DNA of 64,000 bases from Myxococcaceae bacterium JPH2. Lineage in GTDB: Bacteria > Myxococcota > Myxococcia > Myxococcales > Myxococcaceae. Shown piece after piece: positions 1 to 64,000 of this stretch (positions are counted from its first letter, which is position 1; each line of letters begins with the position of its first letter). The DNA lies in contig JAEMGR010000015.1 in the NCBI GenBank assembly GCA_016458225.1, positions 1 through 64,000 of the forward strand, read 5' to 3'. A program made the translations under genes and the position numbers. The notes beneath the pieces were generated by a model, which saw only the letters and a list, made by a program, of their open reading frames with translations, was not told the DNA's origin and did no database searches.

Positions 1-1030
1 ACCGTTGGCCACCGCCGTGGTCACCTTGGCGATGTTGCGCACCTGGTCCGTGAGGTTTCCGGCCAGCACGTTCACGTTGTCCGTGAGGTCCTTCCATACG
101 CCGGACACGCCCCGCACGTCCGCCTGTCCTCCCAAGCGGCCCTCGGTGCCCACTTCCTTCGCGACGCGCGTCACCTCGGACGCGAAGCCGCGGAGCTGAT
201 CCACCATGGTGTTGATGGTGCTCTTGAGCTCGAGCACCTCGCCCTTGGCGTCCACGGTGATTTTCTTGGAGAGGTCCCCGTTGGCGACGGAGGTGGAGAC
301 CTCCGCGATGTTGCGCACCTGGGCCGTGAGGTTGTTGGCCATCAGGTTCACGTTGTTGGTGAGGTCCTTCCACGTGCCCGCGACGCCCGGCACCTCCGCC
401 TGGGCGCCCAGCTTCCCCTCTACGCCCACCGTGCGAGCGACGTCCGTCACCTGCTGCGCGAAGATGGACAGCGTCTGCGTCATCCCGTTGAGGGTGTCCG
501 CCAGCGCGGCGATTTCTCCCTTCGCCTCCATGGACAGCTTCTGGGACAGGTCGCCGTTGGCCACCGCCGTCACCACGCGCACGATGCCGCGCACCTGGCT
601 GGTGAGGTTGCCGGCCATCAAGTTCACGTTGTCCGTGAGGTCCTTCCACACGCCGGACACGCCCCGCACGTCCGCCTGTCCCCCCAGCTTCCCGTCGGTG
701 CCCACTTCCTTCGCGACGCGCGTCACCTCGGACGCGAAGCCGCGGAGCTGATCCACCATGGTGTTGAGCGTGCTCTTGAGTTCGAGCACCTCGCCCTTGG
801 CGTCCACGGTGATTTTCTTGGAGAGGTCTCCGTTGGCCACCGCCGTGGAGACCTCGGCGATGTTGCGCACCTGGGCCGTGAGGTTGCCGGCCATCAAGTT
901 CACGTTGTCCGTGAGGTCCTTCCACACGCCGGACACGTCCTTGACGACCGCTTGTCCTCCCAGGTTGCCGTCGCTGCCCACCTCGCGCGCGACGCGCGTC
1001 ACCTCGGCGGCGAACGAGTTGAGCTGATCC
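1..1030 (-). repeat. Tandem intragenic HAMP-coding repeats (276-bp unit, 552-bp dimer)
   Basis: Within the poly-HAMP gene the DNA itself is repeated. The stretch near 200-300 recurs almost base for base at 752-852, an offset of 552 bp, and the stretch near 1-190 recurs at 553-741. Neighbouring 276-bp units are more divergent than alternate ones, so the unit of duplication was a HAMP pair. Confidence 0.8.
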
Positions 1031-1521
1031 ACCATCGCGTTCACGGTGGTGCCGATGCGCAGGAACTCGCCCTTGACGGGCTGGCCGTCAATCTCCAGCG
1101 CCATCTTCTGGGTGAGGTCGCCCTCGGCCACCGCCACCAGCACGCGGGCGACCTCCGTGGTGGGCTGCACCAGGTCGCCGATGAGCGCGTTGATGGACTG
1201 GACGCTGGTGGCCCAGTCGCCGCGCACGTCGCCCAGCGACACGCGCTCCGCCATGCGCCCCTCGCGGCCCACCACGCGCGCCACCCGCACCATCTCCTGG
1301 GTGAGCTGCGCGTTGAGCGCCACGTGCGCGTTGAAGGCCCGGGCAATCTCGCCCATCACCGGGTCACCCGACTCGATGGGCAGGCGCACGCCGAAGTCCC
1401 CGTCGTGCACCGCCCGCAGCGCGGTGAGCAGCGCCTGGAGGGGATGAGGAGCCCCCTTGCCCACGCCTCTGACGGCGCGCTTCCTTCCAGGGGAAGTCCT
1501 GCCAGCCTTGTTCTCGTCCAC
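1..1521 (-). CDS. Poly-HAMP sensor protein, N-terminal part (partial; likely hybrid histidine kinase)
   Basis: The reading frame runs off the left edge, so only the first 507 residues are visible. The GTG start at 1521 has a GAGG 8 nt upstream, and the frame has a stop further upstream without another good start. There is no membrane segment. After a short basic N-terminus come HAMP-like modules that recur about every 92 residues: three pairs, the sixth cut by the edge. Each carries a core like [10 protein letters not shown] and a second helix like [10 protein letters not shown]. Cytoplasmic poly-HAMP arrays of this spacing are typical of hybrid kinases of the fungal Nik1/Hik1 (group III) type, where they relay osmotic or stress signals to a kinase. 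The kinase part would lie left of base 1; this is inferred, not seen. A cytoplasmic chemoreceptor-like protein is the alternative. Confidence 0.85.
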
Positions 1522-1721
1522 GGCTGAAACCTCGGGTCGGAGATGTACGTTGCGAAGATGCGCAGCGGAGGGACGGGCTGCCTGAATCTCCAGGAAGTAC
1601 GCGGGCTTGTCGACTCAAAAGCCCCGCAATTCACCCAACTGCTTTGAGCTAAACAATCTCCATGGAGCGCCCTCCGACTCTCGGTGCAACAGCCGGAAGG
1701 AGGACGCCTTGTCCTGGGGAA

Positions 1722-2639
1722 TCAGGGCGCGGGGGCCGTGCAGGGGAACCCGTCGCAGGCATGCACGTAGAGCGCGCGGCCGAGCAGGCGACGGGCAGGG
1801 GCGCGCGGTCGTGAAGGAGCGACCCGCGAGGTGCCCAGGCGGACATCCAGGATGAAGGACGACTCGGGCGCACCGGCGTCCGGGGACGTGCCCGCGACGC
1901 AGGCCACGAGCACCTCGGACGGCGCATCCAGCCACCACAGGGACTCCACCGGGCAGGGCGGCGCGTGCTCGGGGAGGAGGGGCGTCAGCGTGCGGGCTTC
2001 GTAGGCCAGCACCCAGCCGCCCCACACCACGGCGGCCAGCGTGCCACCGGGTCCCACGGACAGCCGACCTCCAGGCCCCGGCAACATCACCTGGCCGAGC
2101 ACGTCGCCCTCGGGAGACACGGAGACGAGCTGGCCCGAGGCATCCAGCGCGAGCACACCCGAGGCATGCCCCGCGAGCGACACCGGCGGCGAGAAGTCAC
2201 CCACGGGGCGCAGCGCGCCGCGCTCCTCGCGCAGCAGTCGGTGGCCCGCCGCGACCCAGAGGTGGTGGGCGCCATCGAACGTGAGCGCCGTGGCGCCGGG
2301 GACCTCTTCGCGAAACAGGCCGCCCTGGCGATCACACACCACCACCACGCGCGGACCGAACACCGCGGCGCGCGAGGCATCGGGCGAGACGGCCCACCCC
2401 AGCCGCGTGCTCTCGCCCATCGCCCGGGACAGGCAGCGGTTGAGCACGCCGAGATTCACATCGCTGGAGGGCGGGACGAGGACGAAGGGCAGGCTGGAGG
2501 AGACGACGTAGAGCAGCAGGCCCAGCGCGGCGGCGGAGACGACCGTCAGCGACCATGCGCGGAGCTGGGCGAGCGCGAACAGCCGTCCCGGCGCACGCGC
2601 CGCGCGCCTCTGCGCCCCCGGGCCGTCACGTCCACTCAC
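1722..2639 (-). CDS. Membrane-anchored protein of unknown function, beta-propeller-like
   Basis: I do not recognise a named family. The GTG at 2639 is chosen because GGAGGA lies 6 nt upstream; it gives 305 residues. A basic N-terminus (about 1-29) is followed by one membrane segment (about 30-52), so the rest should be outside the cytoplasmic membrane. The exported part has several short beta-rich stretches with turns of the type LDASGQL and VSPEGDV, which resemble blades of a WD40/PQQ-like propeller, but there are too few clear blades to be sure. It is divergent from the secreted protein gene at 2823, with a 183-bp spacer that should hold both promoters. Two cysteine-containing loops near the C-terminus could form a disulphide. 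Confidence 0.6.
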   Translation of the reverse strand: MSGRDGPGAQRRAARAPGRLFALAQLRAWSLTVVSAAALGLLLYVVSSSLPFVLVPPSSDVNLGVLNRCLSRAMGESTRLGWAVSPDASRAAVFGPRVVVVCDRQGGLFREEVPGATALTFDGAHHLWVAAGHRLLREERGALRPVGDFSPPVSLAGHASGVLALDASGQLVSVSPEGDVLGQVMLPGPGGRLSVGPGGTLAAVVWGGWVLAYEARTLTPLLPEHAPPCPVESLWWLDAPSEVLVACVAGTSPDAGAPESSFILDVRLGTSRVAPSRPRAPARRLLGRALYVHACDGFPCTAPAP

Positions 2640-2822
2640 CGCCACTCCTCCCCACGCTCGCCGCGCGCGGGCATGCGGGGCAGCACACCACAGCGGCCGG
2701 GCAGCGGGAATCCAGCCGGAGCAGGCCACCGGGCTTCCGATGCCCAGGCCGTTCGCCCTTGGGTTGTCCCACCCATCCGTGTCCGCACCTTTGCGCCTGG
2801 AAACGCTGGAAAGGAGCCGACC

Positions 2823-3860
2823 ATGCGCCGCACCCTCATCGCAGCAGCCCTCGCCTTCAGCTTCGTGCTCGCGACCCACGCCTCCGCCGCGCCCCAAGGA
2901 GGGAGCGCCACCGGCACGCAAGAAGGAACCGGCCAGACGGGAACTTCTTCCTCGACGGGCGACACCACTGGAGGCTCCATCTCCACGCCTCCCAGCTCCA
3001 CGGGTAGCTCAGGCGCCTCTGGGATGGACGTGGGCACCGGCGGCTCGGGCGCGTCCATGACGACGGATGGCGGCACGGGCGGCGCCGGGTCCACGGGCAC
3101 GAGCACCGGCACGGGCACCACGCCGGGCGGTGGCACGCAGGGCACCACCGGCACGGGGACGAGCAACCCGGGCTCCACGGGCACCTATGGCGGGAGCACC
3201 GGCACGGGCAGCACGGGCACCACCGGCGGTGGCACGGGCGGCTCGGGCAGCACGGGCACGTTGGGCAATGACTCGACCGGCACGGGAAGTACCGGGACTC
3301 CGCCCGCGAGCATGGATGGACAGGACACGGTGAACCCGGGAGGCACGGGCCAGGGCGGCACCGGCACGAGCGGTGGCGGCACGTCGGGCGGCTCGGGGAC
3401 GAGCGGTGGCGGGGGTCGGGCCGAGGCCGCGAGCACTCGCGCCGACTCCACGGTGGCGCTGCGGCAAGGGGCGACCGAGTTAGAGCCACTGCAGCACGAG
3501 GTCTCCCAGCTGAGGGCCACGGTGCACTCGCTCCAGCAGGAGGTCACCTCTCTGCGACGCGAGAACGCGGGCACGGGCGGCTCGGGCAGCTCGGCCGGCT
3601 CGGCGAAGGCCAGCCCGAAGACGGTGGTGGCCAGCGTGGTGATGGAGGGCCAGGTGGCCGCGGTGGGCAGGGACCGGCTGGCGCTGCGCGACAGTGAGTC
3701 GGGCGCCATCTACGACCTGCGCACGAGCCAGGGCTCGCCGCTCATCCAGGGCCTGCCACCCGGGAGTCAGGTGCGCGCGGCGTACAACCTGACCGCCAGC
3801 GGGGACAACTACCTGACCCGCGTGCTCGTGCTGCCCCCGCAGCGCGTGGCGCCACGGTGA
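2823..3860 (+). CDS. Secreted Gly/Thr/Ser-rich protein with coiled coil and C-terminal beta domain
   Basis: 345 residues; AAGGAG sits 7 nt before the ATG. Residues 1-23 are a clear Sec signal peptide ending in ASA. Residues 25-210 are a low-complexity Gly/Ser/Thr segment full of GTGGSG- and STGT-like runs. Residues 213-250 form an amphipathic coiled coil with regularly spaced Leu, and residues 265-345 look like a compact beta domain with an EGQV start. The layout suggests an exported protein with a long flexible spacer and an oligomerising module, perhaps associated with the cell envelope or matrix. No enzymatic motif is visible. Function unknown. Confidence 0.75.
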   Translation: MRRTLIAAALAFSFVLATHASAAPQGGSATGTQEGTGQTGTSSSTGDTTGGSISTPPSSTGSSGASGMDVGTGGSGASMTTDGGTGGAGSTGTSTGTGTTPGGGTQGTTGTGTSNPGSTGTYGGSTGTGSTGTTGGGTGGSGSTGTLGNDSTGTGSTGTPPASMDGQDTVNPGGTGQGGTGTSGGGTSGGSGTSGGGGRAEAASTRADSTVALRQGATELEPLQHEVSQLRATVHSLQQEVTSLRRENAGTGGSGSSAGSAKASPKTVVASVVMEGQVAAVGRDRLALRDSESGAIYDLRTSQGSPLIQGLPPGSQVRAAYNLTASGDNYLTRVLVLPPQRVAPR

Positions 3861-3880
3861 CGCGAGCGCCGTGACGAAAC

Positions 3881-3908
3881 CGGCCGCCGGGGTCCGCCTC
3901 GGCGGCCG
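3881..3908. terminator. Hairpin between convergent genes
   Basis: CGGCCGCCG (3881-3889) and CGGCGGCCG (3900-3908) are perfect 9-bp arms around a 10-nt loop. They lie between the stop of the secreted protein gene (3860) and the stop of the small minus-strand gene (3918). There is no T tract, so a bidirectional terminator is likely but not certain. Confidence 0.55.
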
Positions 3909-3917
3909 ACGCGCGTT

Positions 3918-4157
3918 TCAGCGTCCGCCGTCGGGCTTCTTCGCCGCGCCATCCGACAGCCGGCGAAGCTTCGCGGCGAAGGGGCTCTCCTCGCCCGCGG
4001 GCGACGGAGGACCGCCCGACAGCCGCTCGCGTCGAGTCGCCGCGAGCCCGCCTTCTGGAGGCCCTTCGACGCCTTCCTTCTCGAAGCGATCCTGTCCCCC
4101 CAGCACCCGGCCCACGGGACGGGATGAGCTGACGCGGCGATTGGTATCCACGGGCAT
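3918..4157 (-). CDS. Small hydrophilic protein of unknown function
   Basis: 79 residues, very rich in charged residues, Gly and Pro, with no membrane segment or cysteine. The ATG at 4157 has GGAGG 7 nt upstream. It starts 26 bp after the stop of the acyltransferase-like gene on the same strand, so the two are probably co-transcribed. The C-terminal third (PFAAKLRRLSDGAAKKPDGG) is basic and may be disordered. It could be mis-called in so G+C-rich a region; the ribosome-binding site and its position in front of a terminator hairpin are the support. Confidence 0.5.
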   Translation of the reverse strand: MPVDTNRRVSSSRPVGRVLGGQDRFEKEGVEGPPEGGLAATRRERLSGGPPSPAGEESPFAAKLRRLSDGAAKKPDGGR

Positions 4158-4183
4158 GGCGGCGCCTCCGGCTGTCCCCTCTT

Positions 4184-5050
4184 CTACCCCGGCTCCAGGC
4201 CGAGCGCACCCCAGGCGCGCTCGGGGTCCTCCAGCGCCTCGCCCAGATGTCGCAGGACGCGCGCGGCCAGCGTCACGTCGATGAGCCGCGCATCCCAGGT
4301 GCACGTCAGCGTCATGAGCTTGCCCGGCACCAGCGCGCCGTCCTCCAACACGGGCTCGTCGCGCACCGCGCCGGGAGCGAGCAACAGCGGCACCCGCGTG
4401 TACGGAGCCATGGCCACATAGCCACGCTCCAGCCCCAGCGAGCCCAGGTTGGTCACCACCACCGAGCCGAAGGGGTCCTGGGGCATCCCCACCGCGCGCA
4501 GGTCCACGTTCAGCCCGAACCAGACGAAGGACAGCAGCCGCAGCGCCGGCCCCATCAGCCAACCCGGGATGAGCGAGGAGCGGCGCTTGCCTCGCTCGAT
4601 GACGGCGTCCCGGCGGGCGCGGACCTCGGACACGCGCGCCTCGAGCTGCTCGGCCATCGCCTCCAGCGACATCGCGTCCGCGCGGTGCACGGTGGCGGTG
4701 GTGAGGTCCACACGGCCCGTGCCCTCGGCGGGCTGCGCGACCATGACGCACACGCCGACGTCACGGCGCAGCCAGGGGCGGTTGTGGCGCAGGAGCACGT
4801 TCGCCTCGGGGTAGCGCGCGAGCGCGTCCGCCGCGGCCTTGGCCACCAGGTGCGTCACGGTGAGGCGCGGGCCCGAGTGCCTCCGCCGCGCGGCCATGAA
4901 GGCCAGCGCGCGCTCCATGCGGACCTCCAACGACGCATACGCGCTGGGGTCGCGCGGCGTGCGCCACGTGCCCAGCGCGAGCTTGCGAAAGGCGCTGGGG
5001 GTCCGCGCCGGCTGGAGGTCCAGGTTCACGCTCGGCTCCGGCCATCGCAC
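4184..5050 (-). CDS. 2-oxoacid dehydrogenase E2 acyltransferase-like protein lacking the catalytic motif
   Basis: 288 residues from a GTG start at 5050, with a purine-rich GGGGAG upstream. The sequence corresponds to the catalytic domain of dihydrolipoyl acyltransferases: an N-terminal segment like KLALGTWRTPRD, the THLVAKAAADAL helix, and the FGSVVVTNLGSLGLERGYV strand region. There is no lipoyl domain and no E3-binding domain. In active E2 enzymes the C-terminal motif is DHRxxDG; here residues 253-259 read DARLIDV, so the catalytic His is Ala and the Gly is Val. The protein therefore probably keeps the trimeric fold but not the acyl transfer chemistry. No E1 or E3 genes are nearby. It is divergent from the DUF1684 gene and followed by a small gene. 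Confidence 0.75.
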   Translation of the reverse strand: MRWPEPSVNLDLQPARTPSAFRKLALGTWRTPRDPSAYASLEVRMERALAFMAARRRHSGPRLTVTHLVAKAAADALARYPEANVLLRHNRPWLRRDVGVCVMVAQPAEGTGRVDLTTATVHRADAMSLEAMAEQLEARVSEVRARRDAVIERGKRRSSLIPGWLMGPALRLLSFVWFGLNVDLRAVGMPQDPFGSVVVTNLGSLGLERGYVAMAPYTRVPLLLAPGAVRDEPVLEDGALVPGKLMTLTCTWDARLIDVTLAARVLRHLGEALEDPERAWGALGLEPG

Positions 5051-5135
5051 GCCCGAGTCTCCCCTGCAACCCACCTGCCGCCCTGTTAGACAGGAAGCCG
5101 CAGGTCGGTCCCTCTCGCCTCGAGGCCCCTTTCCC

Positions 5136-6062
5136 ATGAGCACCCTCGCCCTCGCTCTCGCCCTGTCCCTCCACGCCACCCCGCAGCCGCCCAAGAAGAC
5201 CCCTCCACCTCCCGCGCCCAAGGCGGCGGCCCCCGTCGTTGAAGACGTCGTCGCGTCCACGCGCGCCTGGAACGAGACCCGCATCCAGCGGCTGTCCTCG
5301 GAGGATGGCTGGCTCACCCTCGTGGGCCTGTCGTGGCTGAAGGAGGGCGAGCAGACCGCTGGCTCGGCGGCGAACAGCGCGGTGCCGCTCCCCGCGTCCA
5401 CGCCGGCTCGCGTGGGCACCTTCACGCGCACGGGCGAGGCCGTCACCTTCCAGCCCGCGCCGGGCGTGACGCTCACGCGCAACGGACAGCCGTTCACCGG
5501 CGGGGCGCTCCAGTCGGACGCGAAGGGCGAGCCCGACGTGCTGAAGGTGGGCAGCGTCACGTTCCAGGTCATCAAGCGCGGAGACCGGTTGGGCGTGCGC
5601 GTGAAGGACTCGGAGGCGCCCACGCGCAAGGCGTTCCACGGCATCCCCACGTACGAGCCGAGCGCCGCGTGGCGCGTGCAGGCGCATCTGGAGCCCGCGG
5701 CCGCGCCCCACACGCTCGCCGTCCCCAACGTGCTGGGCATGGTGGAGGAGATGCAGTCGCCGGGCACGCTGGTGTTCACGGTGAACGGCAAGGAGTACCG
5801 CCTCATGCCCGTCATCGAGGAGGGCGAGAAGCAGCTGTTCATCATCTTCGCGGACGAGACCAACCGCGACACCACCTACGGCGCGGGCCGCTTCCTCTCC
5901 GCGGAGTTGCCGGACAAGGACGGACGCGTGACGTTGGACTTCAATCGCGCGTACAACCCGCCCTGCGCGTTCACGCGCTTCGCCACCTGCCCGCTGCCGC
6001 CGCGTGGCAACCGGCTGGCCCTGCGCGTGGAGGCAGGTGAGAAGCGCGCGGGCGACCACTGA
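5136..6062 (+). CDS. DUF1684 family secreted protein
   Basis: 308 residues. A short hydrophobic N-terminus (about 1-13) followed by a Pro/Lys/Ala-rich stretch suggests export. The body matches DUF1684 proteins: an N-terminal SEDGWLTLVGLSWL segment, a central FHGIPTYEPSAAWRV segment, and the diagnostic C-terminus with YNPPCAF, ATCPLPPRGNRL and VEAGEK. Members of this family are widespread and have no established biochemical role; many are exported. The ATG at 5136 lies 85 bp from the divergent acyltransferase-like gene. The next gene downstream, the antiporter, starts 88 bp further on and may have its own promoter. Confidence 0.85.
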   Translation: MSTLALALALSLHATPQPPKKTPPPPAPKAAAPVVEDVVASTRAWNETRIQRLSSEDGWLTLVGLSWLKEGEQTAGSAANSAVPLPASTPARVGTFTRTGEAVTFQPAPGVTLTRNGQPFTGGALQSDAKGEPDVLKVGSVTFQVIKRGDRLGVRVKDSEAPTRKAFHGIPTYEPSAAWRVQAHLEPAAAPHTLAVPNVLGMVEEMQSPGTLVFTVNGKEYRLMPVIEEGEKQLFIIFADETNRDTTYGAGRFLSAELPDKDGRVTLDFNRAYNPPCAFTRFATCPLPPRGNRLALRVEAGEKRAGDH

Positions 6063-6150
6063 CGAACACCGCGGGGGGCATCCGCCCGGCCGTGCGCTCG
6101 CGGCGGATTTGAGGGGTGCGCCGCGCGACTCCATTTGAGACGCTGGGGTC

Positions 6151-7737
6151 GTGCTCCTCGAGATGCCCCTGCTCATTGGCCTCATGGTGGCGGCCATCGC
6201 GTTGGCCATCGCGGCCAAGCGCGTGCGCGTGCCCTACAACGTCGCGCTGGTGGTGGGCGGGCTGCTCATCTCCGTGGGACACCTGCTGCCGGGCGTGCCA
6301 CCTCTGAACCCGGAGGTGGTGTTCCTGGTCTGCCTGCCGCTGCTCCTGTTCGAGGGCGGCATCACCGCGGACCTGGCGAGCATCCGCGCCAACGCCGCGC
6401 CCATCAGCCTCCTGTCCACGCTGGGCATGGTGCTGGCCATCGGCGCGACGGGCGGCATGCTGCACGCGCTGGTGGGGCTGGACTGGGGCCCCGCGCTGCT
6501 CTTGGGCGCCATCCTGTCCGTCACGGACACCGTCTCCATCCTCTACGCGTTCCGCAAGGCGCCGGTGCCCGCGCGGCTGTCCGGCATCGTGCAGGGCGAG
6601 AGCCTCTTCAACGACGGCACCGCGCTGGTGGCGTACTCGGCCATCGCGGCCGTGGTGGCGGGAGGCGCACCGCCCACGCTGGCGTCCATGGGCGCGCGCA
6701 TGCTCCTGGCATCCATGGGCGGCGCCGTGGTGGGCCTGTCCCTGGGCATGCTGGGCGCGTTCATCATCCGCCGCACCGAGGAGCCGCTGGCGGACATCAT
6801 GGTGACGACGGCCGTGGCGCTCGCCTCGTACGTGCTCGCCGAGCAGTTGCACCTGTCCGGCGCCATCTCCGCCGTCACCTCCGGGCTGGCGGTGGGCGTG
6901 ACGTTGCATCGCGACGTGACGCCGCAGAGTCAGCTCTCCATCCACACGTTCTGGGAGTACGTCGCCTTCGGGGTGAACACCTTCCTGTTCCTCTCCGTGG
7001 GACTCACCACGCATCCGGGCGACCTGCGCGGCTACCTGCCCGAGGTGGGGCTGGCGGTGCTCAGCGTCTTCGTGGGGCGCGCGGTGGGCGTGTACATCCC
7101 CTTCCTGCTGCTGCGCTGGCTGCGGCCCGCGGAGGGCATCCCGCCGCGCTGGCAGCACGTCTTCCTGGTGGGCAACATCAAGGGCGCGCTGTCCATCGGT
7201 CTGGCGCTCGGCATGCCGGAGTCCACGCCCGCGCGCGAGCAGCTCGTGGCGCTCTCGTTCGGCGTCACGCTGGTGTCGCTGGTGGGCCAGGGCCTGCTCC
7301 TGACGGGCGCGCTCAAGAAGCTGGGCCTCATCCAGGAGGACGCGGTGGCGCTGGCCATGGCGGAGCAGCGCGGTCGGCTCATCGCGAGCCGCGCCGCGCA
7401 CGTGGAGCTGGAGGCGCTGCACTCGCAGGGGCTGCTGCCTCGCGGCGCCTACGAGCACCTGCGCAGCGAGTACCAGGTGAACATCGCGCGCGCGGAGCGG
7501 GAGCTGCGTCGCATCGGGGAGCAGCACCTCGCGGAGGGCGCGCGCGACCTGCTGGCCATGCGTCGGCGGCTCATCGACGCGGAGCGCACCGCGCTTCAAG
7601 GCGCGCGGCGCAACGGCCTCATCCCCGAGGCCACCGCGGAGCACATGCTCGGGCAGCTCGACGAGCGCATCCTCGACCTGGAGCACGTGCTGCGCGGCCG
7701 CTCGGACTCGGACACGAAGAAGGAGCAGGCGTCATGA
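6151..7737 (+). CDS. Na+(K+)/H+ antiporter, CPA1/NhaP type
   Basis: 528 residues: about 12 membrane segments over residues 1-385, then a hydrophilic cytoplasmic tail (about 390-528) rich in Arg, Glu and Leu that looks helical. Two acidic sites typical of CPA1 exchangers are visible: a TD pair at 125-126 in LSVTDTVSI and an ND pair at 154-155 in SLFNDGTALV. Such proteins exchange Na+ or K+ for protons across the inner membrane. The GTG at 6151 is used; an ATG at 6163 is the alternative. The stop overlaps the next start as ATGA, so translation of the regulatory RCK subunit is coupled. The pairing suggests the RCK protein gates this transporter. Confidence 0.92.
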   Translation: MLLEMPLLIGLMVAAIALAIAAKRVRVPYNVALVVGGLLISVGHLLPGVPPLNPEVVFLVCLPLLLFEGGITADLASIRANAAPISLLSTLGMVLAIGATGGMLHALVGLDWGPALLLGAILSVTDTVSILYAFRKAPVPARLSGIVQGESLFNDGTALVAYSAIAAVVAGGAPPTLASMGARMLLASMGGAVVGLSLGMLGAFIIRRTEEPLADIMVTTAVALASYVLAEQLHLSGAISAVTSGLAVGVTLHRDVTPQSQLSIHTFWEYVAFGVNTFLFLSVGLTTHPGDLRGYLPEVGLAVLSVFVGRAVGVYIPFLLLRWLRPAEGIPPRWQHVFLVGNIKGALSIGLALGMPESTPAREQLVALSFGVTLVSLVGQGLLLTGALKKLGLIQEDAVALAMAEQRGRLIASRAAHVELEALHSQGLLPRGAYEHLRSEYQVNIARAERELRRIGEQHLAEGARDLLAMRRRLIDAERTALQGARRNGLIPEATAEHMLGQLDERILDLEHVLRGRSDSDTKKEQAS

Positions 7738-8870
7738 GGATTGTCATCGCGGGGGGCGGTCGGGTGGGCAGCGTGCTGGCCGCGCGGCTGGTGGACGAGC
7801 AGCACGCGGTGACGGTCATCGAGCGGGACCCGGCCACGTGCACCCGCCTCTTCGAGGAGGTGGGCGTGGTGACGGTGTGCGGAGACGCCACCAATCCCAA
7901 GACGCTGGAGGCCGCGGGCATTGGCTCGGCGGACATCGCGGCGGGCGTGCTGGCGCGCGACTCGGAGAACCTGGCGTTCGCCATGCTGGCGCGCTCCGTG
8001 TCCAGCGCGCGCGTCATGGTGCGCATGCTGGACACCAGCTACCGCGAGGCCTACCGCATGGCGGGCGTGAAGGAGCTGGTGGCCGAGGCGGACGTGGTGG
8101 TGGCGAAGATGACCACCGCCATCGACTTTCCGCAGGTCGCGGGCTCGCTGCCGCTGACGAGCGGCGACGCGCTCCTCTTCGAGCTGGCCATCCCCGCGCG
8201 CGCCGGAGTGGCCGGGCAGACGGTGGCGCAGGTGCGCGCGACGGCGGGGTTTCCTCGCGAGTGCATCTTCATCGCGCTGTTGGATTCGCAGGGCCAGACG
8301 GCGCTCCCGGAGGGCAGCACGGTGCTGCGCGGCGGCCACACCGCCATCCTGGTGGCGCGCCGGGCGCAGGTGGCGCAGGCGGTGGAGTTCCTCACCTACG
8401 AGCCCGTGCAGGGCACCGGCGTGACGTCCTCGCTGGCGCAGACGCTGCGCAAGGTGGACTTCCTCACCCCGCTCAGCGACGACGAGGTCGAGGCCGTGGC
8501 GCGCGGCGCCGAGTTCCTCCCCAAGGCCGCGGGCGAGCAGATCTTCCACCAAGGCGACGCGGGCGAGACGTTCTACGTCGTGCTCACCGGCGAGGTGGCA
8601 CTCAAGGACAACGTGGGACAGACGGTGTCCACCGTGCCCTCGGGCGGGTTCTTCGGCGAGCTGGCGCTGCTCACCGGAGAGCCCCGCACGGCCACCGCCG
8701 TGGCCTCCACCGCGTGCGAGCTGGCCGCGGTGGGCCGCGAGGACTTCCGCGGCGTGGTGATGGCCAACCCCTCCGTGGCGCTGGAGATGAGCCGCATCCT
8801 CGGGCAGCGCCTGACGCGCGCGCAGAGCAACGCGCCGACGACGAAGCGCCGCGGCCTGTTCGGCCGCTGA
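7734..8870 (+). CDS. RCK (TrkA-type) regulatory protein with cyclic-nucleotide-binding domain
   Basis: 378 residues, three domains. Residues 1-135 are a TrkA_N Rossmann fold with GGGRVG at 7-12 and an acidic residue (Glu30) at the end of strand 2, as in NAD(H)-binding RCK domains. Residues 140-225 fit a TrkA_C domain. Residues 243-358 are a Crp-type cNMP-binding domain with the phosphate-binding cassette FGELALLTGEPRTA at 307-320, including the conserved Glu and Arg. No membrane segment, no HTH. It overlaps the antiporter gene by 4 bp. The expected role is control of cation/proton exchange by dinucleotides and a cyclic nucleotide; the ligands are inferred from the folds. Confidence 0.9.
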   Translation: MRIVIAGGGRVGSVLAARLVDEQHAVTVIERDPATCTRLFEEVGVVTVCGDATNPKTLEAAGIGSADIAAGVLARDSENLAFAMLARSVSSARVMVRMLDTSYREAYRMAGVKELVAEADVVVAKMTTAIDFPQVAGSLPLTSGDALLFELAIPARAGVAGQTVAQVRATAGFPRECIFIALLDSQGQTALPEGSTVLRGGHTAILVARRAQVAQAVEFLTYEPVQGTGVTSSLAQTLRKVDFLTPLSDDEVEAVARGAEFLPKAAGEQIFHQGDAGETFYVVLTGEVALKDNVGQTVSTVPSGGFFGELALLTGEPRTATAVASTACELAAVGREDFRGVVMANPSVALEMSRILGQRLTRAQSNAPTTKRRGLFGR

Positions 8871-8884
8871 CGCGAAGCAGGGCA

Positions 8885-8918
8885 CCGCGCGCCACGCCCG
8901 AGGAACTCCGGCGCGCGG
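8885..8918. terminator. Hairpin between convergent genes
   Basis: CCGCGCGCC (8885-8893) and GGCGCGCGG (8910-8918) are perfect 9-bp arms with a 16-nt loop. They sit between the ends of the RCK gene (8870) and the TPR gene (8967). There is no T tract. Confidence 0.45.
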
Positions 8919-8966
8919 ATCAGCTCATGCCGCATCGAAGACGCGTGCTCTGAGGCACTCGCGCGC

Positions 8967-10136
8967 TCAGGCGCCCAGTTGTTCGAGCAGCTGCGTTGCC
9001 TGCGCCTGGATGTCGCTGTCGCCCAGGGCCTGGGCCTGCCGTGCGTGGTGGGCCGCGGTGACGGCGTCCACCGACTGCGTGGCCCGCGCGAGGTTCAGGT
9101 GCGTGCCCGCGTCCCGAGGATGCGCCGCCAGCGCCCGCTCCAACACCGGCAGGGCGAGCGCGTGCGCGTTCTCCGCCATCAGGAGCGCCGCGAGGTCATT
9201 GGCCGGCCCCAGCTCGCGCGGCACGACGCTCACGACCTCTTGCAGGAGCGAGCGCGCCATGTCGCGCTCGCCGAGCGCCGTGCACACCTGCGCCAGCGCG
9301 TGGCGCACCTGCCAGCTCGACGGAGCGCCCTGGAGCGCCTCGGCGAAGAGGGCCTTGGCCTCCGCGCCCTGGCCCGCGCTCATCATCGCCACGCCGTGCA
9401 GGTAGACGTAGTTGACGTTGGTGGGCTCCAGGCGCCGCAGCTCCTGCACCGCGCGCTTGGCGCCATCCGGGCTGCCCGCGGCGAGGTACAGCTTGAAGAG
9501 GTCCTCCAAGGCCGCGCGCTGCGTGGCGCCCTGGGCCTTGTCCAGCACCTGCGTCGCCGTCTGGAGCGCGAGCCCCACGTCGCCCCGCGCCGCGTGCGCG
9601 CGCGACAGCATGAGCAGCGGCATGGCCTCCTGGGGCGCCAGCTCCGAGGCCTTCTGGAAGTGCGTCACCGCGGACGACAGGTCCCCGGACTGCATCCCGA
9701 TGCGCCCCAGCTCGAAGTGGGTGTGGGCGCTGCCCGGCACCACCTCCAGCGCGGACGCGAAGGCCGCCCGAGCGCCGGCCAGGTCCCCCCGCTCGAAGAG
9801 GAGCGAGCCCAGGTTGAAGCGCTCGAAGTAGCCCGCGTCCGGCGCGGCGGCCAGCACCTTGAGGGCCTCCAGCGCCTCGGCGTTGCCCGCCTGGGCGCGC
9901 AGCATGGCCAGGTGCCCCTGTCCCTCCACGTGGTCCGGCTTGACCTTGAGGAGGCGCAGGACGGCGGCCTCGGCCTCGGCGGCGGCCCCGGTGCTCAGGT
10001 GCGTGCGCACGAGCCCCAGGAGACAGTCCACGTCGTGGGGGTCGATGGAGAGGCCCTTCTGGAAGGCCTTCACGGCCTCCTGAGGCACACCCATCTGCAA
10101 GAGCCGGCCACCTTCTCGCGCGTGCATCGATGCCAT
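8967..10136 (-). CDS. TPR-repeat protein
   Basis: 389 residues built almost entirely of tetratricopeptide helices. Units such as EAVKAFQKGLSIDPHDVDCL, SAVTHFQKASELAPQEAMPL and LALPVLERALAAHPRDAGTH recur about every 34 residues, roughly ten in all. There is no signal peptide or membrane segment, so it is probably a cytoplasmic scaffold for protein contacts. The ATG at 10136 is followed by another in-frame ATG three codons on, either of which could be used. It stands alone on this strand: the aldehyde dehydrogenase gene upstream ends 83 bp away. The partner is unknown. Confidence 0.85.
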   Translation of the reverse strand: MASMHAREGGRLLQMGVPQEAVKAFQKGLSIDPHDVDCLLGLVRTHLSTGAAAEAEAAVLRLLKVKPDHVEGQGHLAMLRAQAGNAEALEALKVLAAAPDAGYFERFNLGSLLFERGDLAGARAAFASALEVVPGSAHTHFELGRIGMQSGDLSSAVTHFQKASELAPQEAMPLLMLSRAHAARGDVGLALQTATQVLDKAQGATQRAALEDLFKLYLAAGSPDGAKRAVQELRRLEPTNVNYVYLHGVAMMSAGQGAEAKALFAEALQGAPSSWQVRHALAQVCTALGERDMARSLLQEVVSVVPRELGPANDLAALLMAENAHALALPVLERALAAHPRDAGTHLNLARATQSVDAVTAAHHARQAQALGDSDIQAQATQLLEQLGA

Positions 10137-10219
10137 GCCGCGATACCTACCACGCTCCCGCCGCGCCGCTTACTCGGCGGCGCGCGCCCTGGCCGCTTCA
10201 CCCGCCATCCGCCCGCCCC

Positions 10220-11935
10220 TCACACCCGCAGCGCGGCGGCGGCGATGCCCGGCACCTTCAGCCAGGAGGGCCCCAGCTCGAACTGGACCAGCCGACGCCC
10301 CAGGTCGAGCGCCCCGCGGTGCCCCGGCACCCAGGGCGGGGGCGGCAGGTTCGTCAGGGGCGCGCGCAGCACCGCCTTCTCGATGTCCTCCAGCATCAGG
10401 GTGTTGTGCACCCAGCCCAGCCCGCTCTGGATGTCCTGGGGCGTGGACGAGGGGTGGCCGCCCCAGGGCAGGCTGCCCAGCACGTAGCCGGCGGCGGGCC
10501 AGGTGTTGATGGCGACCGTGCCGTAGCGCAGCTCGCGCACCGCGCGCTCCACCGCGGCCCGAGCCCGCGCGTCCTGAAGCGTCTTCGGGTGGACGATGAG
10601 CGTCGCGTTGAGGGTGCCCCAGACCCTCTCGTTCAGGAAGGGCACCACCGCGTCCAGGAAGGCCACCGGGTCATCGCCCCCGGGCAGGCCCGTCTCGGAC
10701 AGCACCGTGCACCAGGGCTCCTGGCGGAAGACGCGGTCGTCCAGATGGGTTGGATCCACGCCGGGAATCAGCGCGTAGGGCAGCTCGCCCTCGCCCGCCG
10801 AGCCCACCAACCGCAGGCCGCCGCGCCCCTCGGTGAACTGCTTCCAGCGCAGCTCGGCGCCCGGGTAGTACGCGCGGCGCACGGCGGCGCGGCCCAGGCC
10901 CGCCTGGATGCCGTCCACGAGCTGCCCCCGCCTCGCCCACCCCGCGGGCTGCACCAGCAGCTTGGCCGCGTTGCAGTTGAACGACGCGTTGTTCGACACC
11001 ATGCCCGCGATGTCGTTCGCCTGGAAGCGCAGCTCGCCCTCCGAATACGGGCCGGGCACCACCACCACCGGGGACACATTGCCCAGTTCGCTGGAGAGGG
11101 GCTTGTTGAGCAGCGGCTCGTTGCGCGCGCGCCGCGCGTCGGACTCGGGCCCCGGAGGTCCCCACACGAGCGCGTCGTGCGTCCGGTCGCTCCCGGTGAT
11201 GTGGACCTCGGTCACCGCGGGGTGGTGCACCAGCGCCGCGCCCTCTTCCGCGCCGCCGTACACCACCGCGAAGACGTCCTGGTTCGTGAGGACGGAGAAG
11301 GCCTCTTCCAGGAAGGGCCCCAGGTAGCCGTTCACCGGGTTCATCTTGAGCACGCACGCGGTGCCCTCGACGAAGAGCTTGTAGAGGCAGTCCAGCGGCG
11401 GGATGGAGTTGACGTTGCCCGCGCCCAGCACCGCGCACACCCGACCGCCGTGTGGCTTGCGGTAGAACGAGGCCTGGTGCTCGCGCAGGTTGTCCGCCGT
11501 GACGCCCGGCTGGAAGTACACCTCGCCCACGTTGCGCGGCAGGAGCATCCCGTCGAGCGCGTTCATCGGGTACACCCGCGCGGCGAGCCGCCCGTCATCC
11601 AGCGTCCGCAGCCGCGAACGGGGGATGACGGGCGCGCCGTGCCGCTGGACGTCCTTCAGCGAGTCCACGAGCTGGCGCAGGTTGCGCAGCACCGGCAGCG
11701 GACCGGAGAGCCACTCCTCGCCCGCCAGGGGACTCGCGGGGTCGATGCCCTTGGCCTCGCACGCCGCGCGCACGCTCCGCTCGGCGATGACGCCGTAGGC
11801 GCGGCGCAGCTCTTCCAGCAGGGCGATCTTCTCCTTCAGGCCGCGCTTCACCCACGCGCGCGAGCCCTCCTGGACTCGGCGCACCACGGTTTCGAGTGCC
11901 TGACTGGAAGTGGACCGCGGAACGGCGACGGACAT
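10220..11935 (-). CDS. Aldehyde dehydrogenase family protein
   Basis: 571 residues from the ATG at 11935, which has GGAGG 8 nt upstream; an ATG 21 bp further upstream is less well placed. It carries the ALDH signatures: ITGS in the cofactor-binding region (about 246-249), the general-base Glu in SELGN (about 283), and the nucleophile Cys in NASFNCNAAK (about 321). It is longer than the usual 480-500 residues, with an N-terminal extension of about 100 residues and an unusual central region, so it belongs to a divergent subfamily whose aldehyde substrate I cannot name. It is probably cytoplasmic and NAD(P)-dependent. It is transcribed alone. Confidence 0.85.
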   Translation of the reverse strand: MSVAVPRSTSSQALETVVRRVQEGSRAWVKRGLKEKIALLEELRRAYGVIAERSVRAACEAKGIDPASPLAGEEWLSGPLPVLRNLRQLVDSLKDVQRHGAPVIPRSRLRTLDDGRLAARVYPMNALDGMLLPRNVGEVYFQPGVTADNLREHQASFYRKPHGGRVCAVLGAGNVNSIPPLDCLYKLFVEGTACVLKMNPVNGYLGPFLEEAFSVLTNQDVFAVVYGGAEEGAALVHHPAVTEVHITGSDRTHDALVWGPPGPESDARRARNEPLLNKPLSSELGNVSPVVVVPGPYSEGELRFQANDIAGMVSNNASFNCNAAKLLVQPAGWARRGQLVDGIQAGLGRAAVRRAYYPGAELRWKQFTEGRGGLRLVGSAGEGELPYALIPGVDPTHLDDRVFRQEPWCTVLSETGLPGGDDPVAFLDAVVPFLNERVWGTLNATLIVHPKTLQDARARAAVERAVRELRYGTVAINTWPAAGYVLGSLPWGGHPSSTPQDIQSGLGWVHNTLMLEDIEKAVLRAPLTNLPPPPWVPGHRGALDLGRRLVQFELGPSWLKVPGIAAAALRV

Positions 11936-12019
11936 GGTGACGACCTCCGACGGCATGGGCTCTCCCGAAGGTATAGGAGAAGCCCGCGTCAGGCGTCACG
12001 CGGATGCGAGACTTCGTCG

Positions 12020-14113
12020 TCAGGTGGGCAGTGGTTCGCCCAGGCCCTGGCGGATCGCCTCGTCGATGAGTTCGTACGTCTTCCGGTTCAGCTCGCGGCC
12101 CATGGCCTCCTGCTTCTCGCCCAGCTTCTCCTGCTCACGCCCCAGCACCTCCTGCTTCTCGCCGAGCTTCTCCTGCTCACGCCCCAGCGCCTCCTGCTTC
12201 TCGCCCAGCTTGGACTGCTCGCGCTCCACCGCCGCCTCCTGCTGGTCCAGCTCCGACTCCTTCTTCGCGAGCTCCGCGTGCCGGCGGTCCCGCTCGCGCT
12301 CGTCGGAGAGCTGATCGACGGACGCTTCTTCGATCGCGAGCAGGGCGCGCTTGTGTCCCAGTGCCGCCTGCTTCACGCCGACGGCGGCCTGCTGCTCACC
12401 CAGCGCGGCCTGCTGCTGGCCCAGCTCCGCCTGCTGTCGGCCGAGGGCGCCCTGCTTGTCCCCCAGCGCGGACTGCGCGTCCGCGAGCTCCTTCGAGGGC
12501 ACCGCCGCGTCGCGCATCCGCTTCATGATGCCGTTGTCGCGGATGAGGTACGACTTGCCGCCGCGGCGCACGTAGAGCAGGTCCTTGCCCGGCTGCTTGA
12601 AGGTGCGCGCCAGGTTCACGTCGTCCGAGGAGCCCGACATGTTGATGTGGCCATCGGACATGAGGACGTAGCTGTCCTCGTTGTCGTCATCGACCGGGTA
12701 CCGCGGCGCCGGAGGCGCGGGAGGCGGCACGGGCGCCGTCATCGGAACCACCGCCCGAGGAGGCACCGGCGGCGGAGGAGCCATCGCGAGACGCGGAGGG
12801 GCCGGAGGCACGGGAACGGCGAGCGCGCGCGGAGTCACAGGGGTGACCGGGGTCACGGGAGTCACGAGCGCACGCGGCGTGGCCGGAGTCATGGGAGCAG
12901 TGAGCGCACGCGGCGTCACCGGAGCCACTGGCGCGGTCGGACTCACCGCGACGACCGGCGTCGCCTGGGTCCGCGTGGAAGCCGGCGTGGGCTCCGCGGG
13001 TCGGGCGACCACGGTGACAGGCACCAGCGCCACGGCGCCCAACAATCCCAGTGCCCCCTTCAACCACCGGCGAGAACGAGGGACGACCACATCGACGTGT
13101 TCGAGCATGCGAAGCCTCCTGTGCAGTGCGTGGAGATGAGCGGAGGCGCCATTCGCCGCCGCGGTACCGGGAGCCCGTGTGACTCCAAAGGCAATGAGCA
13201 GATCGCCGTAGTCCGCGGGCTCGGCGCCCGTGAGGCGGAGGGCCTCGGCGTCACAGGCCTCCTCGCGAGCCAGCGCGTATTCGCGGGCCGCCTGGCGCGC
13301 GAGCGGATGGAAGAAGAGGATCGTCTCCGCGAGGGCCGGCACCCAACCCAACCACAGGTCCCCGCGTCGCAAGTGCGCCACCTCGTGAGCGAGCGCCATG
13401 CGCAGCACCTCCACCGGCAACGAGCGCACCGCCTTGGACGGGAGCACCACGACCGGAGACCAGAGCCCCGCCGCCAACGGACTCGCCACCTCGTCCGATA
13501 CGAGCAGCCGAGGCGATGCGCGCAGGCCCGCCTCCGCCGAGAGGAACTCCAACTCCTCCGCGAGCTCCGCGTTCTGGAGCGGCCTCGCGCGCTGGCACAT
13601 GCGCCGCACGCGCAGCCACGCATTCACCTGCATGCGCACCTGCCAGGCGATGCCCACGGCCCACGCGAGCAGCGCAAGGCCCAGCACGTCCCGCAGCAGC
13701 GCCATGCCCCACGCCATGCCCGAGGCTGTCGGAGGAGTCGCACCCATCCGAGGCGCCGAGACCGCGCCGCCCGCGCGCAAGGGAATGACGGGCGCATCCG
13801 CGCTCGTGCCCTGCTCCCACCGCGTCACCACGCGCGCGCCCGGCGACACGTCATGGAGCGCAGCGGGCGCCTCCCCCTGCGCGCCTTGAGGACTCGGGCT
13901 CGCGACGGGAGTCGGCTCGGCCGACAAGAGGGGCAGCGCCACCGGATGCGGCCAGCCCAGGGACAGCACGAACTTCAGCGCCACCAACCACCACAGCCCC
14001 GCGCGCAGCGAGGCGGGCAGGCTCGGCACCACGCGCAGCACCGCCCAGACGAGCAGCGCGCACACCGCGCCCTGCCACGACGCACGCCACAACCCTTCCC
14101 AGAGCAGGCCCAT
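12020..14113 (-). CDS. M56 (BlaR1-like) membrane metallopeptidase with coiled-coil C-terminus
   Basis: 697 residues. The N-terminal part has membrane segments near 10-30, 38-60 and 135-160, a cytoplasmic zinc-peptidase region with HEVAH at 243-247 and downstream acidic residues in AREEACDAE (about 282-290), then a fourth membrane segment near 345-368. In BlaR1/MecR1 the signal is sensed outside and the peptidase relieves repression by BlaI. Here the exported part has no penicillin-binding sensor domain. Instead it has a Pro/Thr/Val-rich linker (about 370-470), a short folded region and a long charged coiled coil (about 545-690) made of heptads like ALGRQQA and a 14-residue LGEKQEALGREQEK repeat. 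It starts 3 bp after the blaI-like stop, so the two form one operon. Confidence 0.85.
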   Translation of the reverse strand: MGLLWEGLWRASWQGAVCALLVWAVLRVVPSLPASLRAGLWWLVALKFVLSLGWPHPVALPLLSAEPTPVASPSPQGAQGEAPAALHDVSPGARVVTRWEQGTSADAPVIPLRAGGAVSAPRMGATPPTASGMAWGMALLRDVLGLALLAWAVGIAWQVRMQVNAWLRVRRMCQRARPLQNAELAEELEFLSAEAGLRASPRLLVSDEVASPLAAGLWSPVVVLPSKAVRSLPVEVLRMALAHEVAHLRRGDLWLGWVPALAETILFFHPLARQAAREYALAREEACDAEALRLTGAEPADYGDLLIAFGVTRAPGTAAANGASAHLHALHRRLRMLEHVDVVVPRSRRWLKGALGLLGAVALVPVTVVARPAEPTPASTRTQATPVVAVSPTAPVAPVTPRALTAPMTPATPRALVTPVTPVTPVTPRALAVPVPPAPPRLAMAPPPPVPPRAVVPMTAPVPPPAPPAPRYPVDDDNEDSYVLMSDGHINMSGSSDDVNLARTFKQPGKDLLYVRRGGKSYLIRDNGIMKRMRDAAVPSKELADAQSALGDKQGALGRQQAELGQQQAALGEQQAAVGVKQAALGHKRALLAIEEASVDQLSDERERDRRHAELAKKESELDQQEAAVEREQSKLGEKQEALGREQEKLGEKQEVLGREQEKLGEKQEAMGRELNRKTYELIDEAIRQGLGEPLPT
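12105..12225 (-). repeat. 42-bp tandem repeat coding a 14-residue coiled-coil unit
   Basis: The 3' end of the M56 peptidase gene holds nearly identical 42-bp units that encode LGEKQEALGREQEK-like peptides about three times. Upstream of it lies a more diverged run of 21-bp units encoding heptads with Leu-Gly at fixed positions. Confidence 0.7.
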
Positions 14114-14116
14114 GGC

Positions 14117-14500
14117 TCACTCCTTCCGCTTCTTCTGCCGCAGCCGCGCCACGACGTCCTGGAGCTGCTTCAGCTCCTCGTCGGTCACATCCTCGGCCTC
14201 GGACAGATAGGTGACGAAGGGGGACAGGGAGCCGGAGAGCTGCCGCTCCACGAAGTCCCCCACCACGCCCCGCAGCAGCTCGCCCGCGGGCACCGGCGAG
14301 ACGTACTGGAAGACCCCTTCCACCTTGCGGCGCGTCAGGTAGCCCTTCAGCCGCAGCCGCTCCATCATCGTCAGGATGGTGGAGCGCGCCAGCCCCTGCG
14401 CCTCACCGAAGCGCTCGGCCACCTCGCCGACCGTCGCCGGTCCGTGCTCCGCCACATGCCGGAGCACCGCCAGCTCCTGCTCTCCCACGGGTTTCTTCAT
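14117..14500 (-). CDS. BlaI/MecI/CopY-family transcriptional repressor
   Basis: 127 residues from the ATG at 14500 (GAGG 5 nt upstream); an ATG at 14521 is also in frame but lies inside an operator. Residues 5-75 form the winged helix of the BlaI family, with the recognition region ARSTILTMMERLRLKGYL and the wing RRKVEGVFQYVSP. The C-terminal half is the helical dimerisation region. BlaI-type repressors bind TACA/TGTA-type dyads and are cleaved when the partner M56 protease is activated. Two matching dyads lie directly upstream. Together with the M56 gene this is a complete signal-protease-repressor unit, probably autoregulated; what it controls and what it senses are unknown. Confidence 0.92.
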   Translation of the reverse strand: MKKPVGEQELAVLRHVAEHGPATVGEVAERFGEAQGLARSTILTMMERLRLKGYLTRRKVEGVFQYVSPVPAGELLRGVVGDFVERQLSGSLSPFVTYLSEAEDVTDEELKQLQDVVARLRQKKRKE

Positions 14501-14513
14501 CGGGGCCTCGCGT

Positions 14514-14529
14514 GACGACATCTGTAGTC
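14514..14529. promoter_or_regulatory. Putative BlaI-type operator 2 (imperfect)
   Basis: GACGACATCTGTAGTC is an imperfect dyad: GACGAC against GTAGTC, one mismatch, 4-nt spacer. It is centred 34 bp from operator 1, about three helical turns, and overlaps an alternative start codon of the repressor gene. Confidence 0.6.
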
Positions 14530-14547
14530 ACGGCGAAAAGTACGCGT

Positions 14548-14563
14548 GACTACAGCCGTAGTC
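14548..14563. promoter_or_regulatory. Putative BlaI-type operator 1 (perfect dyad)
   Basis: GACTACAGCCGTAGTC is a perfect inverted repeat with 6-bp arms and a 4-bp spacer. It resembles the TACA-N-TGTA core bound by BlaI/MecI repressors. It lies 48 bp upstream of the chosen repressor start, where the promoter should be. Confidence 0.7.
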
Positions 14564-14585
14564 AAGAGGCCCTGCCGCGAGCGGG

Positions 14586-15371
14586 CTACAGCGACGCGGG
14601 CTGTCCGGGGGTGAGCACGCGCAGCCGGGAGTCTCCAGCGAAGGCGGCGCGCACCTCGGGCTCCTCGGAGAGCGGCTCGAAGGTGCCGAAGTGCATGGGG
14701 ATGATGAGGGAGGGCCGGAAGTATTTGCGCACGGCGAGCGCGGCCGTCTTGGGGTTCATGCCCCAGCGACCGCCGCCCACGTTGAGCAGCAGGATGTCGG
14801 GGTGGAACAGCTCCTGGATGAGGGCCATGTCCCCGAAGAGCCACGAGTCCCCCGTGTGGTACAGCGAGCGCCCATCCGCGAACGTGAGCACGTAGCCCAG
14901 GGGCCGGCCTCCGGCTTCGCTCGAGTGCATGGCGGGCACCACGTTCACCGTCACATCTCCGAGCTGGAACGTGCCCCCCACGTTGACGCTGTGCTGCCGC
15001 GCCTCGGGGATCTTCATGGCGCGCAGGTGCTCGCCGGTGGCCACCACGGGCGCACCGGTCATCCACGCGAGCGCCGGCACGTCGTCCGCGTGGTCACCAT
15101 GCGAGTGGGTGACGAGGATGGCGGTGGGCCGCTCGCGCGTGAAGCGCGTCACGTCCTTCCAGGCGGGCGGCGTCTCGGGGTTCTCCTTCAGCCACGGGTC
15201 AATGAGAAGCCGCGTGCCTCCGGGCGAGACGACCTCGAAGGCCGCGTGTCCCAACCAGGTCACCTGCACCGGTGTGCGGGGCGGCGCGGGAGTGGCAGGC
15301 GGCGCGGCGAGAGCGGAGAGGGACACGCAACAGAAGACGAGCCACGCGGGCCCGGACAGGGAAGCACGCAT
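14586..15371 (-). CDS. Secreted metallo-beta-lactamase-fold hydrolase
   Basis: 261 residues. The ATG at 15371 is preceded by GAGG at 8 nt; a GTG 9 bp upstream overlaps that ribosome-binding site and is less likely. Residues 1-23 are a signal peptide. The mature part has the zinc motif THSHGDH (88-94), a LIDPWL segment after the first strands, further metal-site residues around GDSW, and a C-terminal PMHFGTF. This pattern fits the UlaG/UPF0173 branch of the superfamily, not the class B beta-lactamases. It probably hydrolyses an ester or phosphoester in the periplasm. It ends just before the repressor promoter and is transcribed in the same direction, probably as its own unit. Confidence 0.85.
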   Translation of the reverse strand: MRASLSGPAWLVFCCVSLSALAAPPATPAPPRTPVQVTWLGHAAFEVVSPGGTRLLIDPWLKENPETPPAWKDVTRFTRERPTAILVTHSHGDHADDVPALAWMTGAPVVATGEHLRAMKIPEARQHSVNVGGTFQLGDVTVNVVPAMHSSEAGGRPLGYVLTFADGRSLYHTGDSWLFGDMALIQELFHPDILLLNVGGGRWGMNPKTAALAVRKYFRPSLIIPMHFGTFEPLSEEPEVRAAFAGDSRLRVLTPGQPASL

Positions 15372-15467
15372 TCGAATCACCTCGGAGAGCGCGGCCGCGC
15401 GAACGACGCGGCGCGAGAGTCCAGCGCTCCCGGAGATAGGCGGGCCGCGGCGTGCGCCGCTTGGGCG

Positions 15468-16313
15468 TTATTGACGTGCGCGGGCGTACTGGCCCGGCGT
15501 GAGGCCCACGATGCGCTTGAAGTGGCGGTTGAGCTGGCTCTGGTCGTAGAGCCCCACCTCCAGCGCGACGTCGCCCGCGGGACGCCCCCGGGCAAGCAGC
15601 ACGCGGGCCCGCGCCACGCGCAGGTGCGTGAGGTACTCGTGCGGCGGCAGACCGAACTCCGCCCGGAACTGGCGCAGCAGGTGGAAGCGGTTCAGCCCCA
15701 CCGCGGACGACAGCGCCTCCAAGCCCACGGCGTCCGTGAAGCGCGCGTGCAGGAAGTCCCGCGCGCGGCGCATCGCGGGATGATGACGCGCGTCACCCGT
15801 CTCCGAGGGAGCCTCCTCGGCGTACTCGCGCAGCATCGCCTCGACCGTTTCGGCCAGCGCCGACTCCGCCTCGAGCGGCCCGACGTCCGCATCCGAGAGC
15901 ACGGCGCGGAGCTTCACCAGCGCGGCCTCGGTGTGTCCTGTGCCTCGCGTGAGCACTTCGCGGAACGCGAGGGGTGCGCGCAGGCCCAACATCCGCGCCG
16001 CGTTCTCCACGAGCGTGGGCTCGAACGAGAGGGACAGCGCCGTCACGGGGGCATGCACGCGAAGGTCGCGGTGCACCTCGCCGGGCTGCTTGAGCTTCAG
16101 CCGCCCCGGCCCCTGCGTCCAGACGCGCTTGCGGTACCAGAAGTCGAAGGCGCCCGCGTCCGTCGCCAGCAGCGCGTAGCGCGTGGAGTGTCCCGCCCAC
16201 AGCCGGACGTCCTCCTCCACGCGAGTCACCTCCACGCCGGGAAGGAGCGCGGGGCGCCACGTGCGCAGCGAGCCCGCGGACACCGCTGCGCGAATCGCCT
16301 GGATGCGGCCCAT
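15468..16313 (-). CDS. AraC-family transcriptional regulator
   Basis: 281 residues. The N-terminal half (about 20-120) looks like an AraC-type cupin ligand-binding domain, and residues 180-281 carry the two HTH motifs, the first around LEALSSAVGLNRFHLLRQFR and the second around DVALEVGLYDQSQLNRHFKR, ending in GLTPGQYARAR. It starts 4 bp after the stop of the outer-membrane-like gene upstream, so the two are co-transcribed. The regulator may control its own operon or the neighbouring hydrolase; the inducer is unknown. Confidence 0.92.
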   Translation of the reverse strand: MGRIQAIRAAVSAGSLRTWRPALLPGVEVTRVEEDVRLWAGHSTRYALLATDAGAFDFWYRKRVWTQGPGRLKLKQPGEVHRDLRVHAPVTALSLSFEPTLVENAARMLGLRAPLAFREVLTRGTGHTEAALVKLRAVLSDADVGPLEAESALAETVEAMLREYAEEAPSETGDARHHPAMRRARDFLHARFTDAVGLEALSSAVGLNRFHLLRQFRAEFGLPPHEYLTHLRVARARVLLARGRPAGDVALEVGLYDQSQLNRHFKRIVGLTPGQYARARQ

Positions 16314-16317
16314 GGTG

Positions 16318-17745
16318 TCAGTGGCGCGCGAAGTCCACGCCCACGCCCGCGCCCGCGCTCACCCCGCGCACCAGCGTCCCATCCGGCTGCGGGAAGTGCA
16401 CCGTGTTGCCCGCGGCCCAGAGGTACAGCGCGGGGAGGATGCGCTGACGTCCCTCGATGCCCACCGAGTAGCGAGGCGCCGAGCCCAGTCCCATCACCAC
16501 CACCCGCGCGATGCCTCGCGACTTGCCCCCGGGCGTGCTGAAGCTCAGCGACAGGTCCGCGTCCGTGCGGCCGAAGGCGAAGTACTCCACCGAGCCGCTC
16601 GCCACCACCTCGGTGGAGTCCGTCGCGGAGCCACGCGCCATGGACACCTCCAGGTAGCCCGAGAAGTCCTCGGGCAGGTCCTCGCGCGCCGCCGGCTCCT
16701 GGGACAGGCCCTGCGCGGAGAAGCGCGCCAGCTCGTAACCCGCGCCGAAGAAGCCGAACCGGAAGCCACCACCCTGGCGGCGCCCCTGGATGGTGGTGCT
16801 GATCTGCGTCCCCTTGAACGTCCCCTCGAAGGCGAGCCCGAGCAGCCCACCCAGGTCCTGTGAATCGCCATTGAGGCGCCCGCCGCCCGCCACCAGGACC
16901 CAGGCCCGCAGCCGCTCGCCCTTGTACATGGCGACCTCGCCTGCGATCGAAGCCAGGGTCACCTCGGGCGTAATGCCGCCCGCCTCACCGAAGTCATGCG
17001 CCGCCGACGCGCGCACCAGGTAGCGATCGAAACGCTGCTCGTTGCTGCTCACCAGGCGGCCGATGTCCAGCAGCAGCTCGCCCGAGAAGATGCGCGCGGC
17101 CAGCACGTCGCTCGCGAGCAACTCCACGCGCGCGGGGCCCGCGGTGAACGCCAGCGTGCCTCCCGCGGGGTGGTAGTCCGCCGAGAGCTGGTTGTCGTAG
17201 CGGTTCACCAGGTAGCCGCGCCCCAGGGACTCCTCCAGGAACGGCTCGATGCGCAGGCTGCCGCGGCCATCCTCGCTGCCAATGCGCAACAGGCGCACGA
17301 CCTGCCCGTAGTCGCTGCGCTCGTCCCAGTCCTCGCGCCGCAGATAGGCGCCGTAGTCCTGGTCCTTCTGCTTCGGCGCCTCATCAATCAGTCGGAAGCG
17401 CAGCGGCGCGCCGAGCATGAACGCGAAGTCCTCGCCGCCATCCACGCCCAGCGACGGATAGGCGTAGGCGAACAGGTCCTGCTTCCCGCCCCGCGTTCCC
17501 GACGGGAAGCTCAATGGCCCCACCTCCAGCAGCGCGCGGAAGCCGAGGCCCCCCTTGGAGCCTCCGCGGGGCTCGCTGGAGTCGCTACTGGGCCCACTGG
17601 GCCAGCTCGGGCTCTCACTGGGCCCGCTCTCCGCCACCGGCGTGGACGGATAGGGCGCGCTCGGCTCGCTGGGGAGCTCTTGCACCGAGGAGGACTGGGT
17701 GTGAATCAACGCGAGGAGGGCAATGAAGGGGGCGGCGCCAGTCAT
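16318..17745 (-). CDS. Predicted outer-membrane or surface protein of unknown function
   Basis: 475 residues from the ATG at 17745. The first 20 residues are weakly hydrophobic and could be a signal peptide. Residues 25-60 are a Ser/Pro/Glu-rich linker. From about 65 onward the chain is dominated by alternating hydrophobic and polar residues with many aromatic strand ends (such as ELLASDVLAARIF and RYSVGIEGRQRI), consistent with a large beta-barrel. No family name comes to mind. It is co-transcribed with the AraC regulator that follows after 4 bp, which suggests a substrate-inducible envelope protein. The start is the least certain part because the ribosome-binding site is weak. Confidence 0.65.
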   Translation of the reverse strand: MTGAAPFIALLALIHTQSSSVQELPSEPSAPYPSTPVAESGPSESPSWPSGPSSDSSEPRGGSKGGLGFRALLEVGPLSFPSGTRGGKQDLFAYAYPSLGVDGGEDFAFMLGAPLRFRLIDEAPKQKDQDYGAYLRREDWDERSDYGQVVRLLRIGSEDGRGSLRIEPFLEESLGRGYLVNRYDNQLSADYHPAGGTLAFTAGPARVELLASDVLAARIFSGELLLDIGRLVSSNEQRFDRYLVRASAAHDFGEAGGITPEVTLASIAGEVAMYKGERLRAWVLVAGGGRLNGDSQDLGGLLGLAFEGTFKGTQISTTIQGRRQGGGFRFGFFGAGYELARFSAQGLSQEPAAREDLPEDFSGYLEVSMARGSATDSTEVVASGSVEYFAFGRTDADLSLSFSTPGGKSRGIARVVVMGLGSAPRYSVGIEGRQRILPALYLWAAGNTVHFPQPDGTLVRGVSAGAGVGVDFARH

Positions 17746-17859
17746 TGACCTGCACTCTACCCGCCCCTCTGGAGCAACGAAGAAGCTGAACGCATCCTTC
17801 GTGTGGGAGGCCGCGCCACACCCTGCTCGCAACCAGGCAAGCAGGCTCGCCTCCGCGCT

Positions 17860-18099
17860 TCACCCCACGAACACGATGTGCTTGCCGGTGGCGACGGTCA
17901 TGTCACGGGACGACACCACCTGCGCCACCTTGCGCGCCTCGTCGCCAACGGTGTCGAAGGCCGCCGCGATGAGGTCCCCCAACGTCACCTGCACCCGCCG
18001 CGCTCGCCGCCCCGCCCCTGTCATCGCCCGCGCCGTCCCCAGCTTCACCTGCCGGGCCTTCCGACGAATGACCTGACCACCCTGCTGAGCCTTCGCCAT
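17860..18099 (-). CDS. Small basic protein of unknown function
   Basis: 79 residues. The ATG at 18099 follows GGGAG by 8 nt. The first 45 residues are strongly basic (QVIRRKARQVKLG, GAGRRARRVQVTLG), and the remainder could form a helix-strand unit (DLIAAAFDTVGDEARKVAQVV). There is no membrane segment or cysteine. The charge would allow nucleic-acid or ribosome binding, but that is only a guess. It stands alone, with 114 bp to the next gene start on one side and 277 bp of non-coding sequence on the other. Confidence 0.65.
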   Translation of the reverse strand: MAKAQQGGQVIRRKARQVKLGTARAMTGAGRRARRVQVTLGDLIAAAFDTVGDEARKVAQVVSSRDMTVATGKHIVFVG

Positions 18100-18270
18100 G
18101 CTCGCTTCTCCCTGGGTTGAGGATTGCCGCCCTGCGGCCCAGGCATCGAGCAACGCCCGTGCCGGTAGCCAACCCCGCGTGCTCGCAGGGAGTGGCGTGG
18201 ACCGACCCGCCCAGGGCCGTCGGAGGACTGGCATTTCTTCAGGGCCTCCAGGCGCAAGCGCCGTCACGTC

Positions 18271-18295
18271 CCCGACAGGGAGGCGACGCCTCGGG
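18271..18295 (-). terminator. Possible nested hairpin terminator
   Basis: CCCGA (18271-18275) pairs with TCGGG (18291-18295), enclosing GGCGACGCC (18282-18290), which is itself a hairpin. It lies 80-105 bp past the end of the gene at 18377, within the 277-bp non-coding stretch 18100-18376. I see nothing else in that stretch. Confidence 0.35.
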
Positions 18296-18376
18296 CATGG
18301 AAGTGAGACGCGAACGACACGTCCCGGGGCGCGCGCGCCAACAGCGGCGAGGCGCGGGCCGCGAGCGGGACGTGGA

Positions 18377-18829
18377 CTACTTGGGCGGCGGGGACAGGAC
18401 GAGGATGAGCTCGCCGCCCACGTGCCGACCAGCCTTCTGGTACACCGAGCCCTGACGGCCCAGCTCCACGTCCAGCGATGACTGCCGCGGGATGTCCACG
18501 CGCACCGTGGCGATGCCGCCCTTCATGGCCAACAGCTTCAGCGAGGCGTTCACCCCGTTGGGGAGCTTCACCTCGGTGGCCTTGTCGGTGCCCACCTCCA
18601 GCACCTCCTGAGACAGGCGCTTGAAGGAGGTGAAGCTGAAGTTCTGCTTCTGGAACGTCTCCTTCATCTTGCTCAGCTCGGCGGGCTCCACCGCGGTGCC
18701 CTTGTTGGAGGCCAGCACCACCTCCACCTGCACCTTCACCTTGTCGTCCTGAGCGCGAGCCGCGCCGGGCGCGAGCACCAGCACCAGCGCGCCCAGCAGG
18801 GCCAGGCCCGCCACCAAGTGCATTCTCAT
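18377..18829 (-). CDS. Exported protein of unknown function, last gene of an ECF sigma operon
   Basis: 150 residues. Residues 1-26 are a signal peptide ending in ARA. The mature part has two strand-rich repeats: an N-terminal KVKVQVEVVLASNKG segment and a C-terminal TVRVDIPRQSSLDVELG segment. No cysteine, no lipobox. Its start codon overlaps the stop of the anti-sigma gene as ATGA, so it is made together with the anti-sigma factor and is likely a periplasmic component or target of that signalling system. Confidence 0.75.
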   Translation of the reverse strand: MRMHLVAGLALLGALVLVLAPGAARAQDDKVKVQVEVVLASNKGTAVEPAELSKMKETFQKQNFSFTSFKRLSQEVLEVGTDKATEVKLPNGVNASLKLLAMKGGIATVRVDIPRQSSLDVELGRQGSVYQKAGRHVGGELILVLSPPPK

Positions 18830-19488
18830 AGTGCTCCTCCCGTGGGACGCGGCGTCCCGGGGCCCGCGGGCTTCGCCTGCGTCGTACCCGGAGCCTGGGT
18901 GTCCGGCTCCATGCCCAGCTCCTCGGTGTCCGCTTCGTCGCGCGGCTGCCGGGCGCCCGCGCCGTTCGCGTCGGGGGCCTCCTGCTCGTCCACCATCCAG
19001 ATGATGGAGCCGCCGTTGTCCGTCTCCATCACCACCGGCGCGACGTGGGCCCCCGCGTAGGGCTGGATGGCCTTCACCGTCATGCGCTCGCCGGCGTAAC
19101 CCACCGGGGCGCGCTGCGAGAGCAGGAGGGGCAGGCCCACCAGCACCAGCACGGCCGCGGTGGCCAGCGAGGAGAGCATCGCGGTGCGCTGGTAGAGGAA
19201 CATCTCGGAGAGCGCCAGCTTGAGCCGCTCCAGGAGCGGCGGCTTCTCCGGCGTCACCCGCGCCATCACCTTCTGGGCGAAGTCCTTGAAGTCGACATCG
19301 TCCACCGCCAGGTCCAGGCCCACGCGCAACAGGCCCGACTCCGCGCGGAGGTCCGCCGCGCGGCCCGTGCAGTCACGGCATGCCGTCAGGTGACGCTCGA
19401 CGGTGACGCGCTCCGCTGCGGGAAGCTCTCCGTCGATGTAGGGGGACAGGAGCGGGATGAAGCGCTCGCACGCGGGATTTCCGGCCAT
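18826..19488 (-). CDS. Zinc-binding anti-sigma factor
   Basis: 220 residues from the ATG at 19488. The N-terminus has the ZAS zinc motif HLTACRDC with His33, Cys37 and Cys40, in the fold that grips the ECF sigma factor. One membrane segment follows at about 104-125. The exported C-terminus (126-220) is acidic, Pro/Gly-rich and probably mostly flexible, with one folded part around VVMETDNGGSIIWMVD. It lies 71 bp after the sigma gene and overlaps the exported-protein gene, so sigma, anti-sigma and periplasmic protein form one module. Release of sigma would need proteolysis or a conformational change sensed outside. Confidence 0.88.
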   Translation of the reverse strand: MAGNPACERFIPLLSPYIDGELPAAERVTVERHLTACRDCTGRAADLRAESGLLRVGLDLAVDDVDFKDFAQKVMARVTPEKPPLLERLKLALSEMFLYQRTAMLSSLATAAVLVLVGLPLLLSQRAPVGYAGERMTVKAIQPYAGAHVAPVVMETDNGGSIIWMVDEQEAPDANGAGARQPRDEADTEELGMEPDTQAPGTTQAKPAGPGTPRPTGGAL

Positions 19489-19559
19489 GGATTCACCCTG
19501 CAGAATCAGTGAAGGTGCCGCGGTGAGACGGGGGCGCTCCCCGCATATTCGACGCCCTC

Positions 19560-20189
19560 TCACTCACCGCCGACCCCGCTCTTCGCCTCGTCCAATTCCA
19601 GGTAATCGCTGAGGATTTTCTGCACCTTGGCGCGGGCATGGAAGAGGCGGCTCATCACCGTCCCCTTGGGAATGTCCAGGGTGCGGGCCAGGTCCTCGTA
19701 GGACATGCCCTCGATCTCCCGCAGCAGGAGGATGGCGCGGTGCTTCTCCGGCACCGTGGCGAGGGCCTCCTGAATCTTCTCGGCCAGCTCCTTTCGGAGC
19801 GCGCTCTTCTGCGGATTGGTCCCCAGCCGACTGCCCAGCGCGCCGATGCGCGCCTCGGTCAGGTCCACCGCCTGCGTCTCATCGAACTCGATGGGGTCTC
19901 CCCCACCCCCGCGGCGCTTGCGCAGCACGTCGATGCAGATGTTCGAGGTGATGCGGTAGAGCCACGTATAGAAGGAGGCGTCGCCCTTGAAGTGGTCCAG
20001 GTACTTGTAGACCTTGACGAACGCCTCCTGGGAGACGTCCATCGCTTCCTCCTTGTCCTTCAGCATTCCCAACGCAACGGCATACACCTTGCGCTGATAG
20101 CGCTCGACGAGGAGCTTGAAAGCGCGCTGGTCCCCGCTACGGACGCGCTTGACGAGTGTGAGGTCGTCGGTGGCCAACTTGTGCGGCAC
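19560..20189 (-). CDS. ECF (RpoE-type) RNA polymerase sigma factor
   Basis: 209 residues from a GTG at 20189. Region 2 (about 25-95) shows the core-binding and -10 recognition pattern with DVSQEAFVKVYKYLDHF and FYTWLYRITSN. Region 4 (about 145-200) has LREIEGMSYEDLARTLDIP and GTVMSRLFHARAKV, the -35 binding HTH. The pair with the membrane ZAS anti-sigma gene downstream indicates an envelope-stress type regulon, probably autoregulated. The region between the two domains is longer than in many ECF factors. The start is chosen by homology-like length; no strong ribosome-binding site is visible. Confidence 0.9.
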   Translation of the reverse strand: MPHKLATDDLTLVKRVRSGDQRAFKLLVERYQRKVYAVALGMLKDKEEAMDVSQEAFVKVYKYLDHFKGDASFYTWLYRITSNICIDVLRKRRGGGGDPIEFDETQAVDLTEARIGALGSRLGTNPQKSALRKELAEKIQEALATVPEKHRAILLLREIEGMSYEDLARTLDIPKGTVMSRLFHARAKVQKILSDYLELDEAKSGVGGE

Positions 20190-20290
20190 CGTACCACAAG
20201 CCTGCTGTCTCCCAAGCGAATCACGCGGCCCCGCTCCACGATGCCCCTGGCACCTTGGAGGGCGAGCCGAGGGCTGCGTCGAGGGGGACC

Positions 20291-21520
20291 CTAGAGGCTG
20301 CTGATGAGGGCGACCGCCACCAGGGCGATGCCCACGAGCGCCAGCATGGCCCCGAAGGCCATGCGCTCCCACTGCGCCTTCGCCACCGCCCCGTCCTCCT
20401 CCGGGCCGGCGCGGAAGCGGTGCAACACGTTCCACAGCATGGGGCCACCGAGCTTGCGAGCGCTGCCTCGTCGCTCACTCGGGTCAGCGGGCGACGGTGA
20501 GGCATCGAAGCGGTCGCGGCGCTCCAACGGAACGGATGCGCCCAGTCCCCGCGCGAGGTTCGCCGCGGCGAGCTGGCCCGCGGTGAGGCCGGGCGTCTCG
20601 AACCGCTCGGGGCCTCGCTGCTCGGCGGCGGGGCGCTCCCGGGCGAGCTCCTCGGTGGGGGGCGCGTCCTTCTGAGGCACGAAGGCCGCCTCCGAGCGCA
20701 GCACCTCGGGGGGCGGCTCCAACCGGACGGTCTCCGCGCGCTGGCGAGCCTCCTCGGGGCTGTCCGCGTCGAGCACCCACAGCGCCGCTGTCACGCCATC
20801 CTGCCCGGTGTCCGCGTCGTGGAAGGTGGCGAAGCCCTGGTCGTCCAGCGCCTCGCGAAACGCGGCGCGCGCCTCGTCTTGGGGTGGGTGCGCGGCGGCG
20901 GCCTCGGCGTAGGCGGCGAAGAAGGACCACAGGCGCGCCACCCGCTCCGAGGGCGGCAGCGACGCGGGGCTCAGCCGAGGCGCCAGCAGCGCGGAGTCCG
21001 AGGCGAAGCGGCTCGCCAACGACTCCTGCCCCTCCAGTCCCTCCAGCCCGGGCGGGAGCAGCTCGCGCACGTCCAGGACGGGCTCGCGCGCGGTGGCGCC
21101 CAGCGCCGGGCGGGAGGCGGGCGTGCCGGACTTCGACAGGAGGAAGCCATCGGGAACGGGCTGCGGCTCCCCCGTCGGTGCGCCTCCTCCTCGGGGACGC
21201 GGCGTGGCGGGTGACTCCCCCGGCTGCGAGACACGGACGCCGCGAGCGCCCTCGGAGATGCGGGAAGACATGGGAGCTGCCTCGGTGGCGGGACGGGTGC
21301 GGCCGTCCTGGGGTCCGTCGCCCCCGAGGGTACGGCCACCCTGCCCGCGTGGCGAGCGCCCCGGTCCGCCCGACTGGGGCCCGCGGAAAGCGCCGCCGTC
21401 CTCGGACCTGCCCTGTTCACCGGTGGACACACGCCCATCGGAAGGACCGTCCGCGCCGGAGCCCTGCCGAGGCTCGCCCGGCCGACCTCGCGGCCCCTTC
21501 ACCTCACCGACGTGTCCCAT
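20291..21520 (-). CDS. Tail-anchored membrane protein, mostly disordered
   Basis: 409 residues from the ATG at 21520 (a further in-frame start lies 51 bp upstream). The first 150 residues are Gly/Arg/Ser/Pro-rich and look disordered. Residues 165-290 contain a more ordered part, including SERVARLWSFFAAYAEAAAA and a beta-rich stretch with TAALWVLDADSPEEA. The last 23 residues are a single membrane helix with only Ser-Ser-Leu after it, as in a C-terminally anchored protein facing the cytoplasm. It lies 101 bp upstream of the sigma gene on the same strand. No known family recognised. Confidence 0.65.
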   Translation of the reverse strand: MGHVGEVKGPRGRPGEPRQGSGADGPSDGRVSTGEQGRSEDGGAFRGPQSGGPGRSPRGQGGRTLGGDGPQDGRTRPATEAAPMSSRISEGARGVRVSQPGESPATPRPRGGGAPTGEPQPVPDGFLLSKSGTPASRPALGATAREPVLDVRELLPPGLEGLEGQESLASRFASDSALLAPRLSPASLPPSERVARLWSFFAAYAEAAAAHPPQDEARAAFREALDDQGFATFHDADTGQDGVTAALWVLDADSPEEARQRAETVRLEPPPEVLRSEAAFVPQKDAPPTEELARERPAAEQRGPERFETPGLTAGQLAAANLARGLGASVPLERRDRFDASPSPADPSERRGSARKLGGPMLWNVLHRFRAGPEEDGAVAKAQWERMAFGAMLALVGIALVAVALISSL

Positions 21521-21577
21521 GTCCCCATTCTCGCCGAGCCTGCGGCGCCCGTTGCGCGAAGTTCCAACCACCCCTCG

Positions 21578-22486
21578 CTACGAGAGCCGGACGCCGGTGA
21601 GCCGCGAGACAATCTGAAGACAGGCGCGCAGGGCCGGACCCGGCGGCGCGAGGGGGCGCGCGATGGTCAGCGCCACATGCCGCTGCTCTCCCTGGAGCGG
21701 GCGGTAGACGACGCCCTTGCGACTGAAGGTGCGGACGGATTCGGGGAGGATGGCCACTCCGATGCCGGCCACCACGAGGCTGACGATGGTGTACCACTCG
21801 CTCGCCTCGGTGACGAAGGTCGGCGCGAAGCCCGCGGTGGCGCACATGGCCATCATCGCGTCATGCAATGGCGGGACAGGCTCGCGCGGAAAGCCGATGA
21901 ACGGCGCGTCCGCCAGCTCCGCGAGCGGCACGCGGGCTCGGCGCGCGAGGCGGTGGCTGGAGGGCAACACCACCACGAGCGGCTCTTCGTACAGCGTGTC
22001 CACGCGGATGCCCGGCGCTGGAATGGGGCCGCGCACGAAGGCCACGTCGAGCTGCCCGAGCCGCACCTCCTCCAGCAGCGTCACGCTGTCCGCCTCGCGG
22101 AGCACCAGGTGGACATCCGGGTGTGCCTGACGCAGCAGACGCAGGACCTCCGGCACGAGCGCGAAGGCGGCGGGGCTGAGGAAGCCCACGCGCAGCAGCG
22201 CCACTTGATTGGCGGCGGTGCGCTGCGCGGCATCGGCGGCGTGGGAGAGCTGCGCGAGCGCGCGACGACCGGTGTCGAGCAACGCGGCCCCCGCGGGCGT
22301 GAGCTCCACGCGTCGGCGGTCTCGCTTCAACAGCTGACAGCCGAGCTCCTCCTCCAAGCGACGGATGTGCTGACTGAGCGCGGGCTGAGCCAGCCGGAGG
22401 CGCTCGGCGGCCTTGCGGAAGTGGAGCAGTTCCGCGACAGCGATGAAGTACGCGAGGCGGCGGGAGTCGAGGGTCGGTGAGAGCAT
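21578..22486 (-). CDS. LysR-family transcriptional regulator
   Basis: 302 residues from the ATG at 22486. Residues 5-65 are the LysR winged helix (AYFIAVAELLHFRKAAERL, LAQPALSQHIRRLEEELG). Residues 95-300 are the two-lobed effector-binding domain, with LLRVGFLSPAAF beginning the first lobe. It is divergent from the alpha/beta-hydrolase gene, with 64 bp between the starts, the classic arrangement of a LysR regulator and its target. A TATC-N15-GATA dyad at 22492-22514 lies in the spacer and could be part of the binding site. Effector unknown. Confidence 0.93.
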   Translation of the reverse strand: MLSPTLDSRRLAYFIAVAELLHFRKAAERLRLAQPALSQHIRRLEEELGCQLLKRDRRRVELTPAGAALLDTGRRALAQLSHAADAAQRTAANQVALLRVGFLSPAAFALVPEVLRLLRQAHPDVHLVLREADSVTLLEEVRLGQLDVAFVRGPIPAPGIRVDTLYEEPLVVVLPSSHRLARRARVPLAELADAPFIGFPREPVPPLHDAMMAMCATAGFAPTFVTEASEWYTIVSLVVAGIGVAILPESVRTFSRKGVVYRPLQGEQRHVALTIARPLAPPGPALRACLQIVSRLTGVRLS

Positions 22487-22550
22487 TTCGTTATCACAGG
22501 CATCAAAGCCGATATTGGACCCCCATGCGCGCTCTTGCTCTAACGGCGCC

Positions 22551-24041
22551 ATGATTCAGGCCGCCACGTCCGCGCTGTTGATGCTGTCCCTGTCCACCGC
22601 GACTCCGCCTCCCGCCTCGGAGCCCCGGGCCTCCCGCTACGAGCGCACCGCCTGCGGTGAGGAGGTCGCGAAGGACGAGCCCATCGAGTGCGGCGTGCTG
22701 AGCGTTCCGGAGAACCGAGGCAAGCCCGCGTCCCGGATGATCCAGCTCCCCGTGATGCGCTTGCGCAGCCGCGCCGAGAAGCCGGGCATTCCGTTCGTGT
22801 TCCTCCCGGGAGGACCGGGCGTCAGCGCGGTGGATCGCCAGCGCTCGGGCAAGACCAACCCCATCGTCGAGGAGCACGACTTCATCCTCCTGGAGCCGCG
22901 AGGCGGCAAGCACGCGCAGCCCAACTTGGAGTGCCCGGAGATCAACGCGCTCACCGCCGAGGCGTCCGCGGGCCGGCTGCGCGGCAAGAAGCTCGTCGAT
23001 GCGCTGGTGGGCGCGGCGGGGCGCTGCCGCGCGACCCTCACCGGCGCGGGCGTGGACCTCGACGGATACACGACGGAGGCCATCGCCGACGACCTCGAGG
23101 ACCTGCGGCGGGCGCTGGGCATCGAGAAGTGGAGCCTCATGGGCCTGTCGTACGGAGCCCGGCCGATGCTGGAGCTGATGCGCCGCCACCCGGAGGGAAT
23201 CCAGAGCGCCATCATGGACTCGGTGTTCGCGCCCAACGTCGTGTTCGATGAGTACCCGGCCACCAACCTGATGCGCTCGCTGAACCTCGTGTTCGATGGC
23301 TGCGCGGCGGATCCGGAGTGCGGCGCCGCGTATCCGCAGCTCCGCGCGCAGTTCGCACGATTGATTTCCAGCGCGGACACGCGACCGCTGGCGCTCGGGC
23401 TGGACCTGTCCGTTTCGGGAGGACGCCCCTTGGAGATTCGTGGCGCGCAGGTGGCCGATGCACTCGCCACCGGATTGCACCAGCGCGACACGATTCCCCG
23501 CCTCCCGCGCATCATCTCCCGCGCCGCCTCGGGCCATCCCGAGGAGCTGGCCGCGCTGGTGAAGGACACGCAGGGCCCGTCCAGCTTCACGTGGGGCCTG
23601 CGCCTGTCCGTGACGTGCGCGGAGGAGAATCCGTTCGCGAACGTGGCCCGCGCCACCGCGCAGCTCTCGCCCGCGATGGGCTTGGGTGGAATCGACGGGC
23701 GCACCGTGCCGACCGAGGTGTGCCGCGTCTGGAATGTCTCCCCCGCGCCCGCCCGAATGAAGGAGCTCGTCCGCAGTGACATCCCCACGCTCATCTACGC
23801 GGGTGAGTTCGACCCCGACACGCCGCCGGACTGGGGACGCCAGCTCCTGGAGAACATGCCCCATGCGTACTTCGTGGAGATGCGCGGACTGAGCCACGGC
23901 GCGGGCTTCAACCTCTGCGGCCGGAGCATCACCCTCGCCTTCCTCCGCGACCCGACCCACGCGCCGCCCGTGGACTGCGCCCTCCAGCTCCGAGGCGCCG
24001 ACTTCGGCCAGAGCGCGAAGCCGCCCCCTCCGAGCCCCTGA
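22551..24041 (+). CDS. Secreted alpha/beta-hydrolase, prolyl/tripeptidyl aminopeptidase-like
   Basis: 496 residues. Residues 1-17 are a short signal-peptide-like stretch. The chain has the oxyanion region FLPGGPG (about 84-90), the nucleophile elbow GLSYGA with Ser200, the acid in GEFDPDTP (about Asp421/423) and the catalytic His in GLSHGAGF (about 449). The C-terminal region with the DTPPDWGRQL segment is typical of the TAP-like branch of serine peptidases that remove N-terminal residues or tripeptides. Several cysteines in the lid region suggest disulphides and export. It is probably controlled by the divergent LysR gene. Confidence 0.85.
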   Translation: MIQAATSALLMLSLSTATPPPASEPRASRYERTACGEEVAKDEPIECGVLSVPENRGKPASRMIQLPVMRLRSRAEKPGIPFVFLPGGPGVSAVDRQRSGKTNPIVEEHDFILLEPRGGKHAQPNLECPEINALTAEASAGRLRGKKLVDALVGAAGRCRATLTGAGVDLDGYTTEAIADDLEDLRRALGIEKWSLMGLSYGARPMLELMRRHPEGIQSAIMDSVFAPNVVFDEYPATNLMRSLNLVFDGCAADPECGAAYPQLRAQFARLISSADTRPLALGLDLSVSGGRPLEIRGAQVADALATGLHQRDTIPRLPRIISRAASGHPEELAALVKDTQGPSSFTWGLRLSVTCAEENPFANVARATAQLSPAMGLGGIDGRTVPTEVCRVWNVSPAPARMKELVRSDIPTLIYAGEFDPDTPPDWGRQLLENMPHAYFVEMRGLSHGAGFNLCGRSITLAFLRDPTHAPPVDCALQLRGADFGQSAKPPPPSP

Positions 24042-24050
24042 GCCCCACCC

Positions 24051-24064
24051 GCCCTCGCGAGGGC
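24051..24064. terminator. Perfect palindrome after the hydrolase gene
   Basis: GCCCTCGCGAGGGC is a 14-bp perfect palindrome 9 bp after the stop at 24041. As RNA it could form a short stem with a CGCG loop. There is no T tract. The rest of the 198-bp spacer before the permease gene holds nothing else I can identify. Confidence 0.35.
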
Positions 24065-24239
24065 ATGACTCCGTCTGCGACCGCCGACGGCGCGAGCGCC
24101 CAGAAATGGGATGACGGGTTCCCATTTCCGGTCGCGCACCGGGTCCCTGAAGTGCCCGCTGTGTCTATCGCGGGGGCCGCTTCCCCTGGCACTCTCGTTG
24201 CTTCGCGTGGCGCGTCCCCTGCCACGCTGACCGAGACCC

Positions 24240-26651
24240 ATGCTCTGGATGGAAGTCCGCCGCGCGCTCCGCTCGATGGTTCGGGAGCGGGCCTTCACCG
24301 CTGTCGTCGTGCTCACGCTCGCGCTCACCATCGGCGCGACGTCCGCGGTCTTCAGCGTGGTGTATCCGGTGCTCTGGCAGCCGCTGCCCTACCCGGACGC
24401 GGACCAGCTCGTCCGCCTCTTCCAGACGACGACCCCGGGCGCGGGCGCGGGTCCTCACAAGGACCGCACGCGCGTCACCTCGCCCGTGTGGAGCGCCTGG
24501 CGCGAGCGAGCCCGGAGTGTCTCGGGCATCGAGGGTCTGCGCGCGGAGAAGCGCGTCCTCGGCGGCGCCGGGGTCGATGCGCGATTGACGGTGGGGAGGG
24601 CCTCCGCGGGGCTCTTGCCCATGCTCGGCGTCCAGCCGCCGCTGGGCCGGCTCTGGGGCTCGGACCTGGAGGTGCCAGGACGTGACCGGGAGCTCGTCCT
24701 CACGCATGCGGTGTGGCAACGGCTGTACGGCGGCGACCCCGCGGTGCTCGGACGACACCTGCTGCTCGACGACGTGGCGCACACCATCGTGGGCGTGCTG
24801 CCCGAGGACTTCCGCTTCGAGCCCGACGTGGAGGTCTGGAAGCCCCTGGCCCTGGACCTCCTGCGCGAGCAAGAGAGCGTGTTGCGCGTCGTGGGACGTC
24901 TGCGCCCAGGTGTCTCGCTGAAGCAGGCCCAGGCGGAGCTCCAGTCCCTCGCGATGGACACCCCGCACGTCGCAGGGGTGACGATGACGGGCATCAGCGT
25001 GGAGCCCCTTCACGCGCTCTGGGTCGAGCAGTCCCGCACGCAGCTCCACATCGCCAGCGGCGTGGCCCTGCTGCTGCTCCTGCTCGGCTGCGCCAACCTC
25101 ACGAACCTCCTCCTGGCCCGAGGCAGCACGCGGCTGCGCGAGCTGGCGGTCCGCGTGGCATTGGGAGCGACCCGCGCGCAGCTCGTCCGGCAGGTGTTCG
25201 TGGAGAACGGGCTCCAGGCCCTGTTCGGCGGCGCGCTCGGGTGGCTCATCGCGCTCTGGGGGCGCGGACTGCTCCAGGCCTTCATCCCGCCGCAGTTCGT
25301 CACCGGCCCCGACAAGGAGCCCCTCGTCCTGGGCATCACCACCGTGACGTCCCTGATGACCGCGATGCTCGTGGGCATCCTTCCCGCGCTCCATGCGTCG
25401 CGGGGCGGGACGGTGCTCGGTCCTCGGAACCTGGGGGCCTCGGGCGGTTCATCCGTGGGTTGGATGCGCTCGGTGCTCGTCGTCACGCAGCTCTCGCTGG
25501 CCATGGTGCCGCTGGTGGGCGCGGGGCTCATGCTGCGCAGCCTCTGGAAGCTCCAGGACGTTCCGCTCGGCTTCGAGCCTCGGCAGGTCACCGTCGCGGA
25601 GGTGTTCTTCCCGCTGGAGAGGCTCCCCGATGCGTCACGCGCCCCGGTGCTCGCCCAGGAGCTGACGTCTCGGCTGGAGGCCGTGCCCGGAGTGAGCGCC
25701 GTGGGCATCACCAGCGCGCTGCCGTTCTCCGGCGAGGTGTGGCGCGAGACCACCGGTGTCCGCGTCCAAGGCACGCCGGCGCCCGAGGGCGCGCGGCCCC
25801 GCGTGGGGCTGCTCGTGGCCAATGCGGGCTACTTCCAGGCCCTGGGGCTGCCCCTGAAGCGAGGGCGCTGGATGAGCGCGACGGACACCGCGGATCAACC
25901 GCCCGTCGTCCTCGTCTCCGAGTCCTTCGCGCAGCGGCACTTCGCGGGGCAGGAGCCCGTGGGCGCGAGGCTCTTGCTCGACACGGACAGCGACGGCGGT
26001 CCGCCCGTGGCTCGCGAGGTGATTGGCGTGGTGGGCGACGTGCCCATGGGGGCGCGCACGGAGGAGCGCTCCGGAGACGTCTACCTGCCGCTGGGACAGG
26101 ACATGCGAAAGAGCCTCCAGCTCGCGGTGAAGTCCTCGCTGCCCGCGCCGGAGCTGCTCGCGCGGATGCAGCAAGAGGTGCGCGCCACGAGCCCGGAGCT
26201 GCGACTGCTCAAGGTGCGGACCCTGGACGACGTCGTGGCGGACAGCGATGCGCGCATGCGCGTGCTGAGCGGGCTCCTGGGCGCCTTCGCGGTGCTGGGC
26301 ATCGTGCTGGCCGCCGTGGGGCTGTATGGGTTGCTCGCGTTCTGGGTCTCGCAGCGCACGCGCGAGCTGGGCATTCGCGGCGCTCTCGGCGCGACCCCGG
26401 CGCACCTGCTGCGCGGTGTGGTGCGCCAGGGATTGGGGCTCGCGAGCATCGGGCTCGGAGTGGGGCTCGTGGCCGCGGGCGTCCTGTCTCGCGCGCTGAG
26501 CGCCGTGCTCTACGGCGTCGCCCCGCACGACCCGCTCATCTTCGTGGGCGCCCCCGCGCTGCTGCTCGTCGTCGCACTCGCCGCGAGCTGGTGGCCCGCC
26601 CGCGCCGCGACCCGGGTGTCCCCACTCGAAGCGCTTCGCCGCGACACCTGA
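24240..26651 (+). CDS. ADOP-type ABC transporter permease (MacB/FtsX family)
   Basis: 803 residues with the layout of the acidobacterial duplicated orphan permeases: an N-terminal membrane segment (about 18-40), a periplasmic MacB_PCD domain (about 45-240), FtsX membrane segments (about 255-390), a linker, a second membrane segment near 410-430, a second periplasmic domain (about 435-640), and final membrane segments (about 675-790). The motif WWPARAATRVSPLEALR at the C-terminus is typical, as is the start MxxVRRALRSMVRERAFT. No ATPase gene is adjacent, as is usual for this group. It should act in the inner membrane in efflux or lipoprotein/peptide handling; substrate unknown. Confidence 0.9.
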   Translation: MLWMEVRRALRSMVRERAFTAVVVLTLALTIGATSAVFSVVYPVLWQPLPYPDADQLVRLFQTTTPGAGAGPHKDRTRVTSPVWSAWRERARSVSGIEGLRAEKRVLGGAGVDARLTVGRASAGLLPMLGVQPPLGRLWGSDLEVPGRDRELVLTHAVWQRLYGGDPAVLGRHLLLDDVAHTIVGVLPEDFRFEPDVEVWKPLALDLLREQESVLRVVGRLRPGVSLKQAQAELQSLAMDTPHVAGVTMTGISVEPLHALWVEQSRTQLHIASGVALLLLLLGCANLTNLLLARGSTRLRELAVRVALGATRAQLVRQVFVENGLQALFGGALGWLIALWGRGLLQAFIPPQFVTGPDKEPLVLGITTVTSLMTAMLVGILPALHASRGGTVLGPRNLGASGGSSVGWMRSVLVVTQLSLAMVPLVGAGLMLRSLWKLQDVPLGFEPRQVTVAEVFFPLERLPDASRAPVLAQELTSRLEAVPGVSAVGITSALPFSGEVWRETTGVRVQGTPAPEGARPRVGLLVANAGYFQALGLPLKRGRWMSATDTADQPPVVLVSESFAQRHFAGQEPVGARLLLDTDSDGGPPVAREVIGVVGDVPMGARTEERSGDVYLPLGQDMRKSLQLAVKSSLPAPELLARMQQEVRATSPELRLLKVRTLDDVVADSDARMRVLSGLLGAFAVLGIVLAAVGLYGLLAFWVSQRTRELGIRGALGATPAHLLRGVVRQGLGLASIGLGVGLVAAGVLSRALSAVLYGVAPHDPLIFVGAPALLLVVALAASWWPARAATRVSPLEALRRDT

Positions 26652-26692
26652 GGCGTGGCGCGCCCCGCCCTTCCAGATGATAGACGGGGCAC

Positions 26693-27253
26693 ATGGCACC
26701 GAACGACTCCGTCGACGAAGCCCTGCTCGCCCTCTTCCGCCACAACGGCATCACGTTCGAGTCCGCCGAGGACGCGTGGCAGCGGGCCGAGCCCCTCTTC
26801 CCCTTGCTGGGGTGGCTCGCGGCGCGCTTCCCCGAGGACGATGCCTTCGAGGTCTGCCTGGAGTGGCTGCGCCTGTGCGCGATGGAGGTCCCCGGCGCCA
26901 GCGAGGTTCCCGACCTCTTCGCCCAGGCCCGAGGCGGCGGCCCTCGCCAGGGGCACATCAGCGCGGGCGCCCTGGGGGACCTCGTCAACCGGAACATCCT
27001 CGACAAGAAGCCCGCGGTGGCCGCGTTCGCGGACGCGGCCGCGCAGCTCTGCGAGGTGTGGGCCGCGGTGAAGACAGGCGAAATGGACGAGGAGACCGAC
27101 CCCTGGCGCCGCGCCCAGGCCGCGTCCCAGGCCATGGTGTCGTCGTGGCTGATGGCGCGCGACCTGGACGACGAGAATCGCGAGGAGCGGGCTCGGGCCC
27201 GGAGTGGGCTCGTGCGTCTGCTGCGCACGGCCCGAGGCTCCATCGCCAGTTGA
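26693..27253 (+). CDS. Hypothetical helical protein
   Basis: 186 residues, soluble, acidic and largely helical, with no signal peptide, membrane segment or recognised motif. Segments such as LLALFRHNGITFESAEDAW and SSWLMARDLDDENREERARA suggest a small alpha-helical domain. It begins 41 bp after the ADOP permease stop and could be co-transcribed with it. It ends 10 bp from the convergent pilin-like gene. Function not known. Confidence 0.7.
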   Translation: MAPNDSVDEALLALFRHNGITFESAEDAWQRAEPLFPLLGWLAARFPEDDAFEVCLEWLRLCAMEVPGASEVPDLFAQARGGGPRQGHISAGALGDLVNRNILDKKPAVAAFADAAAQLCEVWAAVKTGEMDEETDPWRRAQAASQAMVSSWLMARDLDDENREERARARSGLVRLLRTARGSIAS

Positions 27254-27256
27254 GCG

Positions 27257-27276
27257 CGAGGGCCTACTCGCCCTCG
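27257..27276. terminator. Bidirectional hairpin between convergent genes
   Basis: CGAGGGC (27257-27263) and GCCCTCG (27270-27276) are perfect 7-bp arms with a 6-nt loop. They lie between the converging stops at 27253 and 27264, and the loop contains the stop codon of the minus-strand gene. A GTGTT follows on the plus strand. Confidence 0.5.
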
Positions 27277-27758
27277 TGTTGAACCTCGACGGGGCTGGTC
27301 ATCCCGTTGGCATCCAACCGCACGCGGTACACGGCGTTGTGCCCGTCTCCGTTCGTGTCGATGCGCGCGACGCAGGAGACCTCGGGCTCCCCCACCGGGC
27401 TCTCCTGCACCGTCACTTCGTATTGGAAGTGCACGCTCGGCCCGGGGTTGAAGCCGATGCGCCGGAAGGCCTCGTCGTCGCTCGGGAAGGCCACCGCCTC
27501 GCCGTGCTGGGGCACCGGGCGAGGCAGGGGACCCGCCGTCACGTAGTTGCCGTGCTCGTCGCGGAACGCCTGCACCCCGTCGCACAAGGCCAGCACCTGC
27601 ACGCGCGCCTCGTTCGCGAGCTGCTCGGGCGAGACGGAGGACGCGTGGCTCGCGAGGAAGCCCGCCACCGCGGCCACCAGGACGAGCCCCGCCAATCCGA
27701 AGACGACGAGGAGGCGCCGGCTCCGCGTGGAGGGAGGGGGCGCCGCGACGGGCTCCAT
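27264..27758 (-). CDS. Pilin-like single-pass membrane protein
   Basis: 164 residues. A Pro/Ser-rich N-terminus with RSRR is followed by one membrane helix (about 16-37) and an exported domain. The segment LANEARVQVLALCDGVQAFRDEHGNYVTAG, a helix followed by a short sequence with a Gly-Asn-Tyr turn, closely resembles the helix-to-loop part of type IV pilins and pseudopilins. The C-terminus with ARIDTNGDGHN, an Asp/Asn-rich turn, also recalls such proteins. There is no canonical prepilin peptidase site, so it may be a membrane-anchored relative. Its start overlaps the hemF stop as TGATG, so translation is coupled. Confidence 0.65.
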   Translation of the reverse strand: MEPVAAPPPSTRSRRLLVVFGLAGLVLVAAVAGFLASHASSVSPEQLANEARVQVLALCDGVQAFRDEHGNYVTAGPLPRPVPQHGEAVAFPSDDEAFRRIGFNPGPSVHFQYEVTVQESPVGEPEVSCVARIDTNGDGHNAVYRVRLDANGMTSPVEVQHEGE

Positions 27759-28651
27759 CAGGCCCACTCCCGCGGCTGACGAAGAACCTCCACCAGCCGG
27801 GCCTCGGGGGTGCCGGGCTCCGGGTGGTAGTCGTAGAGCCAGCGCACCTGCGGCGGCAGCGACATGAGGATGGACTCGGTGCGCCCCTGCGTCTCCAGGC
27901 CGAAGATGGTGCCTCGGTCGTAGACGAGGTTGAACTCCACGTAGCGCCCGCGGCGGATCTCCTGCCAGTAGCGCTGCGCCTCCGTGAAGGGCGTGTCCTT
28001 GCGGCGCTCGGCGATGGTCAGGTACGCGGGCAGGAAGGCCTTGCCGCACTCCTGGACGAAGGCGAACTCCTTCTCCAGGTCGCCGCCCATGTTCTCGAAG
28101 AAGATGCCGCCCACGCCGCGCGCCTCGCCTCGGTGGCGCACGTGGAAGTACGCGTCGCAGGCCTGCTTGAAGCGCGGGTAGTAGGTGGCGTCGTGCGCGT
28201 CGCACGCGGCCTTGTGCACGCGGTGGAAGTGCGCCGCGTCCTCGTCCTGGAGGTAGTAGGGCGTCAGGTCCGCGCCGCCGCCGAACCACGCCTTGCCGCC
28301 CTGGTGGATGAAGCGGTAGTTGGCGTGCACCGTGGGCACATGCGGGTTGCGCGGGTGCAGCACCAGCGAGAGACCGCCGGCCCAGAAGGTGCGCCCCTCA
28401 CCCTGGAGCCGCTTGGCGAAGGCCTCTTCCAGCTCGCCGTGCACCACGGAGATGTTGACGCCGCCCTTCTCAATCACGGCGCCGCCCTCCAGCACGCGGC
28501 TGCGTCCGCCACCACCACCCGGGCGAGTCCAAGCGTCCTCGCGGAAGCGACCCGGTCCATCCAGCCGCTCCAGCGCGCCGCAGATGTCGTCCTGCAGCGC
28601 GTGGATGAAGGCCGACATGCGCGTCTTCAGGCTCTCCACGTCCACCGTCAT
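27758..28651 (-). CDS. hemF: Oxygen-dependent coproporphyrinogen III oxidase
   Basis: 297 residues, the usual size. GGGGAG precedes the ATG at 28651. The sequence carries the HemF hallmarks: VHANYRFI, AWFGGGADLTPYY, GIFFENMGG, and FNLVYDRGTIFGLETQGRTESILMS split across the C-terminal half, with catalytic Asp and Arg in the GGADLTPYY and GLxTGGR-like (here GLETQGR) regions. It converts coproporphyrinogen III to protoporphyrinogen IX with O2 in haem synthesis, as a cytoplasmic dimer. No other haem genes are adjacent. The stop overlaps the next start by one base, coupling it to the pilin-like protein, an unusual partner. Confidence 0.95.
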   Translation of the reverse strand: MTVDVESLKTRMSAFIHALQDDICGALERLDGPGRFREDAWTRPGGGGGRSRVLEGGAVIEKGGVNISVVHGELEEAFAKRLQGEGRTFWAGGLSLVLHPRNPHVPTVHANYRFIHQGGKAWFGGGADLTPYYLQDEDAAHFHRVHKAACDAHDATYYPRFKQACDAYFHVRHRGEARGVGGIFFENMGGDLEKEFAFVQECGKAFLPAYLTIAERRKDTPFTEAQRYWQEIRRGRYVEFNLVYDRGTIFGLETQGRTESILMSLPPQVRWLYDYHPEPGTPEARLVEVLRQPREWA

Positions 28652-28688
28652 GCACGTCTCCCCATGCCAGTCGTGACGGGCGTGGATG

Positions 28689-29447
28689 CTACTGCTGGGC
28701 GGTCTGAGCGGAAGGGGCTTCAAAGTCCACGGAGGCCGTCCCAGGCGCTGGATTGCCCGCGGCGTCAAAGGCATCTACTCGCGCTCGGTAGCTGCGCCCA
28801 TCTTCCAGCGCGAAGGCGCCACCGCAGGACTCGTGGCCGAGGAACGCGGCGTTGCCGTGCACCACGGGCAGCACGTAGGTCTGCGGCGCGATGCCCGCGC
28901 GGCGCGGCGTCAGCTTCACCACGAGGTAGGCGGGGCTCTCCTCGCGCAGGGCGAGGTTGAGCTTCACGAAGCGGGAGATGCCCTGGGCGGAGCGGCGGAA
29001 GAAGCCCTCCGACACCGCGGGCTTCTTCTGCCAGTACGGCGGACTCTTGTCCGGCCCCTTGCCCGTGAGCCACCCCGGAAGGCCCGAGCCTCGGCCGTTG
29101 AGCAGCGTGACATTGGGCAACACGCTGTCCAGGTGCATCTCGTAGCGCTTGCCGGGCTGAAGCGGCTCGGAGGACTGGAGGACGACGGTGACGCGGCCCA
29201 GGCTGCTCTCCCAGCCGCGCGTCACCTTCAGCTCCACCGAGTGCCCTGGCGCCGACAACCGCACGGTGCGCCCTGGCAGCGCCGACACCGGCGAGCGCGC
29301 GGTGCCCACGCCTTCCAAGAGGAAGCGCGTGTTGGTGGGGACGACGGCGCCCGGCGTGGGGAACAGCTGCACGCCGTCACCCAGACACTGGGCCGAGGCG
29401 GCCGGCGCGCACACGAGCGCGAGGAGGACAAGGAGAGCGCGAAGCAC
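28689..29447 (-). CDS. Secreted protein of unknown function
   Basis: 252 residues from a GTG at 29447, chosen because it gives a textbook signal peptide (1-19, ending in ASA before Gln20). An ATG at 29525 in the same frame would overlap the upstream gene by 17 bp and bury the signal peptide inside the protein. The mature part is beta-rich and resembles Ig-like modules: a VQLFPTPGAVVPTN start, a ELKVTRGWESSLGRVTVVL segment and a C-terminal YRARVDAFDAAGNPAPG segment of fibronectin-like appearance. Two or three cysteines are present. Probably periplasmic or outer-membrane associated. Confidence 0.7.
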   Translation of the reverse strand: MLRALLVLLALVCAPAASAQCLGDGVQLFPTPGAVVPTNTRFLLEGVGTARSPVSALPGRTVRLSAPGHSVELKVTRGWESSLGRVTVVLQSSEPLQPGKRYEMHLDSVLPNVTLLNGRGSGLPGWLTGKGPDKSPPYWQKKPAVSEGFFRRSAQGISRFVKLNLALREESPAYLVVKLTPRRAGIAPQTYVLPVVHGNAAFLGHESCGGAFALEDGRSYRARVDAFDAAGNPAPGTASVDFEAPSAQTAQQ

Positions 29448-29508
29448 GGTGGACGCAGTCTGCGCCGCACCCCGGCTCCAGGCAAAGGGCCCGCGCGGGG
29501 GCACCGCG

Positions 29509-29799
29509 TCAATGCACCGGACCATCGTCCTCGCCCAGCACGATGGCGCCGAAGCGCGCCTCGTAGCGCTGGAGGTTGTCCTGCATGGCCAAGAGCAGGC
29601 GCTTCATGTGCTTGGGATTGGTGACGATGCGCGAGCGCACGCGCGCCTTGGCCTGCTGCGGCTGGACGAAGATGAAGTCCAGCACGAACTCGGTGTCGGT
29701 GTGGTTCACCAGCGCCATGTTGCAGTACTGGCCGTTGGCCACATCCTCATCGATTTGTATCTGCAACGGCATGTCCGGGGGCTTCGAAGTGTCCGCCAT
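29509..29799 (-). CDS. DUF3467 family protein
   Basis: 96 residues. The sequence shows the family pattern: an early IDEDVANGQYCNMALVNHT segment, EFVLDFIF, an SRIVTNPKHMKRLL segment and a final helix DNLQRYEARFG. The family is common in bacteria, small and soluble, with no proven role. It is transcribed before the secreted-protein gene, 61 bp upstream of it, and may be the first gene of a leftward unit running into hemF. Confidence 0.9.
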   Translation of the reverse strand: MADTSKPPDMPLQIQIDEDVANGQYCNMALVNHTDTEFVLDFIFVQPQQAKARVRSRIVTNPKHMKRLLLAMQDNLQRYEARFGAIVLGEDDGPVH

Positions 29800-29868
29800 G
29801 TGTCAGGCGGCATAGCGCCTGCGCGAGGCCATGGCCAGTGTCATGGGGTGAGCGCGCCCGCCCGAGCC

Positions 29869-30687
29869 ATGGACCCCGTCAAGACGGCCCCCTTCGACCT
29901 CGGGCGAGGCCCGGACGCGTGCCTGTTGTTGCACGGTTTCACCGGCAGCCCGTGGGACCTGCGGCCCCTGGGCGAGTCCCTGGCGACGCGGGGCCTGCGC
30001 GTGGTGGCGCCTCGGCTCCCCGGTCACGGCACCACGCCCGAGGCGCTGCTGGAGGTGACGCACCGGGACTGGCGCGACGCGGCGGATTCAGCGCTGGCCT
30101 CGCTGCACGGACACCGGCGCATCTTCGTGGGCGGGCTGTCCGTGGGCGCGTTGCTGGCGCTGGGGCTCGCGGCACGACACCCGGGGGTCGTGGCGGCCCT
30201 GGCCCTGGTGGCGCCCGCGGTGCGCTTCCGAGGCCCGCGCATGGCGGTCATCCGGCAGTTGGCGCGAACGCCGCTGCTCGCCTGGGCGAAGCCGTGGGCG
30301 GACAAGTCTGGCTCGGACATCTGCGACCCCGTGGCGCGCGAGGCAGCGCCTCACCTGCCCGCCTTCCCCGTGGCGCGCCTGCGCGATGTCTGCGCGCTGC
30401 AAGACAGTGTGGGGCCCGATGCCACGCGCGTGCGCTGTCCCGTGCTGGTGGCCGTGGCCGAGCAGGACCACGTGGTGGATCCGGAGGGTGGGCGCTGGTT
30501 GGCGCGGCGACTGACGGGCGCGCCCGAGGTGCGGTTCATCTCCTTCCGCGAGGGGTTCCACATCATCCCGCGCGACACCAGCGGCCCACGCCTGTCCGAC
30601 GAGGTGGGCACGTTCCTGGATGCGTGGCGAGACGCGGGGCTCAGCCCTTGGAAGGAAGAGGCGGCGCCAGACGCGCCACCGCCGTGA
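29869..30687 (+). CDS. Carboxylesterase-like alpha/beta-hydrolase
   Basis: 272 residues. Motifs of the Est30/carboxylesterase group: HGFTGSP oxyanion region (22-28), the nucleophile elbow GLSVGA with Ser91, the acid in AEQDHVVD (Asp200), and the His in EGFHIIPRD (about 231). No signal peptide, so it is likely cytoplasmic and acts on short-chain esters or lactones. The ATG at 29869 has no strong ribosome-binding site. Its last 47 bp overlap the 3' end of the convergent hybrid kinase gene. Confidence 0.85.
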   Translation: MDPVKTAPFDLGRGPDACLLLHGFTGSPWDLRPLGESLATRGLRVVAPRLPGHGTTPEALLEVTHRDWRDAADSALASLHGHRRIFVGGLSVGALLALGLAARHPGVVAALALVAPAVRFRGPRMAVIRQLARTPLLAWAKPWADKSGSDICDPVAREAAPHLPAFPVARLRDVCALQDSVGPDATRVRCPVLVAVAEQDHVVDPEGGRWLARRLTGAPEVRFISFREGFHIIPRDTSGPRLSDEVGTFLDAWRDAGLSPWKEEAAPDAPPP

Positions 30688-32740
30688 GCAACTCCACCGC
30701 GTCCAGCGGCTTGGCCACGAACGCGCTGAAGCCCGCGCGCAGCGCACGGTCGCGGTCCTCGCGCCGCGCCAACGCGGTGATGGCCAGCGCGGGCACGCCT
30801 CCGCCCGAATCCCAGGGCAGCTCGCGCAGGCGATACAGCAGCGCGTAGCCGTCATCTCCGGGCAATCCCACGTCCGTCACCAGCACCGTGGGGGGCGAGC
30901 GCCGCACGTGCTCCAGGGCTTCGTGCACGCTGGAGGCGAGCTGCACCTGCGCGCCCACCCGGGTGAGCAACGCAGCCATGAGTTCGCGCGCGTCCGACTC
31001 ATCGTCCACCACCAGCACGCGCAGCCCTTCCAGCTCCGGGAACGGCGGCAGCACCAGGTCCGCCACCCCCTGCGCACCGCGACTGATGCCCGTGCGCGCC
31101 TGCGGCAGCCACACGCTGAAGGCAGTGCCCTGCCCCTGGCCCTCGCTCGACACCGTCACGGTGCCGCCGTGCAGCTCCACCAGGTGACGCACGATGGACA
31201 GCCCCAGGCCCAGTCCACCGTGGCGACGACTGACGCCCGTGTCCGCCTGGCGGAAGCGCTCGAAGAGGAAGGGCATGAAGTCCGGCGGAATGCCCTCGCC
31301 GTTGTCGCGCACCACCACTTCAACGCCACTCTCGCGGCGGCGGGCGGACACCTCCACGCGCCCACCCGCGGGCGTGAACTTGATGGCGTTGGCGAGCAGG
31401 TTCCACACCACCTGCTGGAGACGATCCGGGTCGCCCCACATGGGCACGCCGTCCACGTCCACCAGCGATACCAGCTCCAGCTCTCGCGCGGCGGCGGCCG
31501 GGCGCACCGCGTCCAGCGCGGCCTCCACCACGTGCGCCATCTCCAGCGGCCCCATCTCCAGGCGCAGCCGCCCGCTGGCGATGCGGCTGATGTCCAGCAG
31601 GTCCTCGATGAGCTGGCGCTGCGCTCGCGCGTTTCGCTCGATGGCCTCCAATGCGCGCGGCAGCTTCTCGTCCGTCAGCCTCCCCTGCCGCATCATCTGC
31701 GCCCAGCCGAGGATGGAGGTCAGCGGCGTGCGCAGCTCGTGGGACACCATGGCGAGGAACTCGTCCTTGGCGCGGCTGGCGGCCTCGGCGGCGGCTCGGG
31801 CGGCGCGCTCCTCGTCGTAGAGGCGCGCTCGGTCCAATGCCTGGGCACACTGACGGCCCACCGTCATGAGGAAGGCGCGCTCGGACGCATCGAAGACGCG
31901 CGCATCCGAGAAGCCCAAGCCCAACACGCCGAACGAGCGTCCCCCACTCAGCAGCGGAATGGCGGCCCACGCGCCCGCGGCGCCCTGCTGCGCGACCGCG
32001 GCCACCAGCGGATAGCGCGCGACCATCTCCTCCTGAGAGCCCAGCACCACCAGGTCTCCGGTGCGCGCCGCGTCCGTCATGGGCAGCTTGTCGTGGGCGG
32101 AGATGCGCCGCCATCCCTCCAGGCTTCCGGCGGGATAGCCATGGGAGGCGGCCAGCTCGAACGCATCGCCCGCGACGGGCACCACCACCAGGCCCGCGAC
32201 AGCGCCCAGCGCCAGGGCCCCATCGCGCGCGGCCACCTCCGCCACCTGCCCCGGCGTGAGGGACTCGGAGAGGGCGGCCGTCATCGCTTGGAGTCGCTCG
32301 GTGCGCCACGATGCGGTGGCCCACGCGGCGCGGCGCGTGTGGACCAACTCCGTCACGTCCACCGCGAAGGCCAGCACGCCCTCCACCTGTCCGTGGGAAT
32401 CGCGGCGCGGCAGGAGCGACAGGTTGAAGAACAGCTCTTCATCCTCGGGGCACAGGCGCGCGGAGGCCTCACGCAGGTGCAGCGGTTGGCCCGTGGCGAA
32501 GACGCGGTCCCAGGCCTCGTACCAACCCTGCCCCTCCAGTTGCGGGCAGGCCTCGCGCAGCGTCACGCCGGGCGCGGCGCCTCGCGAGAGGAACGCCAGC
32601 CGCGTGTCGCTGAGAAATTCGATGAGGTGCGTGGGGCCTCGATGCAACGCGAAGAAGGCAGGCAGCTGCGCGAGCAGCTCCTGGATGCGTTCGCGCTCAT
32701 CGACTGGCGACTGCCGCCGCCCGCCCTGGGCATCGTCCAC
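30641..32740 (-). CDS. Hybrid histidine kinase (PAS-GAF-HisKA-HATPase-REC)
   Basis: 699 residues, soluble. Residues 15-135 resemble a PAS domain; 155-305 a GAF domain; HisKA has SHELRTP with His334; HATPase_c spans about 440-555 with the N box NLLANAIKF and G boxes NGEGIP and GGLGLGLSIV; the C-terminal receiver (573-699) has DDE near the start, phosphoacceptor Asp623 in VTDVGLPG and a Lys in AKPLD. It autophosphorylates and passes phosphate to its own receiver, and from there probably to another protein. No membrane segment, so an internal or diffusible signal is expected. No partner regulator is adjacent. The 3' end overlaps the convergent esterase gene. Confidence 0.93.
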   Translation of the reverse strand: MDDAQGGRRQSPVDERERIQELLAQLPAFFALHRGPTHLIEFLSDTRLAFLSRGAAPGVTLREACPQLEGQGWYEAWDRVFATGQPLHLREASARLCPEDEELFFNLSLLPRRDSHGQVEGVLAFAVDVTELVHTRRAAWATASWRTERLQAMTAALSESLTPGQVAEVAARDGALALGAVAGLVVVPVAGDAFELAASHGYPAGSLEGWRRISAHDKLPMTDAARTGDLVVLGSQEEMVARYPLVAAVAQQGAAGAWAAIPLLSGGRSFGVLGLGFSDARVFDASERAFLMTVGRQCAQALDRARLYDEERAARAAAEAASRAKDEFLAMVSHELRTPLTSILGWAQMMRQGRLTDEKLPRALEAIERNARAQRQLIEDLLDISRIASGRLRLEMGPLEMAHVVEAALDAVRPAAAARELELVSLVDVDGVPMWGDPDRLQQVVWNLLANAIKFTPAGGRVEVSARRRESGVEVVVRDNGEGIPPDFMPFLFERFRQADTGVSRRHGGLGLGLSIVRHLVELHGGTVTVSSEGQGQGTAFSVWLPQARTGISRGAQGVADLVLPPFPELEGLRVLVVDDESDARELMAALLTRVGAQVQLASSVHEALEHVRRSPPTVLVTDVGLPGDDGYALLYRLRELPWDSGGGVPALAITALARREDRDRALRAGFSAFVAKPLDAVELLTAVARLAPPLPSKG

Positions 32741-32928
32741 GCGTCCCTCCCGGTGCGGAGGCCTTCCCCTCCGCCATTAAACGCGGAGTGCACCGTGCCT
32801 GCACAAAAAGCACCCCTGGAAGGCAACTGACTGTCGGCGGATGGGCTCTTTCCTCCAACTCGCGTCCGGAAACGGGCACCGTCCTCAGGCGACGACGGGC
32901 GGTGCATCGGCTATGTCGTGAGCCCGGT

Positions 32929-33651
32929 ATGACCTCTCCTTCCGAGCCCGCACCCCTCGTCGAGCTGCGTGACGTCACCAAGTCCTATGAGGAGGGTGAC
33001 TCCGTAAGAGAGGTCCTCGCGGGCGCGTCGCTCCACCTGAGACGTGGTGAGTTCGTGGTGCTGCTCGGTCGCAGCGGCTCGGGCAAGTCGACGCTGCTCA
33101 ACCTCATCAGCGGAATCGACCTGCCCACGCGCGGCGAGGTGCGCGTGGAGGGCCGCGACCTGGGACGGATGAGCGAGCGCGAGCGCACGCTGCTCCGCCG
33201 CGAGCGCATGGGCTTCATCTTCCAGGCCTTCAACCTGCTGCCGACGCTGACGGTTGAGGAGAACGTGCGCCTGCCGCTGGAGCTCACCGGACGCACCGGC
33301 GCGTCCGCCCACGAGCGGGCCAAGACGCTGCTGGAGCACGTGGGGCTGGCGGGCCGCGCGGACAGCTTTCCCGATCGACTGTCCGGCGGTGAGCAACAGC
33401 GCGTGGCCGTGGCCCGAGCCCTGGCGCACGCGCCGCCGCTGCTCTTGGCGGACGAGCCCACCGGCAACCTCGACGAGACCACCGGCAAGCGCGTGCTCGA
33501 CCTGCTGGAAGGACTGACGCGCGAGGGGCAAGCCTGCGCGCTCGTCGTGACGCATGAGCCCGGGCTGGTGGCGCGCGCGGACCGGGTGCTGACGATGGAG
33601 GCGGGACGTCTGGTCGAGCGACCGGGCGGCGCGCGGCGGGAGCAGCCATGA
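32929..33651 (+). CDS. ABC transporter ATP-binding protein (LolD/MacB type)
   Basis: 240 residues. Walker A GRSGSGKST (47-55), Q loop in FIFQAFNLLPTLT, signature LSGGEQQRVAVARAL, Walker B LLLADEPTGNLD and an H loop in VVTHE. The type VII (LolCDE, MacB, AttE) branch is indicated by the GRSGSGKST context and the EPTGNLD sequence. It would power the permease that follows; the start and stop overlap as ATGA at 33648. It opens a three-gene operon. Confidence 0.95.
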   Translation: MTSPSEPAPLVELRDVTKSYEEGDSVREVLAGASLHLRRGEFVVLLGRSGSGKSTLLNLISGIDLPTRGEVRVEGRDLGRMSERERTLLRRERMGFIFQAFNLLPTLTVEENVRLPLELTGRTGASAHERAKTLLEHVGLAGRADSFPDRLSGGEQQRVAVARALAHAPPLLLADEPTGNLDETTGKRVLDLLEGLTREGQACALVVTHEPGLVARADRVLTMEAGRLVERPGGARREQP

Positions 33652-36185
33652 AGGCCCTGCTGCGGCGCGCGAGCCTGCGCCACCTGGCCAAGCATCCGTG
33701 GCTCACGGCGCTGTCGCTCTTGGGCATCGCGCTGGGCGTGGCCGTGGTGGTGTCCATCGACCTGGCGAGCGGCAGCGCGCTGAGCGCCTTCGAGCGCTCG
33801 ACGGACCTGGTGGCGGGGCGAGCCACGCACCAGCTCGTGGGAGGCACGTCCGGGCTCCCCGAGAGCGTGTACACCGCGCTGCGCCTGCGCGCGGATGCGC
33901 CACTCGCCGCGCCCGTCGTCGAGGGCACCGTGCAGGCGGACCTGGGTGACCGCCGCGCGCTCACCGTGTTGGGCGTGGACCCTTTCGCGGAGGCTCCCTT
34001 CCGAGACTTCGCCAGCGGCGGCGCGGTGGGCAACGTGACCGCGCTCCTGACCCGACCCGGCGCGGTGCTGCTGGGCGAGCGCGCCGCGCGGGCGCTCGGC
34101 CTGAGCGCGGGCGACACGCTGCCGGTGACGGTGGCGGGCACGCGCCGAGACCTGCACGTGGTGGCGCTGCTGACGCCGCGAGACGAGCGCGCGGCGCGGG
34201 CGCTGGAGTCGCTCGTGCTGATGGATGTGTCCTCCGCGCAGGAGCTGCTCGGTCAGGTGGGCCGGCTGACGCGCATCGACCTGCGGCTGACGGACGGCGA
34301 GGCCGAGGCCCAGCGCCTGACGGCCACGCTGCCTCCAGGCGTGGAGCTGACACGGCCCTCGGCGCGCGCGGGCACGGTGGAGCAGATGACACGCGCGTTC
34401 CGCACCAACCTCACCGCGCTGTCCCTGCTGGCGCTCGTGGTGGGGATGTTCCTCATCTACAACACGATGACGTTCTCGGTGGTGCAGCGGCGCGGACAGC
34501 TCGGACGGCTGCGCGCCATGGGCCTCACGCGCGGCGAGCTGTTCGCGATGGTGCTGGGTGAGGCCTCCGTGCTCGCGCTGGTGGGCACCACGGCCGGCAT
34601 GTTGATGGGCGTGCTGATGGCGCGAGGGCTGCTGGGGCTCGTCACGCAGACCATCAACGACCTGTACTTCGTGGTCGACGCGCGTCGGCTGGCGCTCACG
34701 CCCTTCACGCTGGGGAAGGGGCTGGCCTTGGGCCTGGGCGCCACCCTGGCGGCGGCGCTGGTGCCCGCGTGGGAAGCGGCGCGCTCGACGCCCGTGACGA
34801 CGATGCGGCGCTCCACGTTGGAGGACACCTCACGCCGACGCGCGCCGGGGCTCGCGCTGCTGGGGCTGGGCGTGCTGGCCGTGGGCGTGGGGCTGCTCGC
34901 GTGGCCCACGCAGGCGCTGACTCCGGCCTATGCCGGCCTGTTCGCGGTGTTGCTCGGCGCGTCGTTGGAAGTGCCCTGGGTGACGGAGAAGCTGACAGCG
35001 GGCGCGGCGCGGCCGCTCGGGGCCCTCTTCGGTCCGCTGGGGCGCATGGCGGCGCGCGGGGTGACGGCGAGCCTGTCGCGCACCGCGGTGGCGCTCGCGG
35101 CGCTGATGGTGGCGGTGGCCACCACGGTGGGCGTGGGCCTGATGGTGTCCAGCTTCCGAGGCACGGTGGAGTCGTGGCTGGAGGCCTCGCTGCAAGCCGA
35201 TGTGTTCATCTCGCCGCCGTCACTGGTCGCCCGACGCGGGGACGCCACGCTGTTGCCTGGATTGGCCGAGCAGGTGCGCGCGACGCCCGGCGTCGAGACG
35301 AGCAGCAGCATCCGCGTGACGCAGGTGCGCGCCCAAGGCGTGCCCACGGACCTGATGGCCATCGACTTCGCCAAGGGGCATCGGCCCTATCGCCTCAAGG
35401 AAGGAGACGCGGAGCGGGTGTGGCGCGAGCTGGATGCATCTCCCGACGCCCTGCTCGTCTCCGAGCCCTTCGGCTTCCACCGCGACGTGCACCTGGGTGA
35501 CACGGTGACGTTGGCCACGGACCGAGGGCCGCATGCCTTCCACGTGGTGGGGGTGTACTTCGACTATGGCTCGGACGTGGGGACGCTGCTGATGCCCCGC
35601 GCCACCTATACGCGGTGGTTCGATGACCGAGGCGTCAGCGGCGTCGCGCTCTACGCGCAGCCGGGCCAGGACGTGGACGCGCTGGTGTCACGCGTTCGCG
35701 AGCGCGCGGCGGGCACCCAGGCGCTCCAGGTGCGCGCCAATCGGGTGCTGCGGCAGACCTCCATGGAGGTGTTCGACCGGACCTTCACCATCACCCAGGT
35801 GCTGCGGCTGCTCGCCATCGCCGTCGCCTTCGTCGGCGTGCTGAGCGCGCTCATGGCGCTGCAACTGGAGCGCGCGCGCGAGTACGCGGTGCTGCGCGCC
35901 ATGGGGCTCACGCCTGGGCAGCTCTGGGGCATGGTGTCGTTGCAAACGGGGCTGATGGGCTTGTTGGCGGGACTGTTCTCCGTGCCGCTGGGAGGCGCGC
36001 TGGCGTACGTGCTGGTGCACGTCATCAATCAGCGCTCCTTCGGGTGGACGCTGCGGCTCACGGTTTCTCCAGGTGTGCTGTGGCAAGCGGTGCTGCTCGC
36101 GCTGGTGGCGGCGGCGCTGGCGGGCCTGTACCCGGCCTGGAAGATGGCGCGGGCGCGACCCGCGCTGGCGCTGCGAGAGGAGTAA
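33648..36185 (+). CDS. ABC transporter permease, fused double FtsX type (AttFG-like)
   Basis: 845 residues. An N-terminal membrane segment (about 18-40), a periplasmic domain (about 45-255), three membrane segments of the FtsX core (about 260-385), a middle pair (about 400-430), a second N-terminal-like segment (about 485-505), a second periplasmic domain (about 510-710) and a final FtsX core (about 715-835). The double arrangement resembles AttF-AttG or LolC-LolE as one chain. Translation is coupled to the ATPase. Such type VII transporters do not move a substrate across the inner membrane by themselves but drive movements in the periplasm, for instance lipid or lipoprotein handling. Confidence 0.93.
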   Translation: MKALLRRASLRHLAKHPWLTALSLLGIALGVAVVVSIDLASGSALSAFERSTDLVAGRATHQLVGGTSGLPESVYTALRLRADAPLAAPVVEGTVQADLGDRRALTVLGVDPFAEAPFRDFASGGAVGNVTALLTRPGAVLLGERAARALGLSAGDTLPVTVAGTRRDLHVVALLTPRDERAARALESLVLMDVSSAQELLGQVGRLTRIDLRLTDGEAEAQRLTATLPPGVELTRPSARAGTVEQMTRAFRTNLTALSLLALVVGMFLIYNTMTFSVVQRRGQLGRLRAMGLTRGELFAMVLGEASVLALVGTTAGMLMGVLMARGLLGLVTQTINDLYFVVDARRLALTPFTLGKGLALGLGATLAAALVPAWEAARSTPVTTMRRSTLEDTSRRRAPGLALLGLGVLAVGVGLLAWPTQALTPAYAGLFAVLLGASLEVPWVTEKLTAGAARPLGALFGPLGRMAARGVTASLSRTAVALAALMVAVATTVGVGLMVSSFRGTVESWLEASLQADVFISPPSLVARRGDATLLPGLAEQVRATPGVETSSSIRVTQVRAQGVPTDLMAIDFAKGHRPYRLKEGDAERVWRELDASPDALLVSEPFGFHRDVHLGDTVTLATDRGPHAFHVVGVYFDYGSDVGTLLMPRATYTRWFDDRGVSGVALYAQPGQDVDALVSRVRERAAGTQALQVRANRVLRQTSMEVFDRTFTITQVLRLLAIAVAFVGVLSALMALQLERAREYAVLRAMGLTPGQLWGMVSLQTGLMGLLAGLFSVPLGGALAYVLVHVINQRSFGWTLRLTVSPGVLWQAVLLALVAAALAGLYPAWKMARARPALALREE

Positions 36186-36188
36186 CGG

Positions 36189-37388
36189 GTGAGCCAGGGA
36201 CGCGGACTCGTCATCGGGACGGCGGTGGTGCTGGCGGGGCTCGCGGTGGCGGTGGTCCTCGTCACGCGCGAGCCGGATGTCGCGGAGACAGCGCGCCCGC
36301 GCGCGCTCACCGTGGCGGGTGTCCTGGGTGGAACGGATGGGGGCGCGGACGACTTCGCGCGGGCGCTCGAACCCCGGCCCTTCCACTTTCCCGAGGACCA
36401 CGGTCCCCACCCCGAGTACCGCGCCGAGTGGTGGTACTGGACCGGAAATCTGGAGACCGCCGACGGGCGCGCGTTCGGCTATCAGTTCACCCTCTTCCGC
36501 AGCGCGCTCGCGGCCCAGGCCCCCGCACGAGACTCCGCCTGGGGCTCGCGGCAGGTGTTCATGGGGCACTTCACGCTGACGGACGTGAGCGCGGGCCGCT
36601 TCCACGCCGCCGAGCGTTTCAGCCGAGAGGCCGTGGGGCTGGCCGGCGCCACCGCGAGCCCGTTCCATGTCTGGCTTCAGGACTGGGAGGTCCGTGGCGC
36701 GAGCGACGCGGAGCCGTGGCCCATGCACCTGCGCGCCCAAGCGGACGGCGTGTCCCTGGCGCTGACCTTGGAGCCGGGCAAGGCCGCGGTGGCGCAAGGA
36801 GACCGGGGACTCAGCCAGAAGGGTCCCGAGAAAGGCAACGCCTCGTACTACTACTCGTTTCCGCGCATGCCCTCGCGGGGCACCGTGACGGTGGGGAGCG
36901 AGTCGTTCACCGTGACGGGCGACAGTTGGATGGATCGCGAGTGGAGCACCAGCGCGCTCGGTACCGGGCAGGTGGGCTGGGACTGGTTCTCGCTCCAGTT
37001 CTCCGACGGGAGCGAGCTGATGGAGTACCAGCTCCGGCGCGAGGACGGCACGGCGGATCCATTCAGCTCGGGCTTGTGGATACCGCCCACGGGCGAGCCG
37101 ATGCGGCTCACGCGCGAGGACGTGAAGCTCGACGTGCTGGACACGTGGCGCAGTCCACGCGGCGCCACGTATCCGTCGCGTTGGCGCGTGCAGGTGCCCA
37201 AGCTCCGCCTCGACATGACGGTGACGCCAAAGGTGGCCGACCAGGAGCTGGTGTTGAGCTTCCGCTACTGGGAGGGCGCCGTGTCGCTGGAGGGGACGCG
37301 CGAGGGCCAGCCCGTGAAGGGGCACGGCTACGTGGAACTCACCGGCTACGCGGACGCGCGCGTGCCTGGTGACACCGCGTCGCGATGA
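36189..37388 (+). CDS. AttH-like lipocalin/carotenoid-hydratase-like protein
   Basis: 399 residues from a GTG at 36189, 3 bp after the permease stop, with GAGGAG upstream. A membrane or uncleaved signal segment (about 8-26) is followed by the exported body. The sequence EYRAEWWYWTGNL is the family hallmark of AttH/CrtC-type lipocalin-like proteins (DUF2006), and later DREWSTSALGTGQVGWDWFSLQF is another typical stretch in two parts, with SWMDREWS at the centre. In the attEFGH set this partner is encoded with the transporter, and its hydrophobic barrel may carry a lipid or isoprenoid. Ligand unknown. Confidence 0.9.
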   Translation: MSQGRGLVIGTAVVLAGLAVAVVLVTREPDVAETARPRALTVAGVLGGTDGGADDFARALEPRPFHFPEDHGPHPEYRAEWWYWTGNLETADGRAFGYQFTLFRSALAAQAPARDSAWGSRQVFMGHFTLTDVSAGRFHAAERFSREAVGLAGATASPFHVWLQDWEVRGASDAEPWPMHLRAQADGVSLALTLEPGKAAVAQGDRGLSQKGPEKGNASYYYSFPRMPSRGTVTVGSESFTVTGDSWMDREWSTSALGTGQVGWDWFSLQFSDGSELMEYQLRREDGTADPFSSGLWIPPTGEPMRLTREDVKLDVLDTWRSPRGATYPSRWRVQVPKLRLDMTVTPKVADQELVLSFRYWEGAVSLEGTREGQPVKGHGYVELTGYADARVPGDTASR

Positions 37389-37409
37389 TCCACGGAGCGA
37401 GCCCCTGCC

Positions 37410-38180
37410 TCACGGCGAGGACTTCTCCAGCAGGAACGAGTCCTGCGCCTCCACGCCGGGGATGGCCACCTGCCGCGAGGCGCGCACGGCCTCCGGTCCA
37501 CGGGCATGCAGCGCTCGCAGCGCGGGCTCCACATCCGAGAGCGCCAGGGGCGCGCGGGAGAACAACGCCCAGATGCGCTCCGGCCCCTGGGCCGCGTCGA
37601 GCACGATGGCGCCGGGCAGCTCCACCGGATCCGCCATGTGGCCCCGATGGGGCAGCTCCGCGCTCAGCTCGCCCTGCGCGGGGTAGTAGACGCTCACCGC
37701 GCCCGCGCCATCCAGGGAGACGAGGAGCACGTAGGGCAACCCACCGGACGACACGAGGCTGAAGCGCAGCGCGTCTCCCGCGGACAGCCGCACCCCGTCC
37801 TTCACCGCGTCCACCTGCGCGCCCCGCTTCGCGTACACACGCAACACCGCGCCGCCCTTGATGCCATACGCATCCGAAGGCTCGCCCTCCAACGGGCCGC
37901 GGAACACGAGCGCGGCCACGGAGGCGACGGCGACAAGCGCCGCGGGCGCCAACAACCACCTCCAGCTCCGGACGACGCGCGCCTCTCCGCGCTCGCGCAC
38001 CGCCGGCAAGGTGCGACGCAGCACCTCCGTGTCGAAGCGCTGGTGCGCGGCCTGAAGCGAGGCGAGCGCGGCGGCGCACTCGGCACACGCGGCGAGGTGC
38101 GCCTCGGCGTGCGCGGCGAGCTCGGGCGTCAGCGCCCGCAAGACATGTGCATCCAGGTCGAGCTGCGACAGGTGGCTCAT
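37410..38180 (-). CDS. Zinc anti-sigma factor with DUF4384-like sensory domain
   Basis: 256 residues. ZAS motif HLAACAEC with His28, Cys32, Cys35. One membrane segment (about 73-95). The exported part (100-256) contains a strand-rich region with LSAGDALRFSLVSSGGLPYV and VYYPAQGEL that resembles the DUF4384 module found in other envelope sensors. It overlaps the sigma gene stop as ATGA, so the two are made together. It should hold the cognate ECF sigma at the membrane until an outside signal acts. Confidence 0.85.
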   Translation of the reverse strand: MSHLSQLDLDAHVLRALTPELAAHAEAHLAACAECAAALASLQAAHQRFDTEVLRRTLPAVRERGEARVVRSWRWLLAPAALVAVASVAALVFRGPLEGEPSDAYGIKGGAVLRVYAKRGAQVDAVKDGVRLSAGDALRFSLVSSGGLPYVLLVSLDGAGAVSVYYPAQGELSAELPHRGHMADPVELPGAIVLDAAQGPERIWALFSRAPLALSDVEPALRALHARGPEAVRASRQVAIPGVEAQDSFLLEKSSP

Positions 38181-38665
38181 GTGAGGTCCTTTCGCGAGAA
38201 GCGCTCGACGCGCTCGTGGAAGTCCGCCAACCGGTTGACCACGGTACGCCGCGAGACATCGAGCGTACGCGCCACCTCGCCCTGGTCGAGACCGTCCACG
38301 TAGTGAAGCCAGACAATGGCGCGCAGCTTCTCGGGCAGCCGCGCCATCAACCTCACCGCGAAGTCGCGCTCCAGCAGCGCGCGCTCCACGTTGATGCCGG
38401 TGGGCAGGTCGGGCAGCTCGGCGAGGGGCTCGGGGCGGAGCCGCGCGTCGCGGAGCTGGTTGAGACAGTAATGCGTGGCGACCCGGTAGATGTACCGCAG
38501 GCCGGTGCGCGTATCAGGCGCCTTCTCCAGCTGACGCAGCACGCGCATGAAGGTCTCCTGCGTGGCGTCCTCGGCCGCGGCGCCATCCCCCAGCACCCGT
38601 TGGCACCGGGCGTAGATGGACGGGCCGTAGAGGCGATAGAGCTGGGCGACTCGGTCTGCGGTCAT
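38177..38665 (-). CDS. ECF RNA polymerase sigma factor
   Basis: 162 residues. Region 2 (about 8-75) has GDGAAAEDATQETFMRVLRQL and a YIYRVATHYCLNQLRD stretch; region 4 (about 105-155) has LRAIVWLHYVDGLDQGEVAR and VSRRTVVNRLADFHERV. The ATG at 38665 starts the compact protein. The next gene, overlapping by 4 bp, is its membrane anti-sigma factor. Unlike the pair at 18.8-20.2 kb, this factor is short in the region between the two domains. Confidence 0.93.
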   Translation of the reverse strand: MTADRVAQLYRLYGPSIYARCQRVLGDGAAAEDATQETFMRVLRQLEKAPDTRTGLRYIYRVATHYCLNQLRDARLRPEPLAELPDLPTGINVERALLERDFAVRLMARLPEKLRAIVWLHYVDGLDQGEVARTLDVSRRTVVNRLADFHERVERFSRKDLT

Positions 38666-38827
38666 ACCCACGGGGGAGGAGAACGCCGGGCTCCCCAGCG
38701 GCACTGCCGCGAGGCGCTCCCGCCGCTCGAAAGAAGCGCGCGTGTTACTACGCGGCTTCGGACGCGGGCAACCGCGCGGAGGCCCTCCCGGTGCTACAAC
38801 CCGGCCCTCGGGGAGGACCACACCGCC

Positions 38828-39814
38828 ATGGACGTGCTCGTCACCGGGGCCACCGGCCTCATTGGAAACGCCATCGCCCACCGGCTCGCCGCGCGAGGAG
38901 ACCGGGTGCGCGCGCTCGTGAGGGACCCGGTGAAGGCCGCGCGGCTGCTGCCTGGCGACGTGGAGCTGGTGCGCGGTGACATCACCGAGCCCACCTCGCT
39001 GCCCTCGGCCCTGCGGGGCGTGGAGTGTGTCTTCCACGCGGCGGGCATGCCCGAGCAGTGGCTGCGCGACGAGCGCCTCTTCGACCAGGTCAACCGACAG
39101 GGCACGGTCCACGTGCTCCAAGCCGCGCTCGACGCTGGCGTGCGTCGCGTCGTCTACACGTCCACCATGGACGTGTTCGCCGCCCCGCGCGGTGGCGTCG
39201 TCGTGGAGACGAACCTCGACACCGCGCCCAAGCCCACCGCCTACGAGCGCTCCAAGCAGGCCGCGGAGCGCGAGGCCGAGGTGATTCGCCAGCGCGGACT
39301 CGACGTCGTCTACGTCAACCCGGCCGCGGTCTACGGCCCCAGCCCGGTCCACGTCGCCATCAACTCGCTGTTCCTCCAGGTCCTCAACCGACAGGCGCCG
39401 GTGCTGCCTCCGGGCGGCGTGTCCGTGGTCTACGTGGACGGCGTCACCGACGTGCACCTCGCCGCGGCGGAGCGGGGCGTGAACGGCGAGCGCTACCTCG
39501 TGGCCGACACGCACGTGAGCCCCGCGGCGTTCGCCGAGGCCATCCTCCAGGCCGCGGGCACCGGACGCCGTCCTCCGCCCACCGCGCCCGCGTTCCTCTT
39601 GCATGCGCTCGCGGGCATCTCGGCGCCGCTCGCGCGAGGCTTCGGCTTCACGCCGCTCATCGCGCCAGGACAGCTCTCGTTCCTGCTCTGGGATGCGCAC
39701 GTGGACGCCAGCAAGGCCCGCCGCGAGCTGGGCTTCCAGCCCACGTCGCTCACCGAAGGCGTGGCCCGCACCGTCGCCTTCCTGCGCCAGGAAGGGCTCG
39801 TGCCCGCGCGCTGA
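38828..39814 (+). CDS. NAD-dependent epimerase/dehydratase (extended SDR)
   Basis: 328 residues. GATGLIG at 7-13 binds NAD(P). The catalytic set is visible: a Thr/Ser in VVYTSTMD and Tyr139/Lys143 in AYERSK. The downstream NPAAVYGP is typical of extended SDRs of the HpnA or dihydroflavonol-4-reductase-like group. Cytoplasmic. Substrate unknown; sugar nucleotide, sterol or isoprenoid-derived alcohols are possible. It is divergent from the sigma gene by 162 bp and 53 bp upstream of glpK. Confidence 0.9.
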   Translation: MDVLVTGATGLIGNAIAHRLAARGDRVRALVRDPVKAARLLPGDVELVRGDITEPTSLPSALRGVECVFHAAGMPEQWLRDERLFDQVNRQGTVHVLQAALDAGVRRVVYTSTMDVFAAPRGGVVVETNLDTAPKPTAYERSKQAAEREAEVIRQRGLDVVYVNPAAVYGPSPVHVAINSLFLQVLNRQAPVLPPGGVSVVYVDGVTDVHLAAAERGVNGERYLVADTHVSPAAFAEAILQAAGTGRRPPPTAPAFLLHALAGISAPLARGFGFTPLIAPGQLSFLLWDAHVDASKARRELGFQPTSLTEGVARTVAFLRQEGLVPAR

Positions 39815-39867
39815 ACGTCCTCACACCGGGAGTCCCGCCCGGCGGTGGCTTGGAGTAGGTTCACCGC

Positions 39868-41355
39868 ATGGCGAAGGCAAAGCACCACGTCCTGGCCCTG
39901 GACCAGGGCACCACCGGAACGCATGTCTCCATCCTCGACAAGCAGTTGCGCGTCGTGGGTCGCTCATACAAGGAATTCACCCAGCACTTCCCCAAGCCCT
40001 CTTGGGTGGAGCACGACCTGGATGAAATCTGGGCGACGAGCGAGTGGTGCATCGCGAAGGCGCTGAAGGACGCGGGCCTGACGGGACGGGACATCGCCGC
40101 GGTGGGCATCACCAACCAGCGCGAGACGACGGGCCTGTGGATGCGCGACAGCGGCAAGCCCCTGGGCCGCGCCATCGTCTGGCAGGACCGCCGCACCGCC
40201 GACATCTGCCAGGCGCTCAAGGCCAAGGGCGTGGAGCCGCGCGTGCGCGAGGTGACGGGGCTGGTGCTGGACCCGTACTTCTCCGGAACGAAGCTCACGT
40301 GGATGTTCGAGCACATCAAGGGCGCGCGCGCCCGCGCCGAGAAGGGCGACGTGGCCTTCGGCACCATCGACACGTGGCTCGTCTACAAGCTCACCGGCGG
40401 CAAGGCCCACGTGACGGACGTGTCCAACGCCAGCCGCACGCTGTTGATGGACCTGCGCTCGCTCACCTGGGATGACGAACTGCGCTCGCTGCTCGGGGTG
40501 CCCGCCGCGTGCTTGCCGAGCATCCGCGCCTCGGCCGAGGTGTATGGCACCACGCGCGGCATGCGGAGCCTGCCGGACGGCGTGCCGGTGGCGGGCATGG
40601 CGGGCGACCAGCAGGCGGCCCTCTTCGGACAAGCCTGCTTCGAGCCCGGCGAGTCCAAGTGCACGTACGGCACCGGCGCCTTCCTGTTGATGAACACGGG
40701 CACGCAGCCGGTGCGCTCCACCGCGGGCCTCATCACCACCGTGGCGTGGAAGCTGGGCAACACCACGCACTACGCGCTGGAGGGCAGCTCGTTCATCGCG
40801 GGCGCCGCCGTGCAGTGGCTGCGCGATGGCCTGCGCGTCATCAAGAAGGCCCCGGACGTGGAGGCGCTCGCGGCCAGCGTGAAGGACACGGGGGACGTGG
40901 TGTTCGTCCCCGCGCTGGCGGGTCTGGGCGCGCCGCACTGGCGGCCCGAGGCGCGAGGGCTCTTCGCCGGCATCGACCGCTCCACCACGGTGGCGCATCT
41001 GGCGCGCGCGACGTTGGAAGGCGTGGCGCTCCAGATTCATGACCTGGCGGACGCCATGCGGCGCGACAGCGGCCGGGACATCCCCGTGCTGAAGGCGGAC
41101 GGCGGCGCGGCGGCCAACAACCTGCTCATGCAGTACCAGGCGGACGTGCTCGGCACGCCGGTGGTGCGCCCGCGCAACCTGGAGACCACGAGCCTGGGCG
41201 CGGCGTTCCTCGGCGGACTGGGCGCGGGGGTCTGGGACAGCCCGGACGCCATCCGCCGCGCGTGGAAGGCGGACAAGACCTTCAAGCCGAAGATGAAGGC
41301 CGCGCAGCGTGAGCAGCATCTGAGCAAGTGGCGCAAGGCGGTGGAGCGCGCATGA
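39868..41355 (+). CDS. glpK: Glycerol kinase
   Basis: 495 residues, the normal length. N-terminal phosphate-binding LALDQGTTGTHVS, substrate-binding region ITNQRETTGLW and VWQDRRT, the hinge motif KCTYGTGAFLLMNTG, and the C-terminal LKADGGAAANN identify the FGGY family member GlpK. It phosphorylates glycerol to glycerol 3-phosphate with ATP. No glpF or glpD is adjacent. Its stop overlaps the lipoprotein start as ATGA, so it heads a four-gene run. Confidence 0.95.
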   Translation: MAKAKHHVLALDQGTTGTHVSILDKQLRVVGRSYKEFTQHFPKPSWVEHDLDEIWATSEWCIAKALKDAGLTGRDIAAVGITNQRETTGLWMRDSGKPLGRAIVWQDRRTADICQALKAKGVEPRVREVTGLVLDPYFSGTKLTWMFEHIKGARARAEKGDVAFGTIDTWLVYKLTGGKAHVTDVSNASRTLLMDLRSLTWDDELRSLLGVPAACLPSIRASAEVYGTTRGMRSLPDGVPVAGMAGDQQAALFGQACFEPGESKCTYGTGAFLLMNTGTQPVRSTAGLITTVAWKLGNTTHYALEGSSFIAGAAVQWLRDGLRVIKKAPDVEALAASVKDTGDVVFVPALAGLGAPHWRPEARGLFAGIDRSTTVAHLARATLEGVALQIHDLADAMRRDSGRDIPVLKADGGAAANNLLMQYQADVLGTPVVRPRNLETTSLGAAFLGGLGAGVWDSPDAIRRAWKADKTFKPKMKAAQREQHLSKWRKAVERA

Positions 41356-42713
41356 AGCGCCTTGGCTGGGCGCGCCTCGCCGCGCTGACGCTGCTGGCCC
41401 TCTCCGCCTGCGAATGCAGCACGGGCCCCGACCCCTCCGACCCATGCTTCTTCGGGTTGCCCCCCGGCCCGCCGGCGCACTCGCCCCTGGTCCGCACGGG
41501 ACGCGAGACCACCTTCATCGTCCAGGCAACGCTCTCCGCCGACTGCGGGTCCGACCGAGCTCCGCAGTCCCCCGAGTCCGTGGAGATCCAGGTGTATGGG
41601 CCGGACAACCAACCCGTCCCCGCCACGGCCAAGCTGATCATCCCCAGCCCTGACGCGGAGGTCTCCTTCGTCCCGCCCAAGCCCGGGCACTACCACGTCA
41701 TCATCCGGTTCGCGCCCGTGGGCGGAGTGCTGCAACAAGACGTGCTCGCGATGGCGGATCGCTCACAGGTCAATCCCGTGGCGAGCCTCAGCGAGACGGA
41801 TGCGTGCAACACCGTCGCCCAAACCACCCAGGGCACCTGGCTCTGCGACGGGCTCGCGCTGCGGGGGACCCGCACGGATCAACGGCTGGGCAACGACCTG
41901 CGCGTGTCCGTCTCCGGTGACGTGGTCTGGACGGTGGATGACCGCCAGGTGAAGCGCTACGTGGACACGGGCACGGAGCTGAAGCTCACCGGCACGCTGG
42001 CCCTGATGCTGGGACCGGACACGATGCAGCTCGCGAGCGAGGACGAACTGCTGGTGCTCGTCTCCACCAACCTCTCCCGCATCACCTTCACGGAGTCGCA
42101 GGGCCTGGTGCAGACCTCCACCACGCGCTGGCAGGACCCCATCGAGACCCCTCCCCCGGGGGCCCCAGCCGGAGTGCTCCTGCTGCGCGCAGGCCACGAC
42201 CAGCTCCTCGCATTGGGCCCGTCGCGGAATCCGAACCAGGGCACGCAGACCGTGCTCGCGTGTGAGTTCCAGCGGAGCACCGGGGACAACTGGTCCCGCT
42301 CGGTGCGTCCATGCCAGAGCTTCGGCGGGATGGTGGTGGGCTTCGAGGAGGGCGCGGTGTGGCTGCGCGATGCGGTGCCGGACTCGTCCGGCTCGGCCTT
42401 CCCCCTGCGCCGGTTGGAGGCTCGCGCGGGGCAGCTCGTAGAGGTGGCCTCCATCGCATTGCCCTTCGCGCTCTCGTTAGACCCGGCCCTCATGAAGAAC
42501 GGGCCCGTCTCGCCCATCATCGACGACACGTCGTCTTCCAGGCCCACGCAGACGGCGGTGGTCCGTTGGGATGCAACGCGCACGGAACTTTCGCTGGAGG
42601 CACTCCCCGACCTGCGCACGGAGTCCGTGCACGCCAATGCGCGCTGGGTGTGGGGCCTCGACACGCTCGGCAGACGCGATACGTGGGTGTACTCGCGGGA
42701 CACGCTCCCCTAA
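41352..42713 (+). CDS. Lipoprotein of unknown function
   Basis: 453 residues. The signal peptide ends in the lipobox LSAC with Cys20 as the lipidated residue; Glu21 follows. The mature protein begins with a disulphide-rich segment, then an Ig-like module (about 45-125, ESVEIQVYGPDNQPV) and a large part (about 140-450) with propeller-like beta repeats such as DVVWTVDDRQVKRYVD and LLLRAGHDQLLALG. It is probably bound to the outer membrane. Coupled to glpK by a 4-bp overlap, an unusual neighbour. Confidence 0.85.
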   Translation: MKRLGWARLAALTLLALSACECSTGPDPSDPCFFGLPPGPPAHSPLVRTGRETTFIVQATLSADCGSDRAPQSPESVEIQVYGPDNQPVPATAKLIIPSPDAEVSFVPPKPGHYHVIIRFAPVGGVLQQDVLAMADRSQVNPVASLSETDACNTVAQTTQGTWLCDGLALRGTRTDQRLGNDLRVSVSGDVVWTVDDRQVKRYVDTGTELKLTGTLALMLGPDTMQLASEDELLVLVSTNLSRITFTESQGLVQTSTTRWQDPIETPPPGAPAGVLLLRAGHDQLLALGPSRNPNQGTQTVLACEFQRSTGDNWSRSVRPCQSFGGMVVGFEEGAVWLRDAVPDSSGSAFPLRRLEARAGQLVEVASIALPFALSLDPALMKNGPVSPIIDDTSSSRPTQTAVVRWDATRTELSLEALPDLRTESVHANARWVWGLDTLGRRDTWVYSRDTLP

Positions 42714-42722
42714 AAAGCGCCC

Positions 42723-43037
42723 ATGGCCACCGACGACCTCTCGTTGATTGCTCCCGCCGCGCTGGCGTCCTTCCTCGCGCGGCATCCGGACTGGAAGCAC
42801 GAGGGCGGGATGATCCGGCGCACCTACGAGGCGCCTGACTTCCTCGCCGGCATCGCCTTCGTGGAGCGCGTCGCGCACGCGGCCGAGTCCGCGAACCACC
42901 ACCCGGACATCGACATCCGGTGGCGCAAGGTGACGCTGGCGCTCGTCACGCATGATGCTGGAGGACTCACGCACCGCGATACGGACCTCGCCGCCGAGGC
43001 GGACCGCCTCTTCGCGGAGGTGGTGCGCTCGAAGTGA
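42723..43037 (+). CDS. phhB: Pterin-4a-carbinolamine dehydratase
   Basis: 104 residues, the usual length. NHHPDIDIRWRKV with the conserved His pair, and THDAGGLTHRD, identify the PCD/DCoH family. It dehydrates 4a-hydroxytetrahydropterin to quinonoid dihydropterin, recycling the cofactor of aromatic amino-acid hydroxylases. No hydroxylase gene is visible in the window. It follows the lipoprotein gene by 9 bp, and its stop overlaps the next start as GTGA. Confidence 0.92.
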   Translation: MATDDLSLIAPAALASFLARHPDWKHEGGMIRRTYEAPDFLAGIAFVERVAHAAESANHHPDIDIRWRKVTLALVTHDAGGLTHRDTDLAAEADRLFAEVVRSK

Positions 43038-44290
43038 GTCGGCACCCAGGTGGATGGCGCGCGCTCGGCTGCGCGCTGGCGTTGTGCACGGCCAGCTCCG
43101 CCGCGTGGGCCCAAGAGGACACGTCCACGCCGCTCCCCGAGCGGCTGTACTTCAACTCCGGCACGCTGCTGGGCTCGGCGCGAGTCGTGGCCCTGGGCGG
43201 CGCCTACGTGGGCATCGCCGAGGGCGCCGCGGGCTTCCCCAGCAACCTCACGGCGCTGGCGCAACGGGCGCCCGCGCTGGACCGCGACTGGGACGTAGGC
43301 GTCACGCTGTCCTGGTTGGACCTGCCCTTCACGGGCACGCGGCGCCGCGACGTGGACAACGACGGGCAGCCGGACGAGTCCGTGGAGAGCCGGCAGCTTC
43401 TGGGCGCGCTGACGCTGCAATACAAGCGCTTCGGCATCGGCTTCTCGTGGCGCAACACCCGCTCCGCCTATTGCCTCACCGACGCGTGCGCGGGCGAGGG
43501 CGGGCGGCTGCGCGTGTCGCTCACGCAGTCGGTGCTCGCGGGCTCGGTGGCCTTTGGCCAGGACGACTTCATCCTCGCGCTCGGGTTGTTCTCCGCGCAG
43601 GCCAGCTTCAGTCAGCTCGGCGATGAGTCCTGGCGCTACGGCGACACGGGCGTGGCGGTGGACATGCTGTACCGGCCCCATGGGCGGCCGTACCGCATCG
43701 GTGTGTCGGTGCGTCCAGAGGTGGTGGCGGACTGGCGCCGCGACGAGGGACAGCTCCCGGTCATCGCCGGACGCAGGCTCTACTCCGCCGTGGTGGCGCC
43801 CGCGGTGTTGTCGATTGGCGCGAGCTGGCGACTGGGCGACGGCGCGCACCACTACAACCGGCTGGCCCCCGCGGCGCGGCGGCAGTTGCTCGTGGATGGA
43901 GATGCGCTGACGGTGCCGGATGAGGAGTCTCCGAACGCGCCCGCGGGCCGGTGGCTCGTCACCGCGCAGGTGGACCTCATCTCCGGCGTGGACAACGCGG
44001 TGCCGGTGCGCACCTTCGCCTCCACCGCGGAGTCCTCGCGCGTGGGCGCCACCTCCACCATCCAGCCGCGGCTGGGCGCGGAGTGGGATGCGCTGGTGGG
44101 GCTGCTGCGGCTGCGCGCGGGAACCTGGCTGGAGCCCTCGCCCTTCGAGGGGCGCAATCCGCGTCCCCATGTGACGGGCGGCTTCGAGCTGTTCATCCTC
44201 CGATACTGGGAGGACTGGTCCCTCACCGCTTCGTTCGACATGGCCAGCCGCTACAGCAACGTGGGCCTGTCCATCGGGTTCTGGCGGTAA
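43034..44290 (+). CDS. Predicted outer-membrane beta-barrel protein
   Basis: 418 residues from a GTG at 43034 that overlaps the phhB stop. Residues 1-26 are a signal peptide (ending AWA). After this comes GSARVVALGGAYVGIAEGAAGFPSNL in two parts, which resembles the N-terminal plug of PorV/FadL-like proteins (UPF0164): GAYVGIAEGA and NLTALA are typical. The remainder alternates hydrophobic and polar residues, and the chain ends in Trp-Arg after VGLSIGF, a barrel-like end. Likely role: outer-membrane transport of hydrophobic compounds or assembly of surface proteins. Confidence 0.8.
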   Translation: MSRHPGGWRALGCALALCTASSAAWAQEDTSTPLPERLYFNSGTLLGSARVVALGGAYVGIAEGAAGFPSNLTALAQRAPALDRDWDVGVTLSWLDLPFTGTRRRDVDNDGQPDESVESRQLLGALTLQYKRFGIGFSWRNTRSAYCLTDACAGEGGRLRVSLTQSVLAGSVAFGQDDFILALGLFSAQASFSQLGDESWRYGDTGVAVDMLYRPHGRPYRIGVSVRPEVVADWRRDEGQLPVIAGRRLYSAVVAPAVLSIGASWRLGDGAHHYNRLAPAARRQLLVDGDALTVPDEESPNAPAGRWLVTAQVDLISGVDNAVPVRTFASTAESSRVGATSTIQPRLGAEWDALVGLLRLRAGTWLEPSPFEGRNPRPHVTGGFELFILRYWEDWSLTASFDMASRYSNVGLSIGFWR

Positions 44291-44472
44291 CGGCGGACGG
44301 ACGCGCTGGGCCGCTCGCCCCGCCCTCGTGGCGTGCCTGCCTCGCGGGGGACGCGAGGCCCCAGGAGTCCGGGAGTCGCCACACCATCGGCGACCGGCCG
44401 GCCAACCCGCGCGGCCTCGCGTTGCGGGCCTCCTCCAGCGTGGAGAACGTCCAGGGCAGCGAGGAGGATGCC

Positions 44473-46041
44473 ATGCACCTGGGCCGACGATGGCGGACGA
44501 CTGTCGCGAGCGCGACGATCCTCGGAATGGTGGGGGCCACCTGGGGATGTGGCGGACAGGCCAGCACGCCCGGAGCGGAGGACTGCGAGGGCTCGGGCTG
44601 CGAGACACCTCCCGCGGACACGCCGCCGACCCGCGATCCCTCCACGACGCCACCGCCCGTGGGAGGCACGCAGGACGGCCCCCCCGCGCCGTCGGTGCCT
44701 CCGCCCGTGGGCGTGCCTCCGCCGCCCGTGCTGCCCGCCTCCGGCACCACGCTGTGGCTGGTGCACGAGGGCACGCCGCAGGATGACCTCGCCCAGGACC
44801 TCGCGGTGGATGCCTCGGGCGACCTGCTCACCGCGTCCGTGGAGGGCGTGGATGGCCTCCAGTCGCACCAGCCGTCGGACGACACGGTGCGACTGGTGCT
44901 CACGCGACGCTCACCCGATGGCGCCAACCGCTGGGTGAAGACCTTCGAGGTGCGCGTGCCCGCGACACCTCCCACGCTTCGCGCGGACATCCGCGTGCGG
45001 CTGGCGGCGGACGGCGCGGGCAACCTGCTGATGGCGGGCAACGTGCACGGCACGGTGGACCTGGGCTCCGGTCCCCTGCACGACACCGCGTTCCTCGCGA
45101 AGCTGGACTCGACGGGGACGCTCCAGTGGGTGAGCACGCCGCAAGGCGCGGCGGTCACCTTCGTGGACGTCGCGGTGGATGCCGGGGGACAGGCTCGCGT
45201 GGCCTTCAACACCTCGGGCGGAGTGGACTTCGGGGGGGCGCGCGCCTCGCGTCCCGGCGTGGTGGCGTACACCCCGGACGGTCACGCCACGGCCACCGTG
45301 ATGGTGGGACAGCCGGACCGAGGAGACGCGGGCGTCGCGCTGACCACGGTGGCGTTGGACGCGAGCGGGCGCGCCATCGTCGCGGGCAACAGCCAAGGGC
45401 CGGTGCACTTCGGTGCGCAGTCCACCGTGGCGCAGAAGGAGGGCAGTCCCTTCGTCGCCGTGTACGACGCGAGCGGCACGCTGGCGTGGGTCCGCGTGCT
45501 CCAGTCGGCGCGAGGCACGGTGGACAGCGTGGGCGTGAGCGCCGCGGGCGAGGTGCTCGCCGCGGGGGCCTTCCTCGGCGGCATCTCGTGGGGTGATGCC
45601 CACCTGTCGGGACCGCCGCCGAGGCTCAGCGCCTTCGTCCTCGCGGTGGGCGCGGACGGCACCGAGCACTGGGCACACAGCCTGGGCAGCGACGTCCAGG
45701 TGGGCGCGCTCGCGGTGAGGCCCACGGGCGAGGCCACGGTGGCGGGCTTCACGTACTCCATGCTGGAGAACGGCGCGGCCAGCCAGGATGGCCTGGGCGC
45801 CGCGCAGCTGTTCACGCTCGGCTATGACGCCACGGGCCAGTCACTCGCCTCGCGCCTGTATCTGGCGGAGCCGCCAATAGCGCGTGGAGAGCTGTTCGGA
45901 CTCGAGGCGGTGCCAGCCATGGCGGTGCTGGCCGATGGGGATGCGGTCCTCTTTGGCCACTCGGACCGGGACACCGACTTCGGCACCGGCCACCAGACGC
46001 CCGCGCGCTCGGACGTGTTCCTCCTGCGCGTGAAGCACTGA
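44473..46041 (+). CDS. Secreted or lipid-anchored beta-propeller-like protein
   Basis: 522 residues. GGAGG lies just before the ATG at 44473. The N-terminus is a signal peptide with Cys near 26 (GATWGCGG), an imperfect lipobox. Residues 30-90 are a Pro/Thr-rich linker. The body repeats blade-like units of about 50 residues with LAVDASGDLLTA, LAADGAGNLLMAGN, VALDASGRAIVAGN and VSAAGEVLAAGA, the pattern of SBBP-type propellers, probably six blades. It is probably displayed at the outer membrane as a binding platform. No enzymatic residues recognised. Confidence 0.8.
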   Translation: MHLGRRWRTTVASATILGMVGATWGCGGQASTPGAEDCEGSGCETPPADTPPTRDPSTTPPPVGGTQDGPPAPSVPPPVGVPPPPVLPASGTTLWLVHEGTPQDDLAQDLAVDASGDLLTASVEGVDGLQSHQPSDDTVRLVLTRRSPDGANRWVKTFEVRVPATPPTLRADIRVRLAADGAGNLLMAGNVHGTVDLGSGPLHDTAFLAKLDSTGTLQWVSTPQGAAVTFVDVAVDAGGQARVAFNTSGGVDFGGARASRPGVVAYTPDGHATATVMVGQPDRGDAGVALTTVALDASGRAIVAGNSQGPVHFGAQSTVAQKEGSPFVAVYDASGTLAWVRVLQSARGTVDSVGVSAAGEVLAAGAFLGGISWGDAHLSGPPPRLSAFVLAVGADGTEHWAHSLGSDVQVGALAVRPTGEATVAGFTYSMLENGAASQDGLGAAQLFTLGYDATGQSLASRLYLAEPPIARGELFGLEAVPAMAVLADGDAVLFGHSDRDTDFGTGHQTPARSDVFLLRVKH

Positions 46042-46089
46042 GCCCGACCCGCCACGCTGGCGCGTGACACCCCGCGCATCAGGACGGGT

Positions 46090-46160
46090 GCGCCGCGCAT
46101 CGCGTGGGCAAGAGGCCGCGTGCACCGCGCTCGTCGCATGGGCAAGAGGCCGGAGGCTCC
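46090..46160 (+). repeat. Short direct repeat in intergenic DNA
   Basis: TGGGCAAGAGGCCG occurs twice (near 46105 and 46139), in the 188-bp spacer between the converging propeller and histone-like genes. The two copies are about 34 bp apart. A nearby hairpin, GCACG/CGTGC at 46176-46189, could act as a terminator. Confidence 0.4.
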
Positions 46161-46229
46161 GACCTCGTGACGTGAGCACGTCTCCGTGCGTGCGGGCCTC
46201 GTCACGAGGGGGCAAGGCCGCGCCCGCGC

Positions 46230-46601
46230 TCAGCGGCGCGTGGACTTGCGGGCCGTGCTCTTGCGCGCCCCGCGCTTGGCCGTGCTCTTGCGAGCGCCCT
46301 TGCGCGCCGTCCTCCCCGCGGCGGCGCGACGCGTGCTGGCCTTGCGCGTGGTCGCCTTGCGAGTGCTGGCCTTGCGCGCCGGGGCACCGCGCTTCGCCGT
46401 GGCCTTGCGCGCGGGGCGCTTGGCCCGAGCCCCCGTCTTCTTCCGAGCGGAGGTCTTCTTCGTGGCGCGGCGCGTGCCGCCCGTCTTGCGCCGCGTGGCG
46501 CCGCGTCCACGGCGAGAAGGAGTCGTCGCGCCCGGCAGTCCCGCCAGGCCATCAGTGGAAGAGGTGCTGCTCGCATCCGTGGAACGCGTCTCGTCGGTCA
46601 T
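46230..46601 (-). CDS. Histone H1-like DNA-binding protein
   Basis: 123 residues. After an acidic Ser/Thr-rich first 20 residues, the chain is almost only Arg, Lys, Ala, Thr, Gly and Ser, with repeated units like RKASTRKATTRKAS and ARKSTAKRGARKS. This is the composition of eukaryotic H1 tails and of bacterial H1-like proteins such as those in myxobacteria and Bordetella. It should be disordered and bind DNA without sequence preference. No other domain is present. It is convergent with the propeller gene and has its own promoter region to the right. Confidence 0.85.
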   Translation of the reverse strand: MTDETRSTDASSTSSTDGLAGLPGATTPSRRGRGATRRKTGGTRRATKKTSARKKTGARAKRPARKATAKRGAPARKASTRKATTRKASTRRAAAGRTARKGARKSTAKRGARKSTARKSTRR

Positions 46602-46771
46602 CCATATCCTCCAGGGGTGAAACCATCTGAAGGGTACGCCTCATCGCGCGCGACTCGCGCACGTGAGCCCGCACGGGTGAACACCATCGGACGAATCACG
46701 CCATGCGCGCGCGTCGGGAGGTCAGAAGGCGAACGCGCGCGGAGGCCGAGTTTCCGGCTCCTCGCGTCGCG

Positions 46772-47860
46772 CTACGTCGCGCCCCGCAGAAACGCGGCCA
46801 GCTTCTCGTAGGAAACCGCGAGCGGAGGGATGGGCGCGCTCTCGTTCACTTGATGCGCTTGCGCCGTCTCGCCCGGGCCGAAGTTGATGGCGTCCACGCC
46901 CCACTCACCGAAGCGCGCCACGTCCGTCCAGGCCTGCTTCGACGCGGCGGGCAGCCCCGTGAGGGCCATCAACTTCTGGAACAGCGGGTTGCTCGCGGCC
47001 ACGGGTCCGCTGGGCGAGGCATCCGTGACCTCCACCTCGGCGCGGCCCGCCACCAGCGCGAGCACATCCTCGCGCGCCCGAGCGATGCTCTTGCCCGGCG
47101 CGAAGCGGTAGTTGAGGTTCAGCTCGAACACGTCCGGCACGACGTTGCGCGCGCGGCCGCCCTTGGCGAGCGTGGCGCTCATCACTTCGTAGAAGGGGAA
47201 GCCCGCCACATCCACCTCCACGCGCGGGCGAGCGAGCAGCTCCGAGAGGAACGGCCCCGCCTTGTGGATGGCGTTCTCGCCCTGCCACGGCCGCGCGGAG
47301 TGAGCGCTGCGCCCGGTGAAGCGCACCGTCACCTGCATCGAGCCCACGCACCCCACCTGCACGACGCCGTCGGTGGGCTCCATCGCGATGCCGAACTTCA
47401 CGCGCGCCAGGTCCGGCCGCTTCTCATAGAGCGGGATGAGGCCGCTCTCCGCATAGGCCCCCTCCTCGCGCTCATAGAGGAGGAAGGCGATGTTGACCGG
47501 GAGCGTGTCGCGGCGCAGGTCCTCGGCCAGCGCCATCATCACGGCCAGCCCACCCTTCATGTCGGACGCACCCAGGCCGAACACGCGCTCGCCCTCGATG
47601 CGCGGCTCGCGGCCCGCGTCGCTCGGGTGCATCGGCACCGTGTCCAGATGTCCAATGAGCGCCACCGTGGGGCGCGGGTCGTCCAGCGTTCCCACCAGCA
47701 GCGTGTGGCCCACCCGGAACACCTGCTCCCGCGGGAAGTGCCCGAGGGCCCAGCGCTCGACATGGTCAGCCAGAGGCCCCTCCTGGGTGATGGGGCTGGC
47801 GATGCGACACAACTCGAGCGTCTTGTGGGCGAGGCGGGCGGCGAGGTCGGTGGGGGACAT
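46772..47860 (-). CDS. dapE: Succinyl-diaminopimelate desuccinylase
   Basis: 362 residues, M20 metallopeptidase family. Metal ligands are visible: His71 and Asp73 in GHLDTVP, Asp100 in GASDMKGG, the general base and ligand pair Glu132-Glu133 in REEG, and the late His in AHQVNE. A dimerisation domain (about 175-290) is inserted. DapE removes succinate from N-succinyl-LL-diaminopimelate in the lysine/peptidoglycan pathway. Upstream on the strand are a ChrR-like gene and dapD, the earlier step of the same pathway. Strict DapE activity against related desuccinylases cannot be told from sequence alone, but the dapD context supports it. Confidence 0.9.
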   Translation of the reverse strand: MSPTDLAARLAHKTLELCRIASPITQEGPLADHVERWALGHFPREQVFRVGHTLLVGTLDDPRPTVALIGHLDTVPMHPSDAGREPRIEGERVFGLGASDMKGGLAVMMALAEDLRRDTLPVNIAFLLYEREEGAYAESGLIPLYEKRPDLARVKFGIAMEPTDGVVQVGCVGSMQVTVRFTGRSAHSARPWQGENAIHKAGPFLSELLARPRVEVDVAGFPFYEVMSATLAKGGRARNVVPDVFELNLNYRFAPGKSIARAREDVLALVAGRAEVEVTDASPSGPVAASNPLFQKLMALTGLPAASKQAWTDVARFGEWGVDAINFGPGETAQAHQVNESAPIPPLAVSYEKLAAFLRGAT

Positions 47861-47914
47861 GCGGCCCCGACCATAACCCCGACCCGACGCGGGCGCAGAA
47901 GGAGCAACGGCGGC

Positions 47915-48550
47915 TCAGGGCGCCGTGGACGGCTCCGGCTCGAACTGGACCACCCCGTCCAGCACCGTGGCGGCGATGCACGCAGGACCCATGAGGGCGG
48001 TGAAGTCGTGGGAGGACCCCTCCGCCTTGTCGAGCGCCTCGCCGGGCCACACCTCCCGCCCGTCCTGCTCGCGCAGCCCCCCCTCCAGCACCAGGTTCCA
48101 CTCACGCCCCAGGTGCGTATGCCGGGGGTAGCGCGCGCCGGGATGCAACCGCACGAAGGCGGCCATCATCCCCTCGCGCCCCGGCCCTGGCTCGACCGGC
48201 GCCAGCTCCACACCCGACACCGGGCCGGGCATCCACGCCTCGGGTTGACCGAGCGACGCGAGCAGCGCGGTGGCTCGCTCCCGCGTCACGTCGAACAAGG
48301 TCGCGACGGGCCCAGCGAAGCGCGCCAGCCGGCCCGGCCCCTCCATGGCGCCCATCAACCGCGCGAGCCCTCCAGACGGCGGCGACACCGGCACCACCGT
48401 CGCCCCGAGAGCGTCCACCACGGGACGCAGGCGCTCCGCCGCCGCGCGGCACCCGCCACACCCCGCGAGGTGACGCTCGGCCGCCCGCCGCTCCTCCGGC
48501 TCCAGGGTCCCGAGCAGCCAGCCGGGCAGCATGTCGTCCAGATGCATCAT
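47915..48550 (-). CDS. ChrR-like cupin anti-sigma factor
   Basis: 211 residues, no membrane segment. The N-terminus has the zinc motif HLAGCGGC with His27, Cys31 and Cys34, and the C-terminus (about 130-205) is a cupin with RYPRHTHLGREWNLVLEGG and a downstream DKAEGSSHDF. This two-domain layout is that of ChrR, which in other bacteria releases an ECF sigma factor in response to singlet oxygen or organic peroxide. No sigma gene is adjacent. It lies between dapD and dapE, 66 bp after the former and 54 bp before the latter, so it is probably expressed with lysine biosynthesis. Confidence 0.85.
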   Translation of the reverse strand: MMHLDDMLPGWLLGTLEPEERRAAERHLAGCGGCRAAAERLRPVVDALGATVVPVSPPSGGLARLMGAMEGPGRLARFAGPVATLFDVTRERATALLASLGQPEAWMPGPVSGVELAPVEPGPGREGMMAAFVRLHPGARYPRHTHLGREWNLVLEGGLREQDGREVWPGEALDKAEGSSHDFTALMGPACIAATVLDGVVQFEPEPSTAP

Positions 48551-48616
48551 CGTCTCGGCCGGTGGCGTCCCGCTCGGAGGGCTATACGGGAGCGCGGGGG
48601 CCCGCGGATTTCCGCG

Positions 48617-49441
48617 TCACACCTGCACGCCGAAGTCGCGCAGCGCGGCGTTGAGACTCGTCTTCTGGTCCGTGGAGGCAGTCCGCTGCCCGATGATGAG
48701 CGCGCAGGGCACCATGTACTTGCCGGCGGGGAACTGCTTCTCGCGCATGCCGGGAATCACCACGCTGCGAGCGGGGACGCGGCCCTTGTAGACGCGCTCC
48801 TCGGGGCCCGTGACGTCGATAATCTGCGTGGACGCGGTGAGCACCACGTTGGCGCCCAGCACCGCCTCCTCCTCCACCACCACGCCCTCCACCACGATGC
48901 TGCGGCTGCCCAGGAACGCCCCGTCCTCGATGATGACAGGCGACGCGGTAGGTGGCTCGAGCACGCCGCCCAGCCCGACGCCGCCGGACAGGTGGACATG
49001 GCGGCCCACCTGCGCGCAGCTCCCCACCGTGGCCCAGGTGTCCACCATGGTCCCCGCGCCCACGCGCGCGCCGATGTTCACGTAGCCGGGCATCACCACC
49101 GCGCCCCGCTCCACGAACGCGCCATAGCGCACCGTGCCCGGCGGCACCACGCGCACGCCCGCCTGCTCCAGGCCCTTCTTGAGCGGCACCCGGTCGTAGA
49201 ACTCGAAGGGGCCCATCTCCATCACCCGCATCTCCGACACGGCGAAGAACAGGAGGATGGCCTCCTTCACCCACGCGTGGACCCGCCAGCCCTCCGGGCC
49301 CTTCTCCGCCACGCGCAGCTCGCCCGCGTCCAGGCGCGCCACGGTCTCGCGGACCGCGGCCACGAACTCCGGGTCCTTCAGCTTCGTGCGGTCCGCGAAT
49401 GCCGCGGACACCTTCTGCGACAGCTCTTCAATGGAGGCCAT
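48617..49441 (-). CDS. dapD: Tetrahydrodipicolinate N-succinyltransferase
   Basis: 274 residues from the ATG at 49441 (an upstream ATG at 49459 is less likely). N-terminal helices, then left-handed beta-helix hexapeptide repeats (about 100-245) such as VVMPGYVNIGARVGAGTMVD and VGSCAQVGRHVHLSGGVGLG, with the conserved GTMVDTWATVGS region, and a C-terminal SLNAALRDF. It transfers succinyl from succinyl-CoA to tetrahydrodipicolinate as a cytoplasmic trimer, the step before DapC and DapE. Confidence 0.94.
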   Translation of the reverse strand: MASIEELSQKVSAAFADRTKLKDPEFVAAVRETVARLDAGELRVAEKGPEGWRVHAWVKEAILLFFAVSEMRVMEMGPFEFYDRVPLKKGLEQAGVRVVPPGTVRYGAFVERGAVVMPGYVNIGARVGAGTMVDTWATVGSCAQVGRHVHLSGGVGLGGVLEPPTASPVIIEDGAFLGSRSIVVEGVVVEEEAVLGANVVLTASTQIIDVTGPEERVYKGRVPARSVVIPGMREKQFPAGKYMVPCALIIGQRTASTDQKTSLNAALRDFGVQV

Positions 49442-49498
49442 GTCGCCCTCTTGAATCACACTTCCGGCCCCCGCGCCGCACCCGCGTGCGCGCCCGGA

Positions 49499-49798
49499 CT
49501 ACGCGTCCGGTCCCACCGTCACGGGGAACGTCTGGGTGGGAATCTCCCCATGCAGCCCCGGGGGCGCGGGCGTCATCACCACCGGGCCGCGCCCCTCCAC
49601 CCGCACCGTGCCCGCCAGCACCTGACGCACCGCCGACAGCGGCACCTCGCCCCACCGCCGCGAGAACGGCCAGCGGCGCACATACAGGTGCTCCTGCCCG
49701 ATGAAGGCCACGTACCCGAGCAACGCGCCGTCCTCGTCCCGCACGCGCATGCCCTGGACGATGGAGCGACGCTCGAACGGCGATGCTTCCAGTTCCAT
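49499..49798 (-). CDS. Small conserved-looking protein of unknown function
   Basis: 99 residues; GGAGG lies a few bases before the ATG at 49798. The first half, IVQGMRVRDEDGALLGYVAFIGQEHLYVRR in two parts, resembles a PRC-barrel-like or DUF2171-like beta barrel: GMRVRDEDGALLGYV and LYVRRWPFSR. The rest, EVPLSAVRQVLAGTVRVEG, fits its last strands. It is soluble and upstream of dapD by 57 bp on the same strand. Role not known. Confidence 0.65.
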   Translation of the reverse strand: MELEASPFERRSIVQGMRVRDEDGALLGYVAFIGQEHLYVRRWPFSRRWGEVPLSAVRQVLAGTVRVEGRGPVVMTPAPPGLHGEIPTQTFPVTVGPDA

Positions 49799-50004
49799 CG
49801 GACCCCCTCCGTCCCCCTCAACCTGGAGCGCGCCCCTCCTCCAGGCCACCCCTCCCGGGGCCCGCTCGCCCGGCTGACCCAAGAAGGCCGAGCAGACGCG
49901 CGTTCACTCCACGACAGACGCAGGAATGCAGGGGCCCACGCGCCACGATTCCAATCGGGCGTTGAACCAGCGGCCAGCGCGGGGCGCGCACGCCCGGGAC
50001 GCCC

Positions 50005-52527
50005 TCACGACGGCAGGTCGACGGTGAAGACGCTCCCGTGACCGGGCAGCGAGCGCAGCATCACCTTGCCCCCCAGCACCGCCGTCAGCTCGCGCACCAG
50101 CGTCAGGCCCAGGCCCACGCCGGGCTTGGACTTGTGGTCGAGCGGCTCCAGGTGTTGGAAGGGCTCGAAGATGCGCGTCTGGGCCTCCACGGGAATCCCC
50201 GGCCCGGTGTCGCGCACCACCAACCGGCGCACATCGGGGACGACCTCCACGGAGACGCGGACGCCGCCGTGCTGCGTATACTTCACCGCGTTGAGCACCA
50301 GGTTGTGCAGCACGAGCTGCACCATGCGCGCGTCCGTGCTCAGCACCACTGGCCCCGGAGGCCGCTCCAGCTCCAGGGTGAGCTGCTTGCGCTCGGCCTC
50401 GGCGCGACACTCCTCGAGCACCTCCTCGGCCACCGCCACCAGGTCCACCGGCCCGCGGCGCACCACGAGCTGTCCCTCCTCCAGTTGCGTGTACTGGAGC
50501 ACCATCTCCACCATGTCCCGCAGACGCGAGGCGGAGCGGCCCATGCGGTCGAACATCTCCGAGGCCCGGGGCGACAGCGGCCCCAGCTCACGCAGGAACG
50601 CGTGCTGCGTCAGGTGCAGCACCGACAAGGGCGTGCGCAGCTCGTGCGACACCAGCCGCAGGAGCGTGCTCTTGGATTCGCTGGCGCGCTCGGCCACCAC
50701 CCGCGCCGCGCTGGTGGACTCCAGCGCCACCTCCAACTGGCGGCGCCGCAACCCCACCTCGCGCGCCAGCTGCACCACGTCCTCCGAGCGCTCGGACACC
50801 TCCGACTGGAGCACCTCGCGCGTGCGCTTGATCACCGCCAGGTTGTGCACGCGCGCCAGCAGCTCCTCGGCGACGAAGGGCTTCACCACGTAGTCCTGCG
50901 CCCCCGCACGCAAGAGTTCCACGCGCATCGCATCGTCGGCGCGCGCGGTGAGCAGCAGCACCGGCGTGCCCGACAGCTCCTCGAACGCGCGCACCTCGCG
51001 CACCAGCCGCTCCCCGCCCATGCGCGGCATCATCACGTCGCTGACGATGACGTCTGGCTTGAGGGCGCGAGCCTTGCTCAGCCCCTCCTCGCCATCCACG
51101 GCGGTCTCCACGCGGAAGTCCGCCGCCAGCGTGTCCGCCACGAAGCGGCGCATCTCGCGCGTGTCCTCCACCACCAGCACGCGGGGCCGGAGCGGATCCT
51201 CCGGTGTCTCGGGCGAGGTCGGCGCATCCTCGCCCAGCTCCCGAGTCGCCGCCGCCGTCTCCCGCGCCACCGCGCCCAGCGCCCTCGCATCCAGCTCCGT
51301 GCGCCCGCGCACGTCCTCGCCCTCGGGCGCGCGCAAGGGCAGCGTCACCACGAAGCGCGCACCGCCTCCAGCCCGGTCCTCCACCAGGATGCGGCCCCCG
51401 TGCAGCACCACGAAGTCTCGCGCGATGGCGAGCCCCAGCCCCGTGCCGCCCAGCACGCTGGCCTCCACCGGCGCGCCCTGGCGGAAGCGCTGGAAGATGA
51501 TCTCCCGCAGCGCCGGCGGCACGCCCGGCCCCGAGTCCTCCACCACCAACTGCGCGGCGCCCTCGCGCGCGGTCAGCTCCACCCGGAGGATGCCGCCGGG
51601 CGGGGTGAACTTCACCGCGTTGGAGAGCAGGTTGAGCACCACGCGCTGGACCTGGTCCGGGTCCACCTGCCCCGGCAGCGCCTCCGGCAGGTCCAGCTGG
51701 AAGTTCAGCGCGCGCTCGGCGATGAGCCCCTGGAAGTTCTCCGCGCACAGGCGCACCAGGGTCGACAGGTCCGCCTCCGCATAGGCCGGCCGCATCATCC
51801 CCGCGTCCAGCTTCGCCACGTCCAGGAGCGAGTTCACGTGCCGCAGCAACACGCGCGCGTTGCGCCGCACCACCTCCAGGTCCTTGCGGTCCGCCGCCGC
51901 CAACCCCTCGCGCTGAATCAATCGCTCCAGCGGCCCCAGGATGAGCGCCAGCGGCGTGCGCAGCTCATGGCTGATGTTGGCGAAGAACTCCGTGCGGTGC
52001 GCGTCCGACTCCTGCAGCCGCCCGTACAACGTCTCCAGCTCCGCCTTGCGAATCTCCAGCTGCGCGCGCCGGTCCTCCGACATGCGCGCAGTCTGTGCCA
52101 CATCCATGATGCGCCCGCGCAGCGGCACCAGGTAGAGACCGGTGGCCACCGAGGCCAGCGCGGTGAGCAGCTTGATGCTCCCCGACAGCCAGTAGGCGGA
52201 GTGCCAGACGTTCCAGACCTCCATCACATGAGTGAGGCCGCACGCCCCGATGAAGACCCCGAACGAGACAATCATTCCGCTGAAGGGCAACCGCCCCCGG
52301 CGCACCAACCGCCACAGCGACAGCGCGATGAACAGATACGCGGCCGCGATGAGGGAGTCCGAGGCGATGTGCAGCCACATCAGCTCGGGCTTCCACAGGT
52401 AGCAGTGCCCGTGAGGCATGAACCACGCGCCGTCGAGCAGCCAGGACAACCCCCCTCCCTCGGCCAACCCGCCCTCCCCTCCACCGGGGCCCAGCAGTTG
52501 GCTGGCGCGTTCGAGCTGGTGACTCAT
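50005..52527 (-). CDS. Hybrid sensor with ethylene-receptor-like membrane domain and two kinase modules
   Basis: 840 residues. Three membrane segments (about 50-72, 84-104, 112-136) match the ETR1-type sensor: an acidic residue in the first (Asp57), and CGLTH with Cys96 and His100 at the end of the second, the residues that bind copper in plant and cyanobacterial ethylene receptors. A coiled linker follows. HisKA 1 has SHELRTP with His187, HATPase 1 is at about 290-400, a receiver has DDE-like ED and phosphoacceptor Asp497 in SDVMMP, HisKA 2 has SHELRTP with His628, and a second HATPase ends the protein. Two complete kinases around one receiver is unusual. No response regulator is adjacent. 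Confidence 0.93.
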   Translation of the reverse strand: MSHQLERASQLLGPGGGEGGLAEGGGLSWLLDGAWFMPHGHCYLWKPELMWLHIASDSLIAAAYLFIALSLWRLVRRGRLPFSGMIVSFGVFIGACGLTHVMEVWNVWHSAYWLSGSIKLLTALASVATGLYLVPLRGRIMDVAQTARMSEDRRAQLEIRKAELETLYGRLQESDAHRTEFFANISHELRTPLALILGPLERLIQREGLAAADRKDLEVVRRNARVLLRHVNSLLDVAKLDAGMMRPAYAEADLSTLVRLCAENFQGLIAERALNFQLDLPEALPGQVDPDQVQRVVLNLLSNAVKFTPPGGILRVELTAREGAAQLVVEDSGPGVPPALREIIFQRFRQGAPVEASVLGGTGLGLAIARDFVVLHGGRILVEDRAGGGARFVVTLPLRAPEGEDVRGRTELDARALGAVARETAAATRELGEDAPTSPETPEDPLRPRVLVVEDTREMRRFVADTLAADFRVETAVDGEEGLSKARALKPDVIVSDVMMPRMGGERLVREVRAFEELSGTPVLLLTARADDAMRVELLRAGAQDYVVKPFVAEELLARVHNLAVIKRTREVLQSEVSERSEDVVQLAREVGLRRRQLEVALESTSAARVVAERASESKSTLLRLVSHELRTPLSVLHLTQHAFLRELGPLSPRASEMFDRMGRSASRLRDMVEMVLQYTQLEEGQLVVRRGPVDLVAVAEEVLEECRAEAERKQLTLELERPPGPVVLSTDARMVQLVLHNLVLNAVKYTQHGGVRVSVEVVPDVRRLVVRDTGPGIPVEAQTRIFEPFQHLEPLDHKSKPGVGLGLTLVRELTAVLGGKVMLRSLPGHGSVFTVDLPS

Positions 52528-52720
52528 CCCTGGTCACTCCCTGGCTGGCCCCTCGCCCCCGCCCACCGGCCACCAGCGTGGGCACATTCCACGCAAATCC
52601 AGCGCCCACCGCCACATTCATGACGCCCCCAGCCCCCCTCCCGAGGCCCAGCCCCCCATCCGCGGGTCCAGCGCAGGACAGTCGCCCGCCGTAGCGAAAT
52701 CAGGTAGACGGCGGCACATC

Positions 52721-53443
52721 ATGCTCGTGTCACTCGTCATCCCCGTTTACAACGAGATTCCCACCCTGGCGGAAATCCTCCGTCGCTGCGCTGCCGTGGA
52801 CTTCCCCAAGGAGCTGGTCCTCGTGGACGACTGCTCCAAGGACGGGAGCCGGGAGTTCCTCCAGCAGCTGTCCGAGCAGGGCCTGGGGATGCTGGGCGCC
52901 ACGCCGCAGAACCGCAACGAGCTGCGGGTGCTGTTCCAGGAGAAGAACCAGGGCAAGGGCGCGGCGCTGCGTCGGGGCTTCGCCGAAGCCACCGGGGACA
53001 TCATCCTCGTGCAGGACGCGGACCTGGAATACGACCCGCGCGACATCCCCCGCGTCATCCAGCCCATCATCGACGGCGAAGCGGATGTCGTCTTTGGCAG
53101 CCGCTTCATCGGCTCGCCGCGGCGCGTGCTGTATTACTGGCACACCGTGCTCAACAACCTGCTCACCACGCTCTCCAACATGACGAGCGGGCTGAACCTC
53201 ACGGACATGGAGACCTGTTACAAGGCCTTCCGCACCGAGGTCCTGCGCAACGTCAACGTGGAGGAGGACCGCTTCGGCTTCGAGCCGGAAATCACCGCCA
53301 AGGTGGCTCGCGGTGGCTGGCGCGTCTTCGAGGTGCCCATCAGCTACCACGGGCGCACCTACGAGGAGGGCAAGAAGATTGGCTGGAAGGACGGCGTGCG
53401 CGCCCTCTACGCCATCGCGAAGTACTCGGTGAAGCGAAGCTAG
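52721..53443 (+). CDS. Family 2 glycosyltransferase (dolichol-phosphate-mannose-synthase-like)
   Basis: 240 residues, GT-A fold. VIPVYNEIPTLAEIL at the N-terminus, DDCSKDGS for UDP/GDP binding, KGAALRRGF, the DxD-type motif in VQDADLEYDPRDIP, and GSRFIG. The final part, TCYKAFR then EPEITAKVARGGWRVFEVPISYHGR, is typical of DPM1/polyprenyl-phosphate hexose synthases. No C-terminal membrane helices. It would transfer a sugar to a lipid phosphate on the inner face of the membrane. It lies upstream of the CmpB-like gene by 68 bp. Confidence 0.92.
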   Translation: MLVSLVIPVYNEIPTLAEILRRCAAVDFPKELVLVDDCSKDGSREFLQQLSEQGLGMLGATPQNRNELRVLFQEKNQGKGAALRRGFAEATGDIILVQDADLEYDPRDIPRVIQPIIDGEADVVFGSRFIGSPRRVLYYWHTVLNNLLTTLSNMTSGLNLTDMETCYKAFRTEVLRNVNVEEDRFGFEPEITAKVARGGWRVFEVPISYHGRTYEEGKKIGWKDGVRALYAIAKYSVKRS

Positions 53444-53511
53444 ACACCCGGGTGTCGCGAGGGCCCCTCCCGCCCGAGCGTCCACTGGACGACACCGCCG
53501 GGGCGGGCTCC

Positions 53512-55339
<1,828 letters not shown>

Positions 55340-55363
55340 AGTCTTTCCCTGTCGTGGCACAAC

Positions 55364-55400
55364 ATCGGCGCCGGGCCTCGCAGGCCGGCGCCGATTGTCT
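55364..55400 (+). terminator. Strong intrinsic terminator after mreB
   Basis: ATCGGCGCCGG (55364-55374) and CCGGCGCCGAT (55385-55395) are perfect 11-bp arms around a 10-nt loop, followed by TGTCT and then TT. It lies 25 bp past the mreB stop. Confidence 0.85.
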
Positions 55401-55444
55401 TTGCGGGCATTCTCCCTGAGTGCGCGTTCGCTACACTCAAGGGC

Positions 55445-56413
55445 ATGTCCCTGCCCTGGCTCTCCGCGGCTGAAACCGTTGCGTGTCTGCCTTATCCCGG
55501 CTTGGTGCGCGCGCTCGACGCGATGCTCGGGGAGCTGCGCGAGGGCCGCGCGCACGCGCCGCCGAGGCTGGCGGTGGACCTGCCGGGCGGGACGTTGCTG
55601 GTGATGCCCGCCACGAACGAGCGGGTGGCCATCACCAAGCTGGTGACGGTGCACGCGGACAATCCCTCCCGAGGACTCAAAGCCATCCAAGCCGAGGTGC
55701 TCGTATTGGATGCGGCCACGGGAGCGCGCCGGCTGGTGCTCGATGGCGCCACGGTCACCGCGCGCCGCACCGCCGCCGTGACGCTGCTGGCCGCCCAGCG
55801 CCTCGCACCCAGGCCCGACGATGACCTGCTGCTCGTGGGCGCCGGAGTGCAGGCCCGAGCCCATGCGGAGGCCTTCCTCGCTGCGAGAAGCACCAGGCGC
55901 GTGGTCATCCACTCCCGTTCACCGGGCCCGGCGGAGGCCCTGGCGAGGCATCTGCGCGAGCAAGGGGCGCACGTGGAGGTAGAGCCACGAGCCAGCGCCC
56001 TCCCCGAGGTCCTGGAGCGCGTGGGGCTGGTCGTCACCGCCACCACGAGCCATGCGCCCGTGCTGCCGGACCTGGACGCGGGCTGCTGGCGAGGACGGCA
56101 CTTCGTCGCGGCCATCGGAGCCTTCCGTCCGGAGATGCGAGAGCTGCCCTCAGGCTTGGTGCGGCTCGCCGCGGACCACGAGCGCCTGCGCGTGGACACG
56201 CTCTTCGGAGTGAAGGACGAAGCGGGGGACCTGATCCAAGCCCATGTGGACTGGGAGCGAGTGCGTGCGCTCCAGGACATCGCCCCCCTACGCGACCATC
56301 CGCACGCGCCCGTGGTCTTCAAGAGCGTGGGCTACGCATGCTGGGACCTCGCCGCGAGCCTCCTCGCGCTGGAGACCCATGCACAGACAATCTCGGCGGA
56401 GGGAGCCCGGTAA
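55445..56413 (+). CDS. Ornithine cyclodeaminase/mu-crystallin family protein
   Basis: 322 residues. The N-terminal dimerisation region and the ITKLVTVHADNPSRGL segment, with Lys in the substrate site, are typical. The Rossmann part starts at LLVGAGVQARAHAEAFLA with GxGxxA. The later VVTATTSHAPVLP and VAAIGAFRPEMREL regions are characteristic. Members deaminate ornithine to proline or reduce cyclic imino acids such as pyrroline-2-carboxylate; the sequence fits the reductase side as well as the cyclodeaminase, and I cannot choose. NAD(P)-dependent, cytoplasmic. Confidence 0.88.
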   Translation: MSLPWLSAAETVACLPYPGLVRALDAMLGELREGRAHAPPRLAVDLPGGTLLVMPATNERVAITKLVTVHADNPSRGLKAIQAEVLVLDAATGARRLVLDGATVTARRTAAVTLLAAQRLAPRPDDDLLLVGAGVQARAHAEAFLAARSTRRVVIHSRSPGPAEALARHLREQGAHVEVEPRASALPEVLERVGLVVTATTSHAPVLPDLDAGCWRGRHFVAAIGAFRPEMRELPSGLVRLAADHERLRVDTLFGVKDEAGDLIQAHVDWERVRALQDIAPLRDHPHAPVVFKSVGYACWDLAASLLALETHAQTISAEGAR

Positions 56414-56431
56414 GGAATCTCGCCAGCGCCT

Positions 56432-57043
56432 TCAAACAATCGCGCGCCGCACAGCCGGGCGCTGGGCGTGCCGCATGACGTACTCCACCAAAGGAGGATG
56501 CTGGGTGAGCAGCATCAACCTGTTCGCGAGATGAAGAATGGACGCGAGCGCGATGTCCGCGGTGGTGAACGAGGCTCCGACGATGTTCTCGCGCCCCCCC
56601 AGGCCCGCGAGGATCATGTCGAGCACCTTCACCAAGCGCTCCCGGTGTCTCGCGAGTTCCTCCGGCGAGCGCGGGCTTACCGATGGGTCCTCGGACGATT
56701 GCGCGTCCCAATAGAACTCGAGCACCACGGGTTCGAGGACCCCGTCCACGAACGCCAACCACTGGTAATAGCGGGCACGCTCTGGAGTGCCCAACCGTGG
56801 GGACAGGGCCTTCTCCGGGAACATGTCTGTCAAATGGAGACAGCAGGCCATGGGCCCCAGCAACGTGAGGTCTCCATCCACGAGGGCAGGGAGTTCGCCC
56901 AGCGGGTGGACCGCCAGATAGTCGGGAGCAAGGTTCTCTTTCTGGGAAAGGTCGACGCGCGCCAATTCGTAAGGCACACCAATCTCCTCGAGCAGCCAAC
57001 GGACACGGGTCGCACGGCTTCGAGGGGCAAAGTACAGCTTCAT
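56432..57043 (-). CDS. Glutathione S-transferase
   Basis: 203 residues from the ATG at 57043, which has GGAG 7 nt upstream; a GTG two codons earlier is possible. The N-terminal thioredoxin-like domain has KLYFAPRSRATRVRWLLEE and the conserved cis-Pro in LGELPALVDGD, followed by the helical C-terminal domain (about 88-203) with TTADIALASIL. No catalytic Ser/Cys/Tyr can be assigned confidently. It is divergent from the LysR gene at 57145 and probably regulated by it. Confidence 0.9.
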   Translation of the reverse strand: MKLYFAPRSRATRVRWLLEEIGVPYELARVDLSQKENLAPDYLAVHPLGELPALVDGDLTLLGPMACCLHLTDMFPEKALSPRLGTPERARYYQWLAFVDGVLEPVVLEFYWDAQSSEDPSVSPRSPEELARHRERLVKVLDMILAGLGGRENIVGASFTTADIALASILHLANRLMLLTQHPPLVEYVMRHAQRPAVRRAIV

Positions 57044-57093
57044 GTGCACGCTCCTGGGATTGAACGAGCGCCAAGGTGACGTGGCCGAGCCGT

Positions 57094-57129
57094 CCTGACA
57101 ATGCGCCCTTCTCCGAACACATTGTCAGG
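57094..57129. promoter_or_regulatory. Long inverted repeat between gst and lysR genes
   Basis: CCTGACAATG (57094-57103) and CATTGTCAGG (57120-57129) are perfect 10-bp arms separated by 16 bp. The dyad lies between the divergent starts at 57043 and 57145 and is a likely binding site for the LysR-family product. Confidence 0.7.
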
Positions 57130-57144
57130 TTAAACTTGACGACC

Positions 57145-58041
57145 ATGATCTCCCCCGCCGACATGATGCTCTTCGTCACCGTGGTCCGAGCGGAGAGCTT
57201 CACGCGAGCCGCGAGCCAGCTCGGCATCACGAAACAGACCGTCAGCGAGCGCATTGGCAATCTGGAGAAACGGCTCGGGGTGCGCCTCCTCGAACGAACG
57301 ACGCGACGCCTGAGACCCACCGGAGCCGGAGTGACGTACTACGAGCGCTGCTCCGCCATCGCCGCGCAGATCGAAGAAGCAAACAGCGAAATACAGCAGC
57401 GGCAGGATGAACCTTCAGGACTGCTGAGAATCGCTTCGCCGTCGCTCTACGGGCGGCGCTTTCTGACGCCCGTGATTGCGAACTATCTGGTCCGCCATCC
57501 GCAGGCGCGCGTGGAGCTGGTCCTGGCGAATCGGCGCATCCACCTCATCGAAGAGGGACTGGACCTGGCGATTCATATCGGGCCACTCGACGATTCGTCG
57601 CTCGTGGCGAAGAAGCTCGCCGAGATTCCGTTCCACTTCGTCGCGAGCCCCCGCTACCTGTCGAAGTACGGAACCCCGAGCCCCAAGGACCTCGGCTCCG
57701 CGCGCTGCATTGGCATCGGAGCGTTCGAGACATGGGAGGCCGCGGGAGTGAAGACTCGAATCGATCCGGTCCTGACGCTGAATGACCTGGAACTCGCCTG
57801 CGAGGCAGCGCTGGCCGGGGTCGGTATCGCGAGAGTCCCAGTCCCGCTCATCCGAGAAGCCGTCCAAGACGGCCGCCTGAAGGTCCTCTTCGGCCCCAAG
57901 CCCGCGATGATGCGAGCCATTCACGCCGTCTACCCAAGCCGTACAAACCTCCCAGCCAAGGTCCGAGTCTTCCTAGACGCCCTGACAGTCCTCACCGAAC
58001 CGGAACCACCACTCGTCCCAAATCCGAGACGAAAGCGCTAG
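57145..58041 (+). CDS. LysR-family transcriptional regulator
   Basis: 298 residues from the ATG at 57145. Residues 5-65 are the winged helix with AESFTRAASQLGITKQTVSE and IGNLEKRLGVRLLERTTRR. Residues 90-295 are the effector-binding domain. It resembles the PecT/YafC-like subgroup (IRLNDLELACEAALAGVGIA is similar to the usual segment). It is divergent from the GST gene, with the inverted repeat between them. Codon use is slightly less G+C-biased than in most of the window. Confidence 0.93.
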   Translation: MISPADMMLFVTVVRAESFTRAASQLGITKQTVSERIGNLEKRLGVRLLERTTRRLRPTGAGVTYYERCSAIAAQIEEANSEIQQRQDEPSGLLRIASPSLYGRRFLTPVIANYLVRHPQARVELVLANRRIHLIEEGLDLAIHIGPLDDSSLVAKKLAEIPFHFVASPRYLSKYGTPSPKDLGSARCIGIGAFETWEAAGVKTRIDPVLTLNDLELACEAALAGVGIARVPVPLIREAVQDGRLKVLFGPKPAMMRAIHAVYPSRTNLPAKVRVFLDALTVLTEPEPPLVPNPRRKR

Positions 58042-58145
58042 CAAGCCCGCAGGCCCAATCTGAAGCAAGAACCTACAGGCACACGAAAGCCATTCAACCT
58101 ATGGTCCGCGAAGCGCAGGCAAACCGTCCTGCCCAGGAGAAACTG

Positions 58146-58694
58146 ATGCGTTCGAGTCGAAGGTCCTGGTTCGCCATGCTGGCGTTGTTGTCGCCGATGG
58201 GGCTGCAAGCCGCGGAGCCCCAATTGAACGCGGAGCAGGCGTTCCACCAACTGACGACCCTGGTGGGGATCTGGGAAGGAAAGTTCGAGGACGGCCGACC
58301 GCACAGCGTGACGTACCGCCTCACAGCGGGAGGCACCACGCTCGTTGAGACCTGGGCGCTCGGACCCGGACGCGAGTCCCTGACGCTCTACCATCTGGAC
58401 GGCGACGCCCTGGTAGCGGACCACTATTGCCCGCAAGGCAACACACCCCGCCTCCAGCTTGCGAAGGGAAGCAGCACGGACAAGCTGTCCTTCGTCTTCC
58501 GAGATGGGACGAACTTGCAGATCAAAGACAAGTCACACCAGCACGCATTCTGGGTGTCCCTAGGCGGGAAGGACTCGTTCATCCGAAGCGAGACCTACGT
58601 GAAGAACGGCACCACGCCAGCAGAGTTGCAGCAAGCCACCCCAGACAAGCCCATCACGTACCACCGGGTGACCCAACCCGCCCCAAAGCCCTGA
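58146..58694 (+). CDS. Secreted protein of unknown function
   Basis: 182 residues. AGGAG precedes the ATG at 58146. Residues 1-22 are a signal peptide ending in LQA. The mature part looks like a small lipocalin-like or DUF1579-type barrel: LTTLVGIWEGKFEDGRP, YRLTAGGTTLVETWALG, ESLTLYHLDGDALVADHYC and SFVFRDGTNLQIKD. No active-site residues can be named. It ends 51 bp before the trailer end of the CRISPR array. Confidence 0.75.
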   Translation: MRSSRRSWFAMLALLSPMGLQAAEPQLNAEQAFHQLTTLVGIWEGKFEDGRPHSVTYRLTAGGTTLVETWALGPGRESLTLYHLDGDALVADHYCPQGNTPRLQLAKGSSTDKLSFVFRDGTNLQIKDKSHQHAFWVSLGGKDSFIRSETYVKNGTTPAELQQATPDKPITYHRVTQPAPKP

Positions 58695-58745
58695 GTCGCA
58701 TCGTCAGGAGCCACGAACAAAGCGACCACTCAGTCGCGCCTTGAC

Positions 58746-58782
58746 GTATCAACTCACGCTCCTCGCGGACACGAGGAGCGAC
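58746..58782 (-). repeat. Degenerate trailer-end CRISPR repeat
   Basis: Compared with the consensus, this repeat has A for T at its third base and T for C at its ninth base (plus-strand reading GTATCAACTCACG). It is the one furthest from the leader. Confidence 0.9.
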
Positions 58783-59554
58783 ACAATGAGCACCTCCGGG
58801 CGCAAGGCATCGGGGTTTCAACCCACGCTCCTCGCGGACACGAGGAGCGACACTCCATCCTCGACCAAGAGCCGGAACATAGCCCGTTTCAACCCACGCT
58901 CCTCGCGGACACGAGGAGCGACGCGCCGATGGTGCTCGCGCTACTCGCCGGGCGGTTTCAACCCACGCTCCTCGCGGACACGAGGAGCGACCCTTTTGAA
59001 TTTGGTCGTAGGCGTTCTGACCAAGTTTCAACCCACGCTCCTCGCGGACACGAGGAGCGACTCTTCCGCTCATGCGCGCCACGCAGCGGGCGGTTTCAAC
59101 CCACGCTCCTCGCGGACACGAGGAGCGACTCCCGTCATACCGTCGGCCTTGGCGCGGTCCAGGTTTCAACCCACGCTCCTCGCGGACACGAGGAGCGACA
59201 GCCCCAGCTCATTCGCAGCCCGGCGCATGGTTTGTTTCAACCCACGCTCCTCGCGGACACGAGGAGCGACTCCCACCACCCATCGCCCAACGATTCTTGG
59301 ACTGTTTCAACCCACGCTCCTCGCGGACACGAGGAGCGACCGGGTGGCTGGCCGTGCAGATTCGACTCGCCAAGGTTTCAACCCACGCTCCTCGCGGACA
59401 CGAGGAGCGACTTGTTGTCGCGCGGAATGAGCGAATGACTTGTTGAGTTTCAACCCACGCTCCTCGCGGACACGAGGAGCGACGCCGCGCCTCGTCTCGC
59501 TCCTCCTGGACGCGACGGTTTCAACCCACGCTCCTCGCGGACACGAGGAGCGAC

Positions 59555-60008
59555 GCCCCGCCCAGTCCAACGCCTGGGTGATAGCCTGGTTTCAACCCAC
59601 GCTCCTTGCGGACACGAGGAGCGACATGAACTCGTCAACCGCACCGCGCATGTCGAGGTTTCAACCCACGCTCCTCGCGGACACGAGGAGCGACGGGCCT
59701 CTGGCGAGCCTCACCGCATATTCCGCGGTTTCAACCCACGCTCCTCGCGGACACGCGGAGCGACGCCCCGCCCAGTCCAACGCCTGGGTGATAGCCTGGT
59801 TTCAACCCACGCTCCTTGCGGACACGAGGAGCGACATGAACTCGTCAACCGCACCGCGCATGTCGAGGTTTCAACCCACGCTCCTCGCGGACACGAGGAG
59901 CGACCTCCAGGACTACGGGATGGGGACGTCGCCAGTGGGTTTCAACCCACGCTCCTCGCGGACACGAGGAGCGACTGGCCTCTGGCGAGCCTCACCGCAT
60001 ATTCCGCG
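59555..60008 (-). repeat. Segmental duplication in the CRISPR array, block 1
   Basis: The spacers at 59555-59588 and 59626-59657 recur exactly at 59765-59798 and 59836-59867. The repeat between them (59589 and 59799) carries the same rare C-to-T change in both copies, so the spacers and repeat were copied together. The spacer at 59695-59727 recurs at 59976-60008 with its first base changed, after one unrelated spacer (59905-59938). Confidence 0.92.
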
Positions 60009-60468
60009 GTTTCAACCCACGCTCCTCGCGGACACGAGGAGCGACTAGCGCCATTCACCAGCACGAGGGACTGGCGAAGTTTCAACCCACGCTCCTCGCG
60101 GACACGAGGAGCGACCCTGGAGGAGCTGTCGCCTCATTTCCTCGGTGATGTTTCAACCCACGCTCCTCGCGGACACGAGGAGCGACATCCACGGGCGATC
60201 GGCCGTGAAGGAGCCAGTCCAGTTTCAACCCACGCTCCTCGCGGACACGAGGAGCGACCAGTTCCGCGCACGACTGGCAGCCACTCATCAGTTTCAACCC
60301 ACGCTCCTCGCGGACACGAGGAGCGACCATGGAGTCAAGGACTACTCCTCGGTCCCCTCCTGTTTCAACCCACGCTCCTCGCGGACACGAGGAGCGACAT
60401 GGAGCCAAACCAAGATGCCAGCCGATATCAAGTTTCAACCCACGCTCCTCGCGGACACGAGGAGCGAC

Positions 60469-60778
60469 CATGTCGCTCGGAAGTCCTTGAGCATTCTGCC
60501 GGTTTCAACCCACGCTCCTCGCGGACACGAGGAGCGACTATCCGGGCCTGATTCATCAGTGCTTCGAGCAGTTTCAACCCACGCTCCTCGCGGACACGAG
60601 GAGCGACTATCCGGGCCTGATTCATCAGTGCTTCGAGCAGTTTCAACCCACGCTCCTCGCGGACACGAGGAGCGACCATGTCGCTCGGAAGTCCTTGAGC
60701 ATTCTGCCGGTTTCAACCCACGCTCCTCGCGGACACGAGGAGCGACTATCAGGGCCTGATTCATCAGTGCTTCGAGCA
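60469..60778 (-). repeat. Spacer duplications in the CRISPR array, block 2
   Basis: Five consecutive spacers use two sequences. The spacers at 60469-60501 and 60677-60709 are identical. The spacers at 60539-60570 and 60608-60639 are identical, and the one at 60747-60778 differs from them by one base (C to A at its fifth base). Confidence 0.92.
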
Positions 60779-61169
60779 GTTTCAACCCACGCTCCTCGCG
60801 GACACGAGGAGCGACCGTCGCTGTTCCCGCGCGGGAGTCAGGCGCTGTCGTTTCAACCCACGCTCCTCGCGGACACGAGGAGCGACATCCGCAGGATGGC
60901 GAACCCGGTGCCGCGGCGCGCGTTTCAACCCACGCTCCTCGCGGACACGAGGAGCGACAACCGCCAGCCTCGTGGAAGCGAACGTGACCGCGTTTCAACC
61001 CACGCTCCTCGCGGACACGAGGAGCGACCTGATGCCCAGTACGCGCGCTACAAGCCCGTGGAGTTTCAACCCACGCTCCTCGCGGACACGAGGAGCGACT
61101 GCCGGTGATGTCCATGTTCGCCATGTTCTTACGTTTCAACCCACGCTCCTCGCGGACACGAGGAGCGAC

Positions 61170-61624
61170 TTCCACGACCCCATGCTCGTCCCGCTCGGGC
61201 GAGGTTTCAACCCACGCTCCTCGCGGACACGAGGAGCGACGGTGGTCAGCTTCTTCAGCGTGTACTCGGCCGAGTTTCAACCCACGCTCCTCGCGGACAC
61301 GACGAGCGACCGGGCCCCCCGAGACGAACTGGCGGCCCATCGGGTTTCAACCCACGCTCCTCGCGGACACGAGGAGCGACTTCCACGACCCCATGCGCGT
61401 CCCGCTCGGGCGAGGTTTCAACCCACGCTCCTCGCGGACACGAGGAGCGACCGGGCCCCCCGAGACGAACTGGCGGCCCATCGGGTTTCAACCCACGCTC
61501 CTCGCGGACACGAGGAGCGACTGAGCCCGTGCACGCTCTTGAGCGCACCTGCTGGTTTCAACCCACGCTCCTCGCGGACACGAGGAGCGACGGTGGTCAG
61601 CTTCTTCAGCGTGTACTCGGCCGA
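61170..61624 (-). repeat. Spacer duplications in the CRISPR array, block 3
   Basis: Spacer 61170-61203 recurs at 61381-61414 with one changed base. Spacer 61241-61273 recurs exactly at 61592-61624. Spacer 61311-61343 recurs exactly at 61452-61484. Their order differs between the copies, and the variant repeat at 61274 is not carried along. Confidence 0.92.
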
Positions 61625-62869
61625 GTTTCAACCCACGCTCCTCGCGGACACGAGGAGCGACTGGGAAATTTACGACTGGATGCAACTTGGTCTAGTTTCA
61701 ACCCACGCTCCTCGCGGACACGAGGAGCGACGTAGCCCCCTTGTCCCCGAGGGTGCCCGCAGTGTGTTTCAACCCACGCTCCTCGCGGACACGAGGAGCG
61801 ACTGGCCATTGCCTCCGCGTTGATCTGCGACGTTCCGTTTCAACCCACGCTCCTCGCGGACACGAGGAGCGACCACGACGCGCCCCGGAGCGACCTCCGA
61901 ACACAGGTTTCAACCCACGCTCCTCGCGGACACGAGGAGCGACTGTGCGGCTTCAGGATGATGGAGCCGTTGGAGCTGTTTCAACCCACGCTCCTCGCGG
62001 ACACGAGGAGCGACGTCTGGCGAAGGTCGACCCCACCGGCATTTGCCGGTTTCAACCCACGCTCCTCGCGGACACGAGGAGCGACCCTGCTGCTCGCGCA
62101 GCTCCGGGCACGCGGGAGCGTTTCAACCCACGCTCCTCGCGGACACGAGGAGCGACGCTACGGCGCGCGACTGCTGGAGCTGCGGCGCGGCGTTTCAACC
62201 CACGCTCCTCGCGGACACGAGGAGCGACCGCGCTGCAGGCGAAGGCGCAGGACTACATCGCGTTTCAACCCACGCTCCTCGCGGACACGAGGAGCGACCT
62301 GATCCGTAGCATCACGCCGTCACAGGTCACTCGTTTCAACCCACGCTCCTCGCGGACACGAGGAGCGACAGCCCCCCTCACCCATCACGAAAGGAACCAT
62401 CCATGTTTCAACCCACGCTCCTCGCGGACACGAGGAGCGACGACGGTGTCCATCACCTGCGTTCCGAACGGTGAGTTTCAACCCACGCTCCTCGCGGACA
62501 CGAGGAGCGACGGGCTGTGTGACTTCGGCTCGTCCACGTCGAAGTCGTTTCAACCCACGCTCCTCGCGGACACGAGGAGCGACTGGGTCGGTGGTGAGTG
62601 GCAATTGATGCCATTCGTGTTTCAACCCACGCTCCTCGCGGACACGAGGAGCGACCATCCGGACGCCCGCCGAGCGCGAGGCCGCCCAGGTTTCAACCCA
62701 CGCTCCTCGCGGACACGAGGAGCGACAGCGCCGCGCCGAGGTCCGTTGCCGCCGTGGCGCGTTTCAACCCACGCTCCTCGCGGACACGAGGAGCGACGGT
62801 GCGAGCTTCTTCGACAACATCGGGTATCTCGAGTTTCAACCCACGCTCCTCGCGGACACGAGGAGCGAC

Positions 62870-63070
62870 TCTGCCTCACCAACTTACCGTGATTGCTGAC
62901 GAATTGGGCCGGTTTCCGCGAACCTCCAATTTTGAGGCTGCGGGCGCTCGGGAATAGGGCTCCACTCTCTTGGAACCCCTGACGACTATTGTTGATTTCA
63001 ATGAGCGCGAACGCTCGACGAACCCCGCACCGGCAGAGGTTCGCGCGCGCTCCATGAGCCGCCGGGCAGT
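62870..63070 (-). promoter_or_regulatory. CRISPR leader
   Basis: The 201 bp between the first (newest) repeat and the cas2 stop are non-coding and visibly richer in A and T than the surrounding DNA, with stretches such as CCAATTTTGAGG and GTTGATTTCAATG on the plus strand. Leaders in this position hold the promoter of the array and the signals for spacer insertion. No promoter can be assigned firmly. Confidence 0.75.
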
Positions 63071-63370
63071 CTAGAGGATGAGCGGTCCCTCGACATCCAG
63101 CGGCAGCCGGACACCGTGGTGCTCGGTCCGCTTCGCCGTATCCGCGTCCAGGAAGTAGAACCGCAGGCTGTCCCCGGCTGCGTCGAACTCGCTCAGCAGA
63201 CGCGCTCGGAGCACCACCCAGTCCTTCGGCTCCAGGATGCACTCGAACACGGAGAACTGGACTCGTACGCCATGGTCTCGGCAGGCCCTCGCGATGCGCC
63301 TCAGGCGCCGCGGCCCCTCCGAGTCCGACACGCGCACGTCATAGCAAATCAAGACCGTGAGCTTCTTCAT
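63071..63370 (-). CDS. cas2: CRISPR-associated endoribonuclease Cas2 (type I-C)
   Basis: 99 residues, normal size. The N-terminal strand KKLTVLICYDV carries the conserved Asp11. The helix RRLRRIARACRDHG, then VQFSVFECILE, and the C-terminal HGVRLPLDVEGPLIL are typical of type I-C Cas2. With Cas1 it forms the complex that inserts new spacers. The start overlaps the cas1 stop as ATGA. Upstream in-frame codons exist, but the ATG at 63370 fits the family start. Confidence 0.97.
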   Translation of the reverse strand: MKKLTVLICYDVRVSDSEGPRRLRRIARACRDHGVRVQFSVFECILEPKDWVVLRARLLSEFDAAGDSLRFYFLDADTAKRTEHHGVRLPLDVEGPLIL

Positions 63371-64000
63371 CCGTGCATGGCGAACGGTGGATAGGCATCC
63401 AACTCGCCGCGCACCGTGCGCGCGAGCAACAGCGCCTGAAGATGAGGCGCCATCCCCCACGTCGTCTCCTGCTCCAGGAACGCGTGGCGCACCTTCGCTT
63501 GCTTCGCGGTCTGGTATGCCACCAGAAACGCCTTGCGCGCCTCGTCCCGCAGCAACACCGCCCCCGCGAACTCTGTCCGGAAGTCCTCGGGCTTGAGCTG
63601 CCCACGATTGACCAAGGAGAAGACGAGTCGATCCACCACCGGCGCTCGGAACTCCTCCATCAGGTCCAGCGCCAGTGACAGACGGCCGGGCCGCTCCTCA
63701 TGCAAGAACCCCACGGCGGGATCCAACCCGACGCCCGACAGGGCACCCGCACAGTCCTGCAACAGCAGCGCATACCCAAATGAGAGCAAGGCGTTCATGG
63801 GGTCTCTCGGGGGACGCCGGTTCCGTCCCTCGAACGAGAAGCCCTCCGCGCCGCCCTTCTTGAGGAGTGCGGGGAACGCCTCGAAATAGTCCCGCGCCGC
63901 GATGCCCTCCACTCCGCGCAGCGCATCCAAGTCCGACACCGACTCCAGGGTCCGCAGATGAATCGCCAGTCGTTTCGCTGTCTCAGAAAGCTCCGAGGCG
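63367..64000 (-). CDS. cas1: CRISPR-associated endonuclease Cas1 (type I-C), partial
   Basis: The gene runs off the right edge; 210 C-terminal residues are visible. GVEGIAARDYF, the catalytic-region sequence FEGRNRRPPRDPMNALLSFGYALL, the metal-binding stretch VGLDPAVGFLHEERPGRLSLALDLMEEFR (shown here in part by GFLHEERPGRLSL), and the ending LDAYPPF match type I-C Cas1, including the conserved Glu, His and Asp residues. The rest of the operon (in type I-C usually cas4, cas7, cas8c, cas5, cas3) should lie to the right of the window. Confidence 0.97.
   Translation of the reverse strand, partial: ASELSETAKRLAIHLRTLESVSDLDALRGVEGIAARDYFEAFPALLKKGGAEGFSFEGRNRRPPRDPMNALLSFGYALLLQDCAGALSGVGLDPAVGFLHEERPGRLSLALDLMEEFRAPVVDRLVFSLVNRGQLKPEDFRTEFAGAVLLRDEARKAFLVAYQTAKQAKVRHAFLEQETTWGMAPHLQALLLARTVRGELDAYPPFAMHG

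Follow-up and report, generated by a model that had tools for sequence, protein, structure and literature searches.

A BlaR1-like M56 protease of the Myxococcaceae with a predicted helical hairpin module in place of the penicillin sensor

BlaR1-type systems and a myxobacterial relative

Repressors of the BlaI/MecI type act at dyad operators lying over the repressor promoter, and in Staphylococcus aureus MecI and BlaI the scissile pair is N-F. Mycobacterium tuberculosis encodes a BlaR1 homolog at locus Rv1845c, which is paired with the BlaI protein Rv1846c. In the literature consulted, proteases of the BlaR1 type are antibiotic sensors; BlaR1 receives its input in the periplasm and delivers its output by proteolysis of a cytoplasmic repressor, according to the excerpts of PMC9834060 and PMC7593790.

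Here we describe a gene pair in a 64,000-nucleotide stretch of DNA from Myxococcaceae bacterium JPH2 (contig JAEMGR010000015.1; this whole stretch is called the window below). It resembles BlaR1/MecR1 of Staphylococcus and Bacillus licheniformis in its M56 gluzincin core with matching HExxH/D/ExxxD spacing, in the adjoining gene for a BlaI/MecI-type repressor, and in a C-terminal domain, probably exported, that follows the fourth transmembrane segment. It differs from them in having a Pro-rich tether and a predicted hairpin module instead of the SxxK penicillin-binding sensor, in having no strong operator outside its own promoter in the window genome, and in scissile residues that are not conserved as far as they could be aligned. 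The envelope of myxobacteria is also Gram-negative, unlike that of the BlaR1/MecR1 hosts. The M. tuberculosis homolog is likewise an M56 protease without a penicillin sensor, but the excerpt of PMC9834060 describes it without an equivalent sensor domain, whereas the protein studied here has a conserved exported module that is predicted to fold and is described by none of the Pfam or NCBIfam models searched. No publication on this module was found among the matches listed for literature on BlaR1/BlaI, M56 and myxobacteria. The occurrence of variants with and without the module, of a stand-alone form, and of an apparently minimal regulon makes the question of non-penicillin inputs to BlaR1-like proteases a testable one.

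The protease gene and its catalytic core

The protease gene lies at 12020..14113 (-), and translation bears out its frame and coordinates, giving 697 aa from ATG to stop. Pfam assigns the product to Peptidase_M56 (PF05569) with E = 8e-40 and 137.3 bits against a cut-off of 31, and besides this reports one sub-threshold coiled-coil match. The zinc motif HEVAH occupies residues 243-247 (13373..13387, (-)). Counted from the first His of HExxH, the D at +9, E at +41 and D at +45 have the same offsets as in BlaR1, whose residues H201, H205, D210, E242 and D246 (excerpt of PMC9834060) thus correspond to H243, H247, D252, E284 and D288. Y302 is a candidate for the Tyr261 and R332/R333 for the Arg293/294 pair given in the same source, with offsets that are shorter by 1 and 3. 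H243, E244, H247, D252, E284, D288, Y302, R332 and R333 are all invariant in an alignment of 41 sequences (22 effective; it omits L074 and L075 as well as nine orthologs that the N-terminal pattern missed). Column entropy in this alignment is lowest, at 0.5-0.7 bits, in the transmembrane, M56 and tail regions, and among the regions measured it is highest, at 2.27 bits, in the loop at about residues 53-136. BlaR1 cleaves itself before Phe284, in the loop that precedes the conserved Arg294 (excerpt of PMC9834060); the matching residues here, 316-331, which are aligned by offset only, contain no Phe.

By Pfam at E <= 0.1 the protein has no penicillin-binding or transpeptidase family and no class-D-lactamase-like SxxK sensor at its C-terminus, and the NCBIfam model blaR1_generic reaches 78.7 bits against a cut-off of 400, over residues 148-310 only. 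An earlier note on this DNA, made from the sequence, had described an intact M56 core with HEVAH and no penicillin-binding domain, and both statements stand. The protease and its repressor, described below, belong to the M56 and BlaI families and probably operate like BlaR1-BlaI. Since a penicillin sensor was looked for and is absent, the protease does not qualify as a beta-lactam receptor of the BlaR1 kind.

Four hydrophobic segments, at about residues 8-26, 34-52, 137-155 and 351-369, predict a membrane protein whose C-terminal part follows the fourth segment; the charge flanking this segment is weakly asymmetric, with 3 K/R before it and 2 after. Together with a stand-alone form of the module that begins with a signal-peptide-like stretch (see below), these segments make it probable that the C-terminal part is exported, as had been proposed.

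The repressor gene and its operators

Directly upstream, at 14117..14491 (-), lies a gene for a BlaI/MecI-type repressor with the start MKKPVG (the mechanical open reading frame begins at 14521). The protein matches Pfam Penicillinase_R (PF03965; E 4e-24, 85.5 bits against a cut-off of 22.6) and, by phmmer, MecI (1okr) and BlaI (1sd4). The pairing is conserved: a BlaI-type gene is found directly upstream of the M56 gene in the window and in 50 of the 51 loci fetched, the exception (L074) being the stand-alone case, and a frame 73-98% identical to the window repressor adjoins the M56 frame in all 50 same-family loci fetched. The N-F scissile pair of MecI/BlaI aligns with Y-L in the window repressor.

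Upstream of blaI the pattern TGACTAC-N4-GTAGTCA occurs in two copies about 34 bp apart; dyads over the repressor promoter are a feature shared with BlaI/MecI systems. The candidate operator O1 (14547..14564, (-); TGACTACGGCTGTAGTCA) is a perfect dyad and overlaps a -35-like TTGACT (14560-14565), and the candidate O2 (14513..14530, (-); TGACTACAGATGTCGTCA) has one mismatch to the dyad. The likely promoter, read as TTGACT, 17 nt and TACTTT (14537..14565, (-)), falls below the threshold of a generic promoter scanner. Upstream regions could be compared for 27 of the 52 entries, the start pattern having missed 25, and most of these relatives have TACCTT in place of TACTTT. With up to 2 mismatches allowed, exactly two sites, 33-35 bp apart, are present in 51 of the 52 entries (again all except L074), and no further site was found within the fetched stretches of 7.5-8.5 kb. 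The same threshold applied to the window's own genome returned two sites, both at the blaI-M56 promoter, against seven for a reversed control pattern; additional BlaI targets were therefore rejected at this threshold, in a search that is blind to sites with three or more mismatches. BlaI would be expected to bind both operators, and their position suggests that the blaI-M56 operon is autorepressed.

Sites with at most 1 mismatch are found in 65 of 96 family genomes, most commonly two per genome, with site positions checked only at the fetched loci. In Corallococcus, an extra operator pair lies upstream of a gene for an 86-aa one-helix protein, which is present in 13 of the 96 genomes, all of this one genus, and is followed by a peptidase gene in three of the nine genomes examined; it has no homolog at E <= 0.001 in the window's own genome. 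In two further genomes (G132 and G157) an extra pair precedes an M56 paralog whose frame, 418-419 aa long, ends in the linker, and in another (G173) operators and BlaI are followed by an M56 frame that runs off the contig in the linker. Single operator sites also occur in G131, G087 and G076.

The exported module and its tether

The fourth hydrophobic segment is followed by a linker (residues 370-475; 12689..13006, (-)) composed of 33% Pro, 19% Ala, 15% Val and 13% Thr, consistent with its earlier description as a Pro/Thr linker. It varies in length among orthologs, and its column entropy is 1.81 bits. What comes after it is predicted to be a single folded module. An AlphaFold model of the module alone, from five sequences (mean pLDDT 91.7, pTM 0.64), has a strand-strand-helix-strand-strand base, an antiparallel helical hairpin with arms of 74 and 84 residues, and a C-terminal strand. 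A model of the whole protein has low confidence in all regions except the module (mean pLDDT 60.7); there it places strands at residues 481-486, 489-493, 512-517, 520-524 and 692-695 and helices at 496-505, 527-600 and 605-688. The base domain thus spans residues 480-526 (12536..12676, (-)), arm 1 residues 527-600 (12314..12535, (-)) and arm 2 residues 605-688 (12050..12301, (-)). The chain ends in the conserved tail LIDEAIRQGLGEPLPT (residues 683-697), the last nine residues of which, 689-697 (12023..12049, (-)), contain the predicted terminal strand; the DSSP assignment suggests that this strand joins the sheet of the base. The exported end would then be one unit made of the base, an intramolecular antiparallel hairpin and the terminal strand. 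Of the earlier view that the sensor had been replaced by a repetitive coiled coil, the absence of a penicillin-binding part holds, while the exported part is modeled as a folded base bearing a hairpin and not as a bare coil; this structured domain in the AlphaFold model, which may or may not bind a ligand, partly answers to the hidden ligand domain that had been named as a refutation.

Within the module, mean entropy rises from the tail (0.67 bits) through the base (1.10) and the arms (1.30 and 1.31) to the tip (1.36). In the alignment of 41 sequences G494, D498, A502, R516, R525 and D526 of the base and A686, G690 and P694 of the tail are invariant. The distal half of arm 1, at 1.13 bits, comes close to the base in conservation, and two residues near the hairpin tip, R610 and K617, are invariant as well, which suggests that the tip side may matter too.

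No known fold could be assigned. Foldseek gave no match to the module at E <= 0.001, and a sequence search of the PDB gave a best E of 0.41 for the module and nothing at 0.01 for the full protein. The 50 matches listed by VIA (Z 11.5-12.7, rmsd 1.6-5.5, 128-169 residues aligned) are mostly to PI3K iSH2, with SMC, IpaB and other long helical pieces, that is, to generic hairpins, and the alignments run chiefly over model residues 55-209, the hairpin, and barely cover the base. In periplasmic adaptors of the HlyD/MacA type, too, a small base with beta structure carries as an insertion a long antiparallel hairpin of helices in the periplasm. The likeness is one of analogy only: the protein has no such Pfam match, and its predicted base looks different, with two beta hairpins and a helix. 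The fold comparison, with nothing from Foldseek at E <= 0.001 and mainly generic hairpins at Z about 12 among the VIA matches listed, discriminates weakly and does not speak against a family relationship.

Heptads, DNA repeats and arm lengths

Both arms are built on the Leu-Gly heptads that had been noticed before. Pairs of the form [LVM]G follow each other at exactly seven residues, six such pairs to each arm, with Gln at position a, Leu at d, replaced here and there by Val or Met, and Gly at e; one further LG near the C-terminus falls outside the heptads. At the DNA level, the 42-bp tandem repeats reported earlier, with a period of two heptads, were recovered by TRF in the coding sequence of arm 2 (12091..12252, (-); 3.9 copies, 84% matches, score 205), along with 21- and 63-bp arrays at 12357-12476. 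A chance tandem repeat without meaning for the protein is ruled out by the recurrence of the LG heptads and the core Gln across genera. The repeats are also unlike freely slipping DNA repeats: of the 50 proteins measured, 38 have a stretch of 171 or 172 residues between the IRD motif and the C-terminus. The comparison of repeat number among relatives that had been suggested thus gave no free variation: the length of the coil is nearly fixed, and where it does change, the steps are heptads, mostly in both arms. Elsewhere in the window's own genome no LG-coil protein is found at E <= 0.001, the sole extra match being the protein's own arm 1, and a second such protein as a partner was rejected on this basis.

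Of 51 sequences, 45 yielded arm lengths; the pattern missed the other six, and L075 was set aside. The commonest pairs for arms 1 and 2 are (80,82), in 20 sequences, and (81,82), in 13, followed by (83,75) in three and by (74,75), (83,82) and (97,89) in two each; (75,68), (90,82) and (69,60) were seen once each. In an alignment with L093, the change from (81,82) to (74,75) is seen as the loss of one heptad of arm 1 before the turn and one of arm 2 after it, and (83,75), (90,82) and (97,89) form successive steps of one heptad in both arms. The tendency of the arms to change length together by heptads supports a hairpin and offers a hint that does not depend on the structural model. Over the nine distinct pairs the two lengths correlate with r = 0.85, which is supportive and is not a formal test, since the data points share ancestry. 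The argument is weakened by one clade, L077 and L078 with (83,82), that breaks the rule, and by differences between the arms that range from -2 to +9 between groups.

Occurrence of the module and its stand-alone form

A profile of the base domain matches 64 of 195 genomes of the phylum. Sixty-one of these belong to the family of the window, which includes Hyalangium, Pyxidicoccus, Myxococcus and Corallococcus, and carry one copy each; the other three belong to one genus of another family of the same order. The open frame is at least 619 aa long in 52 of the 61 family genomes and shorter (254-339) in nine, six of which are cut by contig ends and one (G169) is broken, the remaining two being G082 and G147. 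In two of the three other-family genomes, G159 (two tandem copies) and G193, the module stands as a protein of its own, which starts with a short hydrophobic stretch resembling a signal peptide; the G193 protein has no Pfam match at 0.01. All three (the third being G183) have M56 proteins with other C-terminal parts. The module is thus modular, and its stand-alone form with a signal-peptide-like start points to an autonomous, probably exported or periplasmic unit.

A pattern scan of genome contigs, covering a small part of the named genomes, confirmed 4 of 93 pattern matches, all in myxobacteria. Searches of plasmids gave no match at 0.01 for the L068 fragment and only noise (E 3-10) for that of L074, and no match to the window fragment was confirmed on viral contigs.

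Proposed mechanism and alternative readings

We consider it probable, with some room for doubt, that the pair forms a BlaI-M56 regulated-proteolysis circuit with a periplasmic input other than penicillin and an output directed mainly at its own operon. According to the predicted topology, the M56 protein would be anchored in the inner membrane, its zinc protease would lie on the cytoplasmic side, and its hairpin module would be held in the periplasm by the flexible Pro-rich tether. BlaI, bound to the two operators over its own promoter, would keep blaI-M56 off until an envelope signal, probably a protein or a wall component, is recognized by the module and changes it. That the signal is something other than penicillin is likely because the penicillin-binding part is replaced by a different module and because the operators are found only at the operon's own promoter. 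The M56 protease would then cleave BlaI and derepress the operon, so that the output would be mainly the operon itself, the M56 protein and any co-transcribed gene, to which some relatives may add one target, the small one-helix protein in Corallococcus or a module-less M56 paralog in two genomes. The physiological output could be M56 itself, a co-transcribed neighbor, perhaps the aldehyde-dehydrogenase-like gene described below, or targets with weaker sites. Cleavage of BlaI is assumed here by analogy with BlaR1, and the Y-L at the scissile position and the missing Phe at 316-331 count against it. Strong operators at its own promoter only also count against the circuit, whose physiological output they leave unexplained. 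As the sensing surface, base and tail together are our best guess and the weakest step; the case for them is thin, with the distal arm 1 nearly as conserved and R610 and K617 invariant.

The earlier note had proposed a mechanical or envelope-spacing sensor, in which coil and linker form a ruler from the inner membrane to the wall or outer membrane, and M56 is switched on by strain. A probably exported, elongated hairpin with arms of 74 and 84 residues, which would reach about 11 nm at 1.5 A per residue, and a Gln-containing core, observed in the register and perhaps easy to unzip, would suit such a device. The lengths in 50 orthologs disfavor it: the tether varies tenfold (24-246 residues, median 127, CV 0.40), whereas the stretch from the IRD motif to the C-terminus is nearly constant (152-195, median 171, CV 0.04), so that total reach is not conserved and the fixed element appears to be the module instead. 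The chain, moreover, runs out and back in the model, which should bring the C-terminus back to the vicinity of the base instead of leaving it at the far end, and Pfam finds no known wall- or membrane-anchoring domain; we regard a ruler as quite unlikely. The note's other suggestion, an oligomeric trigger in which several molecules would join their heptads in a parallel coiled coil and so activate the protease by clustering, could draw on the regular heptads of both arms and on the dimeric state of BlaR1 itself (excerpt of PMC9834060). The confident single-chain model, with two long helices joined by a short turn, and the tendency of the arms to change length in parallel, as an intramolecular antiparallel hairpin would lead one to expect, disfavor a parallel coil and render this reading improbable, though dimerization through the M56 part, as in BlaR1, is possible.

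The module might alternatively be the product of the system, a structural or carrier protein whose level is set by the BlaI loop while M56 mainly tethers it and reports its own level. Such a role would agree with strong operators found in the genome only at the operon's own promoter and with the stand-alone protein of the related family, but the invariance of the checked catalytic residues and the presence of BlaI and operators in every same-family locus examined fit a working protease switch, and in two genomes an M56 frame behind operators stops short of the module; this role is in our view unlikely. An ordinary beta-lactam response, sensed indirectly through the periplasmic loop at about 53-136 or a partner protein, has a precedent in the proposal of indirect lactam sensing for the M. 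tuberculosis homolog that lacks an equivalent sensor domain (excerpt of PMC9834060). In the present genome, the lack of any operator with up to 2 mismatches outside the operon's own promoter means that no beta-lactamase or PBP gene has a strong site, the loop in question is the least conserved of the regions measured, and the neighboring beta-lactamase-fold gene scores as a metal-dependent hydrolase and is seldom found beside M56 (see below), all of which makes such a response very improbable.

For the proteolysis circuit with a non-penicillin input, one speculative form of gating, which we think unlikely, is that the hairpin acts as a latch. The C-terminal strand would close the sheet of the base after an out-and-back excursion of about 11 nm along a core in which Leu and Gln alternate, a periplasmic partner or peptide acting as a binder of the hairpin or a competitor of the strand would open the latch, and the base would signal through TM4 to M56. 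If true, a one-component membrane protease would here be gated in a new way, by an autonomous module exchanged between free and protease-fused forms.

Neighboring and related genes

An aldehyde-dehydrogenase-like gene (10220..11956, (-); Pfam Aldedh 2e-8) begins 63 bp downstream of the M56 gene and may be a member of the operon. It has a homolog in 30 of the 52 entries (the window and 51 loci), not beside M56 everywhere. A neighboring beta-lactamase-fold gene scores above the cut-off of a metal-dependent hydrolase model and far below those of class B lactamase models, and among the 52 entries it lies beside M56 only in the window and in L035, which is of the same genus. M56 proteins with similar LG heptads also occur in other phyla. 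Two loci of the window's own genome, L130 and L131, likewise pair a BlaI-like gene with an adjoining M56 gene that belongs to the same family, and in these M56 proteins Pfam finds M56 and M48 only. Judged by eye, L130 shares with the window protein a Pro-rich stretch after the last transmembrane segment, and the exported parts differ: that of L130 has helical-looking repeats, and that of L131 is another sequence.

M56 and hairpin-module genes in other contexts

The genome of JPH2 contains two more BlaI-M56 pairs (loci L130 and L131), each a repressor gene with a BlaR1-type membrane protease gene, as well as a fourth M56 gene at L103/L132. The exported parts encoded by these two pairs differ from that of the M56 protein in the window, suggesting that M56 sensors may be exchanged frequently in JPH2. 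In genomes G132 (L128) and G157 (L129), a second M56 gene, which lacks the hairpin module, lies directly downstream of its own operator pair, and a sequence-pattern search recognised no BlaI gene adjoining it at either locus. Judged by sequence, this gene is a natural module-less version of M56 with the same kind of operator in front.

The module is also encoded as a separate protein, with a signal-peptide-like N-terminal start, in another family of the order (L074/L149 and L147, in genomes G159 and G193). Two such stand-alone genes occur in tandem in G159, downstream of a gene that we named by eye as a hybrid histidine kinase-receiver.

In Corallococcus (L115-L120 and L133-L140), a second operator pair is found upstream of a gene for an 86-aa single-helix membrane protein. 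The following gene encodes a prolyl-oligopeptidase-like peptidase (named by eye) in 3 of the 9 Corallococcus genomes examined, and at L115 its start overlaps the stop of the 86-aa protein gene.

Tandem repeats in the window

A repeat scan of the window identified 36-bp tandem repeats inside the part of the M56 gene coding for the Pro-rich linker (12843-12928), which may be the cause of the linker's rapid length change. Toward the window ends, 276-bp tandem repeats (3.9 copies, 2-1075) resemble, when read by eye, a run of HAMP domains in a sensor kinase, and an array at 58749-62869, with more than 50 copies of the ~37-bp repeat GTTTCAACCCACGCTCCTCGCGGACACGAGGAGCGAC at a period of about 70 bp, looks like a CRISPR array.

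Follow-up and report, generated by a model that had tools for sequence, protein, structure and literature searches.

Most work on ethylene receptors has concerned plants, cyanobacteria and Azospirillum. The 64,000-nucleotide stretch of DNA analysed here (the window), from a soil myxobacterium, encodes an 840-residue protein in which the original prediction had recognised a putative copper or ethylene-type sensor driving two kinases in one chain, an arrangement that it regarded as unusual and capable of an internal phosphorelay. The open-access papers that we searched contain no description of myxobacterial ethylene receptors; as most subscription journals lay outside this search, these proteins may already appear in earlier surveys. 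The ETR1-type family is already known in bacteria, as is the double-kinase layout from LvrA of Leptospira; what is new is the combination of an ETR1_N domain with a kinase-receiver-kinase (HK-REC-HK) architecture, its spread both within and outside the myxobacteria, and the absence throughout the subfamily of the proline corresponding to Pro36 of ETR1.

An ETR1-type membrane domain precedes two intact kinase modules

The gene and its features, with the evidence for each in brackets, are as follows.

50005-52527, minus strand: whole gene, ETR1_N-HisKA-HATPase-REC-HisKA-HATPase, 840 aa (ORF, Pfam, alignment of orthologues)
52108-52386, minus strand: ETR1_N (PF25487) three-helix membrane sensor domain, residues 48-140 (Pfam, genome search match, AF2)
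52357-52359, minus strand: Asp57, equivalent to Asp25 of the ETR1 copper/ethylene site (residue check, alignment)
52324-52326, minus strand: Ala68 at the ETR1 Pro36 position, where Pro is required for ethylene binding in ETR1 (alignments; PMC6586836, PMC11819568)
52228-52242, minus strand: CGLTH motif, with Cys96 and His100 equivalent to the ETR1 copper ligands Cys65 and His69 (residue check, alignment)
52171-52173, minus strand: Lys119, equivalent to ETR1 Lys91 (alignment)
51799-51996, minus strand: first HisKA, residues 178-243, phospho-acceptor His187 at 51967-51969 (Pfam, alignment)
51331-51663, minus strand: first HATPase_c, residues 289-399, N, G1 and G2 boxes intact (Pfam, alignment)
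50848-51180, minus strand: receiver, residues 450-560, with Asp497 (51037-51039), Asp455, Thr527 and Lys549 present (Pfam, alignment)
50647-50841, minus strand: signalling helix from receiver to second kinase, Lys549 to His628 being 79 residues (alignment, linker count)
50473-50682, minus strand: second HisKA, approx. residues 616-685, phospho-acceptor His628 at 50644-50646 (Pfam, alignment)
50011-50346, minus strand: second HATPase_c, approx. residues 728-839, N, G1 and G2 boxes intact (Pfam, alignment)

A GC3 of 0.94 and an end-to-end alignment of 25 full-length proteins (the window copy and 24 orthologues) establish the open reading frame as a real gene, and its start codon at 52527 is supported by nearly all Myxococcus-group orthologues, which have a Met aligned with it. 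Pfam recognised ETR1_N once, HisKA twice, HATPase_c twice and Response_reg once in the protein, the ETR1_N match reaching E = 3.5e-30 and 104.6 bits against a curated cut-off of 27. Assignment of the membrane domain to MHYT or another sensor family was rejected, since no MHYT match appeared in the Pfam scan up to E = 1. The predicted ETR1-type identity of the domain is therefore upheld, as are the two intact kinase modules flanking an intact receiver: the catalytic residues of both kinases and of the receiver are preserved throughout the 25-protein alignment, in which Asp57, Cys96, His100, Lys119, His187, Asp497 and His628 are invariant. Cys96 and His100, on whose conservation the prediction depended, are kept in all close relatives. 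Apart from Lys119, which it did not name, these seven residues lie exactly where the prediction had placed them, and its reading of the CGLTH motif was right, although the motif sits within the final third of helix 2 rather than at its very end.

AlphaFold2 (AF2) modelled the membrane domain as three long helices (residues 47-77, 83-108 and 112-144) with a mean pLDDT of 83; the full-length model, a monomer, was only moderate (pLDDT 71, pTM 0.42). A Foldseek search with the domain model gave no PDB match at E<=0.001, a result that is uninformative because no ETR1 membrane-domain structure turned up for comparison, and searching PDB sequences with the same domain retrieved no relevant relative, the matches to beta-propeller designs and to a CoA transferase being due to chance.

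The copper ligands are retained and Pro36 is replaced

We read the correspondence to ETR1 from the Y-x-x-I-P and C-G-x-T-H spacing common to AzoEtr1 of Azospirillum brasilense and other bacterial sequences. Tyr32 is taken as the seventh of the ethylene-binding residues of ETR1. Ethylene binding by ETR1 requires seven residues (PMC11819568), among them I35, P36, I62, C65 and H69 (PMC6586836); Pro36 was listed as required by alanine scanning (PMC6586836, PMC11819568), and Asp25, Cys65 and His69 constitute the copper site (PMC12643061). Six of the seven are kept in the 840-residue protein, the exception being Pro36, replaced by Ala68. This exception extends to all 27 readable myxobacterial sequences, which carry Ala or Ser at this position, compared with Pro in 71/87 others; sorted by layout, Ala or Ser is found in 30/30 HK-REC-HK proteins and Pro in 53 of the 67 others with readable layout. 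The equivalents of Cys96 and His100 are invariant in 28/28 myxobacterial sequences, that of Asp57 is Asp in 25/28 rows (two Asn, one gap), and that of Lys119 is Lys in 26/28 myxobacterial and 78/87 other sequences. The Pro110 equivalent has been lost in Citreicoccus and Myxococcus, leaving 11 Gly and 8 Arg versus 9 Pro among the myxobacterial rows.

In the tree, all HK-REC-HK domains fall into one EBD clade (support 100/91) that lacks Pro36 throughout and also holds a few proteins without Pro36 that mostly have one kinase and are acidobacterial where their origin is known. As there is a single clade, the correlation between Pro36 and layout may reflect one ancestral change rather than repeated adaptation. 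Since the copper ligands are retained, Cu(I) binding by the HK-REC-HK subfamily is plausible as judged from sequence; ethylene binding by the 840-residue protein is uncertain and is not to be assumed, because the Pro36 position is Ala or Ser in every HK-REC-HK protein, which makes ethylene a weaker candidate than had been claimed. The uniform absence of Pro36 beside intact copper ligands amounts to a natural experiment on the needs of the site and on other possible ligands. Two proteins from Myxococcaceae MAGs (L051, 8646-8975, minus strand, and L052, 4775-5104, plus strand) carry Asp25 to Asn and Lys91 to Arg together with Cys and His kept, providing a natural test of that residue pair, and in one HK-REC-HK protein (L231, 738-3155, plus strand) Gly replaces the copper-ligand Cys65.

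Among characterized receptors, AzoEtr1 and SynEtr1 (Synechocystis) share with the 840-residue protein an N-terminal ETR1-type three-helix domain and a histidine kinase output. AzoEtr1 (L133), which binds ethylene in tests (PMC11819568), is about 40% identical over the ETR1-type domain, and direct comparison of its sequence showed that both proteins have equivalents of Asp25, Tyr32, Ile35, Ile62, Cys65, His69 and Lys91. AzoEtr1 keeps Pro36, has a PAS domain and one kinase, and is probably co-transcribed with a response regulator (PMC11819568), whereas the 840-residue protein has Ala68, no PAS domain, the HK-REC-HK layout and no linked regulator. SynEtr1, according to its published description, has a cyanobacteriochrome and one kinase. 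Arabidopsis ETR1 shares the membrane sensor family and the copper ligands but has a GAF domain, one kinase and a C-terminal receiver, and its Pro36 and Pro110 are not conserved in the 840-residue protein.

The cytoplasmic part has the layout of LvrA

The best NCBIfam match of the protein was LvrA (NF047465) at 520 bits, below the cut-off of 1200, with the best stretch at residues 155-575. The HisKA-HATPase-REC-HisKA-HATPase order with intact phospho-sites is that of LvrA, and the protein thus has the LvrA layout but is not LvrA itself. LvrA is a PAS-HK-REC-HK protein that is reportedly phosphorylated at His218 and transfers the phosphate preferentially to its own Asp524, with His616 in its second kinase (PMC5863495). 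These sites (218/524/616) are placed similarly to residues 187/497/628 of the window protein; LvrA differs in its PAS sensor, its cytoplasmic location and its operon partner LvrB. The supposedly unusual layout is accordingly less so than proposed, HK-REC-HK having been published for Leptospira LvrA (PMC5863495) and the fusion to an ethylene-receptor domain recurring in many myxobacteria and in homologues from the cyanobacterial sample.

Structures of LvrB, a receiver-controlled kinase, show that phosphorylation of its receiver forms a heptad coiled coil, which releases the catalytic domain, and linker lengths in its class favour multiples of seven (PMC13269768). Residues 450-840 of the window protein likewise form a REC-signalling helix-HK unit; LvrB is free-standing and receives its phosphate from LvrA, whereas its counterpart here is fused to the putative donor. 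The helix joining receiver and DHp shows a 3-4 hydrophobic repeat, and the distance from the receiver Lys to the second His is 79 residues in 14/25 proteins and 72 in 11/25, with nothing else observed. The shorter linkers, exactly one heptad less, all belong to Myxococcus orthologues that form one clade in the trees, so this change of seven residues is a single event and counts as one observation. Three of four homologues from the cyanobacterial sample have the 79-residue linker, the fourth being left out of the count for its variant H-box. Because the protein matches the LvrA layout, with an ethylene-receptor domain in place of the PAS sensor, its second kinase is most likely controlled by the receiver, as the kinase of LvrB is. 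A donor kinase, a receiver and a receiver-controlled kinase in one chain would make a handy single-protein system for the LvrB control mechanism.

Ligand and mode of signalling

Ethylene is common in soil, and the protein could be a bona fide ethylene receptor that tolerates Ala or Ser at position 36 and senses soil or plant ethylene like AzoEtr1 and SynEtr1. We consider this a real possibility that falls somewhat short of an even chance: six of seven binding residues and a validated bacterial relative speak for it, set against the requirement for Pro36 in ETR1 alanine scanning (PMC6586836, PMC11819568), the absence of this Pro from every HK-REC-HK member and its presence in most other proteins of readable layout, and the fact that no ethylene-related gene was recognised next to the kinase gene. 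The change at Pro36 might instead mark a switch of ligand in the subfamily, making the protein a copper-dependent or metal-free sensor of a non-ethylene signal such as another gas, a small olefin, Cu(I) itself or the membrane redox state. Loss of Pro36 throughout one well-supported clade, the additional loss in Citreicoccus and Myxococcus of Pro110, a signalling residue in ETR1, and the altered Asp25/Lys91 or Cys65 of some members are consistent with such a switch, which we would nevertheless place a little below even, since almost every member keeps its copper ligands unchanged, just as an ethylene-type site would, and the neighbouring genes point to no alternative ligand. A fuller proposal, that the Ala/Ser36 HK-REC-HK subfamily has switched ligand, its copper site senses a non-ethylene signal and the two kinases amplify or gate that signal, strikes us as tentative and rather unlikely.

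The prediction of an internal phosphorelay would have phosphate travel from His187 to Asp497, on to His628 and then to an external receiver, and the domains are intact and in the right order for this. The relay beyond Asp497 is nonetheless weaker than suggested, because the protein has no HPt domain and work on LvrA and LvrB favours transfer from His187 to Asp497, after which the phosphorylated receiver would control the second kinase allosterically; His628, moreover, lies in a HisKA paired with a complete ATPase domain of its own, and such a HisKA normally autophosphorylates. We regard a true multistep relay as improbable. We favour, and hold to be reasonably probable, a reading in which the protein is an orphan sensor that depends on copper: its first kinase would phosphorylate Asp497, and Asp497 would in turn gate the second kinase. 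The three-helix domain, as a dimer, would most likely hold Cu(I) through Cys96 and His100, aided by Asp57, and the copper site would bind a small uncharged ligand, either ethylene or a different small molecule that binds copper. The ligand state would travel through helix 3 and the long helix that follows to the first kinase, which would autophosphorylate at His187 and hand the phosphate on to Asp497 within one chain; once phosphorylated, Asp497 would rearrange the receivers and the heptad-patterned signalling helix, switching the second kinase (His628) on or off as in LvrB, and this kinase may phosphorylate an unlinked response regulator. Ethylene binding by the homologous AzoEtr1, the ETR1_N match, the conserved Cys, His and Asp, the LvrA/LvrB precedent, the heptad pattern and heptad-sized length change of the linker, the preserved catalytic residues and the failure to recognise a response-regulator gene nearby argue for the orphan-sensor model, and we have counted against it the Ala at Pro36, a substitution that abolishes ethylene binding in ETR1, the moderate monomer AF2 model, the one-event linker change and the lack of a PDB relative.

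Distribution and genomic neighbourhood

The closest named genome, Citreicoccus inhibens, belongs to the same genus as the genome that holds the window and is 98% identical in the ETR1_N domain, which makes the source of the window a Citreicoccus species of the family Myxococcaceae. The domain occurs in 22/96 Myxococcaceae genomes and in another five from a second family of the order, putatively Anaeromyxobacteraceae; elsewhere, matches over the Pfam cut-off were found in 72/292 genomes of the cyanobacterial sample, 28/398 of Pseudomonadota and 13/247 of Acidobacteriota. The ETR1_N-HK-REC-HK layout with active-site residues kept is present in 25/25 aligned myxobacterial proteins and in L051. 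Of the remaining bacterial ETR1_N proteins that we examined, the majority carry a single kinase, frequently accompanied by PAS domains; some have a receiver and others do not. As the non-myxobacterial relatives first compared all lacked two kinases, the layout had seemed restricted to myxobacteria, an idea ruled out by four of 39 sampled non-myxobacterial ORFs (about 780-1010 aa) that are HK-REC-HK, with 42-48% identity over 800 residues; these four come from a phylum sample built around a cyanobacterium. With its high GC of 68.5%, L231 may be a misbinned contig; L225, at 38%, fits a cyanobacterium. Two further candidates for double-ATPase proteins, L211 and L212, were discarded, as each has a single HisKA and adjoining stretches that look like one domain in two pieces.

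A divergent glycosyltransferase gene adjoins the kinase gene and was rejected as a partner, since it is kept only within the Myxococcus-Citreicoccus group; copies of the kinase gene in the second family and in genome G060 have other surroundings. None of the neighbours examined was recognisable as a response-regulator gene, and no such gene is conserved there. In kinase-negative genomes, most closely G023, G096 and G031, the glycosyltransferase lies beside a PLP-dependent-decarboxylase-like gene, named by sequence appearance. One genome counted as negative (G102; L121, 8529-8675) retains the last 49 codons of the kinase gene beside the glycosyltransferase at the same spot, probably a recent loss at this locus. 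Just downstream of the kinase gene in Citreicoccus (window 46772-49882, minus strand) are dapE-like, ChrR-like cupin/zinc-finger and dapD-like genes, and several Myxococcus genomes have a decarboxylase-like gene separating these three from the kinase gene, all again named by appearance. The window also carries a large CRISPR-like array at 58815-62860, in which GTTTCAACCCACGCTCCTCGCGGA recurs without change 56 times, about every 70 bases.
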